Of a DNA stretch of 64,000 nucleotides, positions 1 to 64,000 are shown in pieces. The DNA comes from Alicyclobacillus sp. SO9 (lineage in GTDB: Bacteria; Bacillota; Bacilli; Alicyclobacillales; Alicyclobacillaceae). The notes under the pieces are model-generated. The model was not told where the DNA came from. It did no database searches and saw only the letters and a list, made by a program, of their open reading frames with translations. Both the position numbers and the translations under genes were made by a program. The stretch lies in the NCBI RefSeq assembly GCF_016406125.1, contig NZ_CP066339.1:3410001-3474000 (forward strand), read 5' to 3'. Within the stretch, counting starts at the first letter, position 1; every line of letters starts with the position of its first letter.

Positions 1-2132
1 CCCCATATATTTATACAAACAGTAAGGGATGGCAAATCGACCTGACACATGTGAAGCAGCGTCAGAAGTATATTCTAAATCAAATGCTGACACACAATCT
101 GATTACAAAAAGCCAGTACGACAGTGCGCTGAGCTTTAACTTGAAGAAAGACATTCATTTGCCGCAAGCGCCTGTAAACCAGCAGTATCAGTATTTGATG
201 CAGGACGAAATTCCGTACCTTGCAGCCAAAGACCTCGGTTATCCGAATACGAAGCAAGGTCTTACCGATACAAAAAATGCCTTGGCAACAGGCGGTTATC
301 GCATTTACACGACCATTGATAAAAGTATCCAAGACCACGTCAAGAAAGTGCTTAGCGAGTCAAAGTGGTACACAGGCACTCTTAGATACTATACCTTCAA
401 AAACAGTAAAGGGAAGACCATCAAGATTCCTAACCAATATCAGACGGGTGCCACAGTGATTGATAATAAGACGGGTGCCATCCTCGCCATCGGAGGGGGC
501 AATCCTCACGAGAGTAAGAAACTTACAGATGATGTCGATCACTCTGACATAGCGAGGAGACCCGGTTCATCTATTAAGCCATTACTGGATTACGGCCCCG
601 CCATCGACATGCACATCTTAACCGCTGCAAGTCCCATTAATGACGCGCCGTACCGCTATCCCAATCCCCCTTACACTCAGGTTCACGACGCTGAAAGTTT
701 TTGGCACGGCATTGTGTCAGCGCGTACTGCCCTTGTTCAGTCTTACAATGTTCCTGCCATCAAAGTCCTCACTAAAGTAGGGGTGGCAAACGGAGACAAG
801 TACTTAGCTAAAATGGGTATAGATGGTAAATCAAAAACCGTTGACGGCAATCCAACTTTCATCTCAAAGGCAGACAACAGCAAGTACAATGACCAGGTCT
901 TGCCGTCTGCTATTGGCGGACTAACATACGGCCTCACAACGCAGCAAATGGCCAGTGCCTACACGGTCTTTACCAACCAGGGCGTGTGGAAACAGAGGTA
1001 TATGATTGCCAAGATAACGGACAGTTCAGGGCACACCGTCTACAAGAACAAGCAAACGGTCAGACAGGTGTTTTCACCGCAAACAGCTTATATTTTGGAC
1101 ACCATCATGCGGGACGTGGTGCTTCATGGAACTGCAAAGTTGGTGGGTAACCACTTTGGCAGCACACCAGTCTATGGCAAGACCGGAACAACCAACAAAC
1201 AACGAGACGGCTGGTTCGTTGGATTCACCCAAGACTATACTACAGCCTTGTGGACAGGTTATGACTATATCAGACCGATTCCAGGTAATGTATACAATCG
1301 CAAGTTCTACATCTGGAATGCCTTAATGGATCCGCTTGTGAAAAAAGAGCATCCAAAGACCATTCAGAACCCTGGCGGCATTGTTTCTGCAAACGTCTGC
1401 GAGTATTCCGGTAAACTGCCAAGTGCCGTGTGCAAAAAATTGCCTCACGCTGTCCACAGTGAGATTTTTATTAAGGGGACGCAACCGACAAAACCAGGCA
1501 ACGTCGTGCAGCAAGTTGAATATACGGTCTACAAAGGGAAAAAGTACCTGGCTACTACCAATACACCGCCAGCTCAGGTGCAGACCGGTATTTTCATCAA
1601 ACCCTGGTTCAAACCTGGCAGTACGCCAACCAAGACAAGTTATTTGTACATCCCGACCAAGCCGGACCCGAGAGGCGGAACCGTGCTGCAGCCGTTACCG
1701 TCAAACAAGCTTGTGAATCCGCCGGCGGCCCCGCAGAATCTGCAAAGCAATGTACAGCAAGGTCAAATTCAGATTCAGTGGAGTCCTGTAAAAGGAGCAG
1801 ACAGCTACAGCGTCTACCGGGCGACTTCGGCCAACGGACCGTATTCGAAGGTCACGAGTTCACCCATTACGTCCACAACTTTCATCGACACATCGGTGCA
1901 ACCTGGAACTCCGACAGTCTACTACGAAGTGTTTGCTATCCAGAACCGCCTGCGCTCCAAGCCTTCAGCACCGCTACAGGTCAATCTGCCTGGAAGCGGC
2001 GGACAAGGCGGCAACGGGGCAGGAGGCACACCCGGCAACAGCACGACTGGAGGGGGCGGAGGCGGAAGCAACCCGGGAACTCCGTCCGGGGGCGCATCGG
2101 GATCGCCGAAGAAGCCCGCAACCTCCGGTTAA
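1..2132 (+). CDS. Class A penicillin-binding protein, 5'-truncated by window edge
   Basis: Extracytoplasmic peptidoglycan transpeptidase, the C-terminal part of a bifunctional PBP1. The frame is open from the left edge (codons run from base 3, reading into VKQRQKYILNQML, typical of the linker after the glycosyltransferase domain), so the GTG at 51 is internal and the glycosyltransferase lies outside the window. Counting from base 51, the transpeptidase motifs are S173-SIK, S231-Y-N and K377-T-G, all intact, so it should be penicillin-sensitive and active. After the catalytic domain comes a fibronectin type III-like domain (about residues 565-650), then a Gly/Ser/Pro-rich low-complexity tail. 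A FnIII domain plus glycine tail suggests a wall-facing binding extension. A terminator follows directly. The family call is very secure; the exact gene name (ponA/pbpF type) is not. Confidence 0.93.
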   Translation, partial: PYIYTNSKGWQIDLTHVKQRQKYILNQMLTHNLITKSQYDSALSFNLKKDIHLPQAPVNQQYQYLMQDEIPYLAAKDLGYPNTKQGLTDTKNALATGGYRIYTTIDKSIQDHVKKVLSESKWYTGTLRYYTFKNSKGKTIKIPNQYQTGATVIDNKTGAILAIGGGNPHESKKLTDDVDHSDIARRPGSSIKPLLDYGPAIDMHILTAASPINDAPYRYPNPPYTQVHDAESFWHGIVSARTALVQSYNVPAIKVLTKVGVANGDKYLAKMGIDGKSKTVDGNPTFISKADNSKYNDQVLPSAIGGLTYGLTTQQMASAYTVFTNQGVWKQRYMIAKITDSSGHTVYKNKQTVRQVFSPQTAYILDTIMRDVVLHGTAKLVGNHFGSTPVYGKTGTTNKQRDGWFVGFTQDYTTALWTGYDYIRPIPGNVYNRKFYIWNALMDPLVKKEHPKTIQNPGGIVSANVCEYSGKLPSAVCKKLPHAVHSEIFIKGTQPTKPGNVVQQVEYTVYKGKKYLATTNTPPAQVQTGIFIKPWFKPGSTPTKTSYLYIPTKPDPRGGTVLQPLPSNKLVNPPAAPQNLQSNVQQGQIQIQWSPVKGADSYSVYRATSANGPYSKVTSSPITSTTFIDTSVQPGTPTVYYEVFAIQNRLRSKPSAPLQVNLPGSGGQGGNGAGGTPGNSTTGGGGGGSNPGTPSGGASGSPKKPATSG

Positions 2133-2178
2133 CGCCGCGGGCTTGACATGAAATGACATGAAGTAACGCAGGACAAGC

Positions 2179-2217
2179 AAAAGGAGTGCGATTGGCAGTT
2201 CTGTTCGCACTCCTTTT
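2179..2217. terminator. Bidirectional terminator between PBP and mutS2
   Basis: An 11-bp stem (AAAGGAGTGCG paired with CGCACTCCTTT) with a 15-nt loop is followed by six T on the + strand. It sits between the convergent PBP gene and mutS2 and can serve both, with a weaker T-tract on the minus side. Confidence 0.85.
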
Positions 2218-2250
2218 TTGCTGCACATTGTTTCCAACCAAAGTCACAGG

Positions 2251-4611
2251 CTACAGCGCCACATCAATGACTGTGGCACCGTCTCCGCCTTCGCCGGGTC
2301 CGCCCGAACTCCACGACGAAACCTGCTTTTGAGAAGACAGATGCTTACGAACACCGTCTCTCAGCACACCTGTGCCTTTTCCGTGAATAATCGTAACTCT
2401 GCCCATATGAGACACAACTGCATCATCCAGGTACTTATCAACTACGGGTATGGCTTCTTCTACTGACATTCCCCTGACGTCCAGTTGAAGGGGAATTGAC
2501 CTTGCGAAAGTCCCTCGTGACACGCTGACTTTCGGTTGCGTTGATTTGGGTCTCTCAAGGACCTCAAGGTCGCTTGTCTTGACCTTCGTTTTTAGAGCAC
2601 CTAATTGCACGACGACGTCCCTGCGGTTCGGAGAAATTTCCAAGACCTCCCCTTTCTGACCCACACTCAGGACACGAACGATTGCACCCGGTTCCAGCGC
2701 TCCTGTCTGTCCTGCTTGTCCTGTACGAGCCTTTGCACGGGGCAAGTCAGGCATAGCCTCTTCGAGCGCCTTGCGCATCTCTACCAACTGATGGTCTTTC
2801 AACTGCCCGTTCCGGTGTTCCTTTCTGAGCTCTGTAATGATGCGGTTCGCCTCAGTCTTGGCTCGGCTCAGTATCTCCTGTGCCTCTGTTGCAGCGTCTT
2901 GCAGTAAGACCCGTTCCTTGTCCTGTAGTTCCTGCCACCGATCCTGTGACTCCCTTAGCAGTTTGTCGGCTGTGGCTCTGTCCGCCTCAGCCTCCATTCT
3001 CGCTGTATCCGCCTCGCGATAAGCTGCCTCCATTTTCCTAATCAGGTCCTCTACGTGCACATCTCTTGTATTTAATTGGCCTCGTGCATCGTCAATAACA
3101 GACTCGGGAAGTCCCAATCGATGGGCTATAGCCAATGCATTAGAGCGCCCTGGTACACCCACGAGCAGCCGATAGGTCGGTCGAAGGGTCTCCACATCAA
3201 ACTCGACACTTGCATTAACAGCGTGATTCGTCTGAAACGCATACGCCTTTAGTTCCGCATAATGTGTTGTAGCCATGACTGAACAGCCTCGTACGTGCAA
3301 GTCGTTTAAGATGGCAATCGCAAGGGCGGCTCCTTCAGCGGGATCGGTCCCCGCACCAAGTTCATCAAGGAGAACGAGACTGGTGTCAGAAACACGTTCA
3401 AGCATCGAAACAATGTTGCGCATATGCGAGGAAAAGGTCGACAGACTTTGCTCAATGCTTTGCTCATCGCCAATGTCTGCATAAACGGTGTCACACCAAC
3501 CAATCAGACTTCCATTGGCAGCAGGTACGAAGCAACCGGCCATGGCCAAAAGCGTCAACAGTCCGATGGTCTTCAACGCAACCGTCTTTCCGCCTGTGTT
3601 GGGGCCTGTTACAACAACCATGCTGTAGCTCTCACCGATGGTAAGGTCGAGGGGCACTGCTTCGTCGCGATTGATTAACGGGTGCCTTGCACTTCGCAGT
3701 TTCCAAACTCGGTTTGTTGTTAAAACCGGCTTTTCACAGTGTTCCGCCTTAGCATATTGAGCTTTCGCAAACCATAAATCAAGCCGGGCCAACACTTCTG
3801 CGTTCGTTTCCAACTGGTCAGAAACGCCAGCGACCAGCGCGGATAACTGTTGCAGGATACGCTCGACTTCGCGCTCTTCCTCCAACAAAATTTCTTGTAC
3901 GCGGTGGCTGATTTCAACGGCTGCCGCAGGCTCAATAAAGACGGTGGCACCGCTGGCAGAGTAATCGTGGATAATTCCGCGAATTTGATTCTTATGCTCT
4001 ACTCGAACGGGCAAGCACAGACTGTTGCCGCGAACCGTAATGACAGGCTCTTGCAGCATTTTTTGGTGGCTTCTCAGCATTTGCTCCAGAGTTTGCCGTA
4101 CCTTGGCCTCCGCTTGTCTTCGTTGACTACGAAGCTGGCGAAGTGTCGGACTGGCACCGTCGTGAACGGTGGCTTCATCGGAAATGGCTTTTCGAAGTTC
4201 TTGTTCCACTTGACGCGCATCATAAATCAAATCGGCCTGTTCCCGGAGAATCGGATACTCGATGGTCTCATCAACACTCAAGACTGCTTGTCGAACACGA
4301 CGTCCTCCATATAAAAAGTTGGCTAACGCAAGAAGCGCTTGTGGGCTGAGAACACCGCCAATAGCCGCCTTGCGCAAAGAGGGCCGCACGTCCGAAATCC
4401 CCCCAAATGGAAGGGGACCCATGCGAAAAGTCTCTCGCAATGCCTCGTCTACCGCATCAAGCTCGCGTCTAGCATCAGAGAGTGCAGATAACGGTGCAAT
4501 ATCGGCTACCAGTTCCTTCCCCAAACTGGAAGCTGCATAGCGGCTGATTTGCGCTCTCACTTTGTTCAGTTCAAGTATTTTTATGGCGTGTGCGTGCCGG
4601 TCTTCCGCCAT
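2251..4611 (-). CDS. mutS2: Endonuclease MutS2 (ribosome-collision / anti-recombination ATPase)
   Basis: ABC-type ATPase of the MutS family with a C-terminal Smr nuclease domain. Known roles are suppression of recombination and splitting of collided ribosomes. The Walker A motif TGPNTGGKT (about residue 335) and Walker B LVLLDELGAGTDP (about 410) are intact, followed by a coiled-coil region. The C-terminal Smr domain carries LDVRG (about 706) and HGKGTG (about 741). I start at the ATG at 4611 (MAEDRHAHAIKILELNK), preceded by AAGGTGG. This gives 786 aa, the usual MutS2 length, whereas the longer frame from 4761 adds 50 residues of low-complexity repeats (a 9-bp unit GCGTGTAAT in tandem) with no homology expected. 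The gene stands alone and is convergent with the PBP. Confidence 0.95.
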   Translation of the reverse strand: MAEDRHAHAIKILELNKVRAQISRYAASSLGKELVADIAPLSALSDARRELDAVDEALRETFRMGPLPFGGISDVRPSLRKAAIGGVLSPQALLALANFLYGGRRVRQAVLSVDETIEYPILREQADLIYDARQVEQELRKAISDEATVHDGASPTLRQLRSQRRQAEAKVRQTLEQMLRSHQKMLQEPVITVRGNSLCLPVRVEHKNQIRGIIHDYSASGATVFIEPAAAVEISHRVQEILLEEEREVERILQQLSALVAGVSDQLETNAEVLARLDLWFAKAQYAKAEHCEKPVLTTNRVWKLRSARHPLINRDEAVPLDLTIGESYSMVVVTGPNTGGKTVALKTIGLLTLLAMAGCFVPAANGSLIGWCDTVYADIGDEQSIEQSLSTFSSHMRNIVSMLERVSDTSLVLLDELGAGTDPAEGAALAIAILNDLHVRGCSVMATTHYAELKAYAFQTNHAVNASVEFDVETLRPTYRLLVGVPGRSNALAIAHRLGLPESVIDDARGQLNTRDVHVEDLIRKMEAAYREADTARMEAEADRATADKLLRESQDRWQELQDKERVLLQDAATEAQEILSRAKTEANRIITELRKEHRNGQLKDHQLVEMRKALEEAMPDLPRAKARTGQAGQTGALEPGAIVRVLSVGQKGEVLEISPNRRDVVVQLGALKTKVKTSDLEVLERPKSTQPKVSVSRGTFARSIPLQLDVRGMSVEEAIPVVDKYLDDAVVSHMGRVTIIHGKGTGVLRDGVRKHLSSQKQVSSWSSGGPGEGGDGATVIDVAL

Positions 4612-4781
4612 CACTCTACCACCTTCGTCTGCTGTGCTGTCGGCTTCTGCGTGTAATGCGTGTAATGCGTGTAAAAAGTTCGTTTCAGCAGCCGAGTTCA
4701 AAATCCCACTCATTGTAACACATTTGAATTCTCCGACCTGTACATAATAAGGGCAGCACATGCAGAAAGGAGGCCCTCATT

Positions 4782-5135
4782 ATGTTCTTAGGTACCATTG
4801 TGAGATTTATTGTATCTGCCCTGGTTCTCATGTTCACCGGTTTTCTGGTTCCTGGGTTTACACTGCTCGGGTTTTGGAACGCACTGGTCGCTGCTGTGGT
4901 CATCGCACTGCTGGGCTGGGCCATTGAAGCCTTGTTTGGACGACACATGTCTCCCTACGGACGCGGTCTTATCGGATTCGTGTCAGGTGCTGTGGTGCTA
5001 TATCTGAGCCAACTGTTCGTACCGGGAATGCGTGTCACGTTGGTAGGAGCCTTGCTTGCATCACTTGTCATCGGGATAATTGACTTGTTTGTTCCCACTG
5101 AATTTAGAAAGAGGGCGGAGCGAAGGGTTCACTAA
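4782..5135 (+). CDS. YvlD/phage-holin-4-family small membrane protein
   Basis: A 117-aa protein with four hydrophobic segments (about 5-25, 30-50, 60-77, 82-102) and a basic C-terminus (KRAERR), matching the Phage_holin_4_2 / YvlD-type family of small inner-membrane proteins. The family name is historical: these genes are chromosomal and no other phage gene is nearby. The start is supported by AGAAAGGAGG eight bases upstream. The gene is divergent from mutS2, with a short shared promoter region, and is followed by a hairpin terminator. Function in the cell is not established; B. subtilis relatives belong to envelope-stress operons. Confidence 0.8.
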   Translation: MFLGTIVRFIVSALVLMFTGFLVPGFTLLGFWNALVAAVVIALLGWAIEALFGRHMSPYGRGLIGFVSGAVVLYLSQLFVPGMRVTLVGALLASLVIGIIDLFVPTEFRKRAERRVH

Positions 5136-5183
5136 GGCAGTTTTTCAGTTTCTTCTAGTTGGAACGGCTGTCGTGCTGTCATT

Positions 5184-5223
5184 ACAAACAGAGCAGCCCT
5201 CTAGAAGGGCTTCTCTGTTTGTA
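5184..5223 (+). terminator. Terminator after YvlD-like gene
   Basis: A long inverted repeat (ACAAACAGAG...CTCTGTTTGT with inner AGCCCT/AGGGCT) lies 48 bp after the stop codon. The T-tract is short (CTGTTTGTATAT). It separates this gene from the convergent cvpA-like gene. Confidence 0.7.
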
Positions 5224-5283
5224 TATAGGTGACTTCTGCAGCCCTAGTGTGACTTTCGTGCAGGCCAAAGTGTCAATACACGG

Positions 5284-5832
5284 TTAACCTGAACTTGAAC
5301 TTGAACTTGAACTCGAACTCGAACCTGAATGCGTTGTTTGATGCAAAATTTGATTGACCGTCTTGCCCTTCAGCCACTGTATGACAGCCGAATTGTGCAC
5401 TTGGTATTGGACACTAGGCTGCTGAATGTAGCTGGCCAAAAGGGCCCCCACGTAGACGAATACAATGGCAAAGATAAGCCCCGCGACCAGACCCGCCAGT
5501 CGGTTCACGGTTGACAATACAGGGAGCTGAAACAAAGTATCAATTAGCCCTACACCGTAACGCAACAGTATAAAGGAAATAACGAATACCACTGCAAAAG
5601 CCGCTGCATTGTCGAAACTACCCAAAAACTGATTTAAAAACGCGTTGTTCTGCTTTGGAAAGAGATGCATCGTCTTGATTGCAGGTGCAATATACGGCTG
5701 CAGCCAGCGAGCAAGAAAATAAGCAAGAACAGCGCCAAACAGTCGCGTTATTTGACGGATCAAGCCGATACGATAGCCGTTCCAGCCTCCTAAGGCAACA
5801 ATGATGACGATAATGAGATCAAGCAGATCCAC
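5284..5832 (-). CDS. CvpA-family membrane protein with poly-Ser tail
   Basis: Integral membrane protein with four predicted helices, of the CvpA family (originally colicin V production). Bacterial relatives have been linked to envelope maintenance; no enzymatic role is known. The start is uncertain. The frame opens at an ATG at 5892 without an RBS, overlapping zapA; a GTG at 5832 with GGGAG ten bases upstream begins directly before the first helix (VDLLDLIIVIIVALGG), as family members usually do, and I use it. The C-terminus is SGSSSSSSSSSSSG, encoded by a tandem hexamer (GAACTT/GAACTC on the plus strand) at 5288-5325. The gene sits immediately downstream of zapA and is probably co-transcribed. 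Confidence 0.85.
   Translation of the reverse strand: MDLLDLIIVIIVALGGWNGYRIGLIRQITRLFGAVLAYFLARWLQPYIAPAIKTMHLFPKQNNAFLNQFLGSFDNAAAFAVVFVISFILLRYGVGLIDTLFQLPVLSTVNRLAGLVAGLIFAIVFVYVGALLASYIQQPSVQYQVHNSAVIQWLKGKTVNQILHQTTHSGSSSSSSSSSSSG
5288..5325. repeat. Hexanucleotide tandem repeat inside cvpA-like gene
   Basis: About six copies of a 6-bp unit (GAACTT or GAACTC) encode the Ser-Ser tail. Length changes by whole units would keep the reading frame and only alter the number of serines. Confidence 0.8.
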
Positions 5833-5866
5833 ACTCTTCACGCTCCCAATGTCCGTGAGCCGTACA

Positions 5867-6139
5867 CTATTTGTTTGAATCAGTTTGCTCATCTAACAGC
5901 TGTAGAAGACTGTCGTATTGGATTTGCAGCCGGTACAATTCATCAGCAATGTTTACAGCAGTCAAAACTGCGGCACGTTTCTCATCCAATTGTGGATTGG
6001 CCTGCGCAATCTCAGTCATGAGTTCGTCCACCTTATTTGCTACAGTGCGCATTTGCTCGACAGATGCATCGCCTCTAAGGGTGTACTCTGTGCCCGCAAT
6101 GGTGACACGGAGGCGATTGACGTCATCACGGCTAGCCAT
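5867..6139 (-). CDS. zapA: Cell division protein ZapA
   Basis: A 90-aa FtsZ-ring-associated protein. The N-terminal part (RLRVTIAGTEYTLRGDASVEQM) is the ZapA beta-strand dimer region, followed by a coiled coil carrying the family signature RAAVLTAVNIADEL. It bundles FtsZ filaments at mid-cell. I use the ATG at 6139, preceded by GGGAG nine bases upstream; a GTG directly before it would add one residue. In Bacilli zapA commonly lies between pheT and a cvpA-like gene, exactly as here, which supports both calls. Confidence 0.93.
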   Translation of the reverse strand: MASRDDVNRLRVTIAGTEYTLRGDASVEQMRTVANKVDELMTEIAQANPQLDEKRAAVLTAVNIADELYRLQIQYDSLLQLLDEQTDSNK

Positions 6140-6382
6140 CACACAATTCTCCCTTCATGCCGCTCTCTTTGCGTAGAAACCTTCACATTTCTTCGGAAGC
6201 TTCACGTTCCGTCAAAAGCTTCCACTGCAGAGAGACTCACGCTTTGCATAATTCGTCTTTCTATACGAAACTCCTGCATAAAATCCTACAAACACGTGCA
6301 TCGATTCTTCTATCGCAGTTCATGGGGTCCCGCAAAGCGGACACAGAGAAACTCGACACACTAACCTTTCATCTGTCTTCGC

Positions 6383-8833
6383 TTATGTTCTCAGATGTGC
6401 ATGATACTCCCTGTTCCACACCTCGAGAACACTCTGCACGGCTTCATCCACTTCTTCGTCAGTCAATGTCCGGTCTTTGGCCCGAAAGACAAAGGCCATT
6501 GCAACGCTCTTCATGCCGTCAGGAACATGTTCACCCATGTAGACATCGAATACACGGTACGTCTCAAGTGTGTCTGGTAGAACTGCTTCCACGGCAGCAC
6601 TGGCTGCAGAGAGGAGTTCACCGGCTTCCACCTCTTGTGCGACTACGACCGCTAGGTCTCGTCGTGAGGATGGAAACTTCGGCAACGGAGTAACATTCCA
6701 GTCCAGTGACACTTTCTCAACAACCACATCCAGTTGAAACTCTGCATAGAGCGCTGTTCCTAAATCAAAGGCACCAGCGGTCTCTGGATGGAGTTCCCCA
6801 AAACTGCCTACTACCATACCTTCGACCACAACCTCTGCGTTTCTGCCAGGATGAAACCAAGGCGACTGACCCCGCTGAAACGCTGCCACAGACAACAATC
6901 CCAGGTCTTCCAACCAAGCCTCTACAATCCCTTTGACGTCGAAGAAGTCATAGTGTTCCACCTTACCCTTACTGCTGTTTGCACCCTCTTTCTGACCAAA
7001 CCATAAACCAGCCCATTGCATGGTTTCCGTCGGCTGCTCTCTCAACGGGAGCCTAAGAGGTCTATACACGCGCCCAATTTCAAAAATCCTGCCGCCCAGA
7101 ACGTGGCGAGCCACATTATAGGCTGCAACCTCTGCCAATCCAGGAAGCATGTGTGTGCGCAGTACCGTACGTTCCTCGGAAATAGGACGGAGCAGCGGTA
7201 TCATTCGTCGCAAATCAGAGTGTTCATCCAGCCGCAGTGCATCCATCTTGTCAGGGTGTGAGAAGGTGTATGTCAGTACCTCACTCATACCGCTGCCGGA
7301 GAGAAGCCGTTGCACACGTCTTCTCACTTGCTGCGCTTTGTTCCTCACACCCACGGTCGTCGCTCCTTGCACTAACGTTGAGACGATTTCATCGAGACCG
7401 TAAATGCGCCCAATTTCTTCAATTAAATCTGCTTCAATCCCAATGTCTTTGCGTCGGCTGGGAATGCTCACATGCCAACTTGTCGGTGTCGATCTTTGAA
7501 CCTCAAAGCGAAGACGACGAAAAATCGATTCCATATCATCCGCAGAGATGGCTGTTCCCAAGAGTTGATTACAGCGGTCCACAGAGAACCCAACACTCAC
7601 AGAGGCATTCTCACGGTCTGTATTCAGCTCACTCACAACCGATCCGACGGCTGCAGCTGTACCAAATTGCTCCAGCAGTTGCTGAGTCCTCAGCAATGCG
7701 CCCCGAACGGCCGCCGAATCGATTCCTTTTTCAAAACGCTGCTGTGCTTCCGAGTGAAGTCCGAGTCGTTGACCTGCCCGACGGACACTGGGAGCATTGA
7801 AGGCTGCAGATTCAATCACAATTTCTGTCGTACCATCAGTAATCTCCGAATTTTCGCCACCCATGACCCCTGCAACACCTATGGCTCTATCGGGATCGGA
7901 AATCACAATGGTGTCAGCCGTAAGTTCTCTGGTCATACCGTCCAGCGTCACAATCTGTTCATTTTCACGGGCTTGCCGGACAACGATGGTCTGATTGTGC
8001 ACTTCATCGAGATCGAACGCATGAAGAGGTTGACCCCATTCCAACATGACGTAGTTGGTGACGTCAACAACGGTGCTGATAGGCCGAACACCCATTGCCA
8101 AGAGGCGCATTTGCATCCACAGCGGAGAAGACTTAGACGTATCCTCCAGGTGCATCGCCAACGCGTCGTAGCGACTGCAAAGAGCTGTAGTCAGTTCTAC
8201 TGTCACAGGAGCAGGACCTGGTTTCTGCTCGACCTCCACATCTTCCTTAAACATGACACGACGTTCAAGAATGGCTGAGACTTCATAAGCGAGTCCGCGC
8301 AAAGACATACAGTCAGCACGATTTGGAGTCAAATCCAGTTCGAGAATCGTGTCATCGAGGCACAGCAGTTTCACAGCATCTGCTCCGATTTCAGCATCCT
8401 CGGGTAAAATGTAGAGCCCGGTGGTCTGTTCCTTTGGCAGCCATTTTATCTCAAGTCCAATTTCCTCGGCCGAACAAAGCATCCCCTCAGATGCAATACC
8501 GCGCAGCTTCGCCTTCTTGATTTTGCCCCCCGGGAGTTTCGCACCCACAAGAGCCGTCGGGACTCTTTGCCCCGCTGCCACATTCGGTGCACCGCACACG
8601 ATGGTCAGCAGTTCTTCTTGGCCGACATCAACGCGGCACACATTCAACCGGTCCGCGTCCGGATGAGGGGCGCAGTCAACGACGAGGCCCACAACCAATC
8701 CCTTTATTTCGCTAACGCGCGGCTCTACGGCGTCCACCGCTATACCTGCATTCGTCAGTTTTTCGGCTAGTTCTTCAGGGGAGACCCCTTCCAGGTCTAC
8801 GACCTCTTCCAGCCACTGGTAAGACAGACGCAT
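6383..8833 (-). CDS. pheT: Phenylalanyl-tRNA synthetase beta subunit
   Basis: An 816-aa cytoplasmic subunit of the (alpha-beta)2 enzyme charging tRNA-Phe. In order it shows the N-terminal tRNA-binding OB fold (about residues 40-150, GLVVGLVVDCAPHPDADRL), the B3/B4 editing domain, B5, the catalytic-like core, and the C-terminal FDX anticodon-binding domain ending near AYHAHLRT. Length is normal (about 800). The start ATG is preceded by GAGGAGG. It lies 30 bp after pheS and is read from the same T-box-controlled transcript. Confidence 0.97.
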   Translation of the reverse strand: MRLSYQWLEEVVDLEGVSPEELAEKLTNAGIAVDAVEPRVSEIKGLVVGLVVDCAPHPDADRLNVCRVDVGQEELLTIVCGAPNVAAGQRVPTALVGAKLPGGKIKKAKLRGIASEGMLCSAEEIGLEIKWLPKEQTTGLYILPEDAEIGADAVKLLCLDDTILELDLTPNRADCMSLRGLAYEVSAILERRVMFKEDVEVEQKPGPAPVTVELTTALCSRYDALAMHLEDTSKSSPLWMQMRLLAMGVRPISTVVDVTNYVMLEWGQPLHAFDLDEVHNQTIVVRQARENEQIVTLDGMTRELTADTIVISDPDRAIGVAGVMGGENSEITDGTTEIVIESAAFNAPSVRRAGQRLGLHSEAQQRFEKGIDSAAVRGALLRTQQLLEQFGTAAAVGSVVSELNTDRENASVSVGFSVDRCNQLLGTAISADDMESIFRRLRFEVQRSTPTSWHVSIPSRRKDIGIEADLIEEIGRIYGLDEIVSTLVQGATTVGVRNKAQQVRRRVQRLLSGSGMSEVLTYTFSHPDKMDALRLDEHSDLRRMIPLLRPISEERTVLRTHMLPGLAEVAAYNVARHVLGGRIFEIGRVYRPLRLPLREQPTETMQWAGLWFGQKEGANSSKGKVEHYDFFDVKGIVEAWLEDLGLLSVAAFQRGQSPWFHPGRNAEVVVEGMVVGSFGELHPETAGAFDLGTALYAEFQLDVVVEKVSLDWNVTPLPKFPSSRRDLAVVVAQEVEAGELLSAASAAVEAVLPDTLETYRVFDVYMGEHVPDGMKSVAMAFVFRAKDRTLTDEEVDEAVQSVLEVWNREYHAHLRT

Positions 8834-8863
8834 TCTATATCCTCCTCACAGCCTGGTGTATTC

Positions 8864-9937
8864 TCATATTCTCGAAAATTGCCGCAGTAACCGCAAATCG
8901 TTCTGGTACAACTGGCGAATGTCTTCAATGCCGTACTTCAGCATTGCAATTCGTTCTGGTCCCATTCCAAACGCAAAGCCGCTGAAAATCTTGCTGTCAT
9001 AACCGGCGCCGTCCAGGACGTTCGGATGCACCATTCCCGCCCCCAGGATTTCCAGCCAGCCGGTATGTTTACAGACACGACAGCCGCTGCCTCCGCAGTT
9101 GGTGCACCGGACATCTACCTCTGCACTGGGCTCCGTGAAAGGAAAATAGCTCGGACGCAGTCGCACCTGTTGGTCTTTCCCAAACACTGCTCTCGCAAAT
9201 TGTTCAAGTGTACCTTTCAAATCGCTCATGCGGATGTTCTTATCCACGACCAGTCCCTCAATTTGGTTGAATACATGAGAATGTGTCGCGTCGTCTTCGT
9301 CACGACGGTACACACGCCCTGGCACAATCACTTTGATGGGAGCATTCGGCTGCATGCTTTCCATGGTCCGTACTTGCATTGGTGAAGTCTGGGTCCGAAG
9401 CAGCAGTTCCTCTGTCAAGTAAAACGTATCTTGCATGTCCCGCGCAGGGTGGTCCTTGGGAACATTCAGCATTTCAAAATTGTACGTGTCTGTCTCTATT
9501 TCAGGTCCTTCGGCAATGGTAAAACCCATTCCCAAAAACACATCTTCAATCTCTTGGACAATCCGCGTAAGGGGATGGAGGCTCCCGTGAAACGGTTTCT
9601 TCCCGGGCAGGCTGATATCAACGCGCTCCGCGTCGAGCCGCCTTTGCAAGGCGACTTGCTCCAACTCATTTTGTACTTGCTCAAGAGCTGTTTCCAATTC
9701 TGACTTGACTTGATTGACGCTTTGGCCGAGTACGGGCCGATCTTCCTTTGCTAATTTGCCCATCTGTTTTGAAATTTGACTCAACTGACCCTTTTTCCCT
9801 AAATACTGTACGCGCCAGTCATCCAGAGTCCTTAAATCCATTTTGCCCCTTACGGCTTGCTCTCGAATTTCATGTAATGCCTGAAGGGCTCCATCTTGAA
9901 GTGAGTGTAACTCACCTTGTAACGCCGCTACGTCCAC
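8864..9937 (-). CDS. pheS: Phenylalanyl-tRNA synthetase alpha subunit
   Basis: A 357-aa class II catalytic subunit. It has an N-terminal coiled-coil arm (about 1-90), then motif 2 and motif 3 ([14 protein letters not shown] near the C-terminus) and a [12 protein letters not shown] segment common in Firmicute PheS. I start at the GTG at 9937 ([14 protein letters not shown]), preceded by AAGGAGG at an ideal distance. The longer frame to 9982 would read through that ribosome binding site. It is the first gene of pheST and lies directly behind the T-box terminator. Confidence 0.96.
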
Positions 9938-10007
9938 AATTGATCCTCCTTCTGTTCTGTCAGGTGATGAGCGAGAAGCCATTGAATCTCAGCCATCCAA
10001 AATAAAA

Positions 10008-10305
10008 AGCAATTCGTCAAAAGGGACGAATTGCTCGCGGTACCACCCTCATTGGTTCAGACGCGACTTTGAATTTTAGTGCGGTCTGAACCCACTCAGC
10101 TCCAAGATAACGGCTTGGCATCCGGTCGAACCTACTCGCGTAAGACCATAGTGAGAACACTTCCGTTGTTCTCCTACATTGCTTTCAGTACGACAGCTCC
10201 AGGGTGAACTTCCCAAACTCGCTCCATAGTCAGCTTTCAGTCAAGGCTGACCTCTCTGTCATGGACGCTGCTTTGGTACTCTCCCTTTCTTCGCCATTCA
10301 CTTTA
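10008..10305 (-). promoter_or_regulatory. T-box riboswitch (tRNA-Phe) controlling pheST
   Basis: On the minus strand the T-box sequence AGGGTGGTACCGCG lies at 10049-10036. It is followed at once by a terminator stem (AGCAATTCGTC / GACGAATTGCT, 10035-10008) and a T-run. The upstream region folds into a stem-I-like structure. A TTC triplet at 10208-10206 (GAAGTTCACC) is in a plausible specifier position and matches Phe. Uncharged tRNA-Phe is expected to pair with the specifier and the T-box bulge and favour the antiterminator. T-box identity is secure; the upstream limit and the exact specifier are inferred. Confidence 0.93.
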
Positions 10306-10476
10306 CACCGATTCCGTTACAAACCTGCTCCGTTACAACGTAATCCGTTGCAACCTGCTCCGTTGTTCCGTTGCTCCGTCGCATTCTATGCGAAAGTATA
10401 CAGAATGCAGCGTCCATCTGCAAGCAGCGGCAGGCAGTGCCACTGACTGGCTCCTGATTTTGCGGCCAAACCGACC

Positions 10477-11457
10477 CTAGTATGGGCCGCGAATCTCGTC
10501 TTTGACCTTCTCGTTGTAAAAATCGTTAAGCTTTGCCTTCTCCGATTCAGAGAAGGAAACAACCTTGGTTGCGCCCAAATTATCCTCTACTTGCTGTAAA
10601 TTCTTAAACCCCGGAATTGCACAAGTGACTTCCGGCACGTCAAGAATCCAACGCAGTGCGGCACGCGTCATTGTGTCGCGATTTGAGGAGATCCAATCCA
10701 GTTCCTGTGCCAGTTGCACTCCCGTTTCAAAGGGAAGGCCCGCAAACGTTTCGCCGACATTAAACGCTTGTCCATCCCGGTTAAAGTTGCGGTGGTCATC
10801 TTCTTCAAATTGGTGTTTCGCAGTAAATTTTCCGGTCAGAAGACCGCTGGCAAGAGGAACCCGTGCCAAGATACCTACTCTGCGCGCTGCAGCTTTGGGA
10901 AACAGTTCTTGCATGGGCTTTTGCCGGAAGATGTTGAATATCACCTGTAACGCCTGTACTCCCGGGTAACGCAACGCTGCCAGACCTTCATCAACTGTCT
11001 CAACACTGACGCCGTAAGCCCGGATTTTTCCTTCCTGCTGAAGAGCGTCCAAAACTTCAAATACTTCGCCTCTCTCAATCACCCACTTCGGAGGGCAGTG
11101 AATCTGGTACAAATCAATTTGCTCGCGCTGCAATCGCTGCAGACTTCCATCGCAGAATTTCCGCACTGCGTCTTTCGAGTATGTATCTTCGCTCTCAATA
11201 TCTGCGCCACGGCAGAACTTGCTGGCAATATAGATGTCATCCCGTCCTCGTGTCGCCTGTGCAAGCAGTTCCTCAGCGTGCCCGTCACCATAGACATCCG
11301 CTGTATCGAAAAAGTTGACGCCTTCATCCATAGCGGCCGCTAATGCCCTTAACGACTCCTTGTCATTGACTGAGCCCCAGGCGCCGCCAATCGCCCATGT
11401 TCCAAAGCTGAGCTCACTGACCTTAATTCCAGTCCGGCCAAGGCTGCGATATTCCAT
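10477..11457 (-). CDS. Aldo/keto reductase
   Basis: A 326-aa NAD(P)H-dependent oxidoreductase with a TIM-barrel fold. The family signatures are MDEGVNFFDTADVYG, with D51 and Y56, K80 in YIASKF, and the active-site His in the DLYQIHCPP strand. The C-terminal cofactor loop is present (AIPGFKNLQQVEDNLGA). This is a full-length member of the general AKR family (YhdN/YccK-like). Physiological substrate cannot be deduced; candidates are aldehydes or keto-sugars. The start is supported by AAGGAGTG. It appears to be a single-gene unit and its upstream region runs into the hairpin-rich repeat. Confidence 0.9.
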   Translation of the reverse strand: MEYRSLGRTGIKVSELSFGTWAIGGAWGSVNDKESLRALAAAMDEGVNFFDTADVYGDGHAEELLAQATRGRDDIYIASKFCRGADIESEDTYSKDAVRKFCDGSLQRLQREQIDLYQIHCPPKWVIERGEVFEVLDALQQEGKIRAYGVSVETVDEGLAALRYPGVQALQVIFNIFRQKPMQELFPKAAARRVGILARVPLASGLLTGKFTAKHQFEEDDHRNFNRDGQAFNVGETFAGLPFETGVQLAQELDWISSNRDTMTRAALRWILDVPEVTCAIPGFKNLQQVEDNLGATKVVSFSESEKAKLNDFYNEKVKDEIRGPY

Positions 11458-11636
11458 ATCTGTACACTCCTTTATCTCGTCGTATAGCTGCTTATAGTGT
11501 AACAGGTCAATTATCGGCTTACCATTAACTTAACACCATCTTAGCACTATCTTAGCGCCATACCGCCAAGCCCGACCCGCGGATGGGCCGGGAGATCAGC
11601 GGGATGGAAGGAAGAAACCAGCGGTAATTCCTAATA

Positions 11637-11980
11637 ACCAACTGAGATTGAAGTTACACCCTAATGATGGAATGAATTTGTCAGACGCTACCACGGACAG
11701 AGTGGGTGCAGAGGCGGTGCAGGCGCCTGCGCCGTCGGTTAGTGATCCTTTTGCTCCCTATTACAACACCCGCCACATGATAGTGATCGATTCGATCACT
11801 ATCACCAACAGGCCGTCTACAATAGAGATCCCGTTGCTCCCTAACACCCACCCTCCATTGTGCCTCCCCCCACATTAGTGCCCTTTTATGACACTAATGC
11901 CTCGGCCAAGGGGGCATTAGGGATCCTTGCGATCCCTATCGCACCCCCTCTCCGACAATAGGGATCTTTCGAGGCACTAA
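11637..11980 (+). repeat. Hairpin-rich intergenic repeat, copy A
   Basis: The first of two direct copies of a roughly 340-bp element, offset by 407 bp and mostly identical. It contains a perfect 12-bp palindrome GCAGGCGCCTGC (11719-11730). It also holds a series of short hairpins sharing the half-site TAGNGATC / GATCNCTA: one imperfect at about 11739-11760, a perfect 12/3/12 stem at 11778-11804, one at 11820-11844, CATTAGTG/CACTAATG at 11873-11899, and TAGGGATC/GATCCCTA at 11917-11938. A 76-codon frame starting at a TTG (11648) runs through it (VSDPFAPYYNTRHMIVID), but no ribosome binding site is visible. I do not recognise the element. Confidence 0.85.
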
Positions 11981-12043
11981 TTGCCAGCCCAGCCACCGCA
12001 GGCAATGCGTTCGAACGAAAAAATGAGTGGTAAACTGCCATTA

Positions 12044-12386
12044 GTCAACTGAAATTGAAGTTACACCCTAATGATGGAATGAATTTGGCAGCCGCTGTGA
12101 CGGACAAAGTGGGTGCAGAGTCGGTGCAGGCGCCTGCGCCGTCGGTTAGTGATCCTTTTGCTCCCTATTACAACACCCGCCACATGATAGTGATCGATTC
12201 GATCACTATCACCAACAGGCCGTCTACAATAGGGATCCCGTTGCTCCCTAACACCCACGCTCCATTGTGCCTCCCCCACATTAGTGTCCATTTATGACAC
12301 TAATGCCTCGGCCAAGGGGGCATTAGGGATCCTTGCGATCCCTATCGCACCGCCTCTCCGCCAATAGGGATCTTTCGAGGCACTAA
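12044..12386 (+). repeat. Hairpin-rich intergenic repeat, copy B
   Basis: The second copy of the element. The hairpin cores are conserved. The TAGGGATC/GCTCCCTA hairpin has one more pair than in copy A, and the CATTAGTGTC/GACACTAATG stem is 10 bp here against 8 bp in copy A. Differences are concentrated in the first 80 bases, where the 80-codon open frame (starting at TTG 12055) gains amino-acid changes. It ends ten bases before the stop codon of the EamA gene, so it could also affect that transcript's 3' end. Confidence 0.85.
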
Positions 12387-12396
12387 CCACCCTAAC

Positions 12397-13308
12397 CTAG
12401 GCCGAAATGTTCGGTTGTTGAGGGGGGGCCTTGTCGCGTGCCTGCTGGCGTCCGAGAAAAATTGCCAAGAGTATTAGAACGGCGCCGATATAAAAACTGA
12501 AACTCGGCCGAGTGCCGACCATTACGACTGACAAGACCACACCAAAGACGGGTTGCAGATACAAAAACAGCGCCGCCACAGAGACTTGAATCCGCTGAAG
12601 AACCAACATCCACAACAGATAGGCGGCACCTGTGGATATGATGGCTAGATAAAGCAGACTCATCCAGTCAGCACTTGTCATTTGCTGGGGGATTTTTGCG
12701 CCAGTGAAGAACCAGGCCGGGACGCTGACCAAAAAACCTGTTAGTAGCGTACCCGCTGCCCCGGCCGAAGCGGGTACGCGTTCAATCAGCCGTCGAGAAA
12801 AAGCGTTATAAAATCCATAAAATGACACAGCCATCAACAGCAGTAAATCTCCTGTAAGATACCCTGTTTTACCCGGACGCGGAAAATCAGCGATTGCCCA
12901 AGCGCCAAGAAAGGCAATGAAGAGAGCCAGTCGCCGTCTCCACGGCACTCTCTCATGCAACATCACCGCTGCAACAATCGCAGTAAACAACGGTTCCATT
13001 GAAATCGATATCGCTGCAAGAGCCGGTGTTGAAAGAGCCAGTCCTTTCGTTTCCAAGTATACGGGAACTGTAAAGCCCAGCCCCCCTAACAAAAATGCTA
13101 GACCCACTGAAGTCTTATCCCAGCGGTTGTCCTTTGGCAGACGAAGAAACGGAACTAGAATCAGAGCGCCTGTCCCCAGTCGAACCATGGTTAAAAACAT
13201 TGGCGGAATGTGTTTCGTGGCAATCGCTGTTGCGGGAAAACTTCCTGACCAAATCAGATTCGCAATCAATACGGCAATGATTCCAAACGCTTGCGTCGAA
13301 CGGATCAT
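12397..13308 (-). CDS. EamA-family (DMT superfamily) transporter
   Basis: A 303-aa inner-membrane protein with ten predicted helices, made of two EamA repeats (first around LIANLIWSGSFPATAIATKH, second around LLLLMAVSFYGFYNAFSRRL). Family members export amino acids or metabolites; the substrate here is unknown. I start at the ATG at 13308, which has AGGAGG five bases upstream; the longer frame adds 22 residues without homology character. It stands alone, convergent to nothing, and is divergent from the sugar symporter gene. Confidence 0.88.
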   Translation of the reverse strand: MIRSTQAFGIIAVLIANLIWSGSFPATAIATKHIPPMFLTMVRLGTGALILVPFLRLPKDNRWDKTSVGLAFLLGGLGFTVPVYLETKGLALSTPALAAISISMEPLFTAIVAAVMLHERVPWRRRLALFIAFLGAWAIADFPRPGKTGYLTGDLLLLMAVSFYGFYNAFSRRLIERVPASAGAAGTLLTGFLVSVPAWFFTGAKIPQQMTSADWMSLLYLAIISTGAAYLLWMLVLQRIQVSVAALFLYLQPVFGVVLSVVMVGTRPSFSFYIGAVLILLAIFLGRQQARDKAPPQQPNISA

Positions 13309-13458
13309 GTAATCCTCCTGCTGGCTGTTAGCTGCTGGCTGCGTGCTGAAGCTCTTTCCAAAGCACATTGACATTTATCTGAACTGAAAGGAATTTATCT
13401 GCATTGGCGCGAATATACGCCATTATATAAAAACTCACAGCATCGGATTTGCTCGTAC

Positions 13459-13504
13459 CATCTAAGTCACATACATCTAAGTCACATACACCTCAAGTCA
13501 CATA
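13459..13504. repeat. 15-bp tandem repeat upstream of symporter gene
   Basis: Three copies of CATCTAAGTCACATA, the third imperfect (CACCTCAAGTCACATA), lie 31 bp before the start codon of the GPH symporter, where promoter or leader sequence is expected. Confidence 0.8.
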
Positions 13505-13535
13505 GATGTTACGAACACACCAAAGGAGACCGAGT

Positions 13536-14885
13536 ATGAAAGAAACTGGAAAGATTATTTCTTACACCAGCGGTTCCATCCCTGCTAACCTGGTCAGTCT
13601 CGCGTTTGCTACATATGTGCAGTTCTATTATACAGATTACCTGCAAGGAAGCCCGGAATGGATTGGTGTTGCGGCAACCATACAGGCCATCTACGCAACA
13701 CTGCTGTATCCGTTTTTAGGCTACTTGTCAGACCGCACAACTTCTCGTTGGGGCCGGCGTGTCCCCTTCATTGTGTATGGCGCGGTCCCTCTGGGAATTG
13801 CGTTTATGCTTGTTTGGCTGGCGCCCTTTAAACCAACACACGTTCTGCTATTCACAGGTTATTTCTTCGTTACTTCCATCCTGTACGATACACTGTTTAA
13901 TTTGACGATGGTGAATTGGTCCGCGCTGTTTCCCGAACTCTTCAAGTCCTCCCAAAGACGTGCTTATGCATCCGCTTGGAAGCAGATGTTTGGTATTCTG
14001 GGTTTAATTGCAGGTCTGGCATTGCCTCGAATGATTTCATCTGCTATCGGCTGGCCCTTGATGGGGGTAGTCTTTGGAATCCTCAGCATCGCAACGCTTC
14101 TTACCACGTTTCCGAGCATGGAGTTAAAGCGGAGAAGAGAAGAACAGCGAAACGCGACGCAGGTCCAGCCTGCGGAAATCGCGCTGCCCGTAATGAAGGC
14201 GCTTAAATACACTCTGGTGAATCGCTCGTTCATTACTTTTGTCGGTATGCGGTTTTTCGTACAATTCGCGTTTACCATGCTGACGGCAGACCTTTCCTAC
14301 TACGCCAAATACAACTTGCACTTGTCCGGTACACAGCAGTCGCTGATTTTACTGGGAACCTTAGCCGTCGCATTGCCCCTAGTCTACGTTTGGGGCTTCA
14401 TTGTACCTCGCTTAGGGGCATTTACCACAACAATTATAGCTGTTTGTCTGTTTGCTCTGGCCCTCATACCGTTTATTTTTGCAACCACATTTTTAGGAGC
14501 TGTGTTAAGCGGACTTCTGCTCGGTGTCGGTCTGTCCGGAATTCTCATGCTGACGGACGTACTCATATCTGACGTTATTGATGAAGATGAATTGCACACA
14601 GGACGGCGAAGGGAGGGCATGTTTTACAGCATTCACGGCGTTATCGTCGGCTTGGGAACACCCTTGCAGGCTGCTGTGACGGCGTTTGTTCTGGTCATGA
14701 CGGGATACAAGGCTGACAGTGTCCAATCTGCGTCAGCACTGTGGGGATTTCGACTGATGATTACCGCCATCCCGTTTGTGGCAATCGTCATGGGAATTGC
14801 CTTTTTTATTGGCTACCCGTTGCGAAAACAGCGCGTAAAGGCGGTGCAGGAAGAACTTAGCCAGTCCCAATCACTGCCAAGTTAG
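13536..14885 (+). CDS. GPH-family (MelB-like) sugar:cation symporter
   Basis: A 449-aa 12-helix transporter of the glycoside-pentoside-hexuronide family (MFS_2). Family marks are the early PANLVSLAFATYVQFYYTDYL segment, the DRTTSRWGRRVPFI loop between helices 2 and 3, and the DVIDEDELHTGRRREGMF loop near helix 10. I start at ATG 13536, preceded by AAAGGAGA; an upstream ATG at 13506 lacks an RBS. It is followed by a PIG-L deacetylase on the same strand and faces a convergent glycosidase operon, so a beta-linked disaccharide is a reasonable guess for the substrate. Confidence 0.88.
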   Translation: MKETGKIISYTSGSIPANLVSLAFATYVQFYYTDYLQGSPEWIGVAATIQAIYATLLYPFLGYLSDRTTSRWGRRVPFIVYGAVPLGIAFMLVWLAPFKPTHVLLFTGYFFVTSILYDTLFNLTMVNWSALFPELFKSSQRRAYASAWKQMFGILGLIAGLALPRMISSAIGWPLMGVVFGILSIATLLTTFPSMELKRRREEQRNATQVQPAEIALPVMKALKYTLVNRSFITFVGMRFFVQFAFTMLTADLSYYAKYNLHLSGTQQSLILLGTLAVALPLVYVWGFIVPRLGAFTTTIIAVCLFALALIPFIFATTFLGAVLSGLLLGVGLSGILMLTDVLISDVIDEDELHTGRRREGMFYSIHGVIVGLGTPLQAAVTAFVLVMTGYKADSVQSASALWGFRLMITAIPFVAIVMGIAFFIGYPLRKQRVKAVQEELSQSQSLPS

Positions 14886-14999
14886 CTTGTTGCGACTCTT
14901 TTCAGACCAGCAGACCAGCGTTGCAAGAGACGTCACAGTGCTAAAATAATCAATGGTATTTAAACCACGTCTGATTCGACTAGAAAGGAAGTAGAAAAG

Positions 15000-15752
15000 A
15001 TGAACCTGGATTCCTTGTCAGCGTTAATGCCAATTCCAAATTTGCTTGACGCTAAAAAAGTGCTGTGTATTCAACCTCACCCTGACGATATAGACGTTGC
15101 CTCGGGCGGAACCGTCGCTCGACTCGCTCTTCAGGGAGCGGACATTACCTACCTTACCGTAACAGATGGAAGTGCCGGCTCCACCACAGCAACGGACGAG
15201 AAGAAACTAGCTGCAACTCGGCGTGCAGAGCAGACTAGAGCAGGGGATATCCTCGGTGTGAAAAACTACATCTGGCTTGACTATCCGGACAAGGACTATA
15301 TCCATCTAGACGCCTTGCAGTCCGACTTGATTTCCGCCATTCGCAGCCTGCAACCAGACACAGTCATCACCGTTGACCCGTGGTTGCCCTACGAGGCGCA
15401 CCCTGCACATCGAAACGTCGGACTCGCCGCAGCAGCGGCTGTCCTGTTCAGCGGAATGGGGAACATTGACGCGCAGGCTCAAGCAGAACCTTATTCTGTT
15501 CAGGCCATTGCATTCGGATTTACCTCCAAGCCCAATACCATCATTGATGTGGCTGACGTCTGGGACAAAAAGGTAGCCGCTGTTCAAGCCCATTACAGTC
15601 AATTTCCGGAGACTATCTGGCCTTTTTATTCGCAGTACCTCTCGGCAAAAGCAAAACAGTACGGCAGTTCCGTTCAAACCAGTGAGGGAGAGGCATTAAA
15701 AGTGTTTACGCCCATGCACCTGCACTGTAACGTCGATGCGGCAGACATGTAA
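15000..15752 (+). CDS. PIG-L/LmbE family de-N-acetylase
   Basis: A 250-aa zinc-dependent deacetylase. The metal-binding motifs are H27-P-D29-D30 near the N-terminus and AHPAH with H137, which is the PIG-L/LmbE signature. Family members remove N-acetyl groups from GlcNAc-containing molecules (chitobiose deacetylase, BshB, MshB). The location next to a sugar symporter and opposite a GH1/GH4/GlcNAc-kinase-like operon makes a (di)acetylchitobiose or GlcNAc conjugate substrate more likely than bacillithiol, but that is inference. RBS GGAAG upstream. It is probably co-transcribed with the symporter gene. Confidence 0.85.
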   Translation: MNLDSLSALMPIPNLLDAKKVLCIQPHPDDIDVASGGTVARLALQGADITYLTVTDGSAGSTTATDEKKLAATRRAEQTRAGDILGVKNYIWLDYPDKDYIHLDALQSDLISAIRSLQPDTVITVDPWLPYEAHPAHRNVGLAAAAAVLFSGMGNIDAQAQAEPYSVQAIAFGFTSKPNTIIDVADVWDKKVAAVQAHYSQFPETIWPFYSQYLSAKAKQYGSSVQTSEGEALKVFTPMHLHCNVDAADM

Positions 15753-15770
15753 GCAGAGGTAAGGACACCG

Positions 15771-15803
15771 ACCCGTCATCTCAAGTCATTTGAGATGACG
15801 GGT
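15771..15803. terminator. Convergent hairpin between deacetylase and GH1 genes
   Basis: A 13-bp perfect stem (ACCCGTCATCTCA / TGAGATGACGGGT) with a 7-nt loop. It includes the GH1 stop codon and has no clear T-run on either strand, so it is a weak intrinsic terminator at best. Confidence 0.45.
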
Positions 15804-17108
15804 AGTAATAACATCCCTGTACCAGTTGGCACTGGCCTTAGGAAAACGTTCTTGTGTTTCGTAATCAACGTAGTAGAGTCCAAACCTCTTCGAATACCCT
15901 TTCGCCCACTCAAAATTATCCATCAGTGACCACACGAAATATCCACGGACATCTACTCCGTCTGCCCTTGCATGCAGAACCTCGGCCAAGTGGCTGCGAA
16001 TATACGCAATGCGCTTTGGGTCGTCGATAACCCCGGCATTCAGATGATCCTCAAACGCGGCTCCGTTTTCCGTGATGTAAATTGGCAGCGGACCATAATC
16101 AGCTGCAACTCTGGTTATCACTTCATACAGACCTTTTGCATCAACTCCCCACCCCATGTCTGTGCGCTCATCGCCTGATTCAAACATCGCAAATCCGGTC
16201 AGGGGATTGTCAGGGTCATTCCGAACGAAAACAGAGTGGTAGTAATTAACACCAAGGAAGTCTATGGGAAGAGAAATGATGTCCGTGTCACCTTGACGGG
16301 TAACCTGATGGATGCCAAGTTGGTGAAGCAGGTCTGGATAATTGCCTCTTAAGACCGGATTCAAAAACCATCGGTTTAGAAGCACGTCTGCCTTCACAGC
16401 GGCACTCGTGTCATCCGCTGTCTGTGACGCGGGTCGAACTTGCGTCAGCACATTTGTCAAGCCGATTTTGGCGTTGTCCAGACCAGACTCGCGAAATGCC
16501 TGGACAGCCGTACCGTGCGCGAGCAGAAGATGATGGGAGGCTGCCAGCGCTGAACTGTAGTCCTGAACACCTGGAGCATGTTCTCCTGTAACGTGTCCGA
16601 GGACACTGCTGCACCAGGGTTCGTTCAGCGTAATGAACAGTTGCACACTCTCGCCGAGACGATGAAATACAGCATCAGCGTATTCCGCAAATCGGAAAGC
16701 AGTATCCCGGTTCATCCAGCCTCCATTATCCTGCAACTTCTGCGGCAGGTCCCAATGATACAACGTCACAACAGGACGAATACTGGCCTCCTGCAAACCT
16801 TCCAGAATACGCCTGTAGAAATCTACACCGTCCGTGTTAATGCGGCCTGATCCATTTGGAAATAAGCGGGGCCACGAAATTGAGAAACGGTATGCATCAA
16901 GGCCCAAGTCTTTCATCAAAGCGATGTCTGATTCATATCGGTGATAATGGTCACAGGCGACATCACCTGTATCCCCACGGTCTGTTGTGCCGGGCTGGTG
17001 ACTAAAAACATCCCAAATCGAAGTGCCGCGCCCGCCCTCTTTGGCACCCCCTTCAATTTGATATGCCGCCGTAGCTGCCCCAAGCCAAAAGTCTGCTGGA
17101 ATCTCCAT
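15786..17108 (-). CDS. GH1 family beta-glucosidase
   Basis: A 440-aa retaining glycosidase with a TIM barrel. The acid/base glutamate lies in TLNEPW (about E163) and the nucleophile in YITENGAAF (about E347). The N-terminal FLWGAATAAYQIEG-type motif is FWLGAATAAYQIEGG. Full length. GH1 includes beta-glucosidases, beta-galactosidases and 6-phospho forms. The nearby GH4 enzyme covers phosphorylated substrates, so this one probably acts on free disaccharides. ATG at 17108 with GGGAGG nine bases upstream is preferred to the TTG codons just before it. It is the last gene of the kinase-GH4-GH1 operon. Confidence 0.92.
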   Translation of the reverse strand: MEIPADFWLGAATAAYQIEGGAKEGGRGTSIWDVFSHQPGTTDRGDTGDVACDHYHRYESDIALMKDLGLDAYRFSISWPRLFPNGSGRINTDGVDFYRRILEGLQEASIRPVVTLYHWDLPQKLQDNGGWMNRDTAFRFAEYADAVFHRLGESVQLFITLNEPWCSSVLGHVTGEHAPGVQDYSSALAASHHLLLAHGTAVQAFRESGLDNAKIGLTNVLTQVRPASQTADDTSAAVKADVLLNRWFLNPVLRGNYPDLLHQLGIHQVTRQGDTDIISLPIDFLGVNYYHSVFVRNDPDNPLTGFAMFESGDERTDMGWGVDAKGLYEVITRVAADYGPLPIYITENGAAFEDHLNAGVIDDPKRIAYIRSHLAEVLHARADGVDVRGYFVWSLMDNFEWAKGYSKRFGLYYVDYETQERFPKASANWYRDVITTRHLK

Positions 17109-17156
17109 CAACAACTTCCTCCCTCTCAGAAAACTGTTACAGTGAGTGGTTGCCTG

Positions 17157-18497
17157 TCATTGGAACTGTTGAAGCCATTGTCCGTGAGCGTCAAGAAGTG
17201 CCTGTAGCAGCTTCTTCGCGACAGCAAAGGACGGTACTAGCGGATGAATTGTAAGGGCGTTCAAAGCAGATGTCGTATCACCCGTTACTGCTGCTTGCAC
17301 TGTCAAATCCTCATACGCCTTTACGACTTGTAACAGCCCGCGGATTGCCGGAGACACAGGTTGACTGAGCTGCACCGGATGCGCTCCACCCGAATCAATG
17401 ACACAGTTTACCTCGACCGTCGAGTCGTCAGGTAAGAACGGAATGACCCCATTGTTTTGGACATTGACTGTCTGGATGTCACGCCGATTCTGGTGAATAG
17501 ATGTCATCAAATTCACGGCCACCAATGAGTAGTAAGCCCCGCCCCGTTGTTCAAGCTCCTTGGGCTTCTCCGTCAAGTTTTCGTCTTGGTAACGCTCAAA
17601 CAACTCTCGTTCAATTTTTTGGACCACTTGACCTCTTGTACCCGTACTCTCATAGTCTTTCTGCAATTCGACCAAAACTTCGTCTGCCATGTAGTAGTAA
17701 CGCAAATAGCTGCAGGGTATTGCACCCAGGCTTTGAAGCAACTCTTGGTCCCATGCTAAATCAGGAATGTTCGCAACGTCACCGTCTGTTCCGGTAGAGA
17801 GCAGATTAAGTATGTCTTGTGTTCTGTCAACACCTTGCACCAACACTTTTGTGATCCAGTGCAAGTGATTAATTCCAATTGTTTCTGTATTTACTTCCTC
17901 TGGCTTTACATTCAGCATTTTTGCAATCTGCATCTGTGTATTAATGGGGAGATTACATAGTCCAATGCACTTCACATTCGTGTACTGTTGCACAGCCTGA
18001 GTAACAATGCCTGCCGGGTTGGTAAAGTTGAGTAAGAAGGCCTCCGGTGCAAGTTCTTCAATGTCTGCGCAGACATCGAGGATGACGGGGATCGTGCGAA
18101 GAGCATTGGAAAATCCTCCAGCTCCCGTTGTCTCCTGCCCAATGCAGCCATACCGGAGAGGAATTTGCTCGTCTATCACACGCGCTTGCAATTGGCCCAC
18201 GCGCAGTTGTGTTGTAACAAAGTCTGCACCAAGGATGGCTTCTCGACGATTCAGAGTCGAAGAGATTTGAATTGGAACTCCCGCTGTTGCAACCATCCTT
18301 TGAGCAAGAGCCGTAACCGTCTCCAATTTTGATTTGCCTTCATCTACATCCACCAGTACAACTTCTTTAACAGGAAACTCGGAGTAGTTTTGAATCAAGC
18401 CGTCAATGAACTCGGGAGTGTAGGATGAACCGCCGCCGATTACTGCAACCTTGATTGATTGTCGAGACACGTCTTCACTCCTCTTCTTCATCTCCAT
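17157..18497 (-). CDS. GH4 family 6-phospho-beta-glucosidase
   Basis: A 446-aa NAD+- and Mn2+-dependent glycosidase that works by redox-assisted elimination. Visible marks are the Rossmann motif VAVIGGGSSYTPE, GQETTGAGGFSNALR, FTNPAG, the metal-binding GLCN and GINHLHW. The sequence is of the 6-phospho-beta-glucosidase (LicH/BglT) subgroup. I start at ATG 18497 with GGAG ten bases upstream; the frame to 18557 overlaps the preceding gene end and encodes an unlikely tryptophan-rich stretch created by a roughly 25-bp imperfect duplication. Operon with the BadF-type kinase upstream and GH1 downstream. Confidence 0.9.
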   Translation of the reverse strand: MEMKKRSEDVSRQSIKVAVIGGGSSYTPEFIDGLIQNYSEFPVKEVVLVDVDEGKSKLETVTALAQRMVATAGVPIQISSTLNRREAILGADFVTTQLRVGQLQARVIDEQIPLRYGCIGQETTGAGGFSNALRTIPVILDVCADIEELAPEAFLLNFTNPAGIVTQAVQQYTNVKCIGLCNLPINTQMQIAKMLNVKPEEVNTETIGINHLHWITKVLVQGVDRTQDILNLLSTGTDGDVANIPDLAWDQELLQSLGAIPCSYLRYYYMADEVLVELQKDYESTGTRGQVVQKIERELFERYQDENLTEKPKELEQRGGAYYSLVAVNLMTSIHQNRRDIQTVNVQNNGVIPFLPDDSTVEVNCVIDSGGAHPVQLSQPVSPAIRGLLQVVKAYEDLTVQAAVTGDTTSALNALTIHPLVPSFAVAKKLLQALLDAHGQWLQQFQ

Positions 18498-18559
18498 AGT
18501 CACTCTTCTCCATCTCCATGGCCACTCTTGTCCTTGCGTGGTCTCCTTTAGTCCCAAGC

Positions 18560-19537
18560 CTAATGCTTATTGAGAATATCCGAAACCCTGTCCCAAGCTG
18601 GCGACAAGCCGTTCAAACCAACGCTGTCGCAGGCTGTCATTAGTGCCCCCATTACAGGAGAGAAAGTCGGAATGCGGAGGTCAGCGTTTGGAATGCTTTG
18701 TGTGACCACACTCTCCAATTTTGCCAACAAGTCTTTGTTCCGTCCGCTCTGCACTATCGATCCCGTTAGCACAACAGGCACGACCACCCCCGCCGGCCAC
18801 CCGCCCAGCTTTCGAAAAACGGCGACGGCCGCGTTCCCCAACTCGAGACCCATATTTTGAAGAAGTGAGATGGACACAACGTCTCCCTGGTCAGCTGCGC
18901 TATGCACAATTTCCGCTAGACTGGCGGGAACCGTTTCCCACCCTTCATCAAGAGCCAATTGAATCAAGTCCATCATGTTGTCTTTCCCAAAGCTGAGTGG
19001 TAACAGTTCCGTAAGAAGGGATTTCTCCTCTCTGCCTTCAAAGGACCGAACAGCCGTATGAAACGCGCATCGGGCCAATGCTTCGCCGCCGGCACGGTCA
19101 CCAAGGAGATAGCCGAATCCGCCGACTTGAATCTCGTTGCCAAATGCATTTCGACCCACAGCATTCGTTCCTGTACCGCACACAATGCCGATTCCATTGC
19201 CTTGGTCTGTACCCAAACGCAGACTGCTCCAAGCGTCGCTTGTCAGCCCCCAACGGGCGAATCCCAGATTCTGCAATGGATCTCTCAACAGGTCCATATC
19301 TTCCGGTCTGTCTGCGCCAGCCAGACTGTAGTGCACATATGTGACATCTCTCTCACTTTTACCGAGTTTCGCGAGAGCAGTCTGCAAAGCCAAGCCAACG
19401 TTAGTTACAGACTGTTGCACGCCGCAAACCTGATGATTGCCGCATCCAGCCGTTGCTTCCGACAAAATCGTGCAGCTGTCGTCACCAATTACAGCTTTGG
19501 TCTTGGTGCCCCCTCCATCTACCGCTCCGACTAACAT
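18560..19537 (-). CDS. BadF/BadG/BcrA/BcrD-type ATPase, probable GlcNAc/glucosamine kinase
   Basis: A 325-aa ASKHA-fold sugar kinase. The phosphate-1 motif is DGGGTKTKAV at the N-terminus, with VCGTGTNAVG (phosphate 2) and VLTGSIVQ (adenosine site) following. This family contains N-acetylglucosamine kinases and glucosamine kinases, and not the dehydratase activators, which carry FeS cysteines that are absent here. It is the first gene of an operon with GH4 and GH1. Together with the PIG-L deacetylase it suggests that the released amino sugar or glucose is phosphorylated. The substrate is inferred from context. Confidence 0.85.
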   Translation of the reverse strand: MLVGAVDGGGTKTKAVIGDDSCTILSEATAGCGNHQVCGVQQSVTNVGLALQTALAKLGKSERDVTYVHYSLAGADRPEDMDLLRDPLQNLGFARWGLTSDAWSSLRLGTDQGNGIGIVCGTGTNAVGRNAFGNEIQVGGFGYLLGDRAGGEALARCAFHTAVRSFEGREEKSLLTELLPLSFGKDNMMDLIQLALDEGWETVPASLAEIVHSAADQGDVVSISLLQNMGLELGNAAVAVFRKLGGWPAGVVVPVVLTGSIVQSGRNKDLLAKLESVVTQSIPNADLRIPTFSPVMGALMTACDSVGLNGLSPAWDRVSDILNKH

Positions 19538-19667
19538 GAAGTTGGCCTCCCCCGAATCCTTCCAAGCTTAAATCCTTCCAATCACCCTTCAATTTGCTTC
19601 CAGTATATCACGAGGCATGAAGAGGATTACACCAGGTTGAATATGTGTTTGAATACCTAAAAATTAC

Positions 19668-19702
19668 AAAACGCCGAGTTGCTCACACACACTCGGCGTT
19701 TA
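19668..19702 (-). terminator. Terminator after the 129-aa unknown gene
   Basis: Stem AAACGCCGAGT / ACTCGGCGTTT with an 11-nt loop, followed on the minus strand by TTTTGTAATTTTT. It separates the gene at 19738 from the kinase operon. Confidence 0.85.
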
Positions 19703-19737
19703 CCCGTTACTCCTATACCCTGTTTTCCTGCGTACCG

Positions 19738-20127
19738 CTACACAATCTCGACAAAACGTCCGCTCCGTACCTCAAACCCCTTTTCAGAGAACCATTTTTT
19801 AAGTTCTTCTATACGCCGGTTCCCCTTTTCAAGAACTTGTGTGTCGGTAATGTGAGGCTCAGTGTTCGTAGAGGTGTCTACCTCCTCTGTGTATTCATAA
19901 ATCGTGTGTTCAAAATCACTCTGAGCAGTGACAAACAAGGTTAGGGTGACATAGTACACAAATGACAATTCCGTCGCTTGAACCGAATCAAATACATCTA
20001 TCCGTACCGACGAAATTTCGGATCGCAACATGTCATCCAGAAAATACTCTAAGCAAGAGAATTCAACCTTGTTCCTTGTTCGCACCGCTCTCACATAGCG
20101 TTCCTTGTTAGAATGAATTTCCATCAT
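19738..20127 (-). CDS. Hypothetical protein, 129 aa
   Basis: I do not recognise this protein. It is a soluble, acidic alpha/beta sequence with an aromatic central strand (ATELSFVYYVTLTLFVT) and a charged C-terminal helix (GNRRIEELKKWFSEKGFEVRSG). The start at 20127 is supported by AGGAGGG six bases upstream; the longer frame reads through that RBS. It is monocistronic with its own terminator. The upstream region is filled with tandem repeats. Confidence 0.75.
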   Translation of the reverse strand: MMEIHSNKERYVRAVRTRNKVEFSCLEYFLDDMLRSEISSVRIDVFDSVQATELSFVYYVTLTLFVTAQSDFEHTIYEYTEEVDTSTNTEPHITDTQVLEKGNRRIEELKKWFSEKGFEVRSGRFVEIV

Positions 20128-20239
20128 GGCGACCCCTCCTGGTCCGCTTCGGTGCATGACACTTTGAATCTCAGCCCCATTATCAGACGGCCCATGAGGG
20201 AGCTGTGGTTCACCGAAAGAGTCAACGCGAAATTTCTGA

Positions 20240-20280
20240 GCTCGCTTCCGTGCTCGCTTCCGTGCTCGCTTCCGTGCTCG
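20240..20280. repeat. 12-bp tandem repeat
   Basis: 3.4 copies of GCTCGCTTCCGT in the gap between fixX and the 129-aa gene. No gene overlaps it. Confidence 0.9.
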
Positions 20281-20380
20281 TACGGTCCGTTCCGAACTTC
20301 CTTACCCCAATTTACTTTTTTACTCTAGTTCATTTACTCTAGTTCAACTCTAGTCACTTACTCCAGTTCATTTACACTGT

Positions 20381-20458
20381 CTTGATTGCGAAAGCTTGAT
20401 TGCGAAAGCTTGACTGCGAAAGCTCGACTGCGAAAGCTCGACTGCGAAAGCTCGACTG
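20381..20458. repeat. 14-bp tandem repeat downstream of fixX
   Basis: 5.6 copies of CTTGATTGCGAAAG, drifting to CTCGACTGCGAAAG, ending five bases from the fixX stop codon. A further degenerate 14-bp repeat (TTTACTCTAGTTCA) lies at about 20319-20375. The 335-bp gap 20128-20462 consists mostly of these arrays; no gene or clear terminator is seen. Confidence 0.9.
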
Positions 20459-20462
20459 ACGC

Positions 20463-20747
20463 TTACCCGAACTTGTAGGTAATCCCGTAGCCGCCTTTTG
20501 GATACACCCACTCAATGTTACCTGCAGAACAACCAATACGGCATGTTCCGCATTCAATGCAGTTTTCAAATGCCACACTTGTCATACTCTCGTCGTCATG
20601 CCACAAGTAGACATCTGCAGGGCAGAAATAGTTGCAGTCCTTCGTTTCACAGTTTGCACAGACATCCTGGTTGCGTATCACCAAATGGGATTTTTCATCC
20701 GCCTTGTAACGAATCGCGAATAAACGTTCTTCAATTGACTGGCTCAT
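20463..20747 (-). CDS. fixX: Ferredoxin-like protein FixX
   Basis: A 94-aa electron carrier. Two cysteine quartets are visible, C30-x2-C33-x4-C38-x3-C42 and C63-x2-C66-x2-C69-x3-C73; the second is a standard 4Fe-4S motif (CIECGTCRIGC). FixX is the ferredoxin-like partner of FixC. I start at the ATG at 20747, which overlaps the fixC stop as ATGA, showing translational coupling. It is the last gene of the etfB-etfA-fixC-fixX operon. Confidence 0.93.
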   Translation of the reverse strand: MSQSIEERLFAIRYKADEKSHLVIRNQDVCANCETKDCNYFCPADVYLWHDDESMTSVAFENCIECGTCRIGCSAGNIEWVYPKGGYGITYKFG

Positions 20748-22045
20748 CCGTTCATCGCCCTCCATCCTTTCATGGCCAAGCGCATGAGTTCCATGTTTCC
20801 TCCTGTGGCTTGACGCACTTGCTTAAACACTGCCTTTTGCTTTTCTTTCTTAGGTACTCCATCCGACAGGAAGAAATCATACAGTGCGTTGTTGATAGAT
20901 TGCGGAAGTTCGCCAAACATCATATCTGCCTTGTCGTCGCTCAGCAGTCCATGTACACCCTTGTATTTCTTCAAGTCCTTGTGAATGATGGACTCACGAA
21001 CAGCCCTGGTGTATTCAGACAGAGTGTGCAGAGTGAAGTCTCCGCGTTGGTGCGCAAGAACCGCGGTGTCACCCGCCATCTTTCCGGATGTCATTGCCAA
21101 GTTGGTACCCTCGCGGTGTACCGCATTGACCATCTGACCGGCGTCGCCGACAATCATCCAACCGTCTCCTGCCACTTTGGGCATCGAGTTAAAGCCGCCT
21201 TCTGGAATTAAGTGGCCCGAGTATTCCTTTGCTTCTCCACCTTGAATAAGACGGCGAATCATAGGATGCTGTTTGATACCATCAAGTACTTCATAAGGCT
21301 TAATATGTTTCTTTTTCAAATCATTAACCATAACGCCGACACCCAAGGACAGCGTTTCATTGTTGGTGTACAAAAATCCAAGTCCGGCCATACCGTGGGT
21401 TTCACCGATTAACTCAATGGTTACACCCTCGCCTTTTTCCAAGTTGAACCTGTCTTCGATAGTCTGCCGAGGCAGAGCAATGACCTCTTTCACGGCAAGA
21501 GACACCTCGTCAGGCTGCCATTCTCTATGTGCGAGCAGGGATTTTGCCAACAAAGAATTGACCCCGTCTGCCAAAACAACAATGTTCGCGTACAAATCCC
21601 CGTCATCCCTGTCTGTGCGAACACCGACAACCTTGCCTTCTTCCCTCAACAATTCAGTTACAACAGTCTCATAGACCGGGACTGCTCCAGCCTTCACTGC
21701 CTTTCCAGCCAACCACGCATCGAATTTAACCCGCAGTCCGGTCCAACAGTTGGGTTCTTTGTACTGTTCATTGCGGTAGCCCATCTTGGCTACACTGTCT
21801 TTGCCCAAAAGCCACATATTCTGTTCAATAACGGCTCGCTCCAAAGGTGCTTCCTTCCAAAACTCAGGGATAATCTCATCCAGCGGTTTGCGGTACAACA
21901 CACCGCCAAAAATGTTCTTGGCGCCAGGGAATTCTCCCCGTTCTATTAATGCCACCTTCAACCCCTGAGTGGCCATGGTATAGGCTGCGATGCTTCCAGC
22001 CGGACCTGCGCCAACAATTACTGCGTCAAATCTTTCCTCTGCCAT
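20744..22045 (-). CDS. fixC: FixC, electron-transfer-flavoprotein:quinone oxidoreductase type FAD protein
   Basis: A 433-aa FAD-dependent membrane-associated oxidoreductase. The N-terminal dinucleotide-binding motif is VGAGPAGSIAAY. The GGR/ETF-QO fold is seen in GDAGQMVNAVHREGTNLAM, and the central quinone-site region is present. It receives electrons from EtfAB and passes them to quinone, and with FixX may feed ferredoxin-dependent reactions. The start ATG has GAGGTGG seven bases upstream. No nif genes are in the window. Confidence 0.93.
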   Translation of the reverse strand: MAEERFDAVIVGAGPAGSIAAYTMATQGLKVALIERGEFPGAKNIFGGVLYRKPLDEIIPEFWKEAPLERAVIEQNMWLLGKDSVAKMGYRNEQYKEPNCWTGLRVKFDAWLAGKAVKAGAVPVYETVVTELLREEGKVVGVRTDRDDGDLYANIVVLADGVNSLLAKSLLAHREWQPDEVSLAVKEVIALPRQTIEDRFNLEKGEGVTIELIGETHGMAGLGFLYTNNETLSLGVGVMVNDLKKKHIKPYEVLDGIKQHPMIRRLIQGGEAKEYSGHLIPEGGFNSMPKVAGDGWMIVGDAGQMVNAVHREGTNLAMTSGKMAGDTAVLAHQRGDFTLHTLSEYTRAVRESIIHKDLKKYKGVHGLLSDDKADMMFGELPQSINNALYDFFLSDGVPKKEKQKAVFKQVRQATGGNMELMRLAMKGWRAMNG

Positions 22046-22075
22046 TGTCAACCCACCTCTTTTGGCCTTGCATGT

Positions 22076-23152
22076 TTAGACCGGATTTGCTACCTGTTTT
22101 TGCTTGCGTTCCATCCAAGCAGCCTTTAAGGCAGGTATAACATCCATCCAATCGCCTACAATTCCATAGTTTGCGATTTTGAAAATGGGTGCCTCCGGGT
22201 CCTTATTAATAGCAATGATATAGTCTGAGTTCTGCATCCCGACCACATGCTGCACCGCTCCCGATATTCCTACCGCAATATAGAGTTTGGGACGCACCGT
22301 CGATCCCGTTTGCCCCACCTGATAAGCGTGATCGATCCAACCGGCATCCGTCGCTGCTCGCGTTGCTGCCACAGTACCGCCCAATTCCTTTGCCATGTCT
22401 GAAAGCACGTCAAAACCCTGCGGCCCGCCAATACCTCTGCCGCCAGCAACAATCACCTGAGCGTCTTCCAAATCAACTCTGTCTGTCGCTTCAATGAACT
22501 CAAGAACTTCTGTGTCAATGGACTCAGGTTTCAAGACTGGCTGAACCGGAATAATCTCGCCCTTGTGGTCTTTATCAAACGGCAGAGCTTCAAAGGTACC
22601 GGATCGAACTGTTGCCATCTGCGGCTTGAATTGCTTGCACAGAATGGTGGCCATCATCTTTTCCGAGAACGCTGGCCGGCTTGCGTGCAACAACCGCTCC
22701 TCGTCGACGTCAAGCATCGTTGAGTCAGCCGTCAGCCCTGTGGGCAGGTGAGTGGCAATCGCCCCTGCCAGGTCGCGACCCGTGTACGTTGCACCGTAGA
22801 GTACAATCTCCGGTTTGTATTCACGAATGACATTCAGACAAATACGACTGTACGGTCTTGTGCGATAGTTTTTTAATTCCGGCGAATCACACAGATACGC
22901 GATGTCCGCACCATAGCCAATGGCTTCTTCGGCAATGTGTCTCACATTGTGACCGATGACCAGAGCCATCAACGGGGCATCGAGTTTCTCTGCCATGCGT
23001 TTGGACTCTCCCAGCAATTGCCACGAAACACTCTTAGCTGTTCCGTCTCTCTGCTCCACCACAACCATAATGCCGCGGTATTTTGACCAGTCGATGTCGC
23101 CTTCCGGCTGTAATCCAATCATTTTTTTCTTACGCTTTTTGGTTTCTGCCAC
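22076..23152 (-). CDS. fixB: Electron transfer flavoprotein alpha subunit (FixB)
   Basis: A 358-aa FAD-binding subunit. The C-terminal FAD domain carries VVAGGRGIGGPQGFDVL, RAATDAGWIDHAYQVGQTG, VAVGISGAVQHVVGM and IIAINKDPEAPIF, all diagnostic of EtfA. The N-terminus has a lysine-rich extension (KKRKKK) before the ETF fold. Start GTG at 23152, three bases after the etfB stop, with GGAAG upstream. It pairs with the downstream FixC and the upstream EtfB. Confidence 0.95.
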   Translation of the reverse strand: MAETKKRKKKMIGLQPEGDIDWSKYRGIMVVVEQRDGTAKSVSWQLLGESKRMAEKLDAPLMALVIGHNVRHIAEEAIGYGADIAYLCDSPELKNYRTRPYSRICLNVIREYKPEIVLYGATYTGRDLAGAIATHLPTGLTADSTMLDVDEERLLHASRPAFSEKMMATILCKQFKPQMATVRSGTFEALPFDKDHKGEIIPVQPVLKPESIDTEVLEFIEATDRVDLEDAQVIVAGGRGIGGPQGFDVLSDMAKELGGTVAATRAATDAGWIDHAYQVGQTGSTVRPKLYIAVGISGAVQHVVGMQNSDYIIAINKDPEAPIFKIANYGIVGDWMDVIPALKAAWMERKQKQVANPV

Positions 23153-23155
23153 TTT

Positions 23156-23995
23156 CTACACTTCCAATCCCCAACCGAGTTTTGTCGGCAGTTCTGTCTC
23201 ATACAGACGGTCCAGCAGTGTTTCGACAGCTGCCTGGGAAGTTTCTGCCTCAATCATTTCCGTCTCCACCTGTTTCGTCTCAGGAACCCACGTTTTTCCA
23301 ACGATGGTAGGAGAACCGCTCAGTCCAATTTTTGTACGGTCGAGATCTTCGAAGTCATTTGTCGTCCAGACAATTGGAGAGTAGCGAACACCTTTTAAAA
23401 TTCCAGGAAGACTTGACCGACGCGGTTTGTTCAACTCAGCTAAAGCCGTGATGAGAACTGGCATTTTAGCCTTGACACGTTCTACCCCGTCTTCCAAGTG
23501 TCGATGAACGACAATCTCCTTGGTTTTCGGATCTGCACTCTCCACTTTTTGCACATAGGTCAGTTGGTCCCAATCAAGACGGCAGGCGATTCCAGGCCCA
23601 ACTTGACCGGTATCTCCATCAAGCGTCTGCTTTCCGGCAAAAATTAAATCTACAGGGCCCCACTCGTCTTCGGCTTTCTGTATTGCCATGGCAAGCACAT
23701 ACGACGTTGCCAGCGTATCCGCGCCAGCAAATGCTCTGTCACTGACCAGAACACCTTCGTCTGCCCCCATCGAAACACACTGCTGAAGTGCCTTGTCCGC
23801 GGAAGGCGGGCCCATGCTTATGACAGTAACGCGTGCTCCCAATTCTTCCTTCAGTCGCAGAGCTTCCTCCAAGCCATGCAAATCATAGTAATTTACAATT
23901 GCTGGGACTCCTTGCCGTATCAGGGTATTTGTATTGGGATCAATTCGTATTTCGCGGCTGTCAGGAACCTGCTTAATACAAACGACAATATGCAC
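23156..23995 (-). CDS. fixA: Electron transfer flavoprotein beta subunit (FixA)
   Basis: A 279-aa EtfB/FixA protein (VCIKQVPDSREIRIDPNTNT; GKQTLDGDTGQVGPGIA). In FixABCX complexes of other bacteria this subunit carries the flavin that bifurcates NADH electrons between quinone and ferredoxin. The GTG start at 23995 has GGGGTGA upstream. It is the first gene of the operon and about 400 bp of regulatory sequence precede it. Confidence 0.94.
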   Translation of the reverse strand: MHIVVCIKQVPDSREIRIDPNTNTLIRQGVPAIVNYYDLHGLEEALRLKEELGARVTVISMGPPSADKALQQCVSMGADEGVLVSDRAFAGADTLATSYVLAMAIQKAEDEWGPVDLIFAGKQTLDGDTGQVGPGIACRLDWDQLTYVQKVESADPKTKEIVVHRHLEDGVERVKAKMPVLITALAELNKPRRSSLPGILKGVRYSPIVWTTNDFEDLDRTKIGLSGSPTIVGKTWVPETKQVETEMIEAETSQAAVETLLDRLYETELPTKLGWGLEV

Positions 23996-24367
23996 TCGGT
24001 CTCACCCCTTCAGTTCAATAGTGAAATGTAAAAATTCTATGACTCGTTACAGACTCACTGTACATCCCTTGCTAACCTATCGGCAGAGCATGACATACTG
24101 TATTTTTTTATAATTCGAACTAGTCCGTATGTACTATCTCTGTACAGTTTGAGCTAGTCCAATTTTTCCCTGCGTGCAAAAAATATAAGGTCCTCCACTC
24201 CCTTCCGGCACTCTGATTGGTGAACAGAATTTAGGTGTTTCAGCTTTCCTTGCCCACTTCAACCAAAACAGATGCTGATAATAGGATTGAACGGGGGAAT
24301 GGTGCGGCAGACGGAGTGGAACACTGGAGTGGGGCACTAATGAGGTATGTTGAAGCTAAAGGGAAAT
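23996..24367. promoter_or_regulatory. fixABCX upstream region with repeated CTAGTTC-type motif
   Basis: A 372-bp intergenic region without a credible gene. On the plus strand two direct copies GAACTAGTCC (24117-24126) and GAGCTAGTCC (24151-24160) lie 34 bp apart, near an A/T-rich stretch (TTATAATTCGAAC on the plus strand) that could hold the fix promoter. A third copy is upstream of the cysteine-rich/HTH operon (25259-25268). No clear consensus sigma-A promoter is visible, which would fit an activator-dependent promoter. Confidence 0.4.
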
Positions 24368-24391
24368 GGACCCGCCGAAACCAGCGGGTCC
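24368..24391 (-). terminator. Hairpin at the end of the Cys/HTH gene
   Basis: A perfect 8-bp stem GGACCCGC / GCGGGTCC with an 8-nt loop touches the stop codon at 24391. The following T-content on the minus strand is modest (ATTTCCCTTT), so it is a moderate terminator. Confidence 0.55.
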
Positions 24392-24834
24392 TACAGGCTT
24401 CGGAGAAACGTGTTAATGCGTCTGCGACGCCTGCTCCGACGCCGTTCTTTTAAACCTTCGAGTCCATACTTTTCATAACGGTGCTTATAGTCGTAAAACT
24501 GTCTTCGTGAAATGCCGTGTTCACGGCACGCTTCGCTTACATTGCCCAAAATTTCTGCCAATTCGAGAATGGAAAGCCGTTCATAGGCTACCAATTCTTC
24601 TCGGGTTACGTCATCTCGACTTCTTCGACAAGCCACAATAGGTACCTTTCGGTCCATGTCGAGTACCTCAAGAAACTTGCAGTAGAAGCAAAACTCCATA
24701 TCCACATACCCGCGTACGGGGCACTCAACATGCCCCTTATACGCACGATGAACCTGCAAGGGATGCTTACGCCGTTTTTCCCGCAGCGGTTCGCGCAAGT
24801 CTTCATCAGTATCAGACAATGCCATCACCTGCAT
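24391..24834 (-). CDS. Cys4 domain plus helix-turn-helix protein, putative regulator
   Basis: A 147-aa protein in two parts. The N-terminal half has four cysteines spaced C38-x10-C49-x2-C52-x16-C69, suited to a Zn or FeS site. The C-terminal half is a helix-turn-helix (LSILELAEILGNVSEACREHGISRRQFYDYKHRYEKYG) similar to the HTH of IS481/leucine-zipper-type transposase regulators, ending in an Arg-rich tail. There is no transposase catalytic domain or inverted repeat, so I read it as a DNA-binding regulator and not an IS remnant. The start ATG at 24834 has AGGTG six bases upstream. It overlaps the preceding small gene and points towards fixABCX, which it may control. I do not know a named homologue. 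Confidence 0.7.
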   Translation of the reverse strand: MQVMALSDTDEDLREPLREKRRKHPLQVHRAYKGHVECPVRGYVDMEFCFYCKFLEVLDMDRKVPIVACRRSRDDVTREELVAYERLSILELAEILGNVSEACREHGISRRQFYDYKHRYEKYGLEGLKERRRSRRRRRINTFLRSL

Positions 24835-25045
24835 CGTTTTCACCTACCGTCGTGCTCACCATGGCATCCACATCGAATTCACCAATGTCTGGTCCCTGCT
24901 TTGCGTGCGCGATAAACTCCCTGCGGAGCTTGTCGACGTTGCCTGAGCGCAAGCGAACCATTGGACAGTGTGGCATGGAGCAAATAATGGTGTTTTCGTA
25001 CCTTCTTCCCCAGACGCAATCAAGACCCTCTTGGCATAAGCTCAT
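24812..25045 (-). CDS. Small cysteine-containing protein, 77 aa
   Basis: A short soluble protein with four cysteines in its first third, C4-x5-C10-x11-C22-x4-C27 (ICSMPHCPMVRLR), then a basic helix and an acidic tail. GAGGTGA stands five bases before the ATG at 25045. Its 3' end overlaps the Cys4/HTH gene by 23 bases, so the two are translationally coupled. Not recognised; the cysteine set suggests metal or FeS binding. Together the pair could form a redox-sensing module. Confidence 0.65.
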   Translation of the reverse strand: MSLCQEGLDCVWGRRYENTIICSMPHCPMVRLRSGNVDKLRREFIAHAKQGPDIGEFDVDAMVSTTVGENDAGDGIV

Positions 25046-25444
25046 GGTGATCACCTCGGCATAGTTTGACTCTAGTGACGTCGCGCCACCGAATACGCTC
25101 GCCGCGCCGTCTGAGAGTTACAAAAATTCCTCAATCTTGTACAACCCGCGTACCTGCGCGGATTCGTGTAGGTAAGCTGTTTTCGTTTTCACGAATAGCG
25201 TAACTTTTGGCGACGGGAAAGTGCAGACCCAAAATTATCAATCAAGTTTAGTCCATTTGAACTAGTGAAATATACAAATAAGACCGCCTGAATCTGTGGA
25301 GTGTACGAATAGAGAAACCAGACGCTTGCTTTACAGTCACATTTTTGACACACTTTAGACAGAGGTTAAAACGGTGCCGCGAAAACACTTCGTCCTGCGG
25401 CATTTTGAAAGTAACTTGTTACCGGCGCATAAGGGGGGGTTCCA
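25046..25444. promoter_or_regulatory. Divergent regulatory region, Cys/HTH operon versus membrane protein
   Basis: A 399-bp gap without a gene. It holds the third CTAGTTC motif (GAACTAGTGA, 25259-25268) next to a plausible minus-strand promoter (TTCAAA, 16 bp, GATAAT). It also has a stem ATTCGTG/CACGAAT enclosing TTCGT/ACGAA near 25150-25195, and the element AGTCACATTTTTGACAC (25335-25351), which also occurs in the oxidase operon promoter region at 34266 and 34416. Confidence 0.4.
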
Positions 25445-26509
25445 TTGACTTCGAGTCAAACGCAAGCCGTTCTGCACAACTACTACGGAACGCTCTTAGA
25501 TATTGTATTAATTGTCGCATTTCTCGTCGCATTAAAGCTTGCGATGGTATATTTTATGGCCATTATGTCCAGATGGGTTGACGAAAATGCAGCCAGCAGT
25601 GCAGCGCAGGCCAAGGCAGCAAAAGCGGCCCGTGTCAAAGAGCCTTTGAGTCGCACAATTCTCTGGTATGGTCTTGGAGTTGCTTGGCTCGTCAACGGCA
25701 TCTTGCAGATGCGAGCAAATATCGTCATCGCATCCAAGTCATCACTGTTACATCAGCCTGCGTTTTATGCTCAGCCGCCCTGGGTCCATCACTTACTCCA
25801 GATGACTATCGATGCGTTTGCGGCACACCCCATTCGCAACAACATTTGGTCAGTGTTTATCCAGTTAATCATTGGGTCTGCAATCCTCGTCGGAAAAGAT
25901 AAAATCTGGGGAAAGGGCGGTCTCTGGCTGTCGATATTGTGGTCCGTCTTTATTTGGGCCTTTGGCGAGGGCTTCGGCAGATTGTTTTCCGGCTCTCCGT
26001 CATACTTACACGGAAGTCCCGGCGCTGCTGTGTTCTTTGTCTTCGCAGCCGTGATTTTGCTCTTTTCCCCTGATGGTTGGGAAGGACGACTTCCGGCCGT
26101 CAATCGAAGAATGATCCTCGCCTACTGGTTCATCGGCGGACTGTGGCAACTGGTTCCCGTGGCCGGGCACTGGACAAAGCCTGCCATTGCAGGTCTGCTT
26201 CAATACTCGCTTCACGGACCGCGCACACACGCTCTGGATCCTTCCACACTGTTCTGGTCTCAGCAACTTGCCGGGTCAGGCGTCATTTGGAATGCAGTGT
26301 TTGCGTTCGTTCCGATACTTTTGGCGGTAATTGGATGGAAACGGAGGACAACTTGGCTGGGTGTAGTACTCACACTGTGGACATTATTCGTCTGGTGGAT
26401 TGGACAGTCGTTGTCAGCACCAGAACAAACCGGCATTGATCTCAACGCCGGCATCGCTCTGGCTTTGGTTACGGTTTCGTCGTGGCTGTGGACTGCTTCT
26501 CGTCGCTGA
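25445..26509 (+). CDS. Hypothetical polytopic membrane protein, 354 aa
   Basis: Not recognised. There are eight or nine predicted helices, a short N-terminal helix followed by a charged Ala-rich loop (ENAASSAAQAKAAKAARVKE), and conserved-looking aromatic/glycine segments in the membrane (FIWAFGEGFGRLFSGSPSYLHGSPGAAVFF; STLFWSQQLAGSGVIWNAVFAF). TTG start with a strong GGGGGGG upstream. It overlaps the convergent 112-aa gene by 41 bp. The location beside heme A and oxidase genes hints at a respiratory role, but nothing in the sequence proves it. Confidence 0.7.
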   Translation: MTSSQTQAVLHNYYGTLLDIVLIVAFLVALKLAMVYFMAIMSRWVDENAASSAAQAKAAKAARVKEPLSRTILWYGLGVAWLVNGILQMRANIVIASKSSLLHQPAFYAQPPWVHHLLQMTIDAFAAHPIRNNIWSVFIQLIIGSAILVGKDKIWGKGGLWLSILWSVFIWAFGEGFGRLFSGSPSYLHGSPGAAVFFVFAAVILLFSPDGWEGRLPAVNRRMILAYWFIGGLWQLVPVAGHWTKPAIAGLLQYSLHGPRTHALDPSTLFWSQQLAGSGVIWNAVFAFVPILLAVIGWKRRTTWLGVVLTLWTLFVWWIGQSLSAPEQTGIDLNAGIALALVTVSSWLWTASRR

Positions 26510-26807
26510 TGCGGCGAGTTGCAATCAATCCCAGGATTCCTGAAACAAACAGGAAACTACCGGAAAGCTCCCATAGAATTAAAGCAAAGACCGCTCCGAC
26601 CACAGCCGCTAAAAAAACAATCCACACGCCGATGCGCAGCGACAGGGAAATCAGCAGAACCCCGATGAGAGCCAATACAGCTGTGCCAAGGGTTCCGAGA
26701 GCCGACCCATAAATTTTTGTTCCATGAAATCCCGTGTGTTGGATCCAGGCCGTTACCGCTGCGAAGCCAACACCGATAAGCCCCACAATAATTGAAGCTA
26801 CCCTCAC
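26469..26807 (-). CDS. Small membrane protein, 112 aa
   Basis: Four predicted helices with no recognised motif; the general look is of DUF4064-type small membrane proteins. The GTG start has a perfect AAAGGAGG upstream. It lies 51 bp after ctaA and is probably the last gene of the oxidase operon. Its 3' end overlaps the convergent membrane protein gene. Confidence 0.7.
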   Translation of the reverse strand: MRVASIIVGLIGVGFAAVTAWIQHTGFHGTKIYGSALGTLGTAVLALIGVLLISLSLRIGVWIVFLAAVVGAVFALILWELSGSFLFVSGILGLIATRRISDEKQSTATTKP

Positions 26808-26858
26808 CCCAATTCCTCCTTTAGCTGTTCATGTTAGACACGTAGAAAATACGGATTG

Positions 26859-27836
26859 CTAGTAACTCATCGCCTGTTGCTTCGCTCGTGCCCTTGCTTG
26901 CCTTGGCAACAGCTGCAAGCCCATGTACGCAAGCGACGTGAACAGGAACGTCATGATGGACACGTGTATTAAAAACCCGCTTAACTGCAATGGACTGGAT
27001 AAACTGTAGTGTGTATATACGACGAATGCACCCGAGAAGATTTGCAGAACTGTAAACGTAAGCAAATAGACCGACCCTTTGTACAAATCAGGACGTTGTC
27101 CCTTTAGACGGTAGGCTTTCACCACCACCGTCAATACGAATACGAACAAGCCAAAGGCCACGGTTCGATGTGCGTAATCCAAGAAAAGCGTGAGTCCGCC
27201 GGCAGTTTCGGTAGGGAACGGCCAACCTCGAAATGAGGCTCCAACTCCCTGACTTGAGACAAAGGCACCGAGATAAATCGCGCAGTACAGGTATACGAAC
27301 AAAAACAGTACCCAGCTTCTCATTGACTTTTCAGCTCGGTCTTGAACACCTTCCAGGTCGAGCAGATGCTCGCTCTTCGTCGGATTACTGTACTTCCAAA
27401 TGGAGACCGTTAACAGAAATACCCCGGAGAACGCCAGCAGTGAGAAGCCAAAGTGAAACGCGATGACCCACGGGGGATTCACGAAAAAGACTGCCATGGC
27501 GCCTAGAGCGGCTTGTACAACCACAAAACCAGCCGAAATCCACACGAGCAGCCTCGCTTTCATTTCCTGCCGATATTTCATCAGCACCCACACCACCAAG
27601 AACACAAGCAGGACTGTAACGATGCCTACAATGGCCCGGTGACCAAATTCAATCAGAGTGTGAATACCCCATTTGTGCGGAATCAAATCGCCGTTGCATA
27701 ACGGCCAGTCATTCCCACAACCAAAGGTCGATCCCGTTTCCGTGTCGATAAATCCAACGATGTTGACAATAAAAAGCCCGACCGTTGTGATAACGGCCAA
27801 GGCCTTTAATCCTGCAGAACTTGTTGCTCTTGACAT
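26859..27836 (-). CDS. ctaA: Heme A synthase
   Basis: A 325-aa, eight-helix COX15/CtaA enzyme that oxidises heme O to heme A for the aa3 oxidase. Visible marks are the early GSTFGCGNDWPLCNG segment with its paired cysteines, EFGHRAIVG with the first heme-ligand His, and the internal repeat with DYAHRTVAF. The ATG at 27836 has GGAGG eight bases upstream. It follows ctaB, which makes its substrate. Confidence 0.95.
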   Translation of the reverse strand: MSRATSSAGLKALAVITTVGLFIVNIVGFIDTETGSTFGCGNDWPLCNGDLIPHKWGIHTLIEFGHRAIVGIVTVLLVFLVVWVLMKYRQEMKARLLVWISAGFVVVQAALGAMAVFFVNPPWVIAFHFGFSLLAFSGVFLLTVSIWKYSNPTKSEHLLDLEGVQDRAEKSMRSWVLFLFVYLYCAIYLGAFVSSQGVGASFRGWPFPTETAGGLTLFLDYAHRTVAFGLFVFVLTVVVKAYRLKGQRPDLYKGSVYLLTFTVLQIFSGAFVVYTHYSLSSPLQLSGFLIHVSIMTFLFTSLAYMGLQLLPRQARARAKQQAMSY

Positions 27837-27912
27837 ATCCAGTGCCTCCAAATCCGGGTCCTTTCAGGACAGCAATGAAATTGAACCCAGACTTAAGATG
27901 TCATTTCTCTCG

Positions 27913-28839
27913 TCAGTGATGCAGGTTCAATACCATTAGTACAAAGAGGGTCGGCAAGTACGCCAGGGAATATAAAAAAGTGCGTCTAGCCCAGCGCGTG
28001 TCCCCATTACTCTCCCGCAAGGACTTCCAAGTAAAGACCAGAAAAGCACCACCCAGTAATACTGCCACGGTAAAGTACACCCAGCCGACTGTTCCCGTCA
28101 TAAATAACAGCAGAGAGGAAGCAAGCAGCAGGATTGTGTACACAAAGCTCTGCCGTTTTGTCGAGACGGGACCATTTACCACGGGCATCATTGGAATGTG
28201 AGCTCTCTCATAATCCTCACATTTGTAGAGTGCCAAGGCCCAAAAATGAGGAGGTGTCCATAAGAAGATAATGAGAAACATAAGTACTGCGGCAAAACTG
28301 ACATGACCTGTGATTGCAGTCCAACCGACGATTGGCGGGAATGCTCCAGCTCCTCCGCCAATCACGATATTTTGGGGAGTTGAGCGCTTTAACCACATAG
28401 TATAAATCACAACGTAGTAGATAAAGCCTGCAAACGTGAGTGCTGCCGTCAACCAATTAACAAACAGGCCTAACAGTAATGTCGCTGCTACCTGTAAGCC
28501 AATCCCGAACCAAAAGGCTCCTGTACTCGATACCCTGCCAGAGGGAATGGGTCTTCCTTGTGTCCGTTTCATGACCACGTCGATGTCTCTATCGTACCAC
28601 ATATTCAGCGCGGCTGCTCCACCAGTAGAAAGAGCTAATCCCAAAACCGCAAGCAGTGTGACTCGAAAACCCGGTATCCTTCCCTGGGCCACAACCATCG
28701 CACAGTACTCTGTAAACAACAGCAAAACCATGATGCGGGGCTTTGTTAGTTCGAAGTAACTCTTGACTGTCACTTCAGCTCGCTGAAGGAACGATAGTTC
28801 CTGGCTCACTGCGCCCTCGTTCATGCCGGCCAACGACAT
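27913..28839 (-). CDS. ctaB: Protoheme IX farnesyltransferase (heme O synthase)
   Basis: A 308-aa UbiA-family prenyltransferase that adds farnesyl to heme B. The first Asp-rich motif is NMWYDRDIDVVMKRTQGRPIPSG, and the second region reads CEDYERAHIPMMPVV. Nine helices are expected. The ATG at 28839 has GGGG seven bases upstream. It is in line with the oxidase subunit genes and ctaA, giving a complete aa3 assembly set. Confidence 0.95.
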   Translation of the reverse strand: MSLAGMNEGAVSQELSFLQRAEVTVKSYFELTKPRIMVLLLFTEYCAMVVAQGRIPGFRVTLLAVLGLALSTGGAAALNMWYDRDIDVVMKRTQGRPIPSGRVSSTGAFWFGIGLQVAATLLLGLFVNWLTAALTFAGFIYYVVIYTMWLKRSTPQNIVIGGGAGAFPPIVGWTAITGHVSFAAVLMFLIIFLWTPPHFWALALYKCEDYERAHIPMMPVVNGPVSTKRQSFVYTILLLASSLLLFMTGTVGWVYFTVAVLLGGAFLVFTWKSLRESNGDTRWARRTFLYSLAYLPTLFVLMVLNLHH

Positions 28840-29166
28840 GGAAACACCCCTTTCATTCAATGCTTAGTATAGTGAAGCCATCACATTCTATTACAAACCG
28901 CTTAGGTTTACAGTCTGCCTAAGTTATGACTCAAAAGGTCAATAGGATCATACCATATTTCTCAGGGAATAAACCTTCTATCACAAACGCATTTAACAAC
29001 CAATTTCAGGAATCTGAACTTCTGTCGAGGCGGAAAACATCTCCGGAAGAGGAACAGGCTCCAACGCTTCTGTCCTCTCCCGAATATGTCTGTTCATTTC
29101 GGTGCAACTACCTGTTCTGTATCTATTTTCTTTGAAGTCAACCAATTCGTGTCTGTTGCTGTCCGG
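28840..29166. other. Gap between small cox gene and ctaB
   Basis: 327 bp without a supported gene. A possible minus-strand -35 TTGACT near 29140 is visible but lacks a good -10. A 34-codon frame (MNRHIRERTEALEP) has no ribosome binding site. I see no terminator, so ctaBA may be read from both the oxidase promoter and an internal one. Confidence 0.4.
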
Positions 29167-29379
29167 CTACTGATTCAAAGTCGTAGGATTTGAACTGGAC
29201 GTATTCCCCTGTATCTGTTCGTTTTTCATTTTATCCATCTTTGTTGCCCAACGGGTTAAGACCACAACAAGTGTTACCATCATGACGGTCTGCCAGATCC
29301 ACCAGAAGATATACCACCACATCGGCGTACCCTCTGTACTCGGAATGAGATAGGGCAACGTTGGCCAAAAGGGCTCCAT
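29167..29379 (-). CDS. Small single-helix protein of the oxidase operon
   Basis: A 70-aa protein with one Trp-rich transmembrane helix (MWWYIFWWIWQTVMMVTLVVV) and a polar C-terminus. The AGAGGAGG upstream of the ATG is strong, so it is a real gene. Small helical subunits (subunit IV/CcoQ-like) often accompany heme-copper oxidases, and its position directly after coxC supports such a role, but sequence similarity cannot be judged by eye. Confidence 0.7.
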   Translation of the reverse strand: MEPFWPTLPYLIPSTEGTPMWWYIFWWIWQTVMMVTLVVVLTRWATKMDKMKNEQIQGNTSSSNPTTLNQ

Positions 29380-29457
29380 TAGTCAAACCTCCTCTCGCAG
29401 CGTGTACACACAACCTACTAGGGTTGACAGGTTTGTGTTGCACGTCAACTCCTGTAC

Positions 29458-30039
29458 TTAAATCAGATACATGAGGATATACATCGCAATCCAGGCAATC
29501 ACTATAAAACGCCAGATTGCTGCAGTCGACTGAATTGCCCAGCGATGATTAATGGTCAGGCCCAAACGCTTGACGCGCATCACTACAGAAATGAGGGCAA
29601 TCAGGGCAACAAACATGTAGAAATCGCTGATGCCGACGACCGCAAGATACGTTTCACCAAAGTGACTTACCGGATTCATCGAGTGATTGAACAACTGCCA
29701 GCCTGACAAGACGAGTCCAACCCACCCAAACAACATCGTGTATCCTTCGTGGCGTGCTACAGCCTGCAGGTCGCCGCGCTTGCCTGCCGACGTCGCTCCA
29801 CCGATCCATAATCCACTGATAATCAGGGCGATTGTGGCAAGCGCACCCAGAACTTGATTTGCATCAGGGGACACGAAGAATCCAACCATGATGTACCTTA
29901 AGTCCACAAGCATCACAAAAGGGACAGCCATACTGAGCATCCAAAGGGATAGGCCGCCGTACAGCTTTTTGGCTTCAAGCGGCTCAAAGTCTTGCTCCAC
30001 AGTAGCCCTTCCGTCCGGCACTCCTTGATATCCGTTCAC
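29458..30039 (-). CDS. coxC: Cytochrome c oxidase subunit III-like protein
   Basis: A 193-aa membrane protein with five predicted helices, the shorter bacterial form of subunit III. The start GTG at 30039 follows the coxA stop by a few bases and has GGAGGGG upstream; the frame to 30066 would overlap coxA. Sequence identity to classical CoxIII is not obvious by eye (no clear HxxxG motif run), so the assignment leans on size, topology and position. Confidence 0.75.
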   Translation of the reverse strand: MNGYQGVPDGRATVEQDFEPLEAKKLYGGLSLWMLSMAVPFVMLVDLRYIMVGFFVSPDANQVLGALATIALIISGLWIGGATSAGKRGDLQAVARHEGYTMLFGWVGLVLSGWQLFNHSMNPVSHFGETYLAVVGISDFYMFVALIALISVVMRVKRLGLTINHRWAIQSTAAIWRFIVIAWIAMYILMYLI

Positions 30040-30043
30040 AGTA

Positions 30044-31888
30044 TCACCCCTCCTCACCATAGTCATAGAAGCCTGAAGTGACTACCGGGATTTCCTTGAA
30101 GTTTTCGCCGACTGCAGGTTGAGGCGTAGTCCATTCCAAGGTCTTCGATTTCCACGGATTGTTTTCGGCAATGGGGCCTTTAATCCAAACCCAGATAATA
30201 TAGCCGATGTTGTAAAGGAACCCGAAGCCTAGCAAGAACGCAAAGATGGAAACCTCAAAGTTCATGGGCTGCAAATAGTGGGGATATACCGGAACCCATC
30301 TGTTCATTCCTCTTAGTCCAAGCAAGAAAAATTGAGAGAATGTGGCGTTAAAAGCAAGGAATATCCAGAAAGCACCGAACAGCCCCCACTTATCGTTGTA
30401 CATACGGCCAGAGAATTTCGGCAAATAGTAGTACAGAGCCGCGAATGTGGAGAAAATCATGCCGCCAATAATGGTGTAATGGAAGTGTCCGACAACGAAG
30501 AACGTGTCATGAACCTGCATATTAACCATCGGGTCGGCGAGAAACACTCCGGTCAGTCCGCCAATCAGGAAGTTAAACATGCTCATTAACACCAACACAG
30601 CAGGCGTGTTGAGTTTCAAACGAGACTTCCACAGTGTTCCAATCACAACCATGTAGGCAAATCCAGTTGGAATTGAAATCATCTCAGTGAAGAAGGATAT
30701 AGGCAGAATCGACGCATTCTGCATCGTTGGAAACAGATGGTGAGCCCATACGAAGCCGCTAAGCAGCATGACGAACACCAGTCCAATAATTCCCCATTGC
30801 CGAGCAAAAAGTGATTTACCAGAAAGCACCGGCATGATTTCCTGCCAAATGGCCAGCGCAGGCAGTACAACAATGTACACTTCCGGATGACCAAACAGCC
30901 AGAACATTTGCAAATAGGTCATCGGACTTCCGATTGATGTAAAGAATGGCAAGGGGCCAATCTTATTTAGTAGACCGAGTATAAACGTCAGCATAATCTC
31001 AGGAACCCACAAGAGGTTGAGCAAGCTGACGGCTAGCATACCCCAAGCAAACATCGGCAGACGATTCCACGTTAGTCCGGGGGCACGTTTGAAGATAATT
31101 GTCGCGGTCAAGTTTAGCGCAACAATGATTGTCGAGCACAACAGGATAAACACACCGAGATAATAGAAAATAATCCCGTTCCCAGTAGATGCTGCAAGCG
31201 GTTCATATCCCCGCCAACCTGTTGACCACTCGCCGAGAATTGGGCTGAGGGCGACAGTCATGATACCGGCTGTAACAAACCACACACTCATTCCCGAAAG
31301 TCTTGGAAAGGCACTTTTGTTTGTACCTACCATCATTGGAACCAAGTAGTTGCCCAGACCTCCGACCATAGCTACGGTTCCAACGGAAAACATCATGACG
31401 GTTCCATGAACACCAACGGTAGATAAGTACTGTTGGGGATACTGAAACAGCCACATGTGATCGCTCATCAACTGCAACCGCATTAACATGGCAGCTGTAC
31501 CTGCAATCAGAAAGCCTATACCCGAGGATACAAGGTACTGAATGCCGACCACTTTGTGATCAAGGCTGAACTCAAAATACTTGCGCCACCCAATTGCCTT
31601 GGGATAAGGCACTGGATAACCGAAGGACGGTTTAAGTAAACCTTCCCAGGTACCAGTCCCGAGCGTCCATCCCGCAATAGCCGCGGCCCACGCGAACACG
31701 ACGGATACGTCGGTGACAAACTCAAACGGTTTGTTTTTATTAGGGTGCAAAATGACTACAAGTGTGTTCACTACGATAAACCCGATGGTTGCCCACAACG
31801 CGCCCCGGATGACTGGCGGCATTCTTCGATGACGACCCAGTTGGGTCTGGACTTGCGTTTGCGGGTCAACGACAGGAGTTGTACTCAT
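30044..31888 (-). CDS. coxA: Cytochrome c oxidase subunit I (heme-copper oxidase, A-type)
   Basis: A 614-aa catalytic subunit. Heme a and CuB ligands are seen in VHGTVMMFSVG, WLFGHPEVYIVVLP (with the His-Tyr pair and the D-channel Glu of A1 enzymes), WAHHLFPT and VGHFHYTIIGG. It should have 14 helices, two more than the 12-helix core, one of which is an N-terminal segment (about residues 25-45). I start at ATG 31888 with GGAGG seven bases upstream. It reduces O2 to water and pumps protons. The operon order coxB-coxA-coxC is the usual one. Confidence 0.96.
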   Translation of the reverse strand: MSTTPVVDPQTQVQTQLGRHRRMPPVIRGALWATIGFIVVNTLVVILHPNKNKPFEFVTDVSVVFAWAAAIAGWTLGTGTWEGLLKPSFGYPVPYPKAIGWRKYFEFSLDHKVVGIQYLVSSGIGFLIAGTAAMLMRLQLMSDHMWLFQYPQQYLSTVGVHGTVMMFSVGTVAMVGGLGNYLVPMMVGTNKSAFPRLSGMSVWFVTAGIMTVALSPILGEWSTGWRGYEPLAASTGNGIIFYYLGVFILLCSTIIVALNLTATIIFKRAPGLTWNRLPMFAWGMLAVSLLNLLWVPEIMLTFILGLLNKIGPLPFFTSIGSPMTYLQMFWLFGHPEVYIVVLPALAIWQEIMPVLSGKSLFARQWGIIGLVFVMLLSGFVWAHHLFPTMQNASILPISFFTEMISIPTGFAYMVVIGTLWKSRLKLNTPAVLVLMSMFNFLIGGLTGVFLADPMVNMQVHDTFFVVGHFHYTIIGGMIFSTFAALYYYLPKFSGRMYNDKWGLFGAFWIFLAFNATFSQFFLLGLRGMNRWVPVYPHYLQPMNFEVSIFAFLLGFGFLYNIGYIIWVWIKGPIAENNPWKSKTLEWTTPQPAVGENFKEIPVVTSGFYDYGEEG

Positions 31889-31943
31889 CACATTTCCTCC
31901 TTTGACTGTAGACTGTACTTCACTCACGCTTTAGAGCAGTGAA

Positions 31944-32750
31944 TCAGGAGCCCTGCAGCTTCTTCTCCTGTTGTACCCAAGCACTAAAGTTGGACGGAGA
32001 AACGACCTTGACGCTGCTTTCCATAAACGGATGGCCAGGCCCGCAAACTTCGGCGCACTGAACTCGGAGCATCGGGTTGTTTGCCGTAGAGTTAATTTTC
32101 GTGGGAGTGATGTACTCGTAACGTGTTTCCCCTGGAATCACGTCGGTTTTCATACCGAACGCTGGAATCCAAAAGCTATGAATGACGTCAACTTGATAAT
32201 CATAGCTGTGGTTAAAGTCAAAGGAGCGAAGAACAAATTTTACCGGACGGTTTTTGGGAAGCACCAGAATGTCTTCACCATTCTTGTCCACTGCTTGACT
32301 AATTCCGTATTGGGGGTAACTAAACTTCCATTCCCATTGCCGCGCTGTAACGTCAATCACGAGCGCCTTGGGATTCTTATTGGTATGAACCGCATCGTTG
32401 AAATAGGTTTGCGCTGCCGATGCGGTCGGGTGAATAAACAGCATTAGGTTGATAATCAAGGACAACGTGATCCACGTCGTGACATAAGCCTTGTTGAATT
32501 TAAAACGTCCAGTCTGGTTTGGCTGGCCTTTGCGGTACCTAAACGGTATTATCGCGTAAAACAGCATTAGCACGACAAACACAAAGATAGGTGCCACTGT
32601 CAGGAAAATAAACTCCGCAGCACGCTGACCGTCCGCTGCTTGGCTCGATGCCACGTAGTAATAAAAGTGAGAACCCAACACGTAGGCCGCCCATTCAGCA
32701 AGGGCGCTCAGAACTACCCACCAAAGAAAAAAACTTATGCGGTGTCGCAT
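31944..32750 (-). CDS. coxB: Cytochrome c oxidase subunit II with CuA site, no cytochrome c domain
   Basis: A 268-aa protein. The CuA ligands are complete: H191, C232, E234, C236, H240, M243, with the aromatic RQWEWKFSYP before them. Three hydrophobic segments precede the periplasm-facing domain (about 6-27, 46-66, 88-107), one more than usual. The protein ends soon after the CuA domain and lacks the C-terminal CXXCH cytochrome c domain that Bacillus caa3 enzymes have. With no cytochrome c gene in the operon and two cupredoxin-fold genes upstream, a copper protein is the likely electron donor. Confidence 0.94.
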   Translation of the reverse strand: MRHRISFFLWWVVLSALAEWAAYVLGSHFYYYVASSQAADGQRAAEFIFLTVAPIFVFVVLMLFYAIIPFRYRKGQPNQTGRFKFNKAYVTTWITLSLIINLMLFIHPTASAAQTYFNDAVHTNKNPKALVIDVTARQWEWKFSYPQYGISQAVDKNGEDILVLPKNRPVKFVLRSFDFNHSYDYQVDVIHSFWIPAFGMKTDVIPGETRYEYITPTKINSTANNPMLRVQCAEVCGPGHPFMESSVKVVSPSNFSAWVQQEKKLQGS

Positions 32751-32815
32751 CTCGTGTCTTACCCCCTTGTATCAGTCATCGTTATGGGAATACCAATGTC
32801 ACAGTTAAAGCAGTG

Positions 32816-33466
32816 TTAAGCTTTCAGGATGTTGATTTCACCTTTCATGCCTGCTTCATAGTGACGGAAGCCTTGTACGAAACAGCCGTACAGCCATTTC
32901 CCCGGCTTATTAGGCACTGTAAAATCCATTTGAATGGTTCCGCCTGGATCGAGCGTTGGACTAAAATTACCATTGCCAGGAGCAGTAATCAGCCACGGAT
33001 GCGGCTTTACCAAACTGGTGACGTGGGCTTTATTGGCTGCCAGGTTATCGACAGAGTCCGCCTTCGAAATGGTGACATCCACACCATCCCAGAAGTCTTC
33101 TTTAAATTGCGTTTTCACCGGACCGAAGGGACTCGGAATTGTGTCAAAGCCGCGTCCAATCATCATTTCATGGAAACGATTTGGGCTGGTGTTGTGCAGG
33201 AGAATACTGACTCTATCTCCAACCTTCCACGTCATCCGATTCGGGACATAGTAGTAGTCTCCCTGATATACATGAATGAGTCCTTGTTCAACCGGAGGCT
33301 GCCCACCAATGGACTGAGCAGCGCGAGCAATTACGCCGCGACCAAACAATCCGACAGCGCCTGCAACGGCCAAACCGCTGACGCCTAAGACAAATTGTCT
33401 GCGGCTCCAATCAGTTTGCTCATCTCCGTTCGGAGGCTCAATTCCTAAGTTATCGTAATCCGCCAT
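32816..33466 (-). CDS. Tat-exported cupredoxin (blue copper protein)
   Basis: A 216-aa protein. The twin-arginine signal is SRRQFVLGVSGLAVAGAVG at residues 21-39. The mature domain is a cupredoxin with the full type 1 ligand set H99 (RFHEMM), C195, H202, M207 in GCFVQGFRHYEAGMKG. The ATG at 33466 has GAGGAGGG eight bases upstream. It sits between the sulfocyanin-like lipoprotein gene and coxB, so the likely role is electron delivery to the CuA site, or copper delivery to it; the sequence cannot separate these. No cytochrome c is encoded nearby. Confidence 0.85.
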   Translation of the reverse strand: MADYDNLGIEPPNGDEQTDWSRRQFVLGVSGLAVAGAVGLFGRGVIARAAQSIGGQPPVEQGLIHVYQGDYYYVPNRMTWKVGDRVSILLHNTSPNRFHEMMIGRGFDTIPSPFGPVKTQFKEDFWDGVDVTISKADSVDNLAANKAHVTSLVKPHPWLITAPGNGNFSPTLDPGGTIQMDFTVPNKPGKWLYGCFVQGFRHYEAGMKGEINILKA

Positions 33467-33483
33467 CCTTCTAACCCTCCTCA

Positions 33484-34020
33484 TCATTTAATCTGGACAG
33501 ACGGTGATCCTCCAGGTGTCACTTTAAATACATCCCAATCCCCAGTTCCATGCTGTGTGTTGTTAGGGAATTGCGGGAATCTGTTCAGCAAGTTCATCAT
33601 TCGATACGTGCCAACCTTGTCTGCAGTAAATGTGAACTTGAGAGAATGACCGGGATATGCACCTGCACCCGGGTTAGCGACAATTGCCTTAATCGAATCA
33701 CCAGCGTTCTTAAACGCCAGTTGGTGGCTCTTTGGCGTGTATATGCCGATGTCCTCCGGTATCCCGCCATCATTGATAAACTTGACATGAACCGTGTATC
33801 CAACGGGAATGTTGATTTGCATTTGTCCGTTGGCATAGCCGTTAAAGTTCTGGCGCTCGTTGTTACGAGTCGATCCACCCTTGATGGTCAAATTTACAGT
33901 CTTGGTCGCCGTGTCTACTTTCATCCATTTTGGATGTGCATTTGTAGTTGCGTTCCCGCACCCCGTCAACAGCAAGCCCGCACCTATGGCAACCGCAAGC
34001 GTTTTTCTCATGTGAAACAT
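33484..34020 (-). CDS. Sulfocyanin-like lipoprotein lacking copper ligands
   Basis: A 178-aa secreted lipoprotein with lipobox LLTGC (C21). The body looks like the sulfocyanin/cupredoxin fold: FNGYANGQMQINIPVGYTV followed by VKFINDGGIP. The ligand positions are changed. Where sulfocyanins have PH the sequence has P88-E89-D90. In the C-terminal loop, where C-x-H-x-M would be expected, it reads YRMMNLLNRFPQFPNN with no cysteine, and none occurs after C21. It should therefore not bind type 1 copper. It is the first gene of the oxidase operon, just before an intact cupredoxin. The role is unknown, perhaps structural or docking. ATG 34020 has GGAGGG ten bases upstream. Confidence 0.75.
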   Translation of the reverse strand: MFHMRKTLAVAIGAGLLLTGCGNATTNAHPKWMKVDTATKTVNLTIKGGSTRNNERQNFNGYANGQMQINIPVGYTVHVKFINDGGIPEDIGIYTPKSHQLAFKNAGDSIKAIVANPGAGAYPGHSLKFTFTADKVGTYRMMNLLNRFPQFPNNTQHGTGDWDVFKVTPGGSPSVQIK

Positions 34021-34589
34021 TTCCAAATTACCCTCCTTCCATCTCTCGCGGTCCAAATCAGTTGATGCTTTTCCGAATTTCCGATAGAACCCCCCCTCTC
34101 AACGGTTCGCAGGACAGGATAGCTCTATAGTTTGACAATCTAATTGTCTAATAGGGTCCTGAGATGAACCGCCGAACACGAAGAAAGCGCCATCAGGCCA
34201 GGTCATGAAGTTACGCCTACTCTCCCAATGAACTCGCTTTAAAAATGTTAACTGCGTCTATTATAGTCACTTTTTTGACACAATTACAAGCATATTTCCT
34301 GTTGACTTTGTGTTAGCACATGCTAACAAACAGTGCCATATGTATACTTTCTGCTACAGACAGAGCTGCCAGCCGATTGGGGTCATGGACCCCAAGGCTA
34401 TAGAGAGTATAGTATAGTCACCTTCTAGACACAAATTTGACACTTTCATATCTTGTCAATCTCTAATTTTAACCCGAAGTATTGTTCGCGTTTACAGCAA
34501 CCGCTTCGGAAGCATCCCCGCTGCAAGACTCCTGTGAGATTGACAAGGTTCTTAAAGGGACAGAGAATTGAATGTGATACGTATGCGTG
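34021..34589. promoter_or_regulatory. Oxidase operon leader and promoter region
   Basis: A 569-bp gap with no gene. A minus-strand promoter TTGTAA, 18 bp, TATAAT lies at 34289-34260. It overlaps the element TTGTGTC-N6-GTGACTATAATA, which recurs at about 34433-34412 as TTGTGTC-N6-GTGACTATACTA. A perfect dyad GTTAGCA-CA-TGCTAAC is at 34312-34327, and GGGGTC-ATG-GACCCC at about 34379-34393. These make a controlled promoter with a roughly 240-nt leader likely. Confidence 0.6.
34260..34289 (-). promoter_or_regulatory. Sigma-A promoter of the cupredoxin-oxidase operon
   Basis: -35 TTGTAA at 34289-34284, an 18-bp spacer and a perfect -10 TATAAT at 34265-34260, reading towards the lipoprotein gene that begins at 34020. 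Confidence 0.6.
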
Positions 34590-34625
34590 AAAAATAAAAG
34601 AGAGCTCGACTTCACAGTGAGCTCC
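34590..34625 (-). terminator. Terminator after the 208-aa anchored protein gene
   Basis: Stem GAGCTC / GAGCTC with an 11-nt loop, followed on the minus strand by CTTTTATTTTT. It lies 45 bp after the stop codon. Confidence 0.75.
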
Positions 34626-34669
34626 ATTTAGTAGTATCGGGTTGAGTGTAAAAACTGCAGGAGATTGAA

Positions 34670-35296
34670 TTACGAACCGCTGCTCAGGGCAGCTAGTTGG
34701 GGCGGCGTTTGCCCCGGTTTGCACTGCGCCAGCGAGTTCCCATGGGACAGTGTGTCAATGTGCAGGACACCCCCTGGCAGTTTCGCATAGGGTACTGTGC
34801 CCGGCACAATGTCAGGTCCGCCGTAAGTCTTGGGGTTGATTTTGTTGCTCGCCAATCCCCGCAGAAATTTGGCGCTGTAGCCAACTGGTTTAGACGAAAA
34901 TGGATGCATAAATGCGGTTACATTGTTTCTCGTCCCCAGGTGCTCTTGCAGCCCCTTCTCATCAGCTTGGCTTGCAGCTTTCAGCGCGGCTGGAACATTC
35001 ATGGCTGTCAGCACATCGCCAGAACGAGCGCGGTTGACAAAGAGGCCCTGAGGAAGTTTTTTCATCGGAATCTCTTGGTAACTCTTGTCCGAATACTCAA
35101 TCCTCAGTTTATACTGGTGATTTCCTGGCTGATAAACTCCCTGGAAACCAACTATCACATCCTCCTGAATCCCTTGACCAAGGGAACCTGCCAATGGAAT
35201 GAGCATCGCGACGATGAGCAACACAACGGCTGCTACAATTACGAACTTCATTGACTGAAAGAACGAAGTCTTGCTTTTTGACCCTCTGTTTGCCAT
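34670..35296 (-). CDS. Hypothetical membrane-anchored protein, 208 aa
   Basis: Not recognised. There is a basic N-terminus, then one helix (about 17-38, MKFVIVAAVVLLIVAMLIPLAG) and a soluble extracytoplasmic part with lysine-proline-rich segments. Start ATG 35296 (MANRGSK) has AAGGTG nine bases upstream. The C-terminus carries one cysteine (QCKPGQTPPQ). It is transcribed alone with its own terminator and faces the oxidase operon promoter. Confidence 0.7.
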   Translation of the reverse strand: MANRGSKSKTSFFQSMKFVIVAAVVLLIVAMLIPLAGSLGQGIQEDVIVGFQGVYQPGNHQYKLRIEYSDKSYQEIPMKKLPQGLFVNRARSGDVLTAMNVPAALKAASQADEKGLQEHLGTRNNVTAFMHPFSSKPVGYSAKFLRGLASNKINPKTYGGPDIVPGTVPYAKLPGGVLHIDTLSHGNSLAQCKPGQTPPQLAALSSGS

Positions 35297-35526
35297 CGAG
35301 TACATCACCTTATGTTGTTCTGTCGTGCATCTATCATAGCAGAGATGGTCACAATACAGACAAATGTCCACTAGATTTTCTTACAAACACACACTTTGAT
35401 CGAGCATTCATTTTCGACATTCTGCACCACACCAAGATTTCTTGCCTGAGCTTGCCTGAGTATGTCCAATAATTTTGGGAAAAGTATATCACGAAGGCAG
35501 AGGGAGAGATGAAAGGAGTTCAACCC

Positions 35527-35679
35527 ATGAAAGAAAAGAAACTGCGCGATAGGAACAAAGGAGCCAATACTCAAGATTTTTCTAAAGAAAATTTTATTGA
35601 AGTAGAAAGTCCAGATGACTTTCGCTACGAGGGAAAACAGACGACGAAGAACTCCGAGAACGCCAACAAACGCTCGTAA
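35527..35679 (+). CDS. Small hydrophilic protein, 50 aa
   Basis: A short frame with AAAGGAG eight bases before the ATG. The product is very polar and charged (KEKKLRDRNKG at the start, FRYEGKQ in the middle, NANKRS at the end) without a membrane helix. Such small hydrophilic proteins in spore formers are often sporulation-associated, but I cannot place it in a named family. It lies between two divergent units and nothing follows it on this strand. Confidence 0.6.
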   Translation: MKEKKLRDRNKGANTQDFSKENFIEVESPDDFRYEGKQTTKNSENANKRS

Positions 35680-35758
35680 CCTCCTCAAGCAGGCTGTTCG
35701 CTGCGCTGAGTATGCAGCGGACACCCTGCTTGTGTCAGTGCAAAATCACGCAGAGCCC

Positions 35759-36133
35759 TTATCTTGCGGCTGGTCGCCAAGACCTCAAAGCCGCACCAAG
35801 CCATACACCCACCGTCGCAAGCAGAAAGCCAAGGAGTATGGTGACACCGAGTACGACCATTCCGCTGTTCCCGAGTCCCGCAATTCCGGCCACCACATCA
35901 GCCGTTTTTATGACCGGTTCATGCACAGCCCGCAGAGCTAAGGGCAGACCCCAGCCGATAACACCCACGGCCCAAGATCCGAGCCACGTGGAAAAGCCTG
36001 GACGGCCCCACAAGCCGATGACAAGTCCGACTACGAACGTAAAATACCATTGTCCAAATTGATTTCCAAGCCACACAACTGCAATCGCAGCCACGAGCAG
36101 CAAACCCCACAACATGAAAGCTGTCTTTCGCAC
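35759..36133 (-). CDS. Small membrane protein downstream of penicillin acylase gene
   Basis: A 124-aa protein with four predicted helices and a basic end (RSWRPAAR). GTG start with AGGAGG at the end of the upstream gene, 13 bp after its stop, so it is translated from the same mRNA. Not recognised; perhaps an accessory to the acylase, but this is only inferred from linkage. Confidence 0.7.
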   Translation of the reverse strand: MRKTAFMLWGLLLVAAIAVVWLGNQFGQWYFTFVVGLVIGLWGRPGFSTWLGSWAVGVIGWGLPLALRAVHEPVIKTADVVAGIAGLGNSGMVVLGVTILLGFLLATVGVWLGAALRSWRPAAR

Positions 36134-36146
36134 GCTGTTATACCTC

Positions 36147-38738
36147 CTATGAATGCAAAGTCCAGGTAACTAGCTGTCCCGGGACCTTGGCCTCGTTCAC
36201 GTATATCGGCAAATACTTCCCATCCCACCAAGTTTGAACGAAGTTCTCATACCACGGAGAGACAGGATTTTCAGACTGACCTCCCGGGTAAACACCTTCA
36301 CTCACTCCGCTCCAGTCTACAATCATACGCCAACTTGGCCCTGCAGTAGAAACCATTCCTCCATCTGCCGCATCAACTGTCCAGTCATCTCCACCGCTTG
36401 CCCTCGGACCATAACTGAGCGAGTCAATCATCGCCAATGACTCAAACTTACGAAAGTGAACTTTCCCCCACTGCCATCTCTGCGGATTGGCTCCAAGCTG
36501 CTTGCTTAAGGTCGATACAGCATTTTTAAATGCTTTACGCATCACTTCAGCTGCTGTTCGATGCGTGCCATTCGGCAGGTCAAACGAAGCATTTGACCCA
36601 TCCTGTAACGTCCAAGCTTCCAAGTCCTCATCCAAAGACTGTTGATTCACACTCAGCCTTAATCTTGGGTCGGTCTGTACTGGAACGTGTTTGGCCTTCC
36701 ACCATGGCTCAAACGTATCGTTCAGGTAGGTTGTCCAAAACTGCCACCAAATCAATGCCCCTTGAGAGTTTGCCGTCATGTTCTCGTTCCAGTTTTTTAG
36801 AATTTGCTGTGCCTGCTTTTGCGCAGACGTAAGCGAAGTTCCAGAAAGAGCTGACTCCAACTTAGGCACAATCTCTGAAGCCAAATAATCGGTCGTATTG
36901 TTCTGCAACTGCTCAAAACTCTTGACTGTAAGTTTAGACTTTGTAGTCAACGTCTTGTAAATCTCGTCTGCTCTGTATCCTGTACTGAAAAAATTCATTG
37001 TAGTCCCAATATAGTAGGGATAAGTATTGCCCACTTCGCGTTGATTGGCGCTGAATACAATATGACTGGGAGGGTCATATACTTGCGGTACATCCTTATA
37101 CGGAATTGTGCCGACGATATCCGATGCACCCGTGCCCGACATAGGCAACCATGGCTGTCCTGATTTTACTTGGGGGTAGTATCCGGCCGAGATCATTCCA
37201 ATATTGCCCTTTTTATCAGCATAAACAAAATTCTGTGACGGTGCGTGCCAGTCCTTGAGTGCAGCCTTGAACTGGGCGAAATTCGTTGCTTTGACCACAT
37301 TCAGGAGCGCATTCAAATCTGGTGAGGGCAAATCACCCATCCAGTCAACTGATAGTGTTTGCCCCGATTGTGTCATGATTGGACCGTGTACCGTCAACTT
37401 TACATCCAACTTGACACTTTTGCGCCCCTTCACAGGTATAGTATACGATGCGTGCTCCATCTTGCGCCATTTACCGTTCCAGAAATAAGAGTTTGGGTGT
37501 AATTTTGACGTCTTCTCACGGTAATAAAAGGTGGCTTGGTTTTGAACATTGGTCAAGCTCCAAGCGATACTTCGATTTCTTCCAATTAGTATGACAGGAA
37601 TACCAGGAATGCTCACGCCGGAAAATGTGTACGATGGGGATTGTCCCGAAATCTGGTACCAAATTGCAGGCAGCGTTTGTGACAGATGCGGATCTCCCGC
37701 CATCATGGCAGAGCCAGATGCGGTTTTCGTTCCATCTACTGCCCAGTTGTTGCTATTGGAACCATGATGAATCGCAGCTGCAGGCAGCTGATTTATCGTC
37801 TGAATGAGTTGCTTGACTGCTTTAGCCTGTGCGTTCTGATTGGCTCGAGACCCCGAACCTCGCCCGCCATTTCTGGCAGCAGATATAAGCACAGCGGCGT
37901 CTGATGTTCCGGCTTGAGTTGCAGTGGATGAAGACACTACAGATGAAGGCAGGGATTCCTTCACCATAGGAGCAGGACTGTCCACATGGTAGGGTCCCAC
38001 ATCATACGGGTGTTGAACGTCTTTTGGCAAGACAGGAAACCAATTCATGGTCTTTTTGGCGCCAAGGGATTCTTCCAAAAGAGCGTATTCCAGCGGGCCA
38101 GTAGTGAAATCAAGCGTTTGCGTCATATCCCCCTGGATGACCAGAGAATCTACAGGCTTCCAGAGTTTGGGCTGGTAACCAAGCATTTTAAACATGACCG
38201 GAAGTTTTCCTTGGTTCTCATCCGACTTTATGACATCGTTGACACCAGCAGCATAAGCCAGTAAGGCTTTCTTCGCGGGACTGTCCGAGGACATTTGCTG
38301 CCATTCTGCCTTGGCGGTTCGGATGAGGCCCAACTGTAACTCAAACTTGTCTGAGGGCAGCGCTTTTGGACCGATGACTTGTGAAAGTCTCCCCTCGCCT
38401 TGACGACGCATCAGATCCATCTGAAACAAGCGAAACTTTGCGTGAAGGTAACCTGTGGCAAGAAACAAATCGTGATTGGTCTGCGCCTGTATATAGGCCC
38501 TCCCTGACTTGTCAAAACGAATCTTGACAGGCTTGTTTAAACCCTTGATAGCGATGGTCTCGGTTTTGGGTGGATTTGCATTGCCGGCTGAAGTCCAGAT
38601 GCCGGTTCCAGGATTCAACACGGCGGCTACAGCCGGGATTGGTCCTGCGCCTTTTGCCCCGAGCAACAGCAGCCCGGCAGAAATTACGACAGCCAAACCT
38701 GTATTTATCCCACGCCACATACCTTTTCTCTGTCTCAT
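36147..38738 (-). CDS. Penicillin acylase family protein (Ntn hydrolase precursor)
   Basis: An 863-aa secreted or anchored precursor. An N-terminal hydrophobic segment (about 10-38) acts as signal or anchor. The alpha chain is followed by a linker rich in Ala/Ser/Gly and the self-cleavage site HHG-S in HHGSNSNNWAVDG, whose Ser would become the beta-chain N-terminal nucleophile. AGDPHL follows, as in the family. Members cleave amides such as penicillins, acyl-homoserine lactones or cyclic lipopeptides; the substrate here is unknown. The start ATG has GGGG upstream and lies just past the sirtuin stop, so the genes may share a transcript. Confidence 0.88.
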   Translation of the reverse strand: MRQRKGMWRGINTGLAVVISAGLLLLGAKGAGPIPAVAAVLNPGTGIWTSAGNANPPKTETIAIKGLNKPVKIRFDKSGRAYIQAQTNHDLFLATGYLHAKFRLFQMDLMRRQGEGRLSQVIGPKALPSDKFELQLGLIRTAKAEWQQMSSDSPAKKALLAYAAGVNDVIKSDENQGKLPVMFKMLGYQPKLWKPVDSLVIQGDMTQTLDFTTGPLEYALLEESLGAKKTMNWFPVLPKDVQHPYDVGPYHVDSPAPMVKESLPSSVVSSSTATQAGTSDAAVLISAARNGGRGSGSRANQNAQAKAVKQLIQTINQLPAAAIHHGSNSNNWAVDGTKTASGSAMMAGDPHLSQTLPAIWYQISGQSPSYTFSGVSIPGIPVILIGRNRSIAWSLTNVQNQATFYYREKTSKLHPNSYFWNGKWRKMEHASYTIPVKGRKSVKLDVKLTVHGPIMTQSGQTLSVDWMGDLPSPDLNALLNVVKATNFAQFKAALKDWHAPSQNFVYADKKGNIGMISAGYYPQVKSGQPWLPMSGTGASDIVGTIPYKDVPQVYDPPSHIVFSANQREVGNTYPYYIGTTMNFFSTGYRADEIYKTLTTKSKLTVKSFEQLQNNTTDYLASEIVPKLESALSGTSLTSAQKQAQQILKNWNENMTANSQGALIWWQFWTTYLNDTFEPWWKAKHVPVQTDPRLRLSVNQQSLDEDLEAWTLQDGSNASFDLPNGTHRTAAEVMRKAFKNAVSTLSKQLGANPQRWQWGKVHFRKFESLAMIDSLSYGPRASGGDDWTVDAADGGMVSTAGPSWRMIVDWSGVSEGVYPGGQSENPVSPWYENFVQTWWDGKYLPIYVNEAKVPGQLVTWTLHS

Positions 38739-38741
38739 AGT

Positions 38742-39488
38742 TCACATCCCCATAATTTTCTCCATGGTTTCTCCCACTTTACCCCGGATGACTAGGTCGG
38801 CTTCTGAATCGTAGTAAGTAGGTGCGAGATTAATAATGACGGCCTTTGAATCTTTACTTCGGTGGTTCGGCAGGTCGGCCACCGGGTTTACAGAAAGGGA
38901 AGTTCCAAGAATGAGGAGCAAATCACAATGGCGGACTGCATCATAAGCCTCGATATAGTGGTGAATTGACTGCTCGAATAACACCATATCAGGGTACAAA
39001 ATGGAATCACACAGTTCACCTTTGACGCTCATCCAGCTGCAACGCGGAATCTCCTGTCCAATCACATCTTCCATATGGTACCGTTCACGGCAACGTGGAC
39101 AGTACGCCCGGCGGATATTTCCATGTAACTCATATACGTCTGTACTCCCTGCAATCTGATGGAGTCCGTCTACATTTTGTGTGAAAATTTGAACATTTTT
39201 ATGTGATTTTTCAAGGCTTGCAAGCAACCTGTGACCTGCGTTGGGCCTTGCGGACAGATACTCATCGGTCCAAAAAATGTCCCGAAAAAACTGCCAAAAC
39301 TCTCGCGGGAACATTTTCAGGTACCCCTCCGACATCGAGGTCATTAATGTCTCGTCGCGCCAGAGACCGTCTTCGGAGCGAAAATCTAAAATACCTGACT
39401 CAGTGCTCATGCCGGCACCGGTCAGAACCACAATCCGACTGCTCTTCGCAAGCCAGTGTTTCAATTGCAGAATCTGCTCTGACGCCAA
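38742..39488 (-). CDS. Sir2-family NAD-dependent protein deacylase (sirtuin)
   Basis: A 248-aa cytosolic deacylase. The NAD site is LTGAGMSTESGILDFR (residues 22-37); FTQNVDGLH and the catalytic His in ELHGN (H122) follow. The zinc cysteines are C130, C133, C150 and C160, and GTSLSVNPVADLP completes the fold. It removes acyl groups from lysines using NAD+. It lies 13 bp downstream of the GNAT/acyl-CoA-synthetase fusion gene, which is the typical genetic arrangement of a reversible lysine-acylation pair. Confidence 0.93.
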   Translation of the reverse strand: MASEQILQLKHWLAKSSRIVVLTGAGMSTESGILDFRSEDGLWRDETLMTSMSEGYLKMFPREFWQFFRDIFWTDEYLSARPNAGHRLLASLEKSHKNVQIFTQNVDGLHQIAGSTDVYELHGNIRRAYCPRCRERYHMEDVIGQEIPRCSWMSVKGELCDSILYPDMVLFEQSIHHYIEAYDAVRHCDLLLILGTSLSVNPVADLPNHRSKDSKAVIINLAPTYYDSEADLVIRGKVGETMEKIMGM

Positions 39489-39501
39489 GGTCTCTTCCTC
39501 C

Positions 39502-41937
39502 TTATTCTTGTATGCACTGAATCTGCACCGTTCCTGCAGTCAATCCGTTAAGCGAGGCCGTGAGATTTGTCAGCTCGATGTGCTGAATTTCGGGTACTTC
39601 TTCAGCTAATCTGGACAACCTTAAAAGAACATCCCGGAGTTCAGTTTGTGCCGTTTCCGTGACGTCGTCTCCAATGCACACCTGGGCTACCATATCGACC
39701 GCATCCACATCTGTCAGCGGGATAATTCGTGTAACTGAGGTAAAACCAACGTTTCCAACCGACTGAAATGGAGCTTGCTCCCAATTCTTCACCACTTTAT
39801 TGCTGACCGATTTCAACTCCATAATGAGTCCAAACAACGGGTCAGCTTGGACCTTTATACCAACGGACAAGCCAGCATTCCGGGGAGTGGAAGGCTCTGG
39901 CTGTTGAAACGCAATCCCCATAAGTTCCAGAACCTGAGAGCAAGCAGCGTCAGAAATCCACTTTCCGTTCTTGTCGCGTACAGCCCGAATCAGGTCTCGC
40001 GCTGCATCCGGATTGGCATTCTCTAAATCTGGCACATGTCCTTGGTCACGGTTGCGAAATTCTGCGTAGTACATGACCTTCGTCAATGCATGGACGGCCT
40101 GTTCCGGAAATGGGTAGACGGGTATTTTCTGAGCACCGGCCTTCACGTAGCGAACCGTATAATCTCCCCGCGTCAGAAAATTGGCAAGTACCGGTTTTGG
40201 CTGATAGCTTGGGTCCCCTGCTGTCTGATGTTCCTCGGCTACTTCTGTAATCGCCTCTGCAATGGCATTGACCACGGCCTGTTCATCGACCACCCCAATC
40301 GGCGTAAACAAGACAATGACTGCATCCACCGTGTCATCCTTCAATACTTGAGGAAGCACGTCACGGTATCCCTGTGCTAACGCTTCGTAGCCCAGGTTGA
40401 TGACAGGGGACACGAATTCCAAGCCGTCTCTCTGCAGCGTGTCCACAGTGGTCACCGCTCCCCCTGCGGTATTCGTAACAAGGGCAACCCGCCGACCGCG
40501 AGGCAACACATTTTCACTGAGCAAGGCCGCAGCGTCAAACATCTCCTGCAGTGTGTTAGCCCGAATGACGCCAGCTTGACGAAAAAGAGCATCTACAACG
40601 GGCTCCGCCGGTTCCGGAAAGGAGGCACGAGTATTGGAAATGGACAATCCCGCTTCCGTTCTCGCGCTCTTCACAACAAGAATCGGCTTGTTTCTGGCAA
40701 TTCTTCGGCAAATTCTGGAGAATTTAAGAGGATTGCCGAAAGACTCCAGGTACAGCAGAATCATTTTTATATCGGGATCGTCCTCCCAGTATTGCAACAT
40801 GTCGTTGCCGGATACATCCGCCTTGTTGCCAAGGCTGACGAAATTCGATACTCCCATCCCCATTTTTTCTGCATAATCCAAAATGGCGATGCCAAGTGCG
40901 CCCGAGTGGCTCGCGATAGCCGCCGGCCCCGGAGGCAACAGGACAGGCGCAAAACTTGCGTTCAGTGAAACATCCGGATTCGAATTTGCCAGTCCCAGGC
41001 AATTCGGTCCAATTAACCTACAACCGCTTTCACGTAAAGACTCAACGAGTTGGCGTTGCATCAGTTCCCCTGCTTCGTCCCGCTCTCCAAAGCCTGCGGA
41101 TATGACAATAACACTGCGCACATTCGCCTCAATACATTCTTGTGCCACGCTCAAAACTTGCGTTGCTGGAACCGAAATAATGGCCAAGTCGATTTGCTCG
41201 GGGATGTCTCTGACCTGTTTGTATGAACGGACAGACGATACGGAATGTGTCAATGGATTTACCGGATAAACCGTACCTGTATACCCGCCGTACAAAATTC
41301 GTTTTAACAAAATTCGCCCGAGCCGGTTGGGATCCCTTGAGGCACCAATGACGGCAACTGTCTGCGGATGGAAAAAACTATGAAGCGATGCTGCTGTCGC
41401 CAGTTTTTCGCGGACCTCTTGCAGTACTCTTGTTCGCTCAGTTTCGACAAGAGGCAGTACAAGGTGCACTGCATCAGGCTCATTGTCGCTGGTTAATTCG
41501 TATCCACTTGACTTAAAAACATGAAGCATCTGATAATTCTCACGCAAGACAGTTGCCTCAAACGATTTAAATCCATTCCTCCAAGCATTCTGAGCCAAAT
41601 GCTCCAATAAGAGAGACCCTACACCCTTGCCTTGCAGTTTGTCGTCAACCAAAAAAGCGACTTCAGCCATGGTATCAGCAGTCCGAATATAATTCCCCAT
41701 GGCAATTACTCTGTCACCAGATACACACAAGAGCGACATGCCGTTTCTGCCGCCGTCTGCAATCATGTTCAAAATAAAATCGTCGCTCACATCACGCATT
41801 AAGTGAAAGAAGCGCAAGTACAAGCTGTCCGTTGACACGGTCTCAAACAGCTTTCGTATAGCTGTAACGTCACGGTTATCTCTCGTTGCCTGACGAAATT
41901 GTGCCACACGCCCGTCCCGCAAAATAATCCGAGCCAT
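39502..41937 (-). CDS. Pat-like fusion: N-terminal GNAT plus ADP-forming acyl-CoA synthetase-like domain
   Basis: An 811-aa protein with the GNAT domain first (about 1-165; acetyl-CoA motif DDKLQGKGVGSLLLEHL), then a CoA-binding Rossmann domain (about 195-330; VAVIGASRDPNRLGRILLK) and a ligase-CoA domain. Classical Pat has the opposite order; the GNAT-first order is known in some bacteria. The synthetase part looks inactive. The phospho-His motif SHTGS reads SNTRAS (about residue 432), and the ATP-grasp domain lacks its central lysine/HKSD-type core, going from an EL...AFQQPE segment straight to a DPLFGLIME-like piece. A regulatory acyl-CoA sensor driving lysine acetylation is therefore likely. 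Operon with the sirtuin. Confidence 0.9.
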   Translation of the reverse strand: MARIILRDGRVAQFRQATRDNRDVTAIRKLFETVSTDSLYLRFFHLMRDVSDDFILNMIADGGRNGMSLLCVSGDRVIAMGNYIRTADTMAEVAFLVDDKLQGKGVGSLLLEHLAQNAWRNGFKSFEATVLRENYQMLHVFKSSGYELTSDNEPDAVHLVLPLVETERTRVLQEVREKLATAASLHSFFHPQTVAVIGASRDPNRLGRILLKRILYGGYTGTVYPVNPLTHSVSSVRSYKQVRDIPEQIDLAIISVPATQVLSVAQECIEANVRSVIVISAGFGERDEAGELMQRQLVESLRESGCRLIGPNCLGLANSNPDVSLNASFAPVLLPPGPAAIASHSGALGIAILDYAEKMGMGVSNFVSLGNKADVSGNDMLQYWEDDPDIKMILLYLESFGNPLKFSRICRRIARNKPILVVKSARTEAGLSISNTRASFPEPAEPVVDALFRQAGVIRANTLQEMFDAAALLSENVLPRGRRVALVTNTAGGAVTTVDTLQRDGLEFVSPVINLGYEALAQGYRDVLPQVLKDDTVDAVIVLFTPIGVVDEQAVVNAIAEAITEVAEEHQTAGDPSYQPKPVLANFLTRGDYTVRYVKAGAQKIPVYPFPEQAVHALTKVMYYAEFRNRDQGHVPDLENANPDAARDLIRAVRDKNGKWISDAACSQVLELMGIAFQQPEPSTPRNAGLSVGIKVQADPLFGLIMELKSVSNKVVKNWEQAPFQSVGNVGFTSVTRIIPLTDVDAVDMVAQVCIGDDVTETAQTELRDVLLRLSRLAEEVPEIQHIELTNLTASLNGLTAGTVQIQCIQE

Positions 41938-42040
41938 AGTTGTTCGGCCACCACCCGTTCATATGGTTGGTTTTTACTTCTTGCCTGTCCCCTCAATATC
42001 CTGCACTAAACTGGGAAAACTTCAAAGCGGAGGGATGACG

Positions 42041-42409
42041 ATGTATAGATCACATGTCTGGCGTATCTCAACGATAAACCTGCTGATAAAACTTATCCTC
42101 TTTACCGCCGTTCTGTACGTGGAACAAGTCCTGTTCCCCGGCCTCTACCAAAGCATCTGGCCTGTGATTGTAACAGCCATCGTACTGAGCGGGGTTGGCG
42201 TTACCGCGGACTTAATTCTGGTTCCGCCGTTCGGGAATCTTCCCGCGCTGGCCATGGGGTGGTTCGGAATGACTTTCATTATCTGGTTCGTGGGGCTGTG
42301 GTATTCCAGCGCTGCAATCAGCCTTGTGACAGCTTGGTTCATGAGTACTGGGCTGGCACCTATAGAGTATATTTTACATCGATACATACTTGACTCTCTC
42401 GTCAGGTAG
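42041..42409 (+). CDS. DUF2512 (YndM-like) family membrane protein
   Basis: A 122-aa protein with four predicted helices, matching the DUF2512 family of spore-forming Bacilli. I start at ATG 42041, preceded by GGAGG and an in-frame ATG six bases earlier; the frame to 41963 lacks an RBS. It is divergent from the Pat-like gene. Function is not known. Confidence 0.75.
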   Translation: MYRSHVWRISTINLLIKLILFTAVLYVEQVLFPGLYQSIWPVIVTAIVLSGVGVTADLILVPPFGNLPALAMGWFGMTFIIWFVGLWYSSAAISLVTAWFMSTGLAPIEYILHRYILDSLVR

Positions 42410-42459
42410 GGGCACGATGTGTAGTGAATGCTGGGAATGAACAAAAGGTGTGCGTGGTA

Positions 42460-42897
42460 ATGATCCGAGGAACGCAAGGGAAAACAGAACGGTGGCTGTT
42501 CTCGTTTGTTCAAAAGGTCTTTCCAAATGCAGAGAGCGGCCGCATCATGTGTCTTAAGAACCGGGTACTGGAACTGGACATTTATGTCGCAGACCTGCCC
42601 TTGTGCATTGAGTACGACGGGCTTCACCACCGGAAACGCGTGAAGAAAGACGAAAACAAGAACTATTTATTGCGGGAAGAAGGCATTCCCCTGATACGCA
42701 TCCGGGAACACGGGTTACCCTCTATCAAAGCTTTTGGGTCGTCCACTATCGTCCACTATCCGTTTCAGCCCGGTGACCTGCATCGATGCCTGTTGGACCT
42801 TCGCTCAGAGATTCTGACACGGTATGCTCTAAACGGTGAACAACAAGCCGAGTTACAGGCTTGGGGCGAAGACAGCGGTAACACCACCATACTATAA
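42460..42897 (+). CDS. Small PD-(D/E)XK nuclease-fold protein (Vsr/DUF559-like core)
   Basis: A 145-aa protein. The core reads LELDIYVADLPLCIEYDG with D40 and E51-x-D53, followed by HH, then D64 and a GIPLIRIRE strand. This is the arrangement of the restriction-endonuclease/Vsr-like fold also seen in zinc-ribbon nucleases of the DUF4379 type, though no zinc ribbon is present here. I start at the ATG at 42460 with AAGGTG upstream; a GTG at 42424 would add 12 residues. No methylase or transposon neighbours. It may be a stand-alone repair or homing-like nuclease. A 10-bp duplication (GTCCACTATC twice) lies inside the gene at about 42740. Confidence 0.65.
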   Translation: MIRGTQGKTERWLFSFVQKVFPNAESGRIMCLKNRVLELDIYVADLPLCIEYDGLHHRKRVKKDENKNYLLREEGIPLIRIREHGLPSIKAFGSSTIVHYPFQPGDLHRCLLDLRSEILTRYALNGEQQAELQAWGEDSGNTTIL

Positions 42898-42933
42898 GCC
42901 GAATACAGCACGCGAAAAGGAGCGAAAATTTTT

Positions 42934-43680
42934 ATGGCACAAGCACCGCAAACCCTTGACGGCTGGTTTGTACTGCACGACTTTCGCAAAATTGACTGGG
43001 CACGCTGGAAAAACTGCAGTGTCACAGAACAAAATCAAATGTTGGATGAATTTCAAACCGTGTTAAGCGAGTTCACGTCTGTGAACGAGAATCACTCCGG
43101 AACCTTTGGTGTTTTTGCCATTGCCGGACATAAAGCAGACTTATTGCTCCTACATATGAGACCCACGGTTGAAGAGTTAGAGCAAGTCAAGACAAAACTC
43201 AACAAGACGGCCATTGCGGACTATCTGACAACGCCGTATTCTTACGTTTCGGTAGTGGAATTAGGCGGGTACTTGGCAAAACCCGGCGTCAATCCTGATA
43301 CAGATCCGTACCTCCAGGGGCGTCTAAAGCCCGCAATGCCGGACTTCTCACAGATTTGTTTTTATCCCATGAGCAAAAAGCGCGACGGGTCTGACAACTG
43401 GTATACCCTGTCTGAATCAGAACGTGTCGATCTCATGCGCAGCCACGGCGGGATTGGCCGCAGCTATGCTGACCGTATCAAACAGATTGTCACAGGTTCG
43501 ATGGGCCTGGATGATTGGGAGTGGGGTGTGACGCTGTTTTCTGACGATCCTCTCCAATTCAAGAAAATTGTATACGAGATGCGGTTTGACGAAGCCAGCG
43601 CACGCTTTGGAGAATTTGGTCCCTTTTACGTCGGCTATAAAATCAGCGACCACGGACTCCGACAGTTGTTTACAGTCTAA
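42934..43680 (+). CDS. hemQ: Coproheme decarboxylase HemQ
   Basis: A 248-aa chlorite-dismutase-family protein that converts coproheme to heme b in the coproporphyrin-dependent pathway of Gram-positives. The axial His is in RSHGGIGRSYADRIKQI (H171), and FYPMSKKR carries the substrate-site tyrosine. The length is typical. Upstream AAAGGAG is seven bases before the ATG. It supplies the heme that CtaB and CtaA turn into heme A for the oxidase encoded 10 kb away. Confidence 0.95.
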   Translation: MAQAPQTLDGWFVLHDFRKIDWARWKNCSVTEQNQMLDEFQTVLSEFTSVNENHSGTFGVFAIAGHKADLLLLHMRPTVEELEQVKTKLNKTAIADYLTTPYSYVSVVELGGYLAKPGVNPDTDPYLQGRLKPAMPDFSQICFYPMSKKRDGSDNWYTLSESERVDLMRSHGGIGRSYADRIKQIVTGSMGLDDWEWGVTLFSDDPLQFKKIVYEMRFDEASARFGEFGPFYVGYKISDHGLRQLFTV

Positions 43681-43740
43681 TCGGGTTCTGTGCAGGACAG
43701 TGCTTAACACCGGTAAATCTGCGGCATTGGGGGAATTGAA

Positions 43741-45111
43741 TTGAACTGGATTGGTGATTTAACGGCACTTCTCGGAACGAGCAAGGTCACAGACAACGAG
43801 ACGGTTTTGCAACACCACAGCCACGACGAATCGTACCATCAGGCTGTGCTTCCGGATGTGGTCGTGTTCCCGGAAAGCACAGATGACATTGTCCAGGTGT
43901 TGCAGTTTGCCAATTATCACAGAATTCCAGTCGTTCCCTTCGGTGCCGGCAGTTCGCTCGAGGGTCACACTGTGCCAGTGCAACACGGAATCAGTGTGGA
44001 CTTAACAAATATGCATCAGATTCTCGAAATTCGCCCCAATGACTTTCTGGCCTGCGTAGAGCCAGGTGTGACCCGCAAGCAACTCAATGAGCAGTTGCGT
44101 CGCTTTGGTCTATTCTTCCCTGTCGATCCCGGTGCCGACGCAACCATCGGCGGCATGGCCGCCACTGGTGCCAGCGGTACAACTACGGTCCGGTACGGTG
44201 CCATGCGTGACAACGTGCGCTCGCTCACAGTGGTGCTGGCAGACGGGCGTGTGATTGAAACGGGATCGCTGGCAAGTAAATCATCGTCCGGGTACAACCT
44301 GACCCACTTGTTCGTCGGGTCTGAGGGCACATTAGGTGTCATTTCAAAAATATGGCTGAGACTTTATGGCCTTCCTCAGAAAGAAGTCGCTGCGAGAGCT
44401 CAGTTTCACTCTGTTGCAGAATGCGTCAATGCCAGTGTAGCCCTTATCAGTGCCGGCATACCAGCGGCCCGCCTGGAACTGGTGTCACCTCGGATTATGA
44501 ACGCAATCAACCAATACAGTCATACGAGTTACGACGAAGTTCCTACACTGTTTATTGCATTTCACGGAAACGAAGGCAGTATTGACACGGATGTGGCACT
44601 GGCACAGGAGATTCTGACAGACGAGGGATGCATCACTGTTGACTTTGAATCAGAGACAGACGCAAGAAACACCTTATGGAGCGCACGCCACACGGCAGCC
44701 CCGGCCTTTATGCATCAACACCCTGGGAAAGGACACATGACGACAGACGTCTGTGTGCCATTGTCGAAATTGCCGGCGGCCATCTCGTTTGCAGAGCAAA
44801 TGATGGCAGAGTACAACGTTGAAGGCGGTATCGTCGGTCACGTCGGAGACGGAAATTTCCACGTCAGCATGGCCGTCAACCCACAGGACAGTGAACAACT
44901 GAAGCGTGCCGAGGCGTTCAACGAAGCACTGGTAAAGCACGCTCTGGAAGCTGGAGGTACCTGCACAGGCGAACACGGGGTTGGACTTGGGAAAAAGAAG
45001 TACCAAAGTTTGGAACATGGGGATGCACTGGATGTGATGCGCTCCATCAAGTTTGCACTCGATAAGCTCGGAATCATGAACCCTGGAAAACTGGTGGACA
45101 CCGACAAATAA
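43741..45111 (+). CDS. glcD: FAD-linked oxidase, GlcD/D-lactate dehydrogenase type
   Basis: A 456-aa flavoprotein. The PCMH-type FAD domain contains VVFPESTDDIVQVLQ and VPFGAGSSLEGHTVP, and the C-terminal domain carries GEHGVGLGKKKY, the FAD-oxidase C signature. Substrates in this group are glycolate, D-lactate or D-2-hydroxyacids. No glcE or glcF follows, so it acts alone or with distant partners. The TTG start at 43741 has GGGGG upstream. Confidence 0.9.
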   Translation: MNWIGDLTALLGTSKVTDNETVLQHHSHDESYHQAVLPDVVVFPESTDDIVQVLQFANYHRIPVVPFGAGSSLEGHTVPVQHGISVDLTNMHQILEIRPNDFLACVEPGVTRKQLNEQLRRFGLFFPVDPGADATIGGMAATGASGTTTVRYGAMRDNVRSLTVVLADGRVIETGSLASKSSSGYNLTHLFVGSEGTLGVISKIWLRLYGLPQKEVAARAQFHSVAECVNASVALISAGIPAARLELVSPRIMNAINQYSHTSYDEVPTLFIAFHGNEGSIDTDVALAQEILTDEGCITVDFESETDARNTLWSARHTAAPAFMHQHPGKGHMTTDVCVPLSKLPAAISFAEQMMAEYNVEGGIVGHVGDGNFHVSMAVNPQDSEQLKRAEAFNEALVKHALEAGGTCTGEHGVGLGKKKYQSLEHGDALDVMRSIKFALDKLGIMNPGKLVDTDK

Positions 45112-45125
45112 GGGTGAGGCACATA

Positions 45126-45911
45126 CTACAGTAGGTCGTACAACTGCGGTCTCCTATCTCGCAAAGACGGGACCCTTTCCCGAACCTCGTCTGCTAATTT
45201 CAGGTCAATATCAGCAAGAAGAATTTGGGCATCAGCTCCGGCCTCGGCCACAATGTCCCCCCAAGGGTCAATCACTTTCGAACCGCCAATAAACCTGTCA
45301 TTTTGATTTTCACCGGACATGTTGACAGCCGCTACATACATTTGGTTTTCTATGGCCCTTGCCTGCAGCAAAGCATTCCAGTGTTGTTGCCGTTGCATTG
45401 GCCACTCAGCTGGTACAAACAGTATCTTTGCTCCTTTTTCAACAGTGCTGCGAGCTAACTCCGGAAAACGCAGGTCGTAGCAGATGACCGTAGCACCTTT
45501 TGTGGATGCCAAATCGAACGAGGATAAACTGTCGCCTGCAAGCAAATACTTGTCTTCCTCCATGAGACCAATCAGGTGTATTTTTCTATAAGTATGTACT
45601 AGCTCCCCGTCCGAATTAAATGTCACTGCAGTGTTGGAAATCCCTTCAGAATATCGAATCGGCAACGAACCGCCCACGATCCACATGTTCAAATCCCTTG
45701 CGAGTCCGGACAGCAGTGTGACAGTATGTCCGTTGAACGTTTCCGCGTGTTCTTCCAGTCTCTCGAAATCATAGCCGCAAGTCCACATTTCCGGAAGCAC
45801 AGCGACATCTGCTCCGTTTCCGTTCGCTTCGCGAATCATCTGCTCTGCAGTTTTTCGATTGCCCGCTTTGTCTCCCTGCAACACATTCATTTGACACAGT
45901 GCAAGTTTCAC
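45126..45911 (-). CDS. Nitrilase-superfamily carbon-nitrogen hydrolase (MtnU/YafV-like)
   Basis: A 261-aa amidase with the Glu-Lys-Cys triad in LPEMW, YRKIHL and VICYDLRFPE. The FVPAEWPMQRQQHW segment resembles omega-amidase (YafV/Nit2) and MtnU proteins of the methionine-salvage region in Bacilli. I start at GTG 45911 with GGGGGG upstream. It follows the hisC-like gene on the same strand and may be co-transcribed. An omega-amidase acting with an aminotransferase would fit this linkage. Confidence 0.88.
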   Translation of the reverse strand: MKLALCQMNVLQGDKAGNRKTAEQMIREANGNGADVAVLPEMWTCGYDFERLEEHAETFNGHTVTLLSGLARDLNMWIVGGSLPIRYSEGISNTAVTFNSDGELVHTYRKIHLIGLMEEDKYLLAGDSLSSFDLASTKGATVICYDLRFPELARSTVEKGAKILFVPAEWPMQRQQHWNALLQARAIENQMYVAAVNMSGENQNDRFIGGSKVIDPWGDIVAEAGADAQILLADIDLKLADEVRERVPSLRDRRPQLYDLL

Positions 45912-46021
45912 AAAAATCCCCCCTTCAGCCATACCTCGCAAACGAAGCCCGTACACTCAAATTGGAGTCAAACACTGTGGACCTAAAGTGCTGCGAACAA
46001 GGTCACAACGGAACCCAAGTC

Positions 46022-47113
46022 CTACATCGATAACGATTTTAGGGCTGCCCCCACTACTTGCCTCTGCTCTGATGTACCCACAGTAACACGGATACAGCGG
46101 CTCAGAGGGTCAGTTCCAGGGGAACGAATGAAAATGCCCTTCTCAAACAACTGTTGTACCAGCGCCTGGGCTCGTTCAGTCGACCCGACGTCAATTGCCA
46201 CAAAGTTGGTGGAAGATTCAATCGGCGTATACCCAAGCTCTTCAGCCAACTGGTAGTACTCTTGTTTACCCCTGGCAGTGTCTTGCAACACGTAGCTTGT
46301 GAAAGTATTGTCCGTCAATGCTGCCAAGGCTCCTGCCTGAGCCATCCGATTGACTCCGAAATGCAGTCTTACCTTGTGCATTGTTTGGATTACATCCGGG
46401 TGTGCAATCACGTACCCAATTCTTGCACCGGCCATGCCATACAATTTTGAAAACGTCCGAAATCGAATTAACCTTTCGTCGTTGTAGTCACTTTGCAGGT
46501 GAATATCTTCGGATGCAAACTCAATGTAAGCCTCGTCTAATAGAAACAGACAATCAGACGGCAGACTATGCAAGAATTGATGTAAATCAGATGCGCTGTA
46601 ATGAGTACCTGTCGGATTATCAGGATTAGCTAAATAAACCATTTTTGCTCTCAGGTCGCGGGCTGCTTGTGCTAGTGCCTCCAAATCGTTTCGATAGTTG
46701 TGATAAGGGACCAAGGCTTTGTAGCCGCCGAACCCATCGACATGATAAAGGAAGGTAGGATAAGCTCCATCTGAAGCCACCACCGCCTGCCCCGGCTCCA
46801 AAAATACTCTAACAATCAAACCTAACAGTTCGTCTATACCACCAGCCACAAGCATCGAATCCATTGGAAAACCGAGTTGACGGTTTAGTTGCTGCCTCAA
46901 TTCATAGCTCTCCGGGTCTCCGTACCACATGACGTCTTCCACTGCCTCTCGCATTGCATAAGCAGCTTTGGGAGAAACACCATATGCGCTTTCATTTGCA
47001 CCAAGCCTTACATTCACCCGTACGCCGGTTCGGCGTTCCAAGGTTTCCGGAGCCGTAAAGGGCACGCTTGAAGGAAGTTGTGAAATTAATTCGGTGAATT
47101 TTGGATGTAGAAT
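46022..47113 (-). CDS. hisC: Histidinol-phosphate aminotransferase family protein, probable ATT start
   Basis: A PLP aminotransferase, 363 aa from 47113, or 347 aa from the GTG at 47065. PLP lysine in FRTFSKLYGMAGARIGY; NPDNPTG and LLDEAYIEF are diagnostic. The N-terminal segment ISQLPSSVPFTAPETLERR continues upstream of the GTG without a stop, up to a perfect GGAGGA. The only codon at proper distance from it is ATT (47113-47111), giving ILHPKFTELISQLPSS at the front, which resembles the usual N-terminus of HisC relatives. The GTG has no RBS. It is isolated from other his genes, so it may act on other substrates, including aromatic keto acids. Confidence 0.85.
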   Translation of the reverse strand: MLHPKFTELISQLPSSVPFTAPETLERRTGVRVNVRLGANESAYGVSPKAAYAMREAVEDVMWYGDPESYELRQQLNRQLGFPMDSMLVAGGIDELLGLIVRVFLEPGQAVVASDGAYPTFLYHVDGFGGYKALVPYHNYRNDLEALAQAARDLRAKMVYLANPDNPTGTHYSASDLHQFLHSLPSDCLFLLDEAYIEFASEDIHLQSDYNDERLIRFRTFSKLYGMAGARIGYVIAHPDVIQTMHKVRLHFGVNRMAQAGALAALTDNTFTSYVLQDTARGKQEYYQLAEELGYTPIESSTNFVAIDVGSTERAQALVQQLFEKGIFIRSPGTDPLSRCIRVTVGTSEQRQVVGAALKSLSM

Positions 47114-47160
47114 GAGATCTCCTCCTTTCTTTCATTTCATTATACATAGAAGTTTTAACT

Positions 47161-47191
47161 GAAAAAAGACGAACTCGATGGACGAGTTCGC
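47161..47191 (-). terminator. Terminator after the PDO gene
   Basis: A perfect 8-bp stem CGAACTCG / CGAGTTCG with loop ATGGA (plus strand), followed on the minus strand by CTTTTTTC. It separates the rhodanese-PDO unit from the aminotransferase gene. Confidence 0.9.
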
Positions 47192-47252
47192 CGTTAAAAG
47201 GGGATTGGTTTCTTACGCCGACTCAGACTTTCAACTGAATGTCCAAGTCGTT

Positions 47253-47909
47253 TTATGAACTGGCAACCACCTCCATGATTTTTTCCAATAACATATTCTC
47301 CGGTGCCGCTCCTTCAAGCGAATTGGCCTCAGAGTTATTGATAATGGTTTTTGGAACGCCATAGACATTAAACTCACTTGCCCAATCTGGGAACTCCTGT
47401 GCCTCCACCATGTTTGCGTGAACCATACCTGATTCAAAAGCAAATTGGTGAGCAAGGTGAACCGCAGCCGGACAGTAGGGGCACGTCGGCGTAACAAATA
47501 CGGACAAGTCCAAAGCAGACGTCAAGCCCGACAATTGCTTCTTTGTCTCCTCCTGTAATCCAGAATCACCTCTAGACAACATTAGGATGTCCTCGAGCAG
47601 CGTTGCAAACTCGTATCCGCTCGGTGCACCGTAGAACCAGACACCATAATCCTTTTTCGAATCATCGGAAATCATGGCAGCAGGAACTTTGTTCACACCC
47701 ATCTCCTTGACCTTGTCCTCGTCAGCATAAAGGTTGTATACCTCGAGGGTGAGAAGGTCTGATAGGGCTGTCAGTTCTTCATATAACTGACGAACCTCTT
47801 GACAAGTCTGGCATTCTAAACTGGATTCTACATACTGGATAACAACAGGGTTTTTCAACTCTTCAAAGCGTTCCTTAATGGCCTTCTGGTTGCTTTCAGA
47901 AATCAACAT
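47253..47909 (-). CDS. Protein disulfide oxidoreductase (two thioredoxin folds)
   Basis: A 218-aa cytosolic protein made of two tandem thioredoxin/glutaredoxin folds. Active sites are C33-QT-C36 in the first and C143-PY-C146 in the second, the CPYC being glutaredoxin-like; the cis-Pro loops VNKVPAAM and VYGVPKTI are both present. This PDO architecture is typical of thermophiles and acts in disulfide exchange and reduction. It is encoded just after a rhodanese and shares its promoter, which fits handling of persulfides. Confidence 0.9.
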   Translation of the reverse strand: MLISESNQKAIKERFEELKNPVVIQYVESSLECQTCQEVRQLYEELTALSDLLTLEVYNLYADEDKVKEMGVNKVPAAMISDDSKKDYGVWFYGAPSGYEFATLLEDILMLSRGDSGLQEETKKQLSGLTSALDLSVFVTPTCPYCPAAVHLAHQFAFESGMVHANMVEAQEFPDWASEFNVYGVPKTIINNSEANSLEGAAPENMLLEKIMEVVASS

Positions 47910-47951
47910 GTCAATCCCTCCCGCTCATTTGCATAGAACAACGGAGTGCAC

Positions 47952-48335
47952 TTATTTCTTAACAGGACCACTCCAACGGCTCATGCCGCCGGACAGGTTA
48001 TAAATAGCTTCCATCCCAGCTTTTTTGGCAATCTGTGCAGCTTTCATGCTGCGGTTTCCACTGCGGCACACGAACACAATTTCTTTATCCTTAGGAAGAT
48101 CAGCGAGACGATTTCGTAAACTTCCGAGGGGAATGTTTTTCGCTTTCGAGATGTGCCCCCCTGAGAATTCAAAGGGTTCACGTACATCCACCACATGTAG
48201 TGATTGCGGCTTCTGTTTGAGCTTTGACTGAAGTTCTCCAGGTTGAATCGTCTGAATACCCCCGGCTCCTCTGCGACTCCACAGAAACCAACCTACCACT
48301 AAAACCACTAGAACAACCCAAATCCACGTCTGCAA
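47952..48335 (-). CDS. Membrane-anchored rhodanese-like sulfurtransferase
   Basis: A 127-aa protein. The first helix (about 2-19) is a membrane anchor with the domain probably cytosolic. The rhodanese active loop is C90-RSGNR (IVFVCRSGNR), so persulfide formation on C90 is expected; DVREPFEFSGGHI is the usual first signature. TTG start with GGAGG seven bases upstream. The promoter has a CsoR/CstR-type operator in its spacer (see 48412-48440). Together with PDO it forms a two-gene unit. Confidence 0.9.
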   Translation of the reverse strand: MQTWIWVVLVVLVVGWFLWSRRGAGGIQTIQPGELQSKLKQKPQSLHVVDVREPFEFSGGHISKAKNIPLGSLRNRLADLPKDKEIVFVCRSGNRSMKAAQIAKKAGMEAIYNLSGGMSRWSGPVKK

Positions 48336-48411
48336 AGTATATCCTCCTCAGTACCATTTATTCTTCCATACGTAGATGGCTTCTTGATACAATACAAATA
48401 TCCTGACTCCA

Positions 48412-48440
48412 TTTATATACCCCTATGGGTATGTTGTCAA
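48412..48440 (-). promoter_or_regulatory. Promoter with CsoR/CstR-like operator, rhodanese-PDO unit
   Basis: -35 TTGACA at 48440-48435 and -10 TATAAA at 48417-48412, 17 bp apart. The perfect palindrome ATACCC-CTAT-GGGTAT (48417-48432) fills the spacer. An operator between -35 and -10 is the usual repressor position. This palindrome is the operator type of the CsoR family, which includes the persulfide sensor CstR controlling rhodaneses. Confidence 0.75.
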
Positions 48441-48557
48441 GGGAGTACATGGCAAATAATCACAGACAAAATCCCGCGTTTGAACACGGGATTACGTGCT
48501 TCTTCGCTGGCGATGTCCCGCCATTTTCCTGAGCATCACCATACAGCAACTGAAACG

Positions 48558-48845
48558 TCAGCAAATGCCGCCAAACGGAGAGTCAATTCTAAGCTGCCGT
48601 CCAAACCAGGTCTTTGGATAGTCAATCGTGACGCTCTCCATCATATACGCAAAGTGTTTGGCAAACACAAATTTGATTCCGTCAACTTCCTGTACTACAT
48701 CTTCATCTGAGATGGTCTCATCCAGAGCCATACCATATTGAGGTCCGCCTCACCCTGCCGAAAGGTACAGACGCAACTGTGCTGCTTGTTCCTCTTCGAG
48801 GACTGAACGCAAATAGTCATTTGCAGCAGGTGTTACTTGAATCAT
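48558..48845 (-). CDS. HesB/IscA-like protein with in-frame UGA, putative selenoprotein
   Basis: A frame of 95 residues with UGA at codon 32 (48752-48750). Before it: MIQVTPAANDYLRSVLEEEQ, then LYLSAG-U-GGPQYGMALDE, which is where HesB-family proteins have their first conserved Cys (AGxCGGP). After it the frame stays intact for 63 codons and ends in DSPFGGIC, with C95 as the retained C-terminal cysteine. A strong GGGGGG seven bases before the ATG supports expression. A hairpin 18 nt after the UGA resembles a bacterial SECIS element. HesB-like proteins are a known bacterial selenoprotein family. A nonsense mutation is the alternative. Fe-S or persulfide chemistry is the likely role. Confidence 0.8.
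48712..48731 (-). promoter_or_regulatory. Putative SECIS element in the HesB-like gene
   Basis: RNA hairpin AUGGCUC-UGGAU-GAGACCAU, seven base pairs with one bulged A and a five-base loop with G at position 2. The loop begins about 25 nt after the UGA, within the range known for bacterial SECIS elements. Confidence 0.6.
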
Positions 48846-48870
48846 TCCTCTTCCCCCCAGCCTCTCTGTC

Positions 48871-48886
48871 ATACCCGAGCGGGTAT
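48871..48886 (-). promoter_or_regulatory. CsoR/CstR-like operator upstream of HesB-like gene
   Basis: Perfect palindrome ATACCC-GAGC-GGGTAT, with the same half-sites and N4 spacer as the one in the rhodanese promoter. It is placed downstream of the -10 and 25 bases before the start codon of the HesB-like gene. Confidence 0.75.
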
Positions 48887-48897
48887 ATTCAGTTCCA

Positions 48898-48926
48898 ACT
48901 TTAGGGGGCCGTCTTCAATTTGTCAA
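48898..48926 (-). promoter_or_regulatory. Promoter of the HesB-like gene
   Basis: -35 TTGACA at 48926-48921, a 17-bp spacer and -10 TAAAGT at 48903-48898. It starts directly past the stop codon of the large BTAD regulator gene, so the HesB-like gene is a separate transcription unit. Confidence 0.6.
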
Positions 48927-48928
48927 TA

Positions 48929-51900
48929 TCACACGAGTTGTTGAAAAACCTCTGTTGTGGCAGGCATGGGCTCCACTCCCAACTCTCGTCGCAGGACTTG
49001 TTCACATTTGTGGTATGTCTGAATAATCATAGAGCGGTTAAACATTGCTCCGTGAATTTTCATCATAAGTATGTACGCGTCTTCCCACACGAGTTCAGAT
49101 TTAACTATTCTTTCACAGATTGCTAAAGCCTCCTCATACTCTTGGTCCGCGTAACAGAGATTGGCGTATTCCATCGACCTCTGAATAAACTCCAAGCGAA
49201 GCTCTGTCCGCTCCTCTTCGCACCATAGTTCGTACTTTGCTTCAGGCAGGTATTCTCCTTGGTACAGAGCCATGAGCGACTTTAGTATGACTTTCTTGCT
49301 TTTTTTGCTGTCAGCGGAGTCGACTGACGCCGCCATGCTTTTAAAATTGTCTTTGTCGACCTGGAGTATAGCCTGCTTGGTAAGCGCATACATGGACCCT
49401 CTGCGAGCGATAAAAACACTCGGTCCCCGCCCTGGCTTATCCGGCTCGAGAACCGTTGATAAGGCGTGCAACGCAACCTTAAAGTCCCGCTCTGCGGCGT
49501 CAGGAGAGAGGTCTCCCCACAGTTGCTCACAGACCTCTTCTCGGTGCACATAAACTCCTCGATGTGTGAGCAAGAACAGAAATAATTGCCGAGCTTTCTC
49601 GCGCGGCCACTGGCCATGAGCAATCTCTGCAAACCCGCGCCACACACGCAGTCCTCCCAAAGTTTGCACACGAAGCGTATAGCCTGGGTGATAATCCAGT
49701 TCAGCACTGTCCAGATTGTCAAGCAATTGTACTGCTCGCCTCTGCTCCATACCATGCACACGGTGAGCACGAAGCAGCGGTACGAAAGACTGCACGTCAC
49801 GTAAACCGCAATAAGTCGGTCTCTCCAGCAGAAATCCCCAGTGGCGGCGCTCTGTTTCGCACAGGACTTTGGCCACATCCTCATGGCACCTGCGGTTGTC
49901 CACGCGATGCAAAGCCAGTGCGCGCCAAATGCGTGCTGCCGTTTCCAAGAACGCGTCTGTGCAATGCTGAAATTGTGCAATACTGACGGTCAATTGCTCG
50001 GCGGCAGTGTCCATATCTCCGTTGATAACAGCTGCTTGGCCAAACCCAAGTCTGACAAGGCTGGCCATCCATATATCGCCCGCGTGTTCTGCAATCCTGA
50101 TGCCTTCATTGGCATAGGATTTTGCCAAGACATACTGCTTTCGATATCCGTGTGCCAAACACAGCCCTAAGAAGGCCTCAGATTTACCGCGGGGTATTTC
50201 CATGTCATCCATTTGCGATACGGCCTGTTGATAAAGGTTGAGCGCTCTGTCACCCAACGGGTCTGCCAGGTGTTCGGCGTGTCCCAATCTAATGAACCCG
50301 ACTGCACTGACAAACGGAGAATGAAGTGACTGTCCCAATCCGTGTCCGAATTCTGCTTGACGTTGCGCCTCGTCAATCTCGCCCCGCATGACGTACATTA
50401 AGGACAAGAGCAGTGTGCCTTCTCGATGTGCCAAAGCGGAACGCTCATCGGCACCGTCAATTTGCACCCTTGACCTCATGAGCGTAATAACTTCCGATAT
50501 TTTTCCCGTTCTTAACAGCATTCTGGCGTCCATGTTATTGGTTGAAAGTGCAACATCGGTACTTTCCCGCAACACAGCAGCAATCCGATTGGCTCTGCCG
50601 ACAGACGCAGAGTTAATACTGTTTTCCAAAGCCAGTTGAAGTACTGTGAGCCGCAGCACGCGGTTCTTGCGCGGAACCAGTTGCCGTGCCGCAAGAATAT
50701 GCGGATGTGCATGGGCTGGTTGAATGGTGTCGAGATACAGACGTGCGCGTCCAATTTCCACTTGGATTTGAATCCATTTATCATCACGTATAAGCGCTTG
50801 TTCCTCGGACATCTGATACAATTCCAAAGCATCTGAAAATTGATTGACATGGCGAAACATCTCAGCTTTGGCATGAAGCAAAGCAGGCGACGATTCTAAG
50901 ACAGAGAGATGAACGCGGTCGAGCCAACTCCGTACTGTTGAAATCTGGCCCCGATGAAGATAACGGTGAATATACGGCGCCAAAGCATTTCCAGCATGCT
51001 CTTTATTGGACAAGAAAAACAGGTACGACACTGCACGAGATTCTTCACCTCGTTGCAAGTGCCACAGAATGGCTGTCTCAACCAACTTTTCCTGCTGAGA
51101 GGGGCTCAGGCTTGCCAGCAAATAGTCTCGGACAAGAGGATGCAGTTCATAGCTGATACCGTCTTCCGAAAGATTGATGTGCCCCCTTTTCTCCAATTCA
51201 GACAGGACCAGTTCGCTGTCAAGTCTGTGCAGTGCCTGATTGCATAAATCCGGATGTAACATGGGGAACAAACTGGTATTGCGCAAGAACTCCTGCTGGA
51301 GAGTTGTGACGCCCTCGAGGAAGAGTCGACCAATCCGTTCTGTAAGTGAAGCCGTGCCGGACAGAGCGGCACGCAACCGGTGATATGAACCATGCTGCAT
51401 CCAGTCACGTAACAGCATGGACAGTACCATAGCCATACCCCCGGTCCTCTTCATAACTTCACGGATTTCTGTGCGCTGAAGATACCGTTGATTGGCGTTT
51501 TCCAACGGCTGGTTTTCTTCTAACGACTGGCCCTTAGCAGCCAACAGAGTTCCTTCGTGAAACAAAAATCCGATTTCATCTTCCGTAAAAGCCAATTCAC
51601 GGCTTTGAATCCACAATGCGTCATCAGCTAAAGTGAGGCTCTCCACAAAGGGGAGGCACGGACTAGTCCGTGTAACTATAACCATGTGTATTGACGGAGG
51701 CAAGCGTCGGTGCAAACAGTCGAACCATGCCATTACCGCCTGGTCATCATCCAGCAGATGAAAATTGTCAACCACCCAAACCTCGTCTTGAAGCAGCGGC
51801 GCATTCTGGACAGCGTTCCCAGCCGATTCAGCGGAGTGAATCCAGGTAAACGTTGAATGCGCTTGGGCAATAATTTCATCTCTTTGTGCAGCATCAACGT

Positions 51901-52177
51901 AGGGCTTTAGTACTGTGCTGCAGAAACGTTCGACAAAACAGACGCTGTCCTTATCCTGCTCACGAACTGTAAACCATCTTGCTGGCAACCGACTCTGCGT
52001 CAGATACGCACGTACGGCCGTGGTCTTACCGTAGCCTGCACCAGCTTTGACAACAGTAGTAAAGACAGAAGGGATGTCAGACAAAAGACTCATCAGCCGT
52101 GGACGCGGCACCTCGATGCCGCGCAATCTGGAGAAGGCGGACATGCGCGCACCTTGCCACTCGCCTTGTATTCCCAT
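48929..52177 (-). CDS. Large regulator: P-loop ATPase, TPR region, C-terminal BTAD (SARP-like) domains
   Basis: A 1082-aa protein. The N-terminal Walker A is VVKAGAGYGKTTAV (about residue 45) with the DEVWVVDNFH Walker-B-like region following, as in MalT/LuxR-type STAND ATPases. The middle is alpha-helical TPR-like. The C-terminal part has a winged-helix (VQTLGGLRVWRG, REKARQLFLFLL, LWGDLSPDAA) and the BTAD repeat to the end. It is a transcription factor whose N-terminal sensor probably binds an inducer. I start at ATG 52177 with GGAGG six bases upstream. It is the last gene of the transporter-hydrolase-dehydrogenase run and probably regulates it. Confidence 0.85.
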   Translation of the reverse strand: MGIQGEWQGARMSAFSRLRGIEVPRPRLMSLLSDIPSVFTTVVKAGAGYGKTTAVRAYLTQSRLPARWFTVREQDKDSVCFVERFCSTVLKPYVDAAQRDEIIAQAHSTFTWIHSAESAGNAVQNAPLLQDEVWVVDNFHLLDDDQAVMAWFDCLHRRLPPSIHMVIVTRTSPCLPFVESLTLADDALWIQSRELAFTEDEIGFLFHEGTLLAAKGQSLEENQPLENANQRYLQRTEIREVMKRTGGMAMVLSMLLRDWMQHGSYHRLRAALSGTASLTERIGRLFLEGVTTLQQEFLRNTSLFPMLHPDLCNQALHRLDSELVLSELEKRGHINLSEDGISYELHPLVRDYLLASLSPSQQEKLVETAILWHLQRGEESRAVSYLFFLSNKEHAGNALAPYIHRYLHRGQISTVRSWLDRVHLSVLESSPALLHAKAEMFRHVNQFSDALELYQMSEEQALIRDDKWIQIQVEIGRARLYLDTIQPAHAHPHILAARQLVPRKNRVLRLTVLQLALENSINSASVGRANRIAAVLRESTDVALSTNNMDARMLLRTGKISEVITLMRSRVQIDGADERSALAHREGTLLLSLMYVMRGEIDEAQRQAEFGHGLGQSLHSPFVSAVGFIRLGHAEHLADPLGDRALNLYQQAVSQMDDMEIPRGKSEAFLGLCLAHGYRKQYVLAKSYANEGIRIAEHAGDIWMASLVRLGFGQAAVINGDMDTAAEQLTVSIAQFQHCTDAFLETAARIWRALALHRVDNRRCHEDVAKVLCETERRHWGFLLERPTYCGLRDVQSFVPLLRAHRVHGMEQRRAVQLLDNLDSAELDYHPGYTLRVQTLGGLRVWRGFAEIAHGQWPREKARQLFLFLLTHRGVYVHREEVCEQLWGDLSPDAAERDFKVALHALSTVLEPDKPGRGPSVFIARRGSMYALTKQAILQVDKDNFKSMAASVDSADSKKSKKVILKSLMALYQGEYLPEAKYELWCEEERTELRLEFIQRSMEYANLCYADQEYEEALAICERIVKSELVWEDAYILMMKIHGAMFNRSMIIQTYHKCEQVLRRELGVEPMPATTEVFQQLV

Positions 52178-52248
52178 TATTAACCTCCCCCCGATTGCTT
52201 CTTTTTCGTGGTCACAAGCTGTGGTCAACTGTTCCGTTTAACTTGTCC

Positions 52249-53034
52249 TCATTGTGCGGTATAGCCCCCGTCTATCACAACAGCTTGGCCGGTAATACTG
52301 CGTCCCTGATTTGATGCGAGAAAAACAGCGTAGTCTGCAATTTCCTTTGGCTCCAACAGCCGTCGTTGAGGAACCAATGGGTAGATGACCTCCTCAAGCA
52401 CGTTCTCCAGAGGAATTCCTCTGTTATCGGCTAAATCCTGGAGCTGGTTTCGAACCAGAGGCGTATCCACGTATCCCGGACACAAAGCATTTACCGTAAT
52501 CCCCGAATCGGCTCCTTCGAGAGCCGCTACCTTTGTCAACCCAATCATCCCGTGTTTAGCAGAATTGTAAGCCGCTTTGCCAGCAAAGCCGACGAGGCCG
52601 TTGATGGACGCAATGTTGATAATTCGCCCATATCCCTTTTCCTTCATTTTTGCAAAAGCAAGTTTCGTGGAAATGAACGGGCCAACCAGCATTAGATTGA
52701 TGATCTGCTGAAACTTTTCGGTCGGAAACTCCTCGATGTTCGACACGTATTGCATTCCGGCGTTGTTGACAAGAATATCAACTGCTCCAAACCGACGCTC
52801 GCACTCTTCGAAAAGACCTGTGATATCCTTTTCAGCACTCGCGTCCGCCGGGAATGACGCGGCGGTTCCCCCGGCCGACACGATTTCCCTTGCTGCCGCT
52901 GCTGCTGCATCTTCCCTGATGTCTGATATCATGACTTTCGCGCCCGCTAATGCAAATGCCTTCCCAATTTCGTAGCCGATACCGCTGGCCGCTCCCGTGA
53001 TGACTGCGCTCTTTCCCTGTAACAACTCTGCCAT
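52249..53034 (-). CDS. 3-Hydroxybutyrate dehydrogenase
   Basis: A 261-aa short-chain dehydrogenase. G14-AASGIG nucleotide site, NNAG, and the active residues S143, Y156 and K160 (YNSAK). The C-terminal region ALCPGYVDTPLVRNQL, RGIPLE, VIYPLVPQRRLL and GQAVVIDGGYTAQ is very characteristic of D-3-hydroxybutyrate dehydrogenases. It converts 3-hydroxybutyrate to acetoacetate with NAD+. ATG with GGGAG eight bases upstream; 25 bp after the hydrolase gene. Confidence 0.92.
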   Translation of the reverse strand: MAELLQGKSAVITGAASGIGYEIGKAFALAGAKVMISDIREDAAAAAAREIVSAGGTAASFPADASAEKDITGLFEECERRFGAVDILVNNAGMQYVSNIEEFPTEKFQQIINLMLVGPFISTKLAFAKMKEKGYGRIINIASINGLVGFAGKAAYNSAKHGMIGLTKVAALEGADSGITVNALCPGYVDTPLVRNQLQDLADNRGIPLENVLEEVIYPLVPQRRLLEPKEIADYAVFLASNQGRSITGQAVVIDGGYTAQ

Positions 53035-53059
53035 GATTCCATCTCCCTTTAAATCTATT

Positions 53060-54277
53060 TCACGAATGGCTTGTCACTGAAAGCAGTTTATCCGGATGCA
53101 ATGCAAATTCGCTGATTTTCGTAAATTTCCCGGACTCAGGCGGCTGTACACTTCGTTCCACCCATGCTTCAAGATGCCCGAGGGCCGCTTCAAAGTATGG
53201 CTGTACAGGCTGCTGCCCTTCCCAGTTGCTTTTCAACATACCATCCACGTGGTTGCCGCCGTCAATTTCATAGAGGCGGTGGTTCTTACCGAATCCTTGC
53301 ATTTTCACGTGTTCTGCATAGGCTGCAGCATTGTGACGGAAAGGAACAAGACAATCCCAGTTCCCTGCCACGGACAGTAAGGGCTTGGTCACCCTCCCGC
53401 TGTTCTCAAGCGCCTGCAGGCGAGCGCTAGTGACCTCACTGCGACTGTACCAAGGGTAATCTGCCAGGGGCGACGGGTCGCGCAGCCAATCGTTTGACCA
53501 GTCATCGTTAAACGCCGGCCACTCAGGATCGAGAGACCGGCCGTACAGCCAGAGCGACACCACCCAATACATCATGAAATACGTGTCCCAAAACGGTTCG
53601 GAAGAGGGGTGTAGTCCTGCTTCCAAGAGTTTATCCAATGCCTTGCTTTGTTCATGAGTCGTTGTATCTCCACGCCAGTTCTTATAGAGGGGATACTGCC
53701 CCACAAACACCGGCAGCGTCGTCATTAGGTGGCGCGATTCAGGGTGCCAGAAGACGCCTTCCCATTCCACTGCACCATCTAACAGATGAGGATATTTTTC
53801 GAGAATGATCCGCGTCACATAGCCTCCATTGCTGAGCCCCGCCATATATGTACGCGAAGGTTCGCAGCCGTATTGGCGAGTGGCCTGTTCGAAGGCGTAT
53901 TCGATAAGCGACTTGTAGACAGGACCCCATTCCTCCATTGTCCTGTTTGTGTCCCTCAGTACCAAACCCGGTGTGGCCTTATCGCAGGCTGCAAACGCAT
54001 AACCTTTTTGAAGCGCAAGATCTGACAGCAACAGGTCCAGAGAAAATTCCGTTCTGACTGCCGGCACGCCTCCAATTAGAAGTTTGCCGTTCCACCGAGA
54101 GGCATGAGGCAGGCGCAATACGGCTCTCGCTCCTGCCACTTCACCATGCCAAAACACCCCCGGCACAGGAACAGAGATGGTCGGACGAGCATAGACAAGT
54201 GCCTCCGCGTCGGGATACACACCCAGCCCTTGTGAAGTTAGATCTGCTGCTTGCGTAAGGGTGATCGATTCTTCCAT
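53060..54277 (-). CDS. Alpha/beta hydrolase, tannase/feruloyl-esterase or 3HB-oligomer hydrolase type
   Basis: A 405-aa serine hydrolase. The nucleophile elbow is GLSNGG with S149 (YMAGLSNGGYVTR); DGAVEWEG and DGGNHVDG supply further typical segments, the latter with the catalytic His. No secretion signal is visible, so it acts in the cytosol, probably after uptake. I start at ATG 54277 with GGAGG nine bases upstream, overlapping livM by 40 bp; the frame to 54622 would overlap livM far more and has a Cys/Trp-rich non-protein-like N-terminus. Adjacent to 3-hydroxybutyrate dehydrogenase, it may release 3-hydroxybutyrate from oligomers or esters. This function is inferred. Confidence 0.75.
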   Translation of the reverse strand: MEESITLTQAADLTSQGLGVYPDAEALVYARPTISVPVPGVFWHGEVAGARAVLRLPHASRWNGKLLIGGVPAVRTEFSLDLLLSDLALQKGYAFAACDKATPGLVLRDTNRTMEEWGPVYKSLIEYAFEQATRQYGCEPSRTYMAGLSNGGYVTRIILEKYPHLLDGAVEWEGVFWHPESRHLMTTLPVFVGQYPLYKNWRGDTTTHEQSKALDKLLEAGLHPSSEPFWDTYFMMYWVVSLWLYGRSLDPEWPAFNDDWSNDWLRDPSPLADYPWYSRSEVTSARLQALENSGRVTKPLLSVAGNWDCLVPFRHNAAAYAEHVKMQGFGKNHRLYEIDGGNHVDGMLKSNWEGQQPVQPYFEAALGHLEAWVERSVQPPESGKFTKISEFALHPDKLLSVTSHS

Positions 54278-55236
54278 GTAAAACGTCCTCCCAACCGATG
54301 TAGACCTCCGAGCAATCCGTTTGGCATAAACCGTACAACCACAATGTACAGAATGCCGAAGAGAATGGGATAGTTCTCGAGCAGAGGAATTTGCGTGCCA
54401 AAATTGGACAACCAGGACTGAGACAGTACCAGCACGGCTGCACCAATCATACCTCCGCTCAGAGTGCCGACTCCCCCAATCATAACCATTAACAAGACCA
54501 TTAAGCTTATATTTGCTACGCTGTAAACAGACGTTGAGACAAATGCTTGCGATAGTGCAAAGACAGCCCCCGCCAAAGAAGCCAGCACGCCGGAAACAAT
54601 GAACGCCAGCGTCTTGAACCAAACTACGGAGTGCCCCAAACCGACGGCCCGTTGCTCATTTTCGCGTACGGCCCGAAGTACGTCACCAATCGGCGATTGA
54701 ACAAACCGCCTGAGAAACCAAAACGACACTGCCAACAAAACGAGGCACATGTAGTAAATCTGTAAGTCTCCATTCAACCACTGGGGCGGGGTCACTGTCA
54801 TGCCGTCATTTGCATTCGTAAGATGTCGCAGCGCCTGCGATCCCGCTAAGACTGCAAACACTTCTCCCACAGCCAACGTGATCATCGCAAAGTAAGCATC
54901 TCTGACACGGAGGGAGAGAAACGCCACAAACAAACCCAGCACCACAGCGGTTCCTACCACTGCGCCGGTGCCAATCACCAAGCTGAATGAGGTACCGTGC
55001 ATTTGGTTCAGGCAGATAGACACGGCGTAAGCGCCGGTTCCAAAAAACATTGCGTGCCCAAAGGAAACAATCCCAGTATAACCAATCAGCAAGTCATAGG
55101 ACATCGCGAACACTGCGAACGCAAAGACTGTATCCAATAGTGTAGTTGCACCCCCTGTTCCGAACAGCAAGGGGTACAACGCGACGCAAAGCATCAGTAC
55201 AATCCGAAACACGCGTGCAAGCGGGAGTCTTGTCAC
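54238..55236 (-). CDS. livM: Branched-chain-amino-acid-type ABC permease, LivM
   Basis: A 332-aa permease with about nine helices and the family segments YDLLIGYTGIVSFGHAMFFG and GGVGTLSGGMIGA. The GTG start overlaps the livH stop (GTGA), showing coupling. Part of a complete LivKHMGF-type importer. The substrate need not be an amino acid: linked hydrolase and 3-hydroxybutyrate dehydrogenase genes point to a short hydroxyacid or ester. Confidence 0.92.
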   Translation of the reverse strand: MTRLPLARVFRIVLMLCVALYPLLFGTGGATTLLDTVFAFAVFAMSYDLLIGYTGIVSFGHAMFFGTGAYAVSICLNQMHGTSFSLVIGTGAVVGTAVVLGLFVAFLSLRVRDAYFAMITLAVGEVFAVLAGSQALRHLTNANDGMTVTPPQWLNGDLQIYYMCLVLLAVSFWFLRRFVQSPIGDVLRAVRENEQRAVGLGHSVVWFKTLAFIVSGVLASLAGAVFALSQAFVSTSVYSVANISLMVLLMVMIGGVGTLSGGMIGAAVLVLSQSWLSNFGTQIPLLENYPILFGILYIVVVRFMPNGLLGGLHRLGGRFTWKNRSPLRKQQI

Positions 55237-56102
55237 AGCACGCCCCCCTTTTCTCCGAACAATCCCTCGGGACGGACAACAAGCACTGCGGCCATCACCA
55301 CAACACCGGCCAAAACTGCCAGAGCGGGCGCAAAGTAACTCGTAACGGCAGTTGCCAAGCCGACAAACACACTCCCCACCACAGAGCCGTTGAGACTGCC
55401 CAGTCCTCCAAGTACGACAATGATAAAGGCGTTTAGTTGCATGCTCATTCCAGCTTCAGGCGAAATGGAACCAAAATACGGCCCTGCCAGAACGCCTGCA
55501 AGTCCAGCCAACGCTGCCCCGAAGGTAAACACTGTCGTAAAAATGGTGTGGATTGGAATTCCACGGGCCTGAACCAATTCCGAATTCTGAACACCCGCTC
55601 GAACAATCATGCCTAAACGGCTTTTTCGCAGCAGTATTTGCAACAAAATGTAGACCGCTATACCAGCGAAAATTGTCAGTACTTGAAACTCAATCAGAGC
55701 AAAATGCCCGAACAGCCACGAATGGGTCAGGACCCTGGGAGCGGATGAGTTCACCGGATTGCGTCCAAATGGCAACTTGATAAGCTCTGTCAGCACCATC
55801 AACACACCCATTGTCATCAACAGTTGTTGCGTCTGTGCACCGTAAAGACGATGCAGCAACAGACGCTCCGTGAGCCATCCCAATGCTGCCCCTGTCAAGA
55901 CGCCGCCAGCCATCGCCAATAGAAAACTGCCTGTTGCCTCATATAAAAACGAGGCAATGTAGGCGCCCCAGATATAAAAAGCACCGTGAGCAAAATTAAT
56001 CACCCGAAGCAATCCAAAAATCAAGCTTAAACCTGCGGCCATCAGAAAAAACAGTGCACTATTGGCCAGGCCGTTCATGACCAGCGTTAACACGACATCC
56101 AC
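55233..56102 (-). CDS. livH: Branched-chain-amino-acid-type ABC permease, LivH
   Basis: A 289-aa permease with eight helices; diagnostic segments are GLSLIFGLLRVINFAHGAFY and the cytoplasmic loop SELVQARGIPIHTIFTTVFT for contact with the ATPase. It is one base from the livF stop and overlaps livM by four bases. Forms the heterodimeric channel with LivM. Confidence 0.93.
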   Translation of the reverse strand: MDVVLTLVMNGLANSALFFLMAAGLSLIFGLLRVINFAHGAFYIWGAYIASFLYEATGSFLLAMAGGVLTGAALGWLTERLLLHRLYGAQTQQLLMTMGVLMVLTELIKLPFGRNPVNSSAPRVLTHSWLFGHFALIEFQVLTIFAGIAVYILLQILLRKSRLGMIVRAGVQNSELVQARGIPIHTIFTTVFTFGAALAGLAGVLAGPYFGSISPEAGMSMQLNAFIIVVLGGLGSLNGSVVGSVFVGLATAVTSYFAPALAVLAGVVVMAAVLVVRPEGLFGEKGGVL

Positions 56103-56103
56103 T

Positions 56104-56826
56104 TTAATCCTCCTCCACAGCGACGCGTATCCCGAGAGCTCGTTGCTGCAACTCCTTGTCCTCCCTTAACTCATGCACAGGTCCCTTTGCAATAGACTTT
56201 CCATCATCAAGTACAACGTAGTACGTGCCGGTTTGCTCTGCCAGGTATAAGTTTTGTTCGACCAGTAATACCGTTACAGAACGACCCAGTTCCTGAATAA
56301 CTGTGACAAGCTTCTCAACAAACAAGGGAGACAGGCCCTTGGTCGGCTCATCAATCAACAAAACCTTAGGCCGTGCCATCAACACGGAAGCGATGGCCAG
56401 CATTTGCCGCTGCCCCCCGCTGAGTGTACCGCCTAACCTGTTGTAAGCCTGTCTTAAGTCAGGGAACAGAGCCAGGACATACTCGAGACCATCTCGAGGC
56501 AGTGGTCCACGTCCTGCCGCAAGCCGAAGATTCTCTTCGACCGTCAAATTGCTGAAGATGTTATTGTCTTCCGGCACATAGGCAACACCCGCTTTCTGAA
56601 CTCGATGCGGCGGAAGCTGACCAAGTGGTCTGCCAAACAATTGAACAGAACCCGATTTAATCGGAATAAATCCCATTAAAGTACGCAGAGTCGTCGTTTT
56701 CCCTGCTCCGTTTCGTCCAAGCAGAACTGTGACCGACCCGACAGGCACCTGAAAGGACACATCTCGCAGAATGCTGAATTGACCGATATCTGCGGAGAGT
56801 GAATCAACACTAAGTGCGATTTCCAT
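56104..56826 (-). CDS. livF: ABC ATPase LivF
   Basis: A 240-aa ATPase. Walker A LLGRNGAGKTTT, signature LSGGQRQMLAIA, Walker B VLLIDEPTKGLS. Start ATG with GGGGGG five bases upstream, overlapping the livG end by 17 bp. Typical LivF by the FAYVPED-like segment (VAYVPEDNNIFSNLTV). Confidence 0.94.
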   Translation of the reverse strand: MEIALSVDSLSADIGQFSILRDVSFQVPVGSVTVLLGRNGAGKTTTLRTLMGFIPIKSGSVQLFGRPLGQLPPHRVQKAGVAYVPEDNNIFSNLTVEENLRLAAGRGPLPRDGLEYVLALFPDLRQAYNRLGGTLSGGQRQMLAIASVLMARPKVLLIDEPTKGLSPLFVEKLVTVIQELGRSVTVLLVEQNLYLAEQTGTYYVVLDDGKSIAKGPVHELREDKELQQRALGIRVAVEED

Positions 56827-57571
56827 GGTATCCCCCCAAATATGCTTCCTCCACTTTCGGATTGTGCATCACTTCCTCCGGCTTGCCTGTGGCCAGCACT
56901 GAGCCTTGATGGAGCACTGCAACAGTGTCAGATAACCGCATAACCACATCCAATTTGTGTTCAACCAAGACAATCGTGTATTTGCGCGATTGCCTCAGTT
57001 CTGTCACTAAAGCAAGAATGACTTTTGTTTCTTCCATGCTCATACCCGCGGTAGGTTCATCTAACAGCAGGATTTCAGGCTTTAGCGCCAAAAGCATGGC
57101 CATTTCCAGCTTTCGCTTATCACCGTGGGCTAGCTCTGCTGCCCTTGTCCCGCCCAATTGAGAGAGACCCACTCGCGTGAGCAATGTATCCGCTTCTGCG
57201 GCTATGCTTCTGTCCCTTCGTTGCAACATTTGGCGAATGTGGACGCGGCGCCGGGCCTGTACAGCAACCACGACGTTTTCCAGGGCGGACAGTCCGGGAA
57301 ACAAATTCGTTCGTTGAAATGAACGTCCTATTCCCATTCGCGCACGCGCGTCAAATCCGGCCTTCGTGATGTCTCTTTCGTTGTATCGTATGCATCCGTT
57401 CCAAATCGGCAGTTCGCCGCTCATGACGCTTATTAAAGTTGTCTTTCCGGCACCGTTTGGGCCAATAATGGACACCAATTCGCCTTTGGCAAAGGAAAGC
57501 GACACATTATCGAGGACCAACATAGATTGATATCCCGCCGAGACTTCGTCCACTTCAAAAACTGGTACCAT
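56810..57571 (-). CDS. livG: ABC ATPase LivG
   Basis: A 253-aa ATPase. Walker A IIGPNGAGKTTL, Walker B ILLLDEPTAGMS, and the extended LivG Q-loop region GIGRSFQRTNLFPGLSALENV. The signature motif reads ELAHGDKRKLEMAM, where the usual LSxGxQ is shifted to AHGDKRK as in many LivG proteins. Start ATG 57571 with GGAGGGG upstream. Confidence 0.94.
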   Translation of the reverse strand: MVPVFEVDEVSAGYQSMLVLDNVSLSFAKGELVSIIGPNGAGKTTLISVMSGELPIWNGCIRYNERDITKAGFDARARMGIGRSFQRTNLFPGLSALENVVVAVQARRRVHIRQMLQRRDRSIAAEADTLLTRVGLSQLGGTRAAELAHGDKRKLEMAMLLALKPEILLLDEPTAGMSMEETKVILALVTELRQSRKYTIVLVEHKLDVVMRLSDTVAVLHQGSVLATGKPEEVMHNPKVEEAYLGGYHGNRT

Positions 57572-57619
57572 ACCGTTCCCCTCCTGCTTGCCCAGAGCCA
57601 TTTCGGGCAGTCCCCCGTG

Positions 57620-58828
57620 CTACTTGTTTAGCACCGGGGGCACAGTCTGTTTGGCGGAAATCACTTTGGTCAGGACTGGCACGGGATAATCCACACCAGC
57701 CTTGTGCCTCAGAACTACGCCGTATTGATTTTGCAGGGCTTGGTGGTCCGACTTCCGGTAGGTGTAGGTGCCTTTTGGTCCCTGGAAGGACATGCCGGCC
57801 ATAGCAGCACTCAGCGTGTTGCCGTTCGTAACCCCCTTGGTCTTCTTCAGCCCGTCGACGATGGATATCGCTGCAGCCATACCATCGGGATCGAATAAGT
57901 CAGGCACTGTATGAAACTCCGATTTATCATGACTGACCAGATAGTCGTTGACTTTGTTGTGCGGCAGCGTGTAGTAGTATGTGGTGAATCCGCGCATCCC
58001 TTCAAACCCCTGAAACAACGCTTTAATTGCCGCGATATTGGGAATGCCCGTGACCACAGTGATGCCTTGCTTAGCAAGTTTCATATTGGCGATACTTTTC
58101 CATGGCCCCGGCGCTCCAGCCCAGGTGACAAACAAATACTTCGGGTGCTTCTGGATGATCTTCTCCAACTGCGGTGTAAAATCGGTTGCTTTTGGACTGG
58201 CATATACATCGAGAACGTCTTTCATACCCACGTTCACGGCCAACGATTTGAATGCTTTTACCGAATCCCAGCCAAACGCGTAATTTGGGGCGAGCTGTGC
58301 AACAGTGGCAGAGTGATTGGGAATAGACAATACCGCAGCTTTGGCCTCCATGTAGGAGTTAGGGGATATTTTAAACACGTATTTATTGTAGTTTTTGCCT
58401 GTAATAGAGTCCGCGACAGCCGGTCCTGCCACATAAACCGTTTTATACTTTTGAGCAAGCGGCTCCATCGCAATGGCACTAGCGCTGTTCACTCCGCCGG
58501 TCAGTACATCAACCTTCTTGTTTTGCAACAGTCCCTTTGCATCTGTGACCGCCTGTTTGGGGTCCGTTGCGTCGTCTTTCCAGATAACCTGAATCTTTCT
58601 GCCGTCCACCTTGTTGGTTCCATTCGTCGCATATTCCAAGCCAATTTTGAAACCGCGCTGCCACTCCTTGCCGTATGCAGCAAGGGCACCGCTAAGCGCT
58701 GTTACAGCTCCAATCTGAATCGGTGTTTGCCCGCCGGATTCAGTTGCCTTTGTTGTTCCACAACCGCCAAGAGCGATGCCTGGGGTCGCAAGGACAGCAA
58801 CCATCGAAATGAACCTGTACTTCTTCAC
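57620..58828 (-). CDS. ABC substrate-binding lipoprotein, LivK-like
   Basis: A 402-aa lipoprotein (lipobox IALGGC at about residue 22). The receptor fold of type 1 periplasmic-binding proteins shows in IQIGAVTALSGALAAYGKEW and VDVLTGGVNSASAIAMEPLAQK. I start at GTG 58828 with GGGGGG five bases upstream; an upstream ATG (58912) has no RBS. It is the first gene of the eight-gene unit and faces moaA. The ligand is unknown; 3-hydroxybutyrate or its oligomers is a context-based guess. Confidence 0.9.
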   Translation of the reverse strand: MKKYRFISMVAVLATPGIALGGCGTTKATESGGQTPIQIGAVTALSGALAAYGKEWQRGFKIGLEYATNGTNKVDGRKIQVIWKDDATDPKQAVTDAKGLLQNKKVDVLTGGVNSASAIAMEPLAQKYKTVYVAGPAVADSITGKNYNKYVFKISPNSYMEAKAAVLSIPNHSATVAQLAPNYAFGWDSVKAFKSLAVNVGMKDVLDVYASPKATDFTPQLEKIIQKHPKYLFVTWAGAPGPWKSIANMKLAKQGITVVTGIPNIAAIKALFQGFEGMRGFTTYYYTLPHNKVNDYLVSHDKSEFHTVPDLFDPDGMAAAISIVDGLKKTKGVTNGNTLSAAMAGMSFQGPKGTYTYRKSDHQALQNQYGVVLRHKAGVDYPVPVLTKVISAKQTVPPVLNK

Positions 58829-58975
58829 AAAAGCCCCCCCTTTAATTGCTTGCTTTGGTACTTTGCACTGGACTGCGTGTTGTTCCCGAAATTTTCTGTC
58901 ATATGTGTTCACGCATCCTCTGTAAGCGGATTCGAAGGTGTGAGGTCAAACTATCATGACAGAGTTACACGAGAG

Positions 58976-59004
58976 TTACATGTAAACGCCCAGGTGTGTA
59001 TAAT
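58976..59004 (+). promoter_or_regulatory. Probable moaA promoter with dyad
   Basis: -10 TATAAT at 58999-59004 in the context GTGTGTATAAT. Its -35 (TTACAT, 17 bp upstream) is weak and is part of the perfect palindrome TTACATGTAA (58976-58985), preceded by a direct repeat GAGTTACA. A regulator may bind here. Confidence 0.5.
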
Positions 59005-59058
59005 AGTAGTTACATATTTGAGGACTCTGCCCCAATCTTGTAAAGGGGATGTTGATAA

Positions 59059-60069
59059 ATGGCGTTAACAGACAGCTTTCAGCGACCTCTTCGTGATTTG
59101 CGCATTTCAGTTACCGACAGATGCAATTTTCGGTGCGTGTACTGTATGCCTAAGGAACTGTTCGGTCCGGACTTTGCCTTTTTACCACACAAGGATTTGC
59201 TGACCTTTGAAGAAATTTCCCGGCTTGTCCGGGTCTTTGTTCGAGGCGGGGTCAAGAAGGTGCGGCTCACGGGCGGCGAACCTCTGCTTCGGAGGGATAT
59301 CGAAAAGTTGGTGGCTCAGATTGCCGAGATTGACGGTGTTGAGGACATTGCCATGACGACAAACGGATCGTTGTTAACCCGTGAACGAGCACAAGTATTA
59401 AAAAATGCGGGTCTTCAGCGGGTCACAGTCAGTCTCGATTCACTCAAAGACGACGTCTTCATGAAAATGAACGACGTTCATTTTCCAGTGAGTAAGGTGC
59501 TCAAGGCCATCGATGCAGCTGCAGAAGCCGGGTTGACTCCGGTTAAAGTGAACATGGTTGTGAAACGCGGATTGAACGATGAAGACATTGTGGAAATGGC
59601 ACAACAGTTTCGAGGCACAGGCCACATTCTTCGCTTCATTGAATATATGGATGTTGGGAACAGCAACGGCTGGAGAATGGATGACGTTGTTTCAGCAAAA
59701 GATATTCTGAACAGTATCCACGAGGTCTGGCCGCTGGAAACCGTTCCCCCGCGTCACGCGGGAGAGGTAGCGACACGCTATCGCTATCAGGACGGCAAAG
59801 GAGAAATCGGAGTGGTGTCATCTGTAACGAGGCCATTTTGCGGCGCTTGCAATCGCTCGCGTCTCTCTGCCAAGGGACGCTTATATACCTGCCTGTTTGC
59901 CTCAGACGGCTTCGATTTCAGGGAACTGCTGCGGTCTGGAAAATCTGATGAAGAAGTATTTGGAGCCCTGTCGGAATTGTGGGGCTTGCGGTCGGACAGG
60001 TATTCAGAGTTACGGTCTGACGAAACACGCAGACGCAATAAGATAGAAATGTCTCAAATTGGCGGTTGA
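59059..60069 (+). CDS. moaA: GTP 3',8-cyclase MoaA
   Basis: A 336-aa radical SAM enzyme, the first step of molybdenum cofactor synthesis. The N-terminal cluster cysteines are C22, C26, C29 (RCNFRCVYCM), the C-terminal cluster cysteines C261, C264, C278 (CGACNRSR). LTGGEPLLR is the SAM motif, and the catalytic C-terminal Gly-Gly is present (SQIGG). ATG with AAAGGGG upstream. No other moa gene is adjacent. A good terminator follows. Confidence 0.96.
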   Translation: MALTDSFQRPLRDLRISVTDRCNFRCVYCMPKELFGPDFAFLPHKDLLTFEEISRLVRVFVRGGVKKVRLTGGEPLLRRDIEKLVAQIAEIDGVEDIAMTTNGSLLTRERAQVLKNAGLQRVTVSLDSLKDDVFMKMNDVHFPVSKVLKAIDAAAEAGLTPVKVNMVVKRGLNDEDIVEMAQQFRGTGHILRFIEYMDVGNSNGWRMDDVVSAKDILNSIHEVWPLETVPPRHAGEVATRYRYQDGKGEIGVVSSVTRPFCGACNRSRLSAKGRLYTCLFASDGFDFRELLRSGKSDEEVFGALSELWGLRSDRYSELRSDETRRRNKIEMSQIGG

Positions 60070-60123
60070 TCATTCAAAAAGCAGCACAGGTAAGAATCCG
60101 TTTCAACCACAATCAAGAACAAT

Positions 60124-60170
60124 AAGCAGCCTCGTGCCACCTGTTGGTGATACGAGGCTGCTTTCATTTT
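60124..60170 (+). terminator. Terminator after moaA
   Basis: A 12-bp perfect stem AAGCAGCCTCGT / ACGAGGCTGCTT with inner CACC/GGTG pairs, followed by a T-rich CTTTCATTTT tract. It also lies past the convergent MFS gene's stop. Confidence 0.85.
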
Positions 60171-60254
60171 AGTAACAACCATATCAGAACGCAGAGATTC
60201 GCAACGCAGATATAAGGGTCTCTATCGACAACAATACAGGAAGTGCGTTACTCG

Positions 60255-62009
60255 TTATTCCCCCGCGTTGGACGCATACGTCTTGGTGGACGCAGAACCA
60301 GTGTCCTCGGCAGTTTGCGAGTCTGGATTTTCTTCCTTGTGAATGTAGTGTTTTCCTCGAAGCAGAGATGCTATGGCTGCAATCACAGACATTCCGACAG
60401 ACATAGTAAATGTGAGTCTCAACCCGTGCATAAACGGGCCGCCAATGAGATGCGGGAAGAATACCTTTCCGACAATATATTGAGCCTGATGGACAGGTAA
60501 GTGGGATAGGACCTGGGGACCCAACAGATTCTGCAATGGATTATACCCGAGCAACGCTGCGAATAAAGACTCCGTAGGAGGAAGAGCAGCAACGTGCTGT
60601 GCTGCAACCTGCGGGATACCGTGCTGCGTGAGTCCTGACAACATGGCCTGCGGGAGTTTTTGAGCAAGGCCGGCAATCATGATGGAAAAAAACACACCCA
60701 AGCTCAGCATCATCCCGGCGTTCATAAACGTTGAACGCATTCCTGAAGCAACTCCTCGATATCTTGCCGGAACTGCGTTCATAATGGCAGCACTGTTCGG
60801 GGAGGCAAACAATCCCATACCCGCACCTATGATGAACAGATACAGCCAGAACAACCAGCGGTTGAAATCAAGCGGCACTGTGTTGAGCAGGTAGAAACCC
60901 ACCGCACTGACAACCATTCCGGTTGTTGCGAAGACGCGCGCTCCAAATTTGTCCGACAAATAACCACTGATGGGACCGGCGATGAAAAATCCAATCATTT
61001 GCGGAATCGTATACAGCCCTGCAATCAATGGCGTATCTGCATATGACACACCGTGAAGGGGTAAATAGACACCCTGCAACCAAATAATTAACATAAACTG
61101 CAACCCGCCCCGAGCCAAGGCTGCCAGAATGCCGCTGATGTTCCCGGCCAGAAACGGGCGAATTGTAAACAGCGATAAGTCAAACAGCGGCTGACGGACA
61201 CGCTTTTCCACCAGACCGAAGACAAGCAACATGATGATTCCGCCAATAATTCCCGTCAGTACAAAGGGATTGGACCAGCCCATTGTATGTGTACCATAAG
61301 GCATGATTCCATAAGTGAGCCCTAACATAATACCCAACAGCCCAACCGCAAGTGTGATGTTTCCCCAGATGTCCAGACGCTGGTTCTTGGCGCGTTGAGA
61401 AACTTCCTGAAGGGCAATATACGCCCATATCGTCCCAGCTATGCCCACGGGTACATTTACTAGAAACACCCAGCGCCAGTGGCCTGTGAAAGCCAACAGA
61501 CCGCCGAGCAGCAGTCCAATGACGCTACCTCCGATAGCTGCCACTTGATTGAGGCCCAAAGCCATTCCTCGTTGATTTTCAGGAAAAGCATCGGTAAGAA
61601 TAGCAGCGCTGTTCGCAAACAAAAATCCTCCGCCAATACCCTGGATAATTCTAAAGATAATCAGCTCAATTTCTCCGGCTGTGCCCTTACTCCATGTTAA
61701 CGATGCTAACACAGAACCAATCGTAAAAATTAAAAATCCAAGATTATAGAGACGCACCCTGCCAAACATGTCGGAAAGCCGTCCAAACGTCACCAATAGC
61801 ACCGTTGTGGCTACGTTAAAACCGAGCAGCACCCACAACAGTAAACTGGCCTGGCCGCCTTTCAAAGGATTCACTTTTAGTCCGTTAAAGATAATGGGCA
61901 GAGCAATAATAAGAATACTTTGGTTGATAGTGGCCATCAGCACACCCAACGTAGTATTAGAAAGTGCAATCCATTTGTAACCCGGATGATCGCCCGTTCT
62001 TGCTAACAT
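60255..62009 (-). CDS. MFS transporter, DHA2 (14-helix) drug:H+ antiporter family
   Basis: A 584-aa inner-membrane transporter. Motif A is FGRLSDMFGRVRLYN and motif C-like GGSVIGLLLGGLL; 14 helices are expected. EmrB/QacA relatives export drugs or lipophilic compounds. ATG at 62009 with GGGA six bases upstream. It follows merR by 22 bp, so the pair is likely one unit in which the MerR protein senses the exported compound. Confidence 0.9.
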   Translation of the reverse strand: MLARTGDHPGYKWIALSNTTLGVLMATINQSILIIALPIIFNGLKVNPLKGGQASLLLWVLLGFNVATTVLLVTFGRLSDMFGRVRLYNLGFLIFTIGSVLASLTWSKGTAGEIELIIFRIIQGIGGGFLFANSAAILTDAFPENQRGMALGLNQVAAIGGSVIGLLLGGLLAFTGHWRWVFLVNVPVGIAGTIWAYIALQEVSQRAKNQRLDIWGNITLAVGLLGIMLGLTYGIMPYGTHTMGWSNPFVLTGIIGGIIMLLVFGLVEKRVRQPLFDLSLFTIRPFLAGNISGILAALARGGLQFMLIIWLQGVYLPLHGVSYADTPLIAGLYTIPQMIGFFIAGPISGYLSDKFGARVFATTGMVVSAVGFYLLNTVPLDFNRWLFWLYLFIIGAGMGLFASPNSAAIMNAVPARYRGVASGMRSTFMNAGMMLSLGVFFSIMIAGLAQKLPQAMLSGLTQHGIPQVAAQHVAALPPTESLFAALLGYNPLQNLLGPQVLSHLPVHQAQYIVGKVFFPHLIGGPFMHGLRLTFTMSVGMSVIAAIASLLRGKHYIHKEENPDSQTAEDTGSASTKTYASNAGE

Positions 62010-62031
62010 GCTGATTCCCACGCCCCTGTTG

Positions 62032-62472
62032 TCAGTCTTGTTTGGTTCGAGTTTCGTTATACAAATCTCGTGTTTTCTCTAATCTTTCCCGGACTGAACT
62101 CTTAATGCTGTTCAGTTTATCGACTTTTTCATCGATGTGTCCGGCCAACTCGCTTAAGAGTTCCATGTAGCGTTCCAATACAGCGAGTTCAGCCTCTCGC
62201 CCCAGATTCCCGTGCTTAAACGTGTCGCGAAGTTGGTCCAGGGACCCCTCCACTTCGAGAATTCTCTTAATCTCTTTGAGACTGTATCCCAACGTCTCCT
62301 TTAATTGTAGAATTTGCCGAATCCGGGCCACTGCGCCCTCATCGTACATACGATGACCGCCCTCGGTGCGCCCCACTTGCGGCAAAAGTCCCACTTCTTC
62401 GTAATAGTGAAGGGTTCGCGGCGTAATGCCGAATTCATGTGCGACCATCTCCACCGTATAATCCTTCCCCAT
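62032..62472 (-). CDS. MerR-family transcriptional regulator
   Basis: A 146-aa regulator. The N-terminal winged helix is VEMVAHEFGITPRTLHYYEEVGLLPQVGRTEGGHRMY, and a long coiled-coil dimerisation helix follows; there are no metal-binding cysteines at the C-terminus. ATG 62472. Its ribosome binding site is inside a three-fold 16-bp repeat. A palindrome TACGTTAACGTA upstream is shared with the isochorismatase-gene promoter. Confidence 0.9.
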   Translation of the reverse strand: MGKDYTVEMVAHEFGITPRTLHYYEEVGLLPQVGRTEGGHRMYDEGAVARIRQILQLKETLGYSLKEIKRILEVEGSLDQLRDTFKHGNLGREAELAVLERYMELLSELAGHIDEKVDKLNSIKSSVRERLEKTRDLYNETRTKQD

Positions 62473-62476
62473 GCCG

Positions 62477-62524
62477 CTCGTCAACTCCTCAACTCGTCAA
62501 CTCCTCAACTCGTCAACTCCTCAA
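62477..62524. repeat. 16-bp tandem repeat containing the merR ribosome binding site
   Basis: Three perfect copies of CTCGTCAACTCCTCAA (plus strand), i.e. TTGAGGAGTTGACGAG on the coding strand, so GAGGAG occurs three times before the merR ATG. Confidence 0.9.
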
Positions 62525-62565
62525 AAGTAAAGGACCGCATTCTCACTCGCTCTTCAACTACAGCT

Positions 62566-62577
62566 TACGTTAACGTA
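62566..62577. promoter_or_regulatory. Palindromic operator upstream of merR
   Basis: A perfect 12-bp palindrome TACGTTAACGTA. CTTACGTTAACGT here matches CTTACGTCAACGT at 63336-63348 upstream of the isochorismatase-family gene. ACGT-spaced palindromes are known sites of LiuR-type MerR proteins. Confidence 0.5.
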
Positions 62578-62668
62578 TGGTTTGCCCATACGGACTCTGC
62601 AAGTATTTCCTCCAAGTTGGTCCTTGAAATCTAGCAGACAAGCTGTATGCAACCGCAACTGAAAAAGG

Positions 62669-63262
62669 CTATTCGGATAAAGCTTGAAGGACTTCCTCAG
62701 TGGTGCGAATCCGGCCCATTCGAGGGAACGTGTATTTCAACGGGTGCTCATGTTGCGGCTTCGATAAGGCTGTCATCGCGTCCTCAACGAAAATCTGGTT
62801 GTAACCGTGCTGGTATGCTTCCCGTGCCGTAGTCTCAACACCAATGTCCGTTGCAATCCCGCACAGAATAATGGTATCAATGCCCCGCCGACGAAGCTGC
62901 AAGTCGAGATCAGTACCGTAGAAAGCGCCCCACTGGTGCTTTGTGACACAGTGGTCAGTCGGTGCCGGACCCAGTTCCGAAACAATTTTACTCCAATCTT
63001 CCGGCCGCTTCGCAGTAGAAGGCGAAGTCTCAGCGTCTGTCACTGGGTGAAGCATGTCTTTACCATCCTTCGTATCGACATTTACTAGTGTCACAAAGAG
63101 ACCGGCATTGCGACTGCTGTCTACTAATCTTTGCACCTGGGTGAGTACTTGAGTCGCTGAGTAGGGTTCACAAGGCAAGCCGACAATTCCGTTTTGCATA
63201 TCAATCACGACCAGAGCAGTCTGGTTTACATCGAAGTTCAATTCCTTCACTTTCAAATCCAC
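62669..63262 (-). CDS. Isochorismatase-family protein without the catalytic cysteine
   Basis: A 197-aa protein of the cysteine hydrolase/isochorismatase fold: D21 (LVVIDMQNGIVG) and K108 (VTKHQWGAF) are present. In the third signature GIATDIGVETTAREA, the usual nucleophile Cys is G141. True isochorismatases also lack this Cys, so activity is possible. It has its own promoter (63317-63345) with two operator-like repeats. The start is uncertain: GTG at 63262 or a GTG twelve bases later. Confidence 0.8.
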   Translation of the reverse strand: MDLKVKELNFDVNQTALVVIDMQNGIVGLPCEPYSATQVLTQVQRLVDSSRNAGLFVTLVNVDTKDGKDMLHPVTDAETSPSTAKRPEDWSKIVSELGPAPTDHCVTKHQWGAFYGTDLDLQLRRRGIDTIILCGIATDIGVETTAREAYQHGYNQIFVEDAMTALSKPQHEHPLKYTFPRMGRIRTTEEVLQALSE

Positions 63263-63281
63263 CTTTTCTGTTGATTGTGTT

Positions 63282-63348
63282 TGATGATCAATACTGGCAT
63301 CTGATGATCAAAATTTAGTGTAACGAAATAAAAAACTTACGTCAACGT
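63282..63348 (-). promoter_or_regulatory. Promoter and putative operators of isochorismatase-family gene
   Basis: -35 TTGACG at 63345-63340, 17 bp, -10 TACACT at 63322-63317. Downstream lie two direct copies of TGATGATCAA (63302-63311 and 63282-63291), 20 bp or about two helical turns apart. An ACGTTGACGT dyad covers the -35. Repressor and MerR sites are both plausible. Confidence 0.6.
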
Positions 63349-63359
63349 TAGATTTGTTC

Positions 63360-64000
63360 TTACTGTTGTTTCAGGCTCAGTCCAATTCGTCCCTTATTGA
63401 CATCCACGTCAATCACGCGAACTCTCAACGTGTCTCCGACCGCAACAATCTCCATCGGGTGCTTTACATATCGGTCTGCCATCTGTGAAATATGTACTAG
63501 TCCATCGTTTTTTACTCCAATGTCCACAAAGGCTCCAAAATCCACCACATTTCGTACTGTACCCATCAATTCCATACCTGGTTTCAAGTCTTCTATCTTC
63601 AACACATCTTTACGCAAAACAGGAGAAGCAGCATCCTCCCTTGGATCTCGCCCCGGCTTTTCGAGAGCCGCCAGGATATCCCGCATGGTAGGCTCACCGA
63701 CTCCCAGTCGCGCAGACAAGTCTTCGAGTGGAATCGACTTCAACTGCTCTAAGGCCTGCCTCCTTTGCTCCGGGTGAGAAAACAAACTCTCAAGGTTCAT
63801 ACTACTTAACAACTGCTTCGCAATTGAATAGGATTCCGGATGAATCGGAGTTGCATCCAGCGGCTCAATTCCGTTGTGAATTCTCAGAAAACCTGCGCTC
63901 TGCTCCAATGTTCTCTCGCCCAGCCGCGCAACCTGTTTCAGAGACTGACGTGAAGGGAATGCACCATTCTCTTCCCTATATTTGACGATATTGCGTGCTA
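63360..64000 (-). CDS. tex: Tex-family RNA-binding protein, C-terminal part, cut by window edge
   Basis: The frame is open from the right edge, reading ARNIVKYREENGAFPSRQSLKQV, which is the helix-hairpin-helix region of Tex, so the TTG at 63908 is internal. The C-terminal S1 domain (about 100 residues: GMELMGTVRNVVDFGAFVDIG ... LSLKQ) is complete. Tex binds nucleic acids and affects transcription. The N-terminal two thirds lie outside the window. Confidence 0.93.
   Translation of the reverse strand, partial: ARNIVKYREENGAFPSRQSLKQVARLGERTLEQSAGFLRIHNGIEPLDATPIHPESYSIAKQLLSSMNLESLFSHPEQRRQALEQLKSIPLEDLSARLGVGEPTMRDILAALEKPGRDPREDAASPVLRKDVLKIEDLKPGMELMGTVRNVVDFGAFVDIGVKNDGLVHISQMADRYVKHPMEIVAVGDTLRVRVIDVDVNKGRIGLSLKQQ

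Follow-up and report, generated by a model that had tools for sequence, protein, structure and literature searches.

The gene at 48558..48845 (minus strand) of the 64,000-nucleotide stretch of Alicyclobacillus sp. SO9 DNA analysed here (the window) is best explained, in full, as encoding a HesB/IscA-like selenoprotein of a CstR-type sulfane-sulfur regulon, a reading we consider probable. HesB-like selenoproteins themselves are already known; what is new is the regulon setting of this one, and neither the CstR-type operators nor the sulfane-sulfur setting figured in the preliminary description of the locus, which had proposed a selenoprotein.

The HesB frame and its in-frame UGA

The frame runs from an ATG at 48845, with a purine-rich stretch immediately 5′, to a TGA stop at 48558 (95 codons) and contains a single internal TGA at codon 32 (48750..48752, minus strand), where HesB/IscA proteins carry their first conserved Cys. 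The translation around U32 reads LYLSAG-U-GGPQYGMALDE, and 63 codons follow the TGA. The preliminary description had given the frame, its coordinates, the codon-32 TGA and the length of the downstream part exactly, without mention of the minus strand. Because both halves of such genes are short, HesB-type genes with UGA are likely lost by automated annotation. The terminal TGA was considered as a second Sec codon and rejected, since the stop varies across the 36 related loci, window included (TGA in 13, TAA in 13, TAG in 10), and it is thus an ordinary stop.

With Cys substituted for Sec, the product passes the Pfam gathering cut-off for Fe-S_biosyn (PF01521; 41.4 versus 26.3 bits). The top NCBIfam model, NF038090 (IscA_HesB_Se), scores under its cut-off (52.9 to 53.4 versus 85 bits), as does TIGR01911 (HesB_rel_seleno; 21.7 versus 66.35 bits, with the same substitution), and NF038090 matches all 36 HesB homologues at E values up to 1e-5. 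An AlphaFold2 model of the product (pLDDT 90.4) was assigned the IscA fold by Foldseek (1r94, TM 0.84), with a weaker match to DsrR (2k4z). The A-type Fe-S carriers (IscA/SufA/ErpA) have three cluster-binding Cys residues, the last two arranged as C-x-C near the C-terminus; of this set the window protein has only U32 and C95, and the C-terminal Cys is missing from three of the 36 homologues (G280, G304 and G442).

The genome of the strain (G000; 5.29 Mb, two contigs; coordinates below refer to its contig C1 unless stated otherwise) encodes a complete selenocysteine machinery. All four genes that the preliminary description had named for a search are present: selA (C1:3293344, 559 bits), selB (C1:669027, over cut-off), selC, the tRNA-Sec gene (C1:3373023, 63.9 bits, anticodon TCA), and selD (C1:3770106), itself with a UGA (SGUGCK). 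FdhA is represented by four genes over cut-off, one of which has a TGA (NRTUHAPSV). That a selenoprotein would be unusual in such a host, as had been supposed, is only partly borne out: selA occurs in 13 of the 41 family genomes examined, this one included.

Conservation of the codon was followed in own genome plus 100 relatives and in a wider draw from the phylum. Since 33 aligned loci of other genomes share an in-frame TGA at the equivalent codon (further, more distant loci do so as well), the UGA is not a chance occurrence. A HesB-type match with one internal TGA was found in 29 of the 101 genomes; in 28 of these, own included, the TGA lies at the first-Cys codon, and all 28 have selA, which is present in 48 of the 101 overall (hypergeometric p = 2.4e-12, relatedness ignored). 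The 29th genome, G037, has no selA and carries its TGA at another codon: this is a CC-type HesB gene (G037:C1:1317955) with an in-frame TGA where relatives have Arg, and represents a broken copy or a sequencing error. In the selA-negative G028 the Sec codon is replaced by TGT, in line with the earlier statement that relatives have Cys there, and two genomes of the same genus (G010 and G021) have TGA together with selA. The profile is matched at E values up to 1e-18 in 21 of 398 phylum genomes, that of the strain among them, and 20 of the 21 matches have one TGA; the 20 newly fetched loci of this draw have U at the Sec codon in 19 cases and Cys in one (G103). A reading of UGA as Trp or as a stray stop was ruled out, as UGA tracks selA in the 101 genomes. 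The complete machinery, the conservation of the UGA, its co-occurrence with selA and the Cys exchange in G028 all support the original proposal that UGA is read as Sec, and we regard decoding of codon 32 as selenocysteine as almost certain.

The window, its nearest relatives and the phylum draw together gave a set of 36 HesB loci in which the Sec or Cys codon was located (34 Sec, 2 Cys), and this set underlies the operator and hairpin counts below. Eighteen further loci with weaker TGA matches, those of a GUGGV/GUGGM type among them, were read at the codon and excluded from those counts. A second Sec-HesB subfamily (L147, L149–L156) has PGUGG(V/M)R..(L/I)(A/T)LDE or a similar motif and occurs mostly in order-level relatives. 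When the contigs of the named genomes were scanned with the Sec position back-translated as Cys codons, only four archaeal loci emerged. A Sec form of a true A-type carrier was also met in G070 (contig C32; L158:475–822), with UGA at the first Cys (GGUSGFSYG ... SCGCGSSFRTA) and a score over the NCBIfam ErpA cut-off (127 versus 117 bits, Cys for Sec).

A bSECIS-like hairpin, AUGGCUC-UGGAU-GAG(A)CCAU with a bulged A, lies at 48712..48731 (minus strand), 21 to 40 nt past the first base of the UGA, and has a G in its apical loop, a known feature of bacterial SECIS elements (PMC1794560). Single-sequence folding of the window hairpin was no better than that of shuffles (z = −0.62), so the element was judged from the family alignment, and it is at this level that a hairpin 3′ of the UGA was found. 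A gap-free alignment of the 54 nt from the UGA was obtained for the 34 Sec loci, that of the window among them; on it, RNAalifold predicted a stem of 5 bp capped by a UGGAU-like loop, with one pair changed on both sides. In a 7-bp version with hand-chosen pairs, 89.2% of the cells are paired, compared with 22 to 47% at offsets of 1 to 3 columns. None of 500 shuffles (0.130 ± 0.014) reached its covariation score of 0.179; at an offset of +1 the score was still 0.117, and neither doubly changed pairs (2 versus 1.6) nor pair types (6 versus 6.9) were above shuffles. Two of the seven named pairs are open in 11 and 12 of the 33 distinct rows, and one is kept in 32 of the 34 loci, the exceptions being G.A mismatches in the window and G045; the window hairpin can form AUGG/CCAU and CUC/GAG around the bulged A. 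G229 has U-A in place of the inner C-G pair, which turns a nearly invariant Glu into Lys.

Operators and sulfane-sulfur genes

Upstream of the selenoprotein gene, a promoter-like TTGACA-17-TAAAGT (48898..48926, minus strand) has 10 of 12 matches, although this class of site is found three times in the stretch compared with 2.6 expected by chance. Just downstream of it lies operator 1, ATACCCGCTCGGGTAT (48871..48886, minus strand), with perfect 6-bp arms. The gene is followed on the same strand by a terminator-like hairpin (48470..48493), by a single-domain rhodanese with a hydrophobic N-terminus and a TTG start (47952..48335; Pfam Rhodanese, 5.6e-22), and by a protein disulfide oxidoreductase (PDO; 47253..47909) with CQTC and CPYC motifs (TIGR02187, 262 bits versus a cut-off of 185), behind which stands another terminator-like hairpin (47168..47192). 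The rhodanese/PDO pair has a promoter-like TTGACA-17-TATAAA of its own (48412..48440, minus strand), recognised by direct reading of the sequence; the promoter scan demands T at position 6 and therefore does not contain it. Operator 2, ATACCCATAGGGGTAT (48417..48432, minus strand), occupies the 17-nt spacer of this promoter, its last base being a base of the −10 element. Both sites are perfect palindromes of the form ATACCC-N4-GGGTAT, so that two exact CsoR-family type-2 operators stand at two promoter-like sites; within one mismatch, two sites were seen in the window compared with 0.07 expected. A 1099-residue MalT/BTAD-type regulator (48929–52228) is encoded, likewise on the minus strand, immediately 5′ of the selenoprotein gene.

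Across the genome the operator has four exact and 15 one-mismatch sites, 19 in all; some of these are chance matches, because the reversed control pattern has six. Fifteen of the 19 sites were inspected, and seven of the 15 precede sulfane-sulfur genes or a CstR-like gene. Besides the two in the window, before the selenoprotein gene and before the rhodanese/PDO pair, sites were found at C1:510695, with TauE behind DsrE2-like and TusA-rhodanese genes, at C1:522650 (a second rhodanese), at C1:3662971 (a DsrE-family gene), at C1:1519981 (a CstR-like gene) and at C1:1162735, where an MBL-rhodanese gene diverges from a glutaredoxin gene. We call the MBL-rhodanese protein CstB-like by its domain content, no named NCBIfam model passing its cut-off. 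A further site, C1:1161494, adjoins the CstB-like gene, yet does not stand in front of it, and the exact operator at C1:4154105 (L060:6105–6120) has no recognised target gene adjoining. The reported targets of CstR are genes for a rhodanese, a sulfite exporter or an SQR (PMC10318464); rhodanese and TauE genes are found here, and no SQR gene was seen at the inspected sites of this genome.

A candidate repressor is encoded at C1:1520189, with a one-mismatch operator 5′ of its gene. This CsoR-family protein has two Cys residues, the second within ENMQYC, and Asn before the second Cys, at which position the three copper-type CsoR proteins of the genome have His. Two Cys residues and no metal-binding His are the signature of CstR. 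A fifth member of the family (L082; C1:4590774) is CstR-like with its first Cys missing (QRDHDDVVNQL); there is no operator within two mismatches in 3.2 kb around it, and it is perhaps a re-purposed CstR-like copy.

The operator recurs in front of HesB genes of relatives. In the stretch from −300 to −90 relative to the Sec/Cys codon (34 Sec and 2 Cys loci, window included), it is present exactly at six of the 36 loci, within one mismatch at 11 and within two at 15. Dinucleotide shuffles of these stretches gave means of 0.002, 0.024 and 0.43 (maxima 1, 1 and 3 in 500), and the reversed pattern gave 0, 0 and 2. The carriers are partly close kin, four exact sites being in one family (f110), and are spread over several clades with at least five changes on a quick, poorly resolved tree (19 of 37 inner branches open) that was used only for this purpose. 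A CstR-like gene is found at five of 15 HesB loci from relatives, within about 2 kb in four and about 7 kb away in one. Sulfane-sulfur genes (rhodanese, TauE, CstB-like, CoA-disulfide-reductase-like or SQR-like) or CstR-like genes lie within about 5 kb at nine of 16 loci (those 15 and the window's). Since 21 of the 36 loci have no operator within two mismatches in the −300 to −90 stretch and seven of the 16 were found by eye in other settings (five beside fumarase-like and/or lysA-like genes, two near nrdR-like genes), the HesB protein also works in contexts other than the CstR-type regulon.

The HesB gene directly follows a partial SelB-matching frame in four genomes, G372, G417, G101 and G395 (100, 100, 46 and 44 bits, respectively; cut-off 242), and a one-mismatch operator lies between the two in G372, G101 and G395. 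Near the HesB-Sec gene of G045, an oxidoreductase (L065:9171–10385) resembles the "type III sulfide quinone reductase, selenoprotein subtype" (249 bits, cut-off 525).

Other UGA-containing genes are found under the same operator or beside HesB. The glutaredoxin divergent from the CstB-like gene (81 residues; C1:1162790–1163035, L059:5790–6035) has a UPQC active site, shares one exact operator with that gene and is a second selenoprotein of the presumed regulon. An internal TGA is present in 16 of its best 19 matches (own included), eight being confirmed at UPxC, and, by raw count, an operator lies shortly 5′ in seven of the 19 within one mismatch and in 10 within two. PDO homologues of G001, G054 and G267 (L068, L067 and L129), encoded at or near the HesB gene, have UGA in VTPT-U-PYC and are, as judged from this motif, likely selenoproteins. 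A 2026 review already includes both Sec glutaredoxins and Sec rhodaneses (PMC13188914).

Proposed mechanism and alternative explanations

We propose that SelA, SelB, SelC and SelD would insert Sec at codon 32, guided by the hairpin about 20 nt downstream, giving a full-length 95-residue selenoprotein of IscA/HesB fold. The operators and the genes that they precede make CstR-type control of the selenoprotein gene likely: a CstR-type member of the CsoR family would repress both promoters from ATACCC-N4-GGGTAT, and sulfane sulfur (persulfide or polysulfide) would modify its cysteines and release it. The product would then work together with the rhodanese and the PDO encoded behind it. A direct sulfane-sulfur role of the HesB selenol has about even chances; Sec32, paired with Cys95, would probably take sulfane sulfur from persulfides or from a rhodanese and pass it on or, alternatively, selenol-bound sulfur might be reduced by the PDO or by the Sec-glutaredoxin, whose gene has the operator as well.

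An iron-sulfur role is the chief alternative: the product would be an ordinary HesB-like selenoprotein of Fe-S assembly, Sec32 and Cys95 would bind iron or a cluster, and the sulfur-gene neighbours would reflect only sulfur supply for clusters. The IscA fold, the Fe-S_biosyn assignment, the top match to IscA_HesB_Se and the existence of a clear Sec-form ErpA in G070 all agree with such a role, but the C-terminal C-x-C is down to one Cys, with none in the three homologues named above, no isc or suf gene was recognised by eye in the window or in the relatives' contexts, the operator connects HesB to sulfane-sulfur genes, and the genome holds a separate HesB-type frame without a stop (G000:C1:1802181). 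We consider this explanation rather unlikely. A reading of the gene as a 31-residue stub, in which a pseudogene or a sequencing error makes the UGA a true stop, has the lack of protein-level evidence as its only support and is contradicted by the retention of the frame at the 33 aligned loci with UGA at the equivalent codon and by the full agreement of UGA with selA presence, the selA-negative relative having Cys; its probability is negligible.

A further explanation assigns the operators to copper CsoR, so that the Sec protein would serve copper stress. The arms of the Streptomyces CsoR type-2 operator, ATACCC-N5-GGGTAT, are identical to those of the window sites (PMC3902906), those of the S. 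aureus CsoR operators are similar (PMC10233261), and the genome has three copper-type CsoR genes. However, in 3.2 kb at each of the three copper-type csoR loci no operator is present within two mismatches, whereas the CstR-like locus has one; no copper transporter was seen by eye beside the 15 inspected sites, which are adjoined by rhodanese, TauE, DsrE, CstB-like and CstR-like genes. A copper function is, accordingly, improbable. Two reports count against the CstR-type assignment itself: the consensus bound by a CstR-like protein of Thermus is another one (PMC10318464), and S. aureus CstR is said to have a single operon, not several, under its direct control (PMC5480029).

Returning to the CstR-type regulon, a broader and tentative idea is that selenocysteine serves as a tool of sulfane-sulfur defence, in which one CstR-type switch would govern interchangeable Sec effectors (HesB here, the UPQC glutaredoxin elsewhere in the genome, the UPYC PDO in relatives) whose selenols might outpace cysteine in taking up or stripping sulfane sulfur. 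The switch could possibly sense selenium also, because CstR cysteines react with selenite too (PMC5016687), and synthesis of these selenoproteins would then be restricted to conditions of dangerous sulfur or available selenium.

Relation to known systems

HesB-like proteins were correctly named in the preliminary description as a recognised bacterial selenoprotein family; 11 were counted in a 2006 survey (PMC1794560), and a 2026 review tabulates their UxGP motif (PMC13188914), present here as U32-G-G-P. No role for them was seen in the accessible text of either source, and the main text of the review contains neither "persulfide" nor "sulfane". A literature search, whose scope mostly excluded subscription papers, found no published link of selenoproteins to CstR, and in the sources reached only cysteine desulfidase work joined the terms selenoprotein, sulfane sulfur and operon. 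The conserved operator ties the HesB selenoprotein to persulfide sensing and so gives it a directly testable role. If correct, bacterial selenoproteins would be connected with CstR-type reactive-sulfur sensing, and this link might help to explain why Sec persists in certain genera of a family in which selA is mostly absent.

The window protein shares with the HesB-like selenoproteins described by TIGR01911 and NF038090 the IscA/HesB fold, Sec at the first conserved Cys, UxGP, a length of about 100 residues and the genomic Sec machinery. It differs in falling under both model cut-offs and in its single C-terminal Cys, and its gene adds the CstR-type operator and the rhodanese/PDO partners. With the A-type carriers IscA, SufA and ErpA it has the fold (1r94, TM 0.84) and the sequence superfamily in common; in contrast to them, it has Sec as the first Cys and one Cys in place of C-x-C. 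The IscA-like DsrR of Allochromatium vinosum (2k4z), which is without Sec, is a clear match in fold and a weak one in sequence. DsrR is encoded with sulfur-oxidation genes and reportedly lacks the cluster-binding cysteines. The S. aureus cst operon (tauE, cstA, cstB, sqr) shares with the present genome a CstR-like repressor and rhodanese, TauE, MBL-rhodanese and DsrE/TusA genes (PMC5480029; PMC10318464), but here the genes are distributed over several small operons, and the presumed targets include selenoproteins, namely HesB, the glutaredoxin and, in relatives, the PDO.
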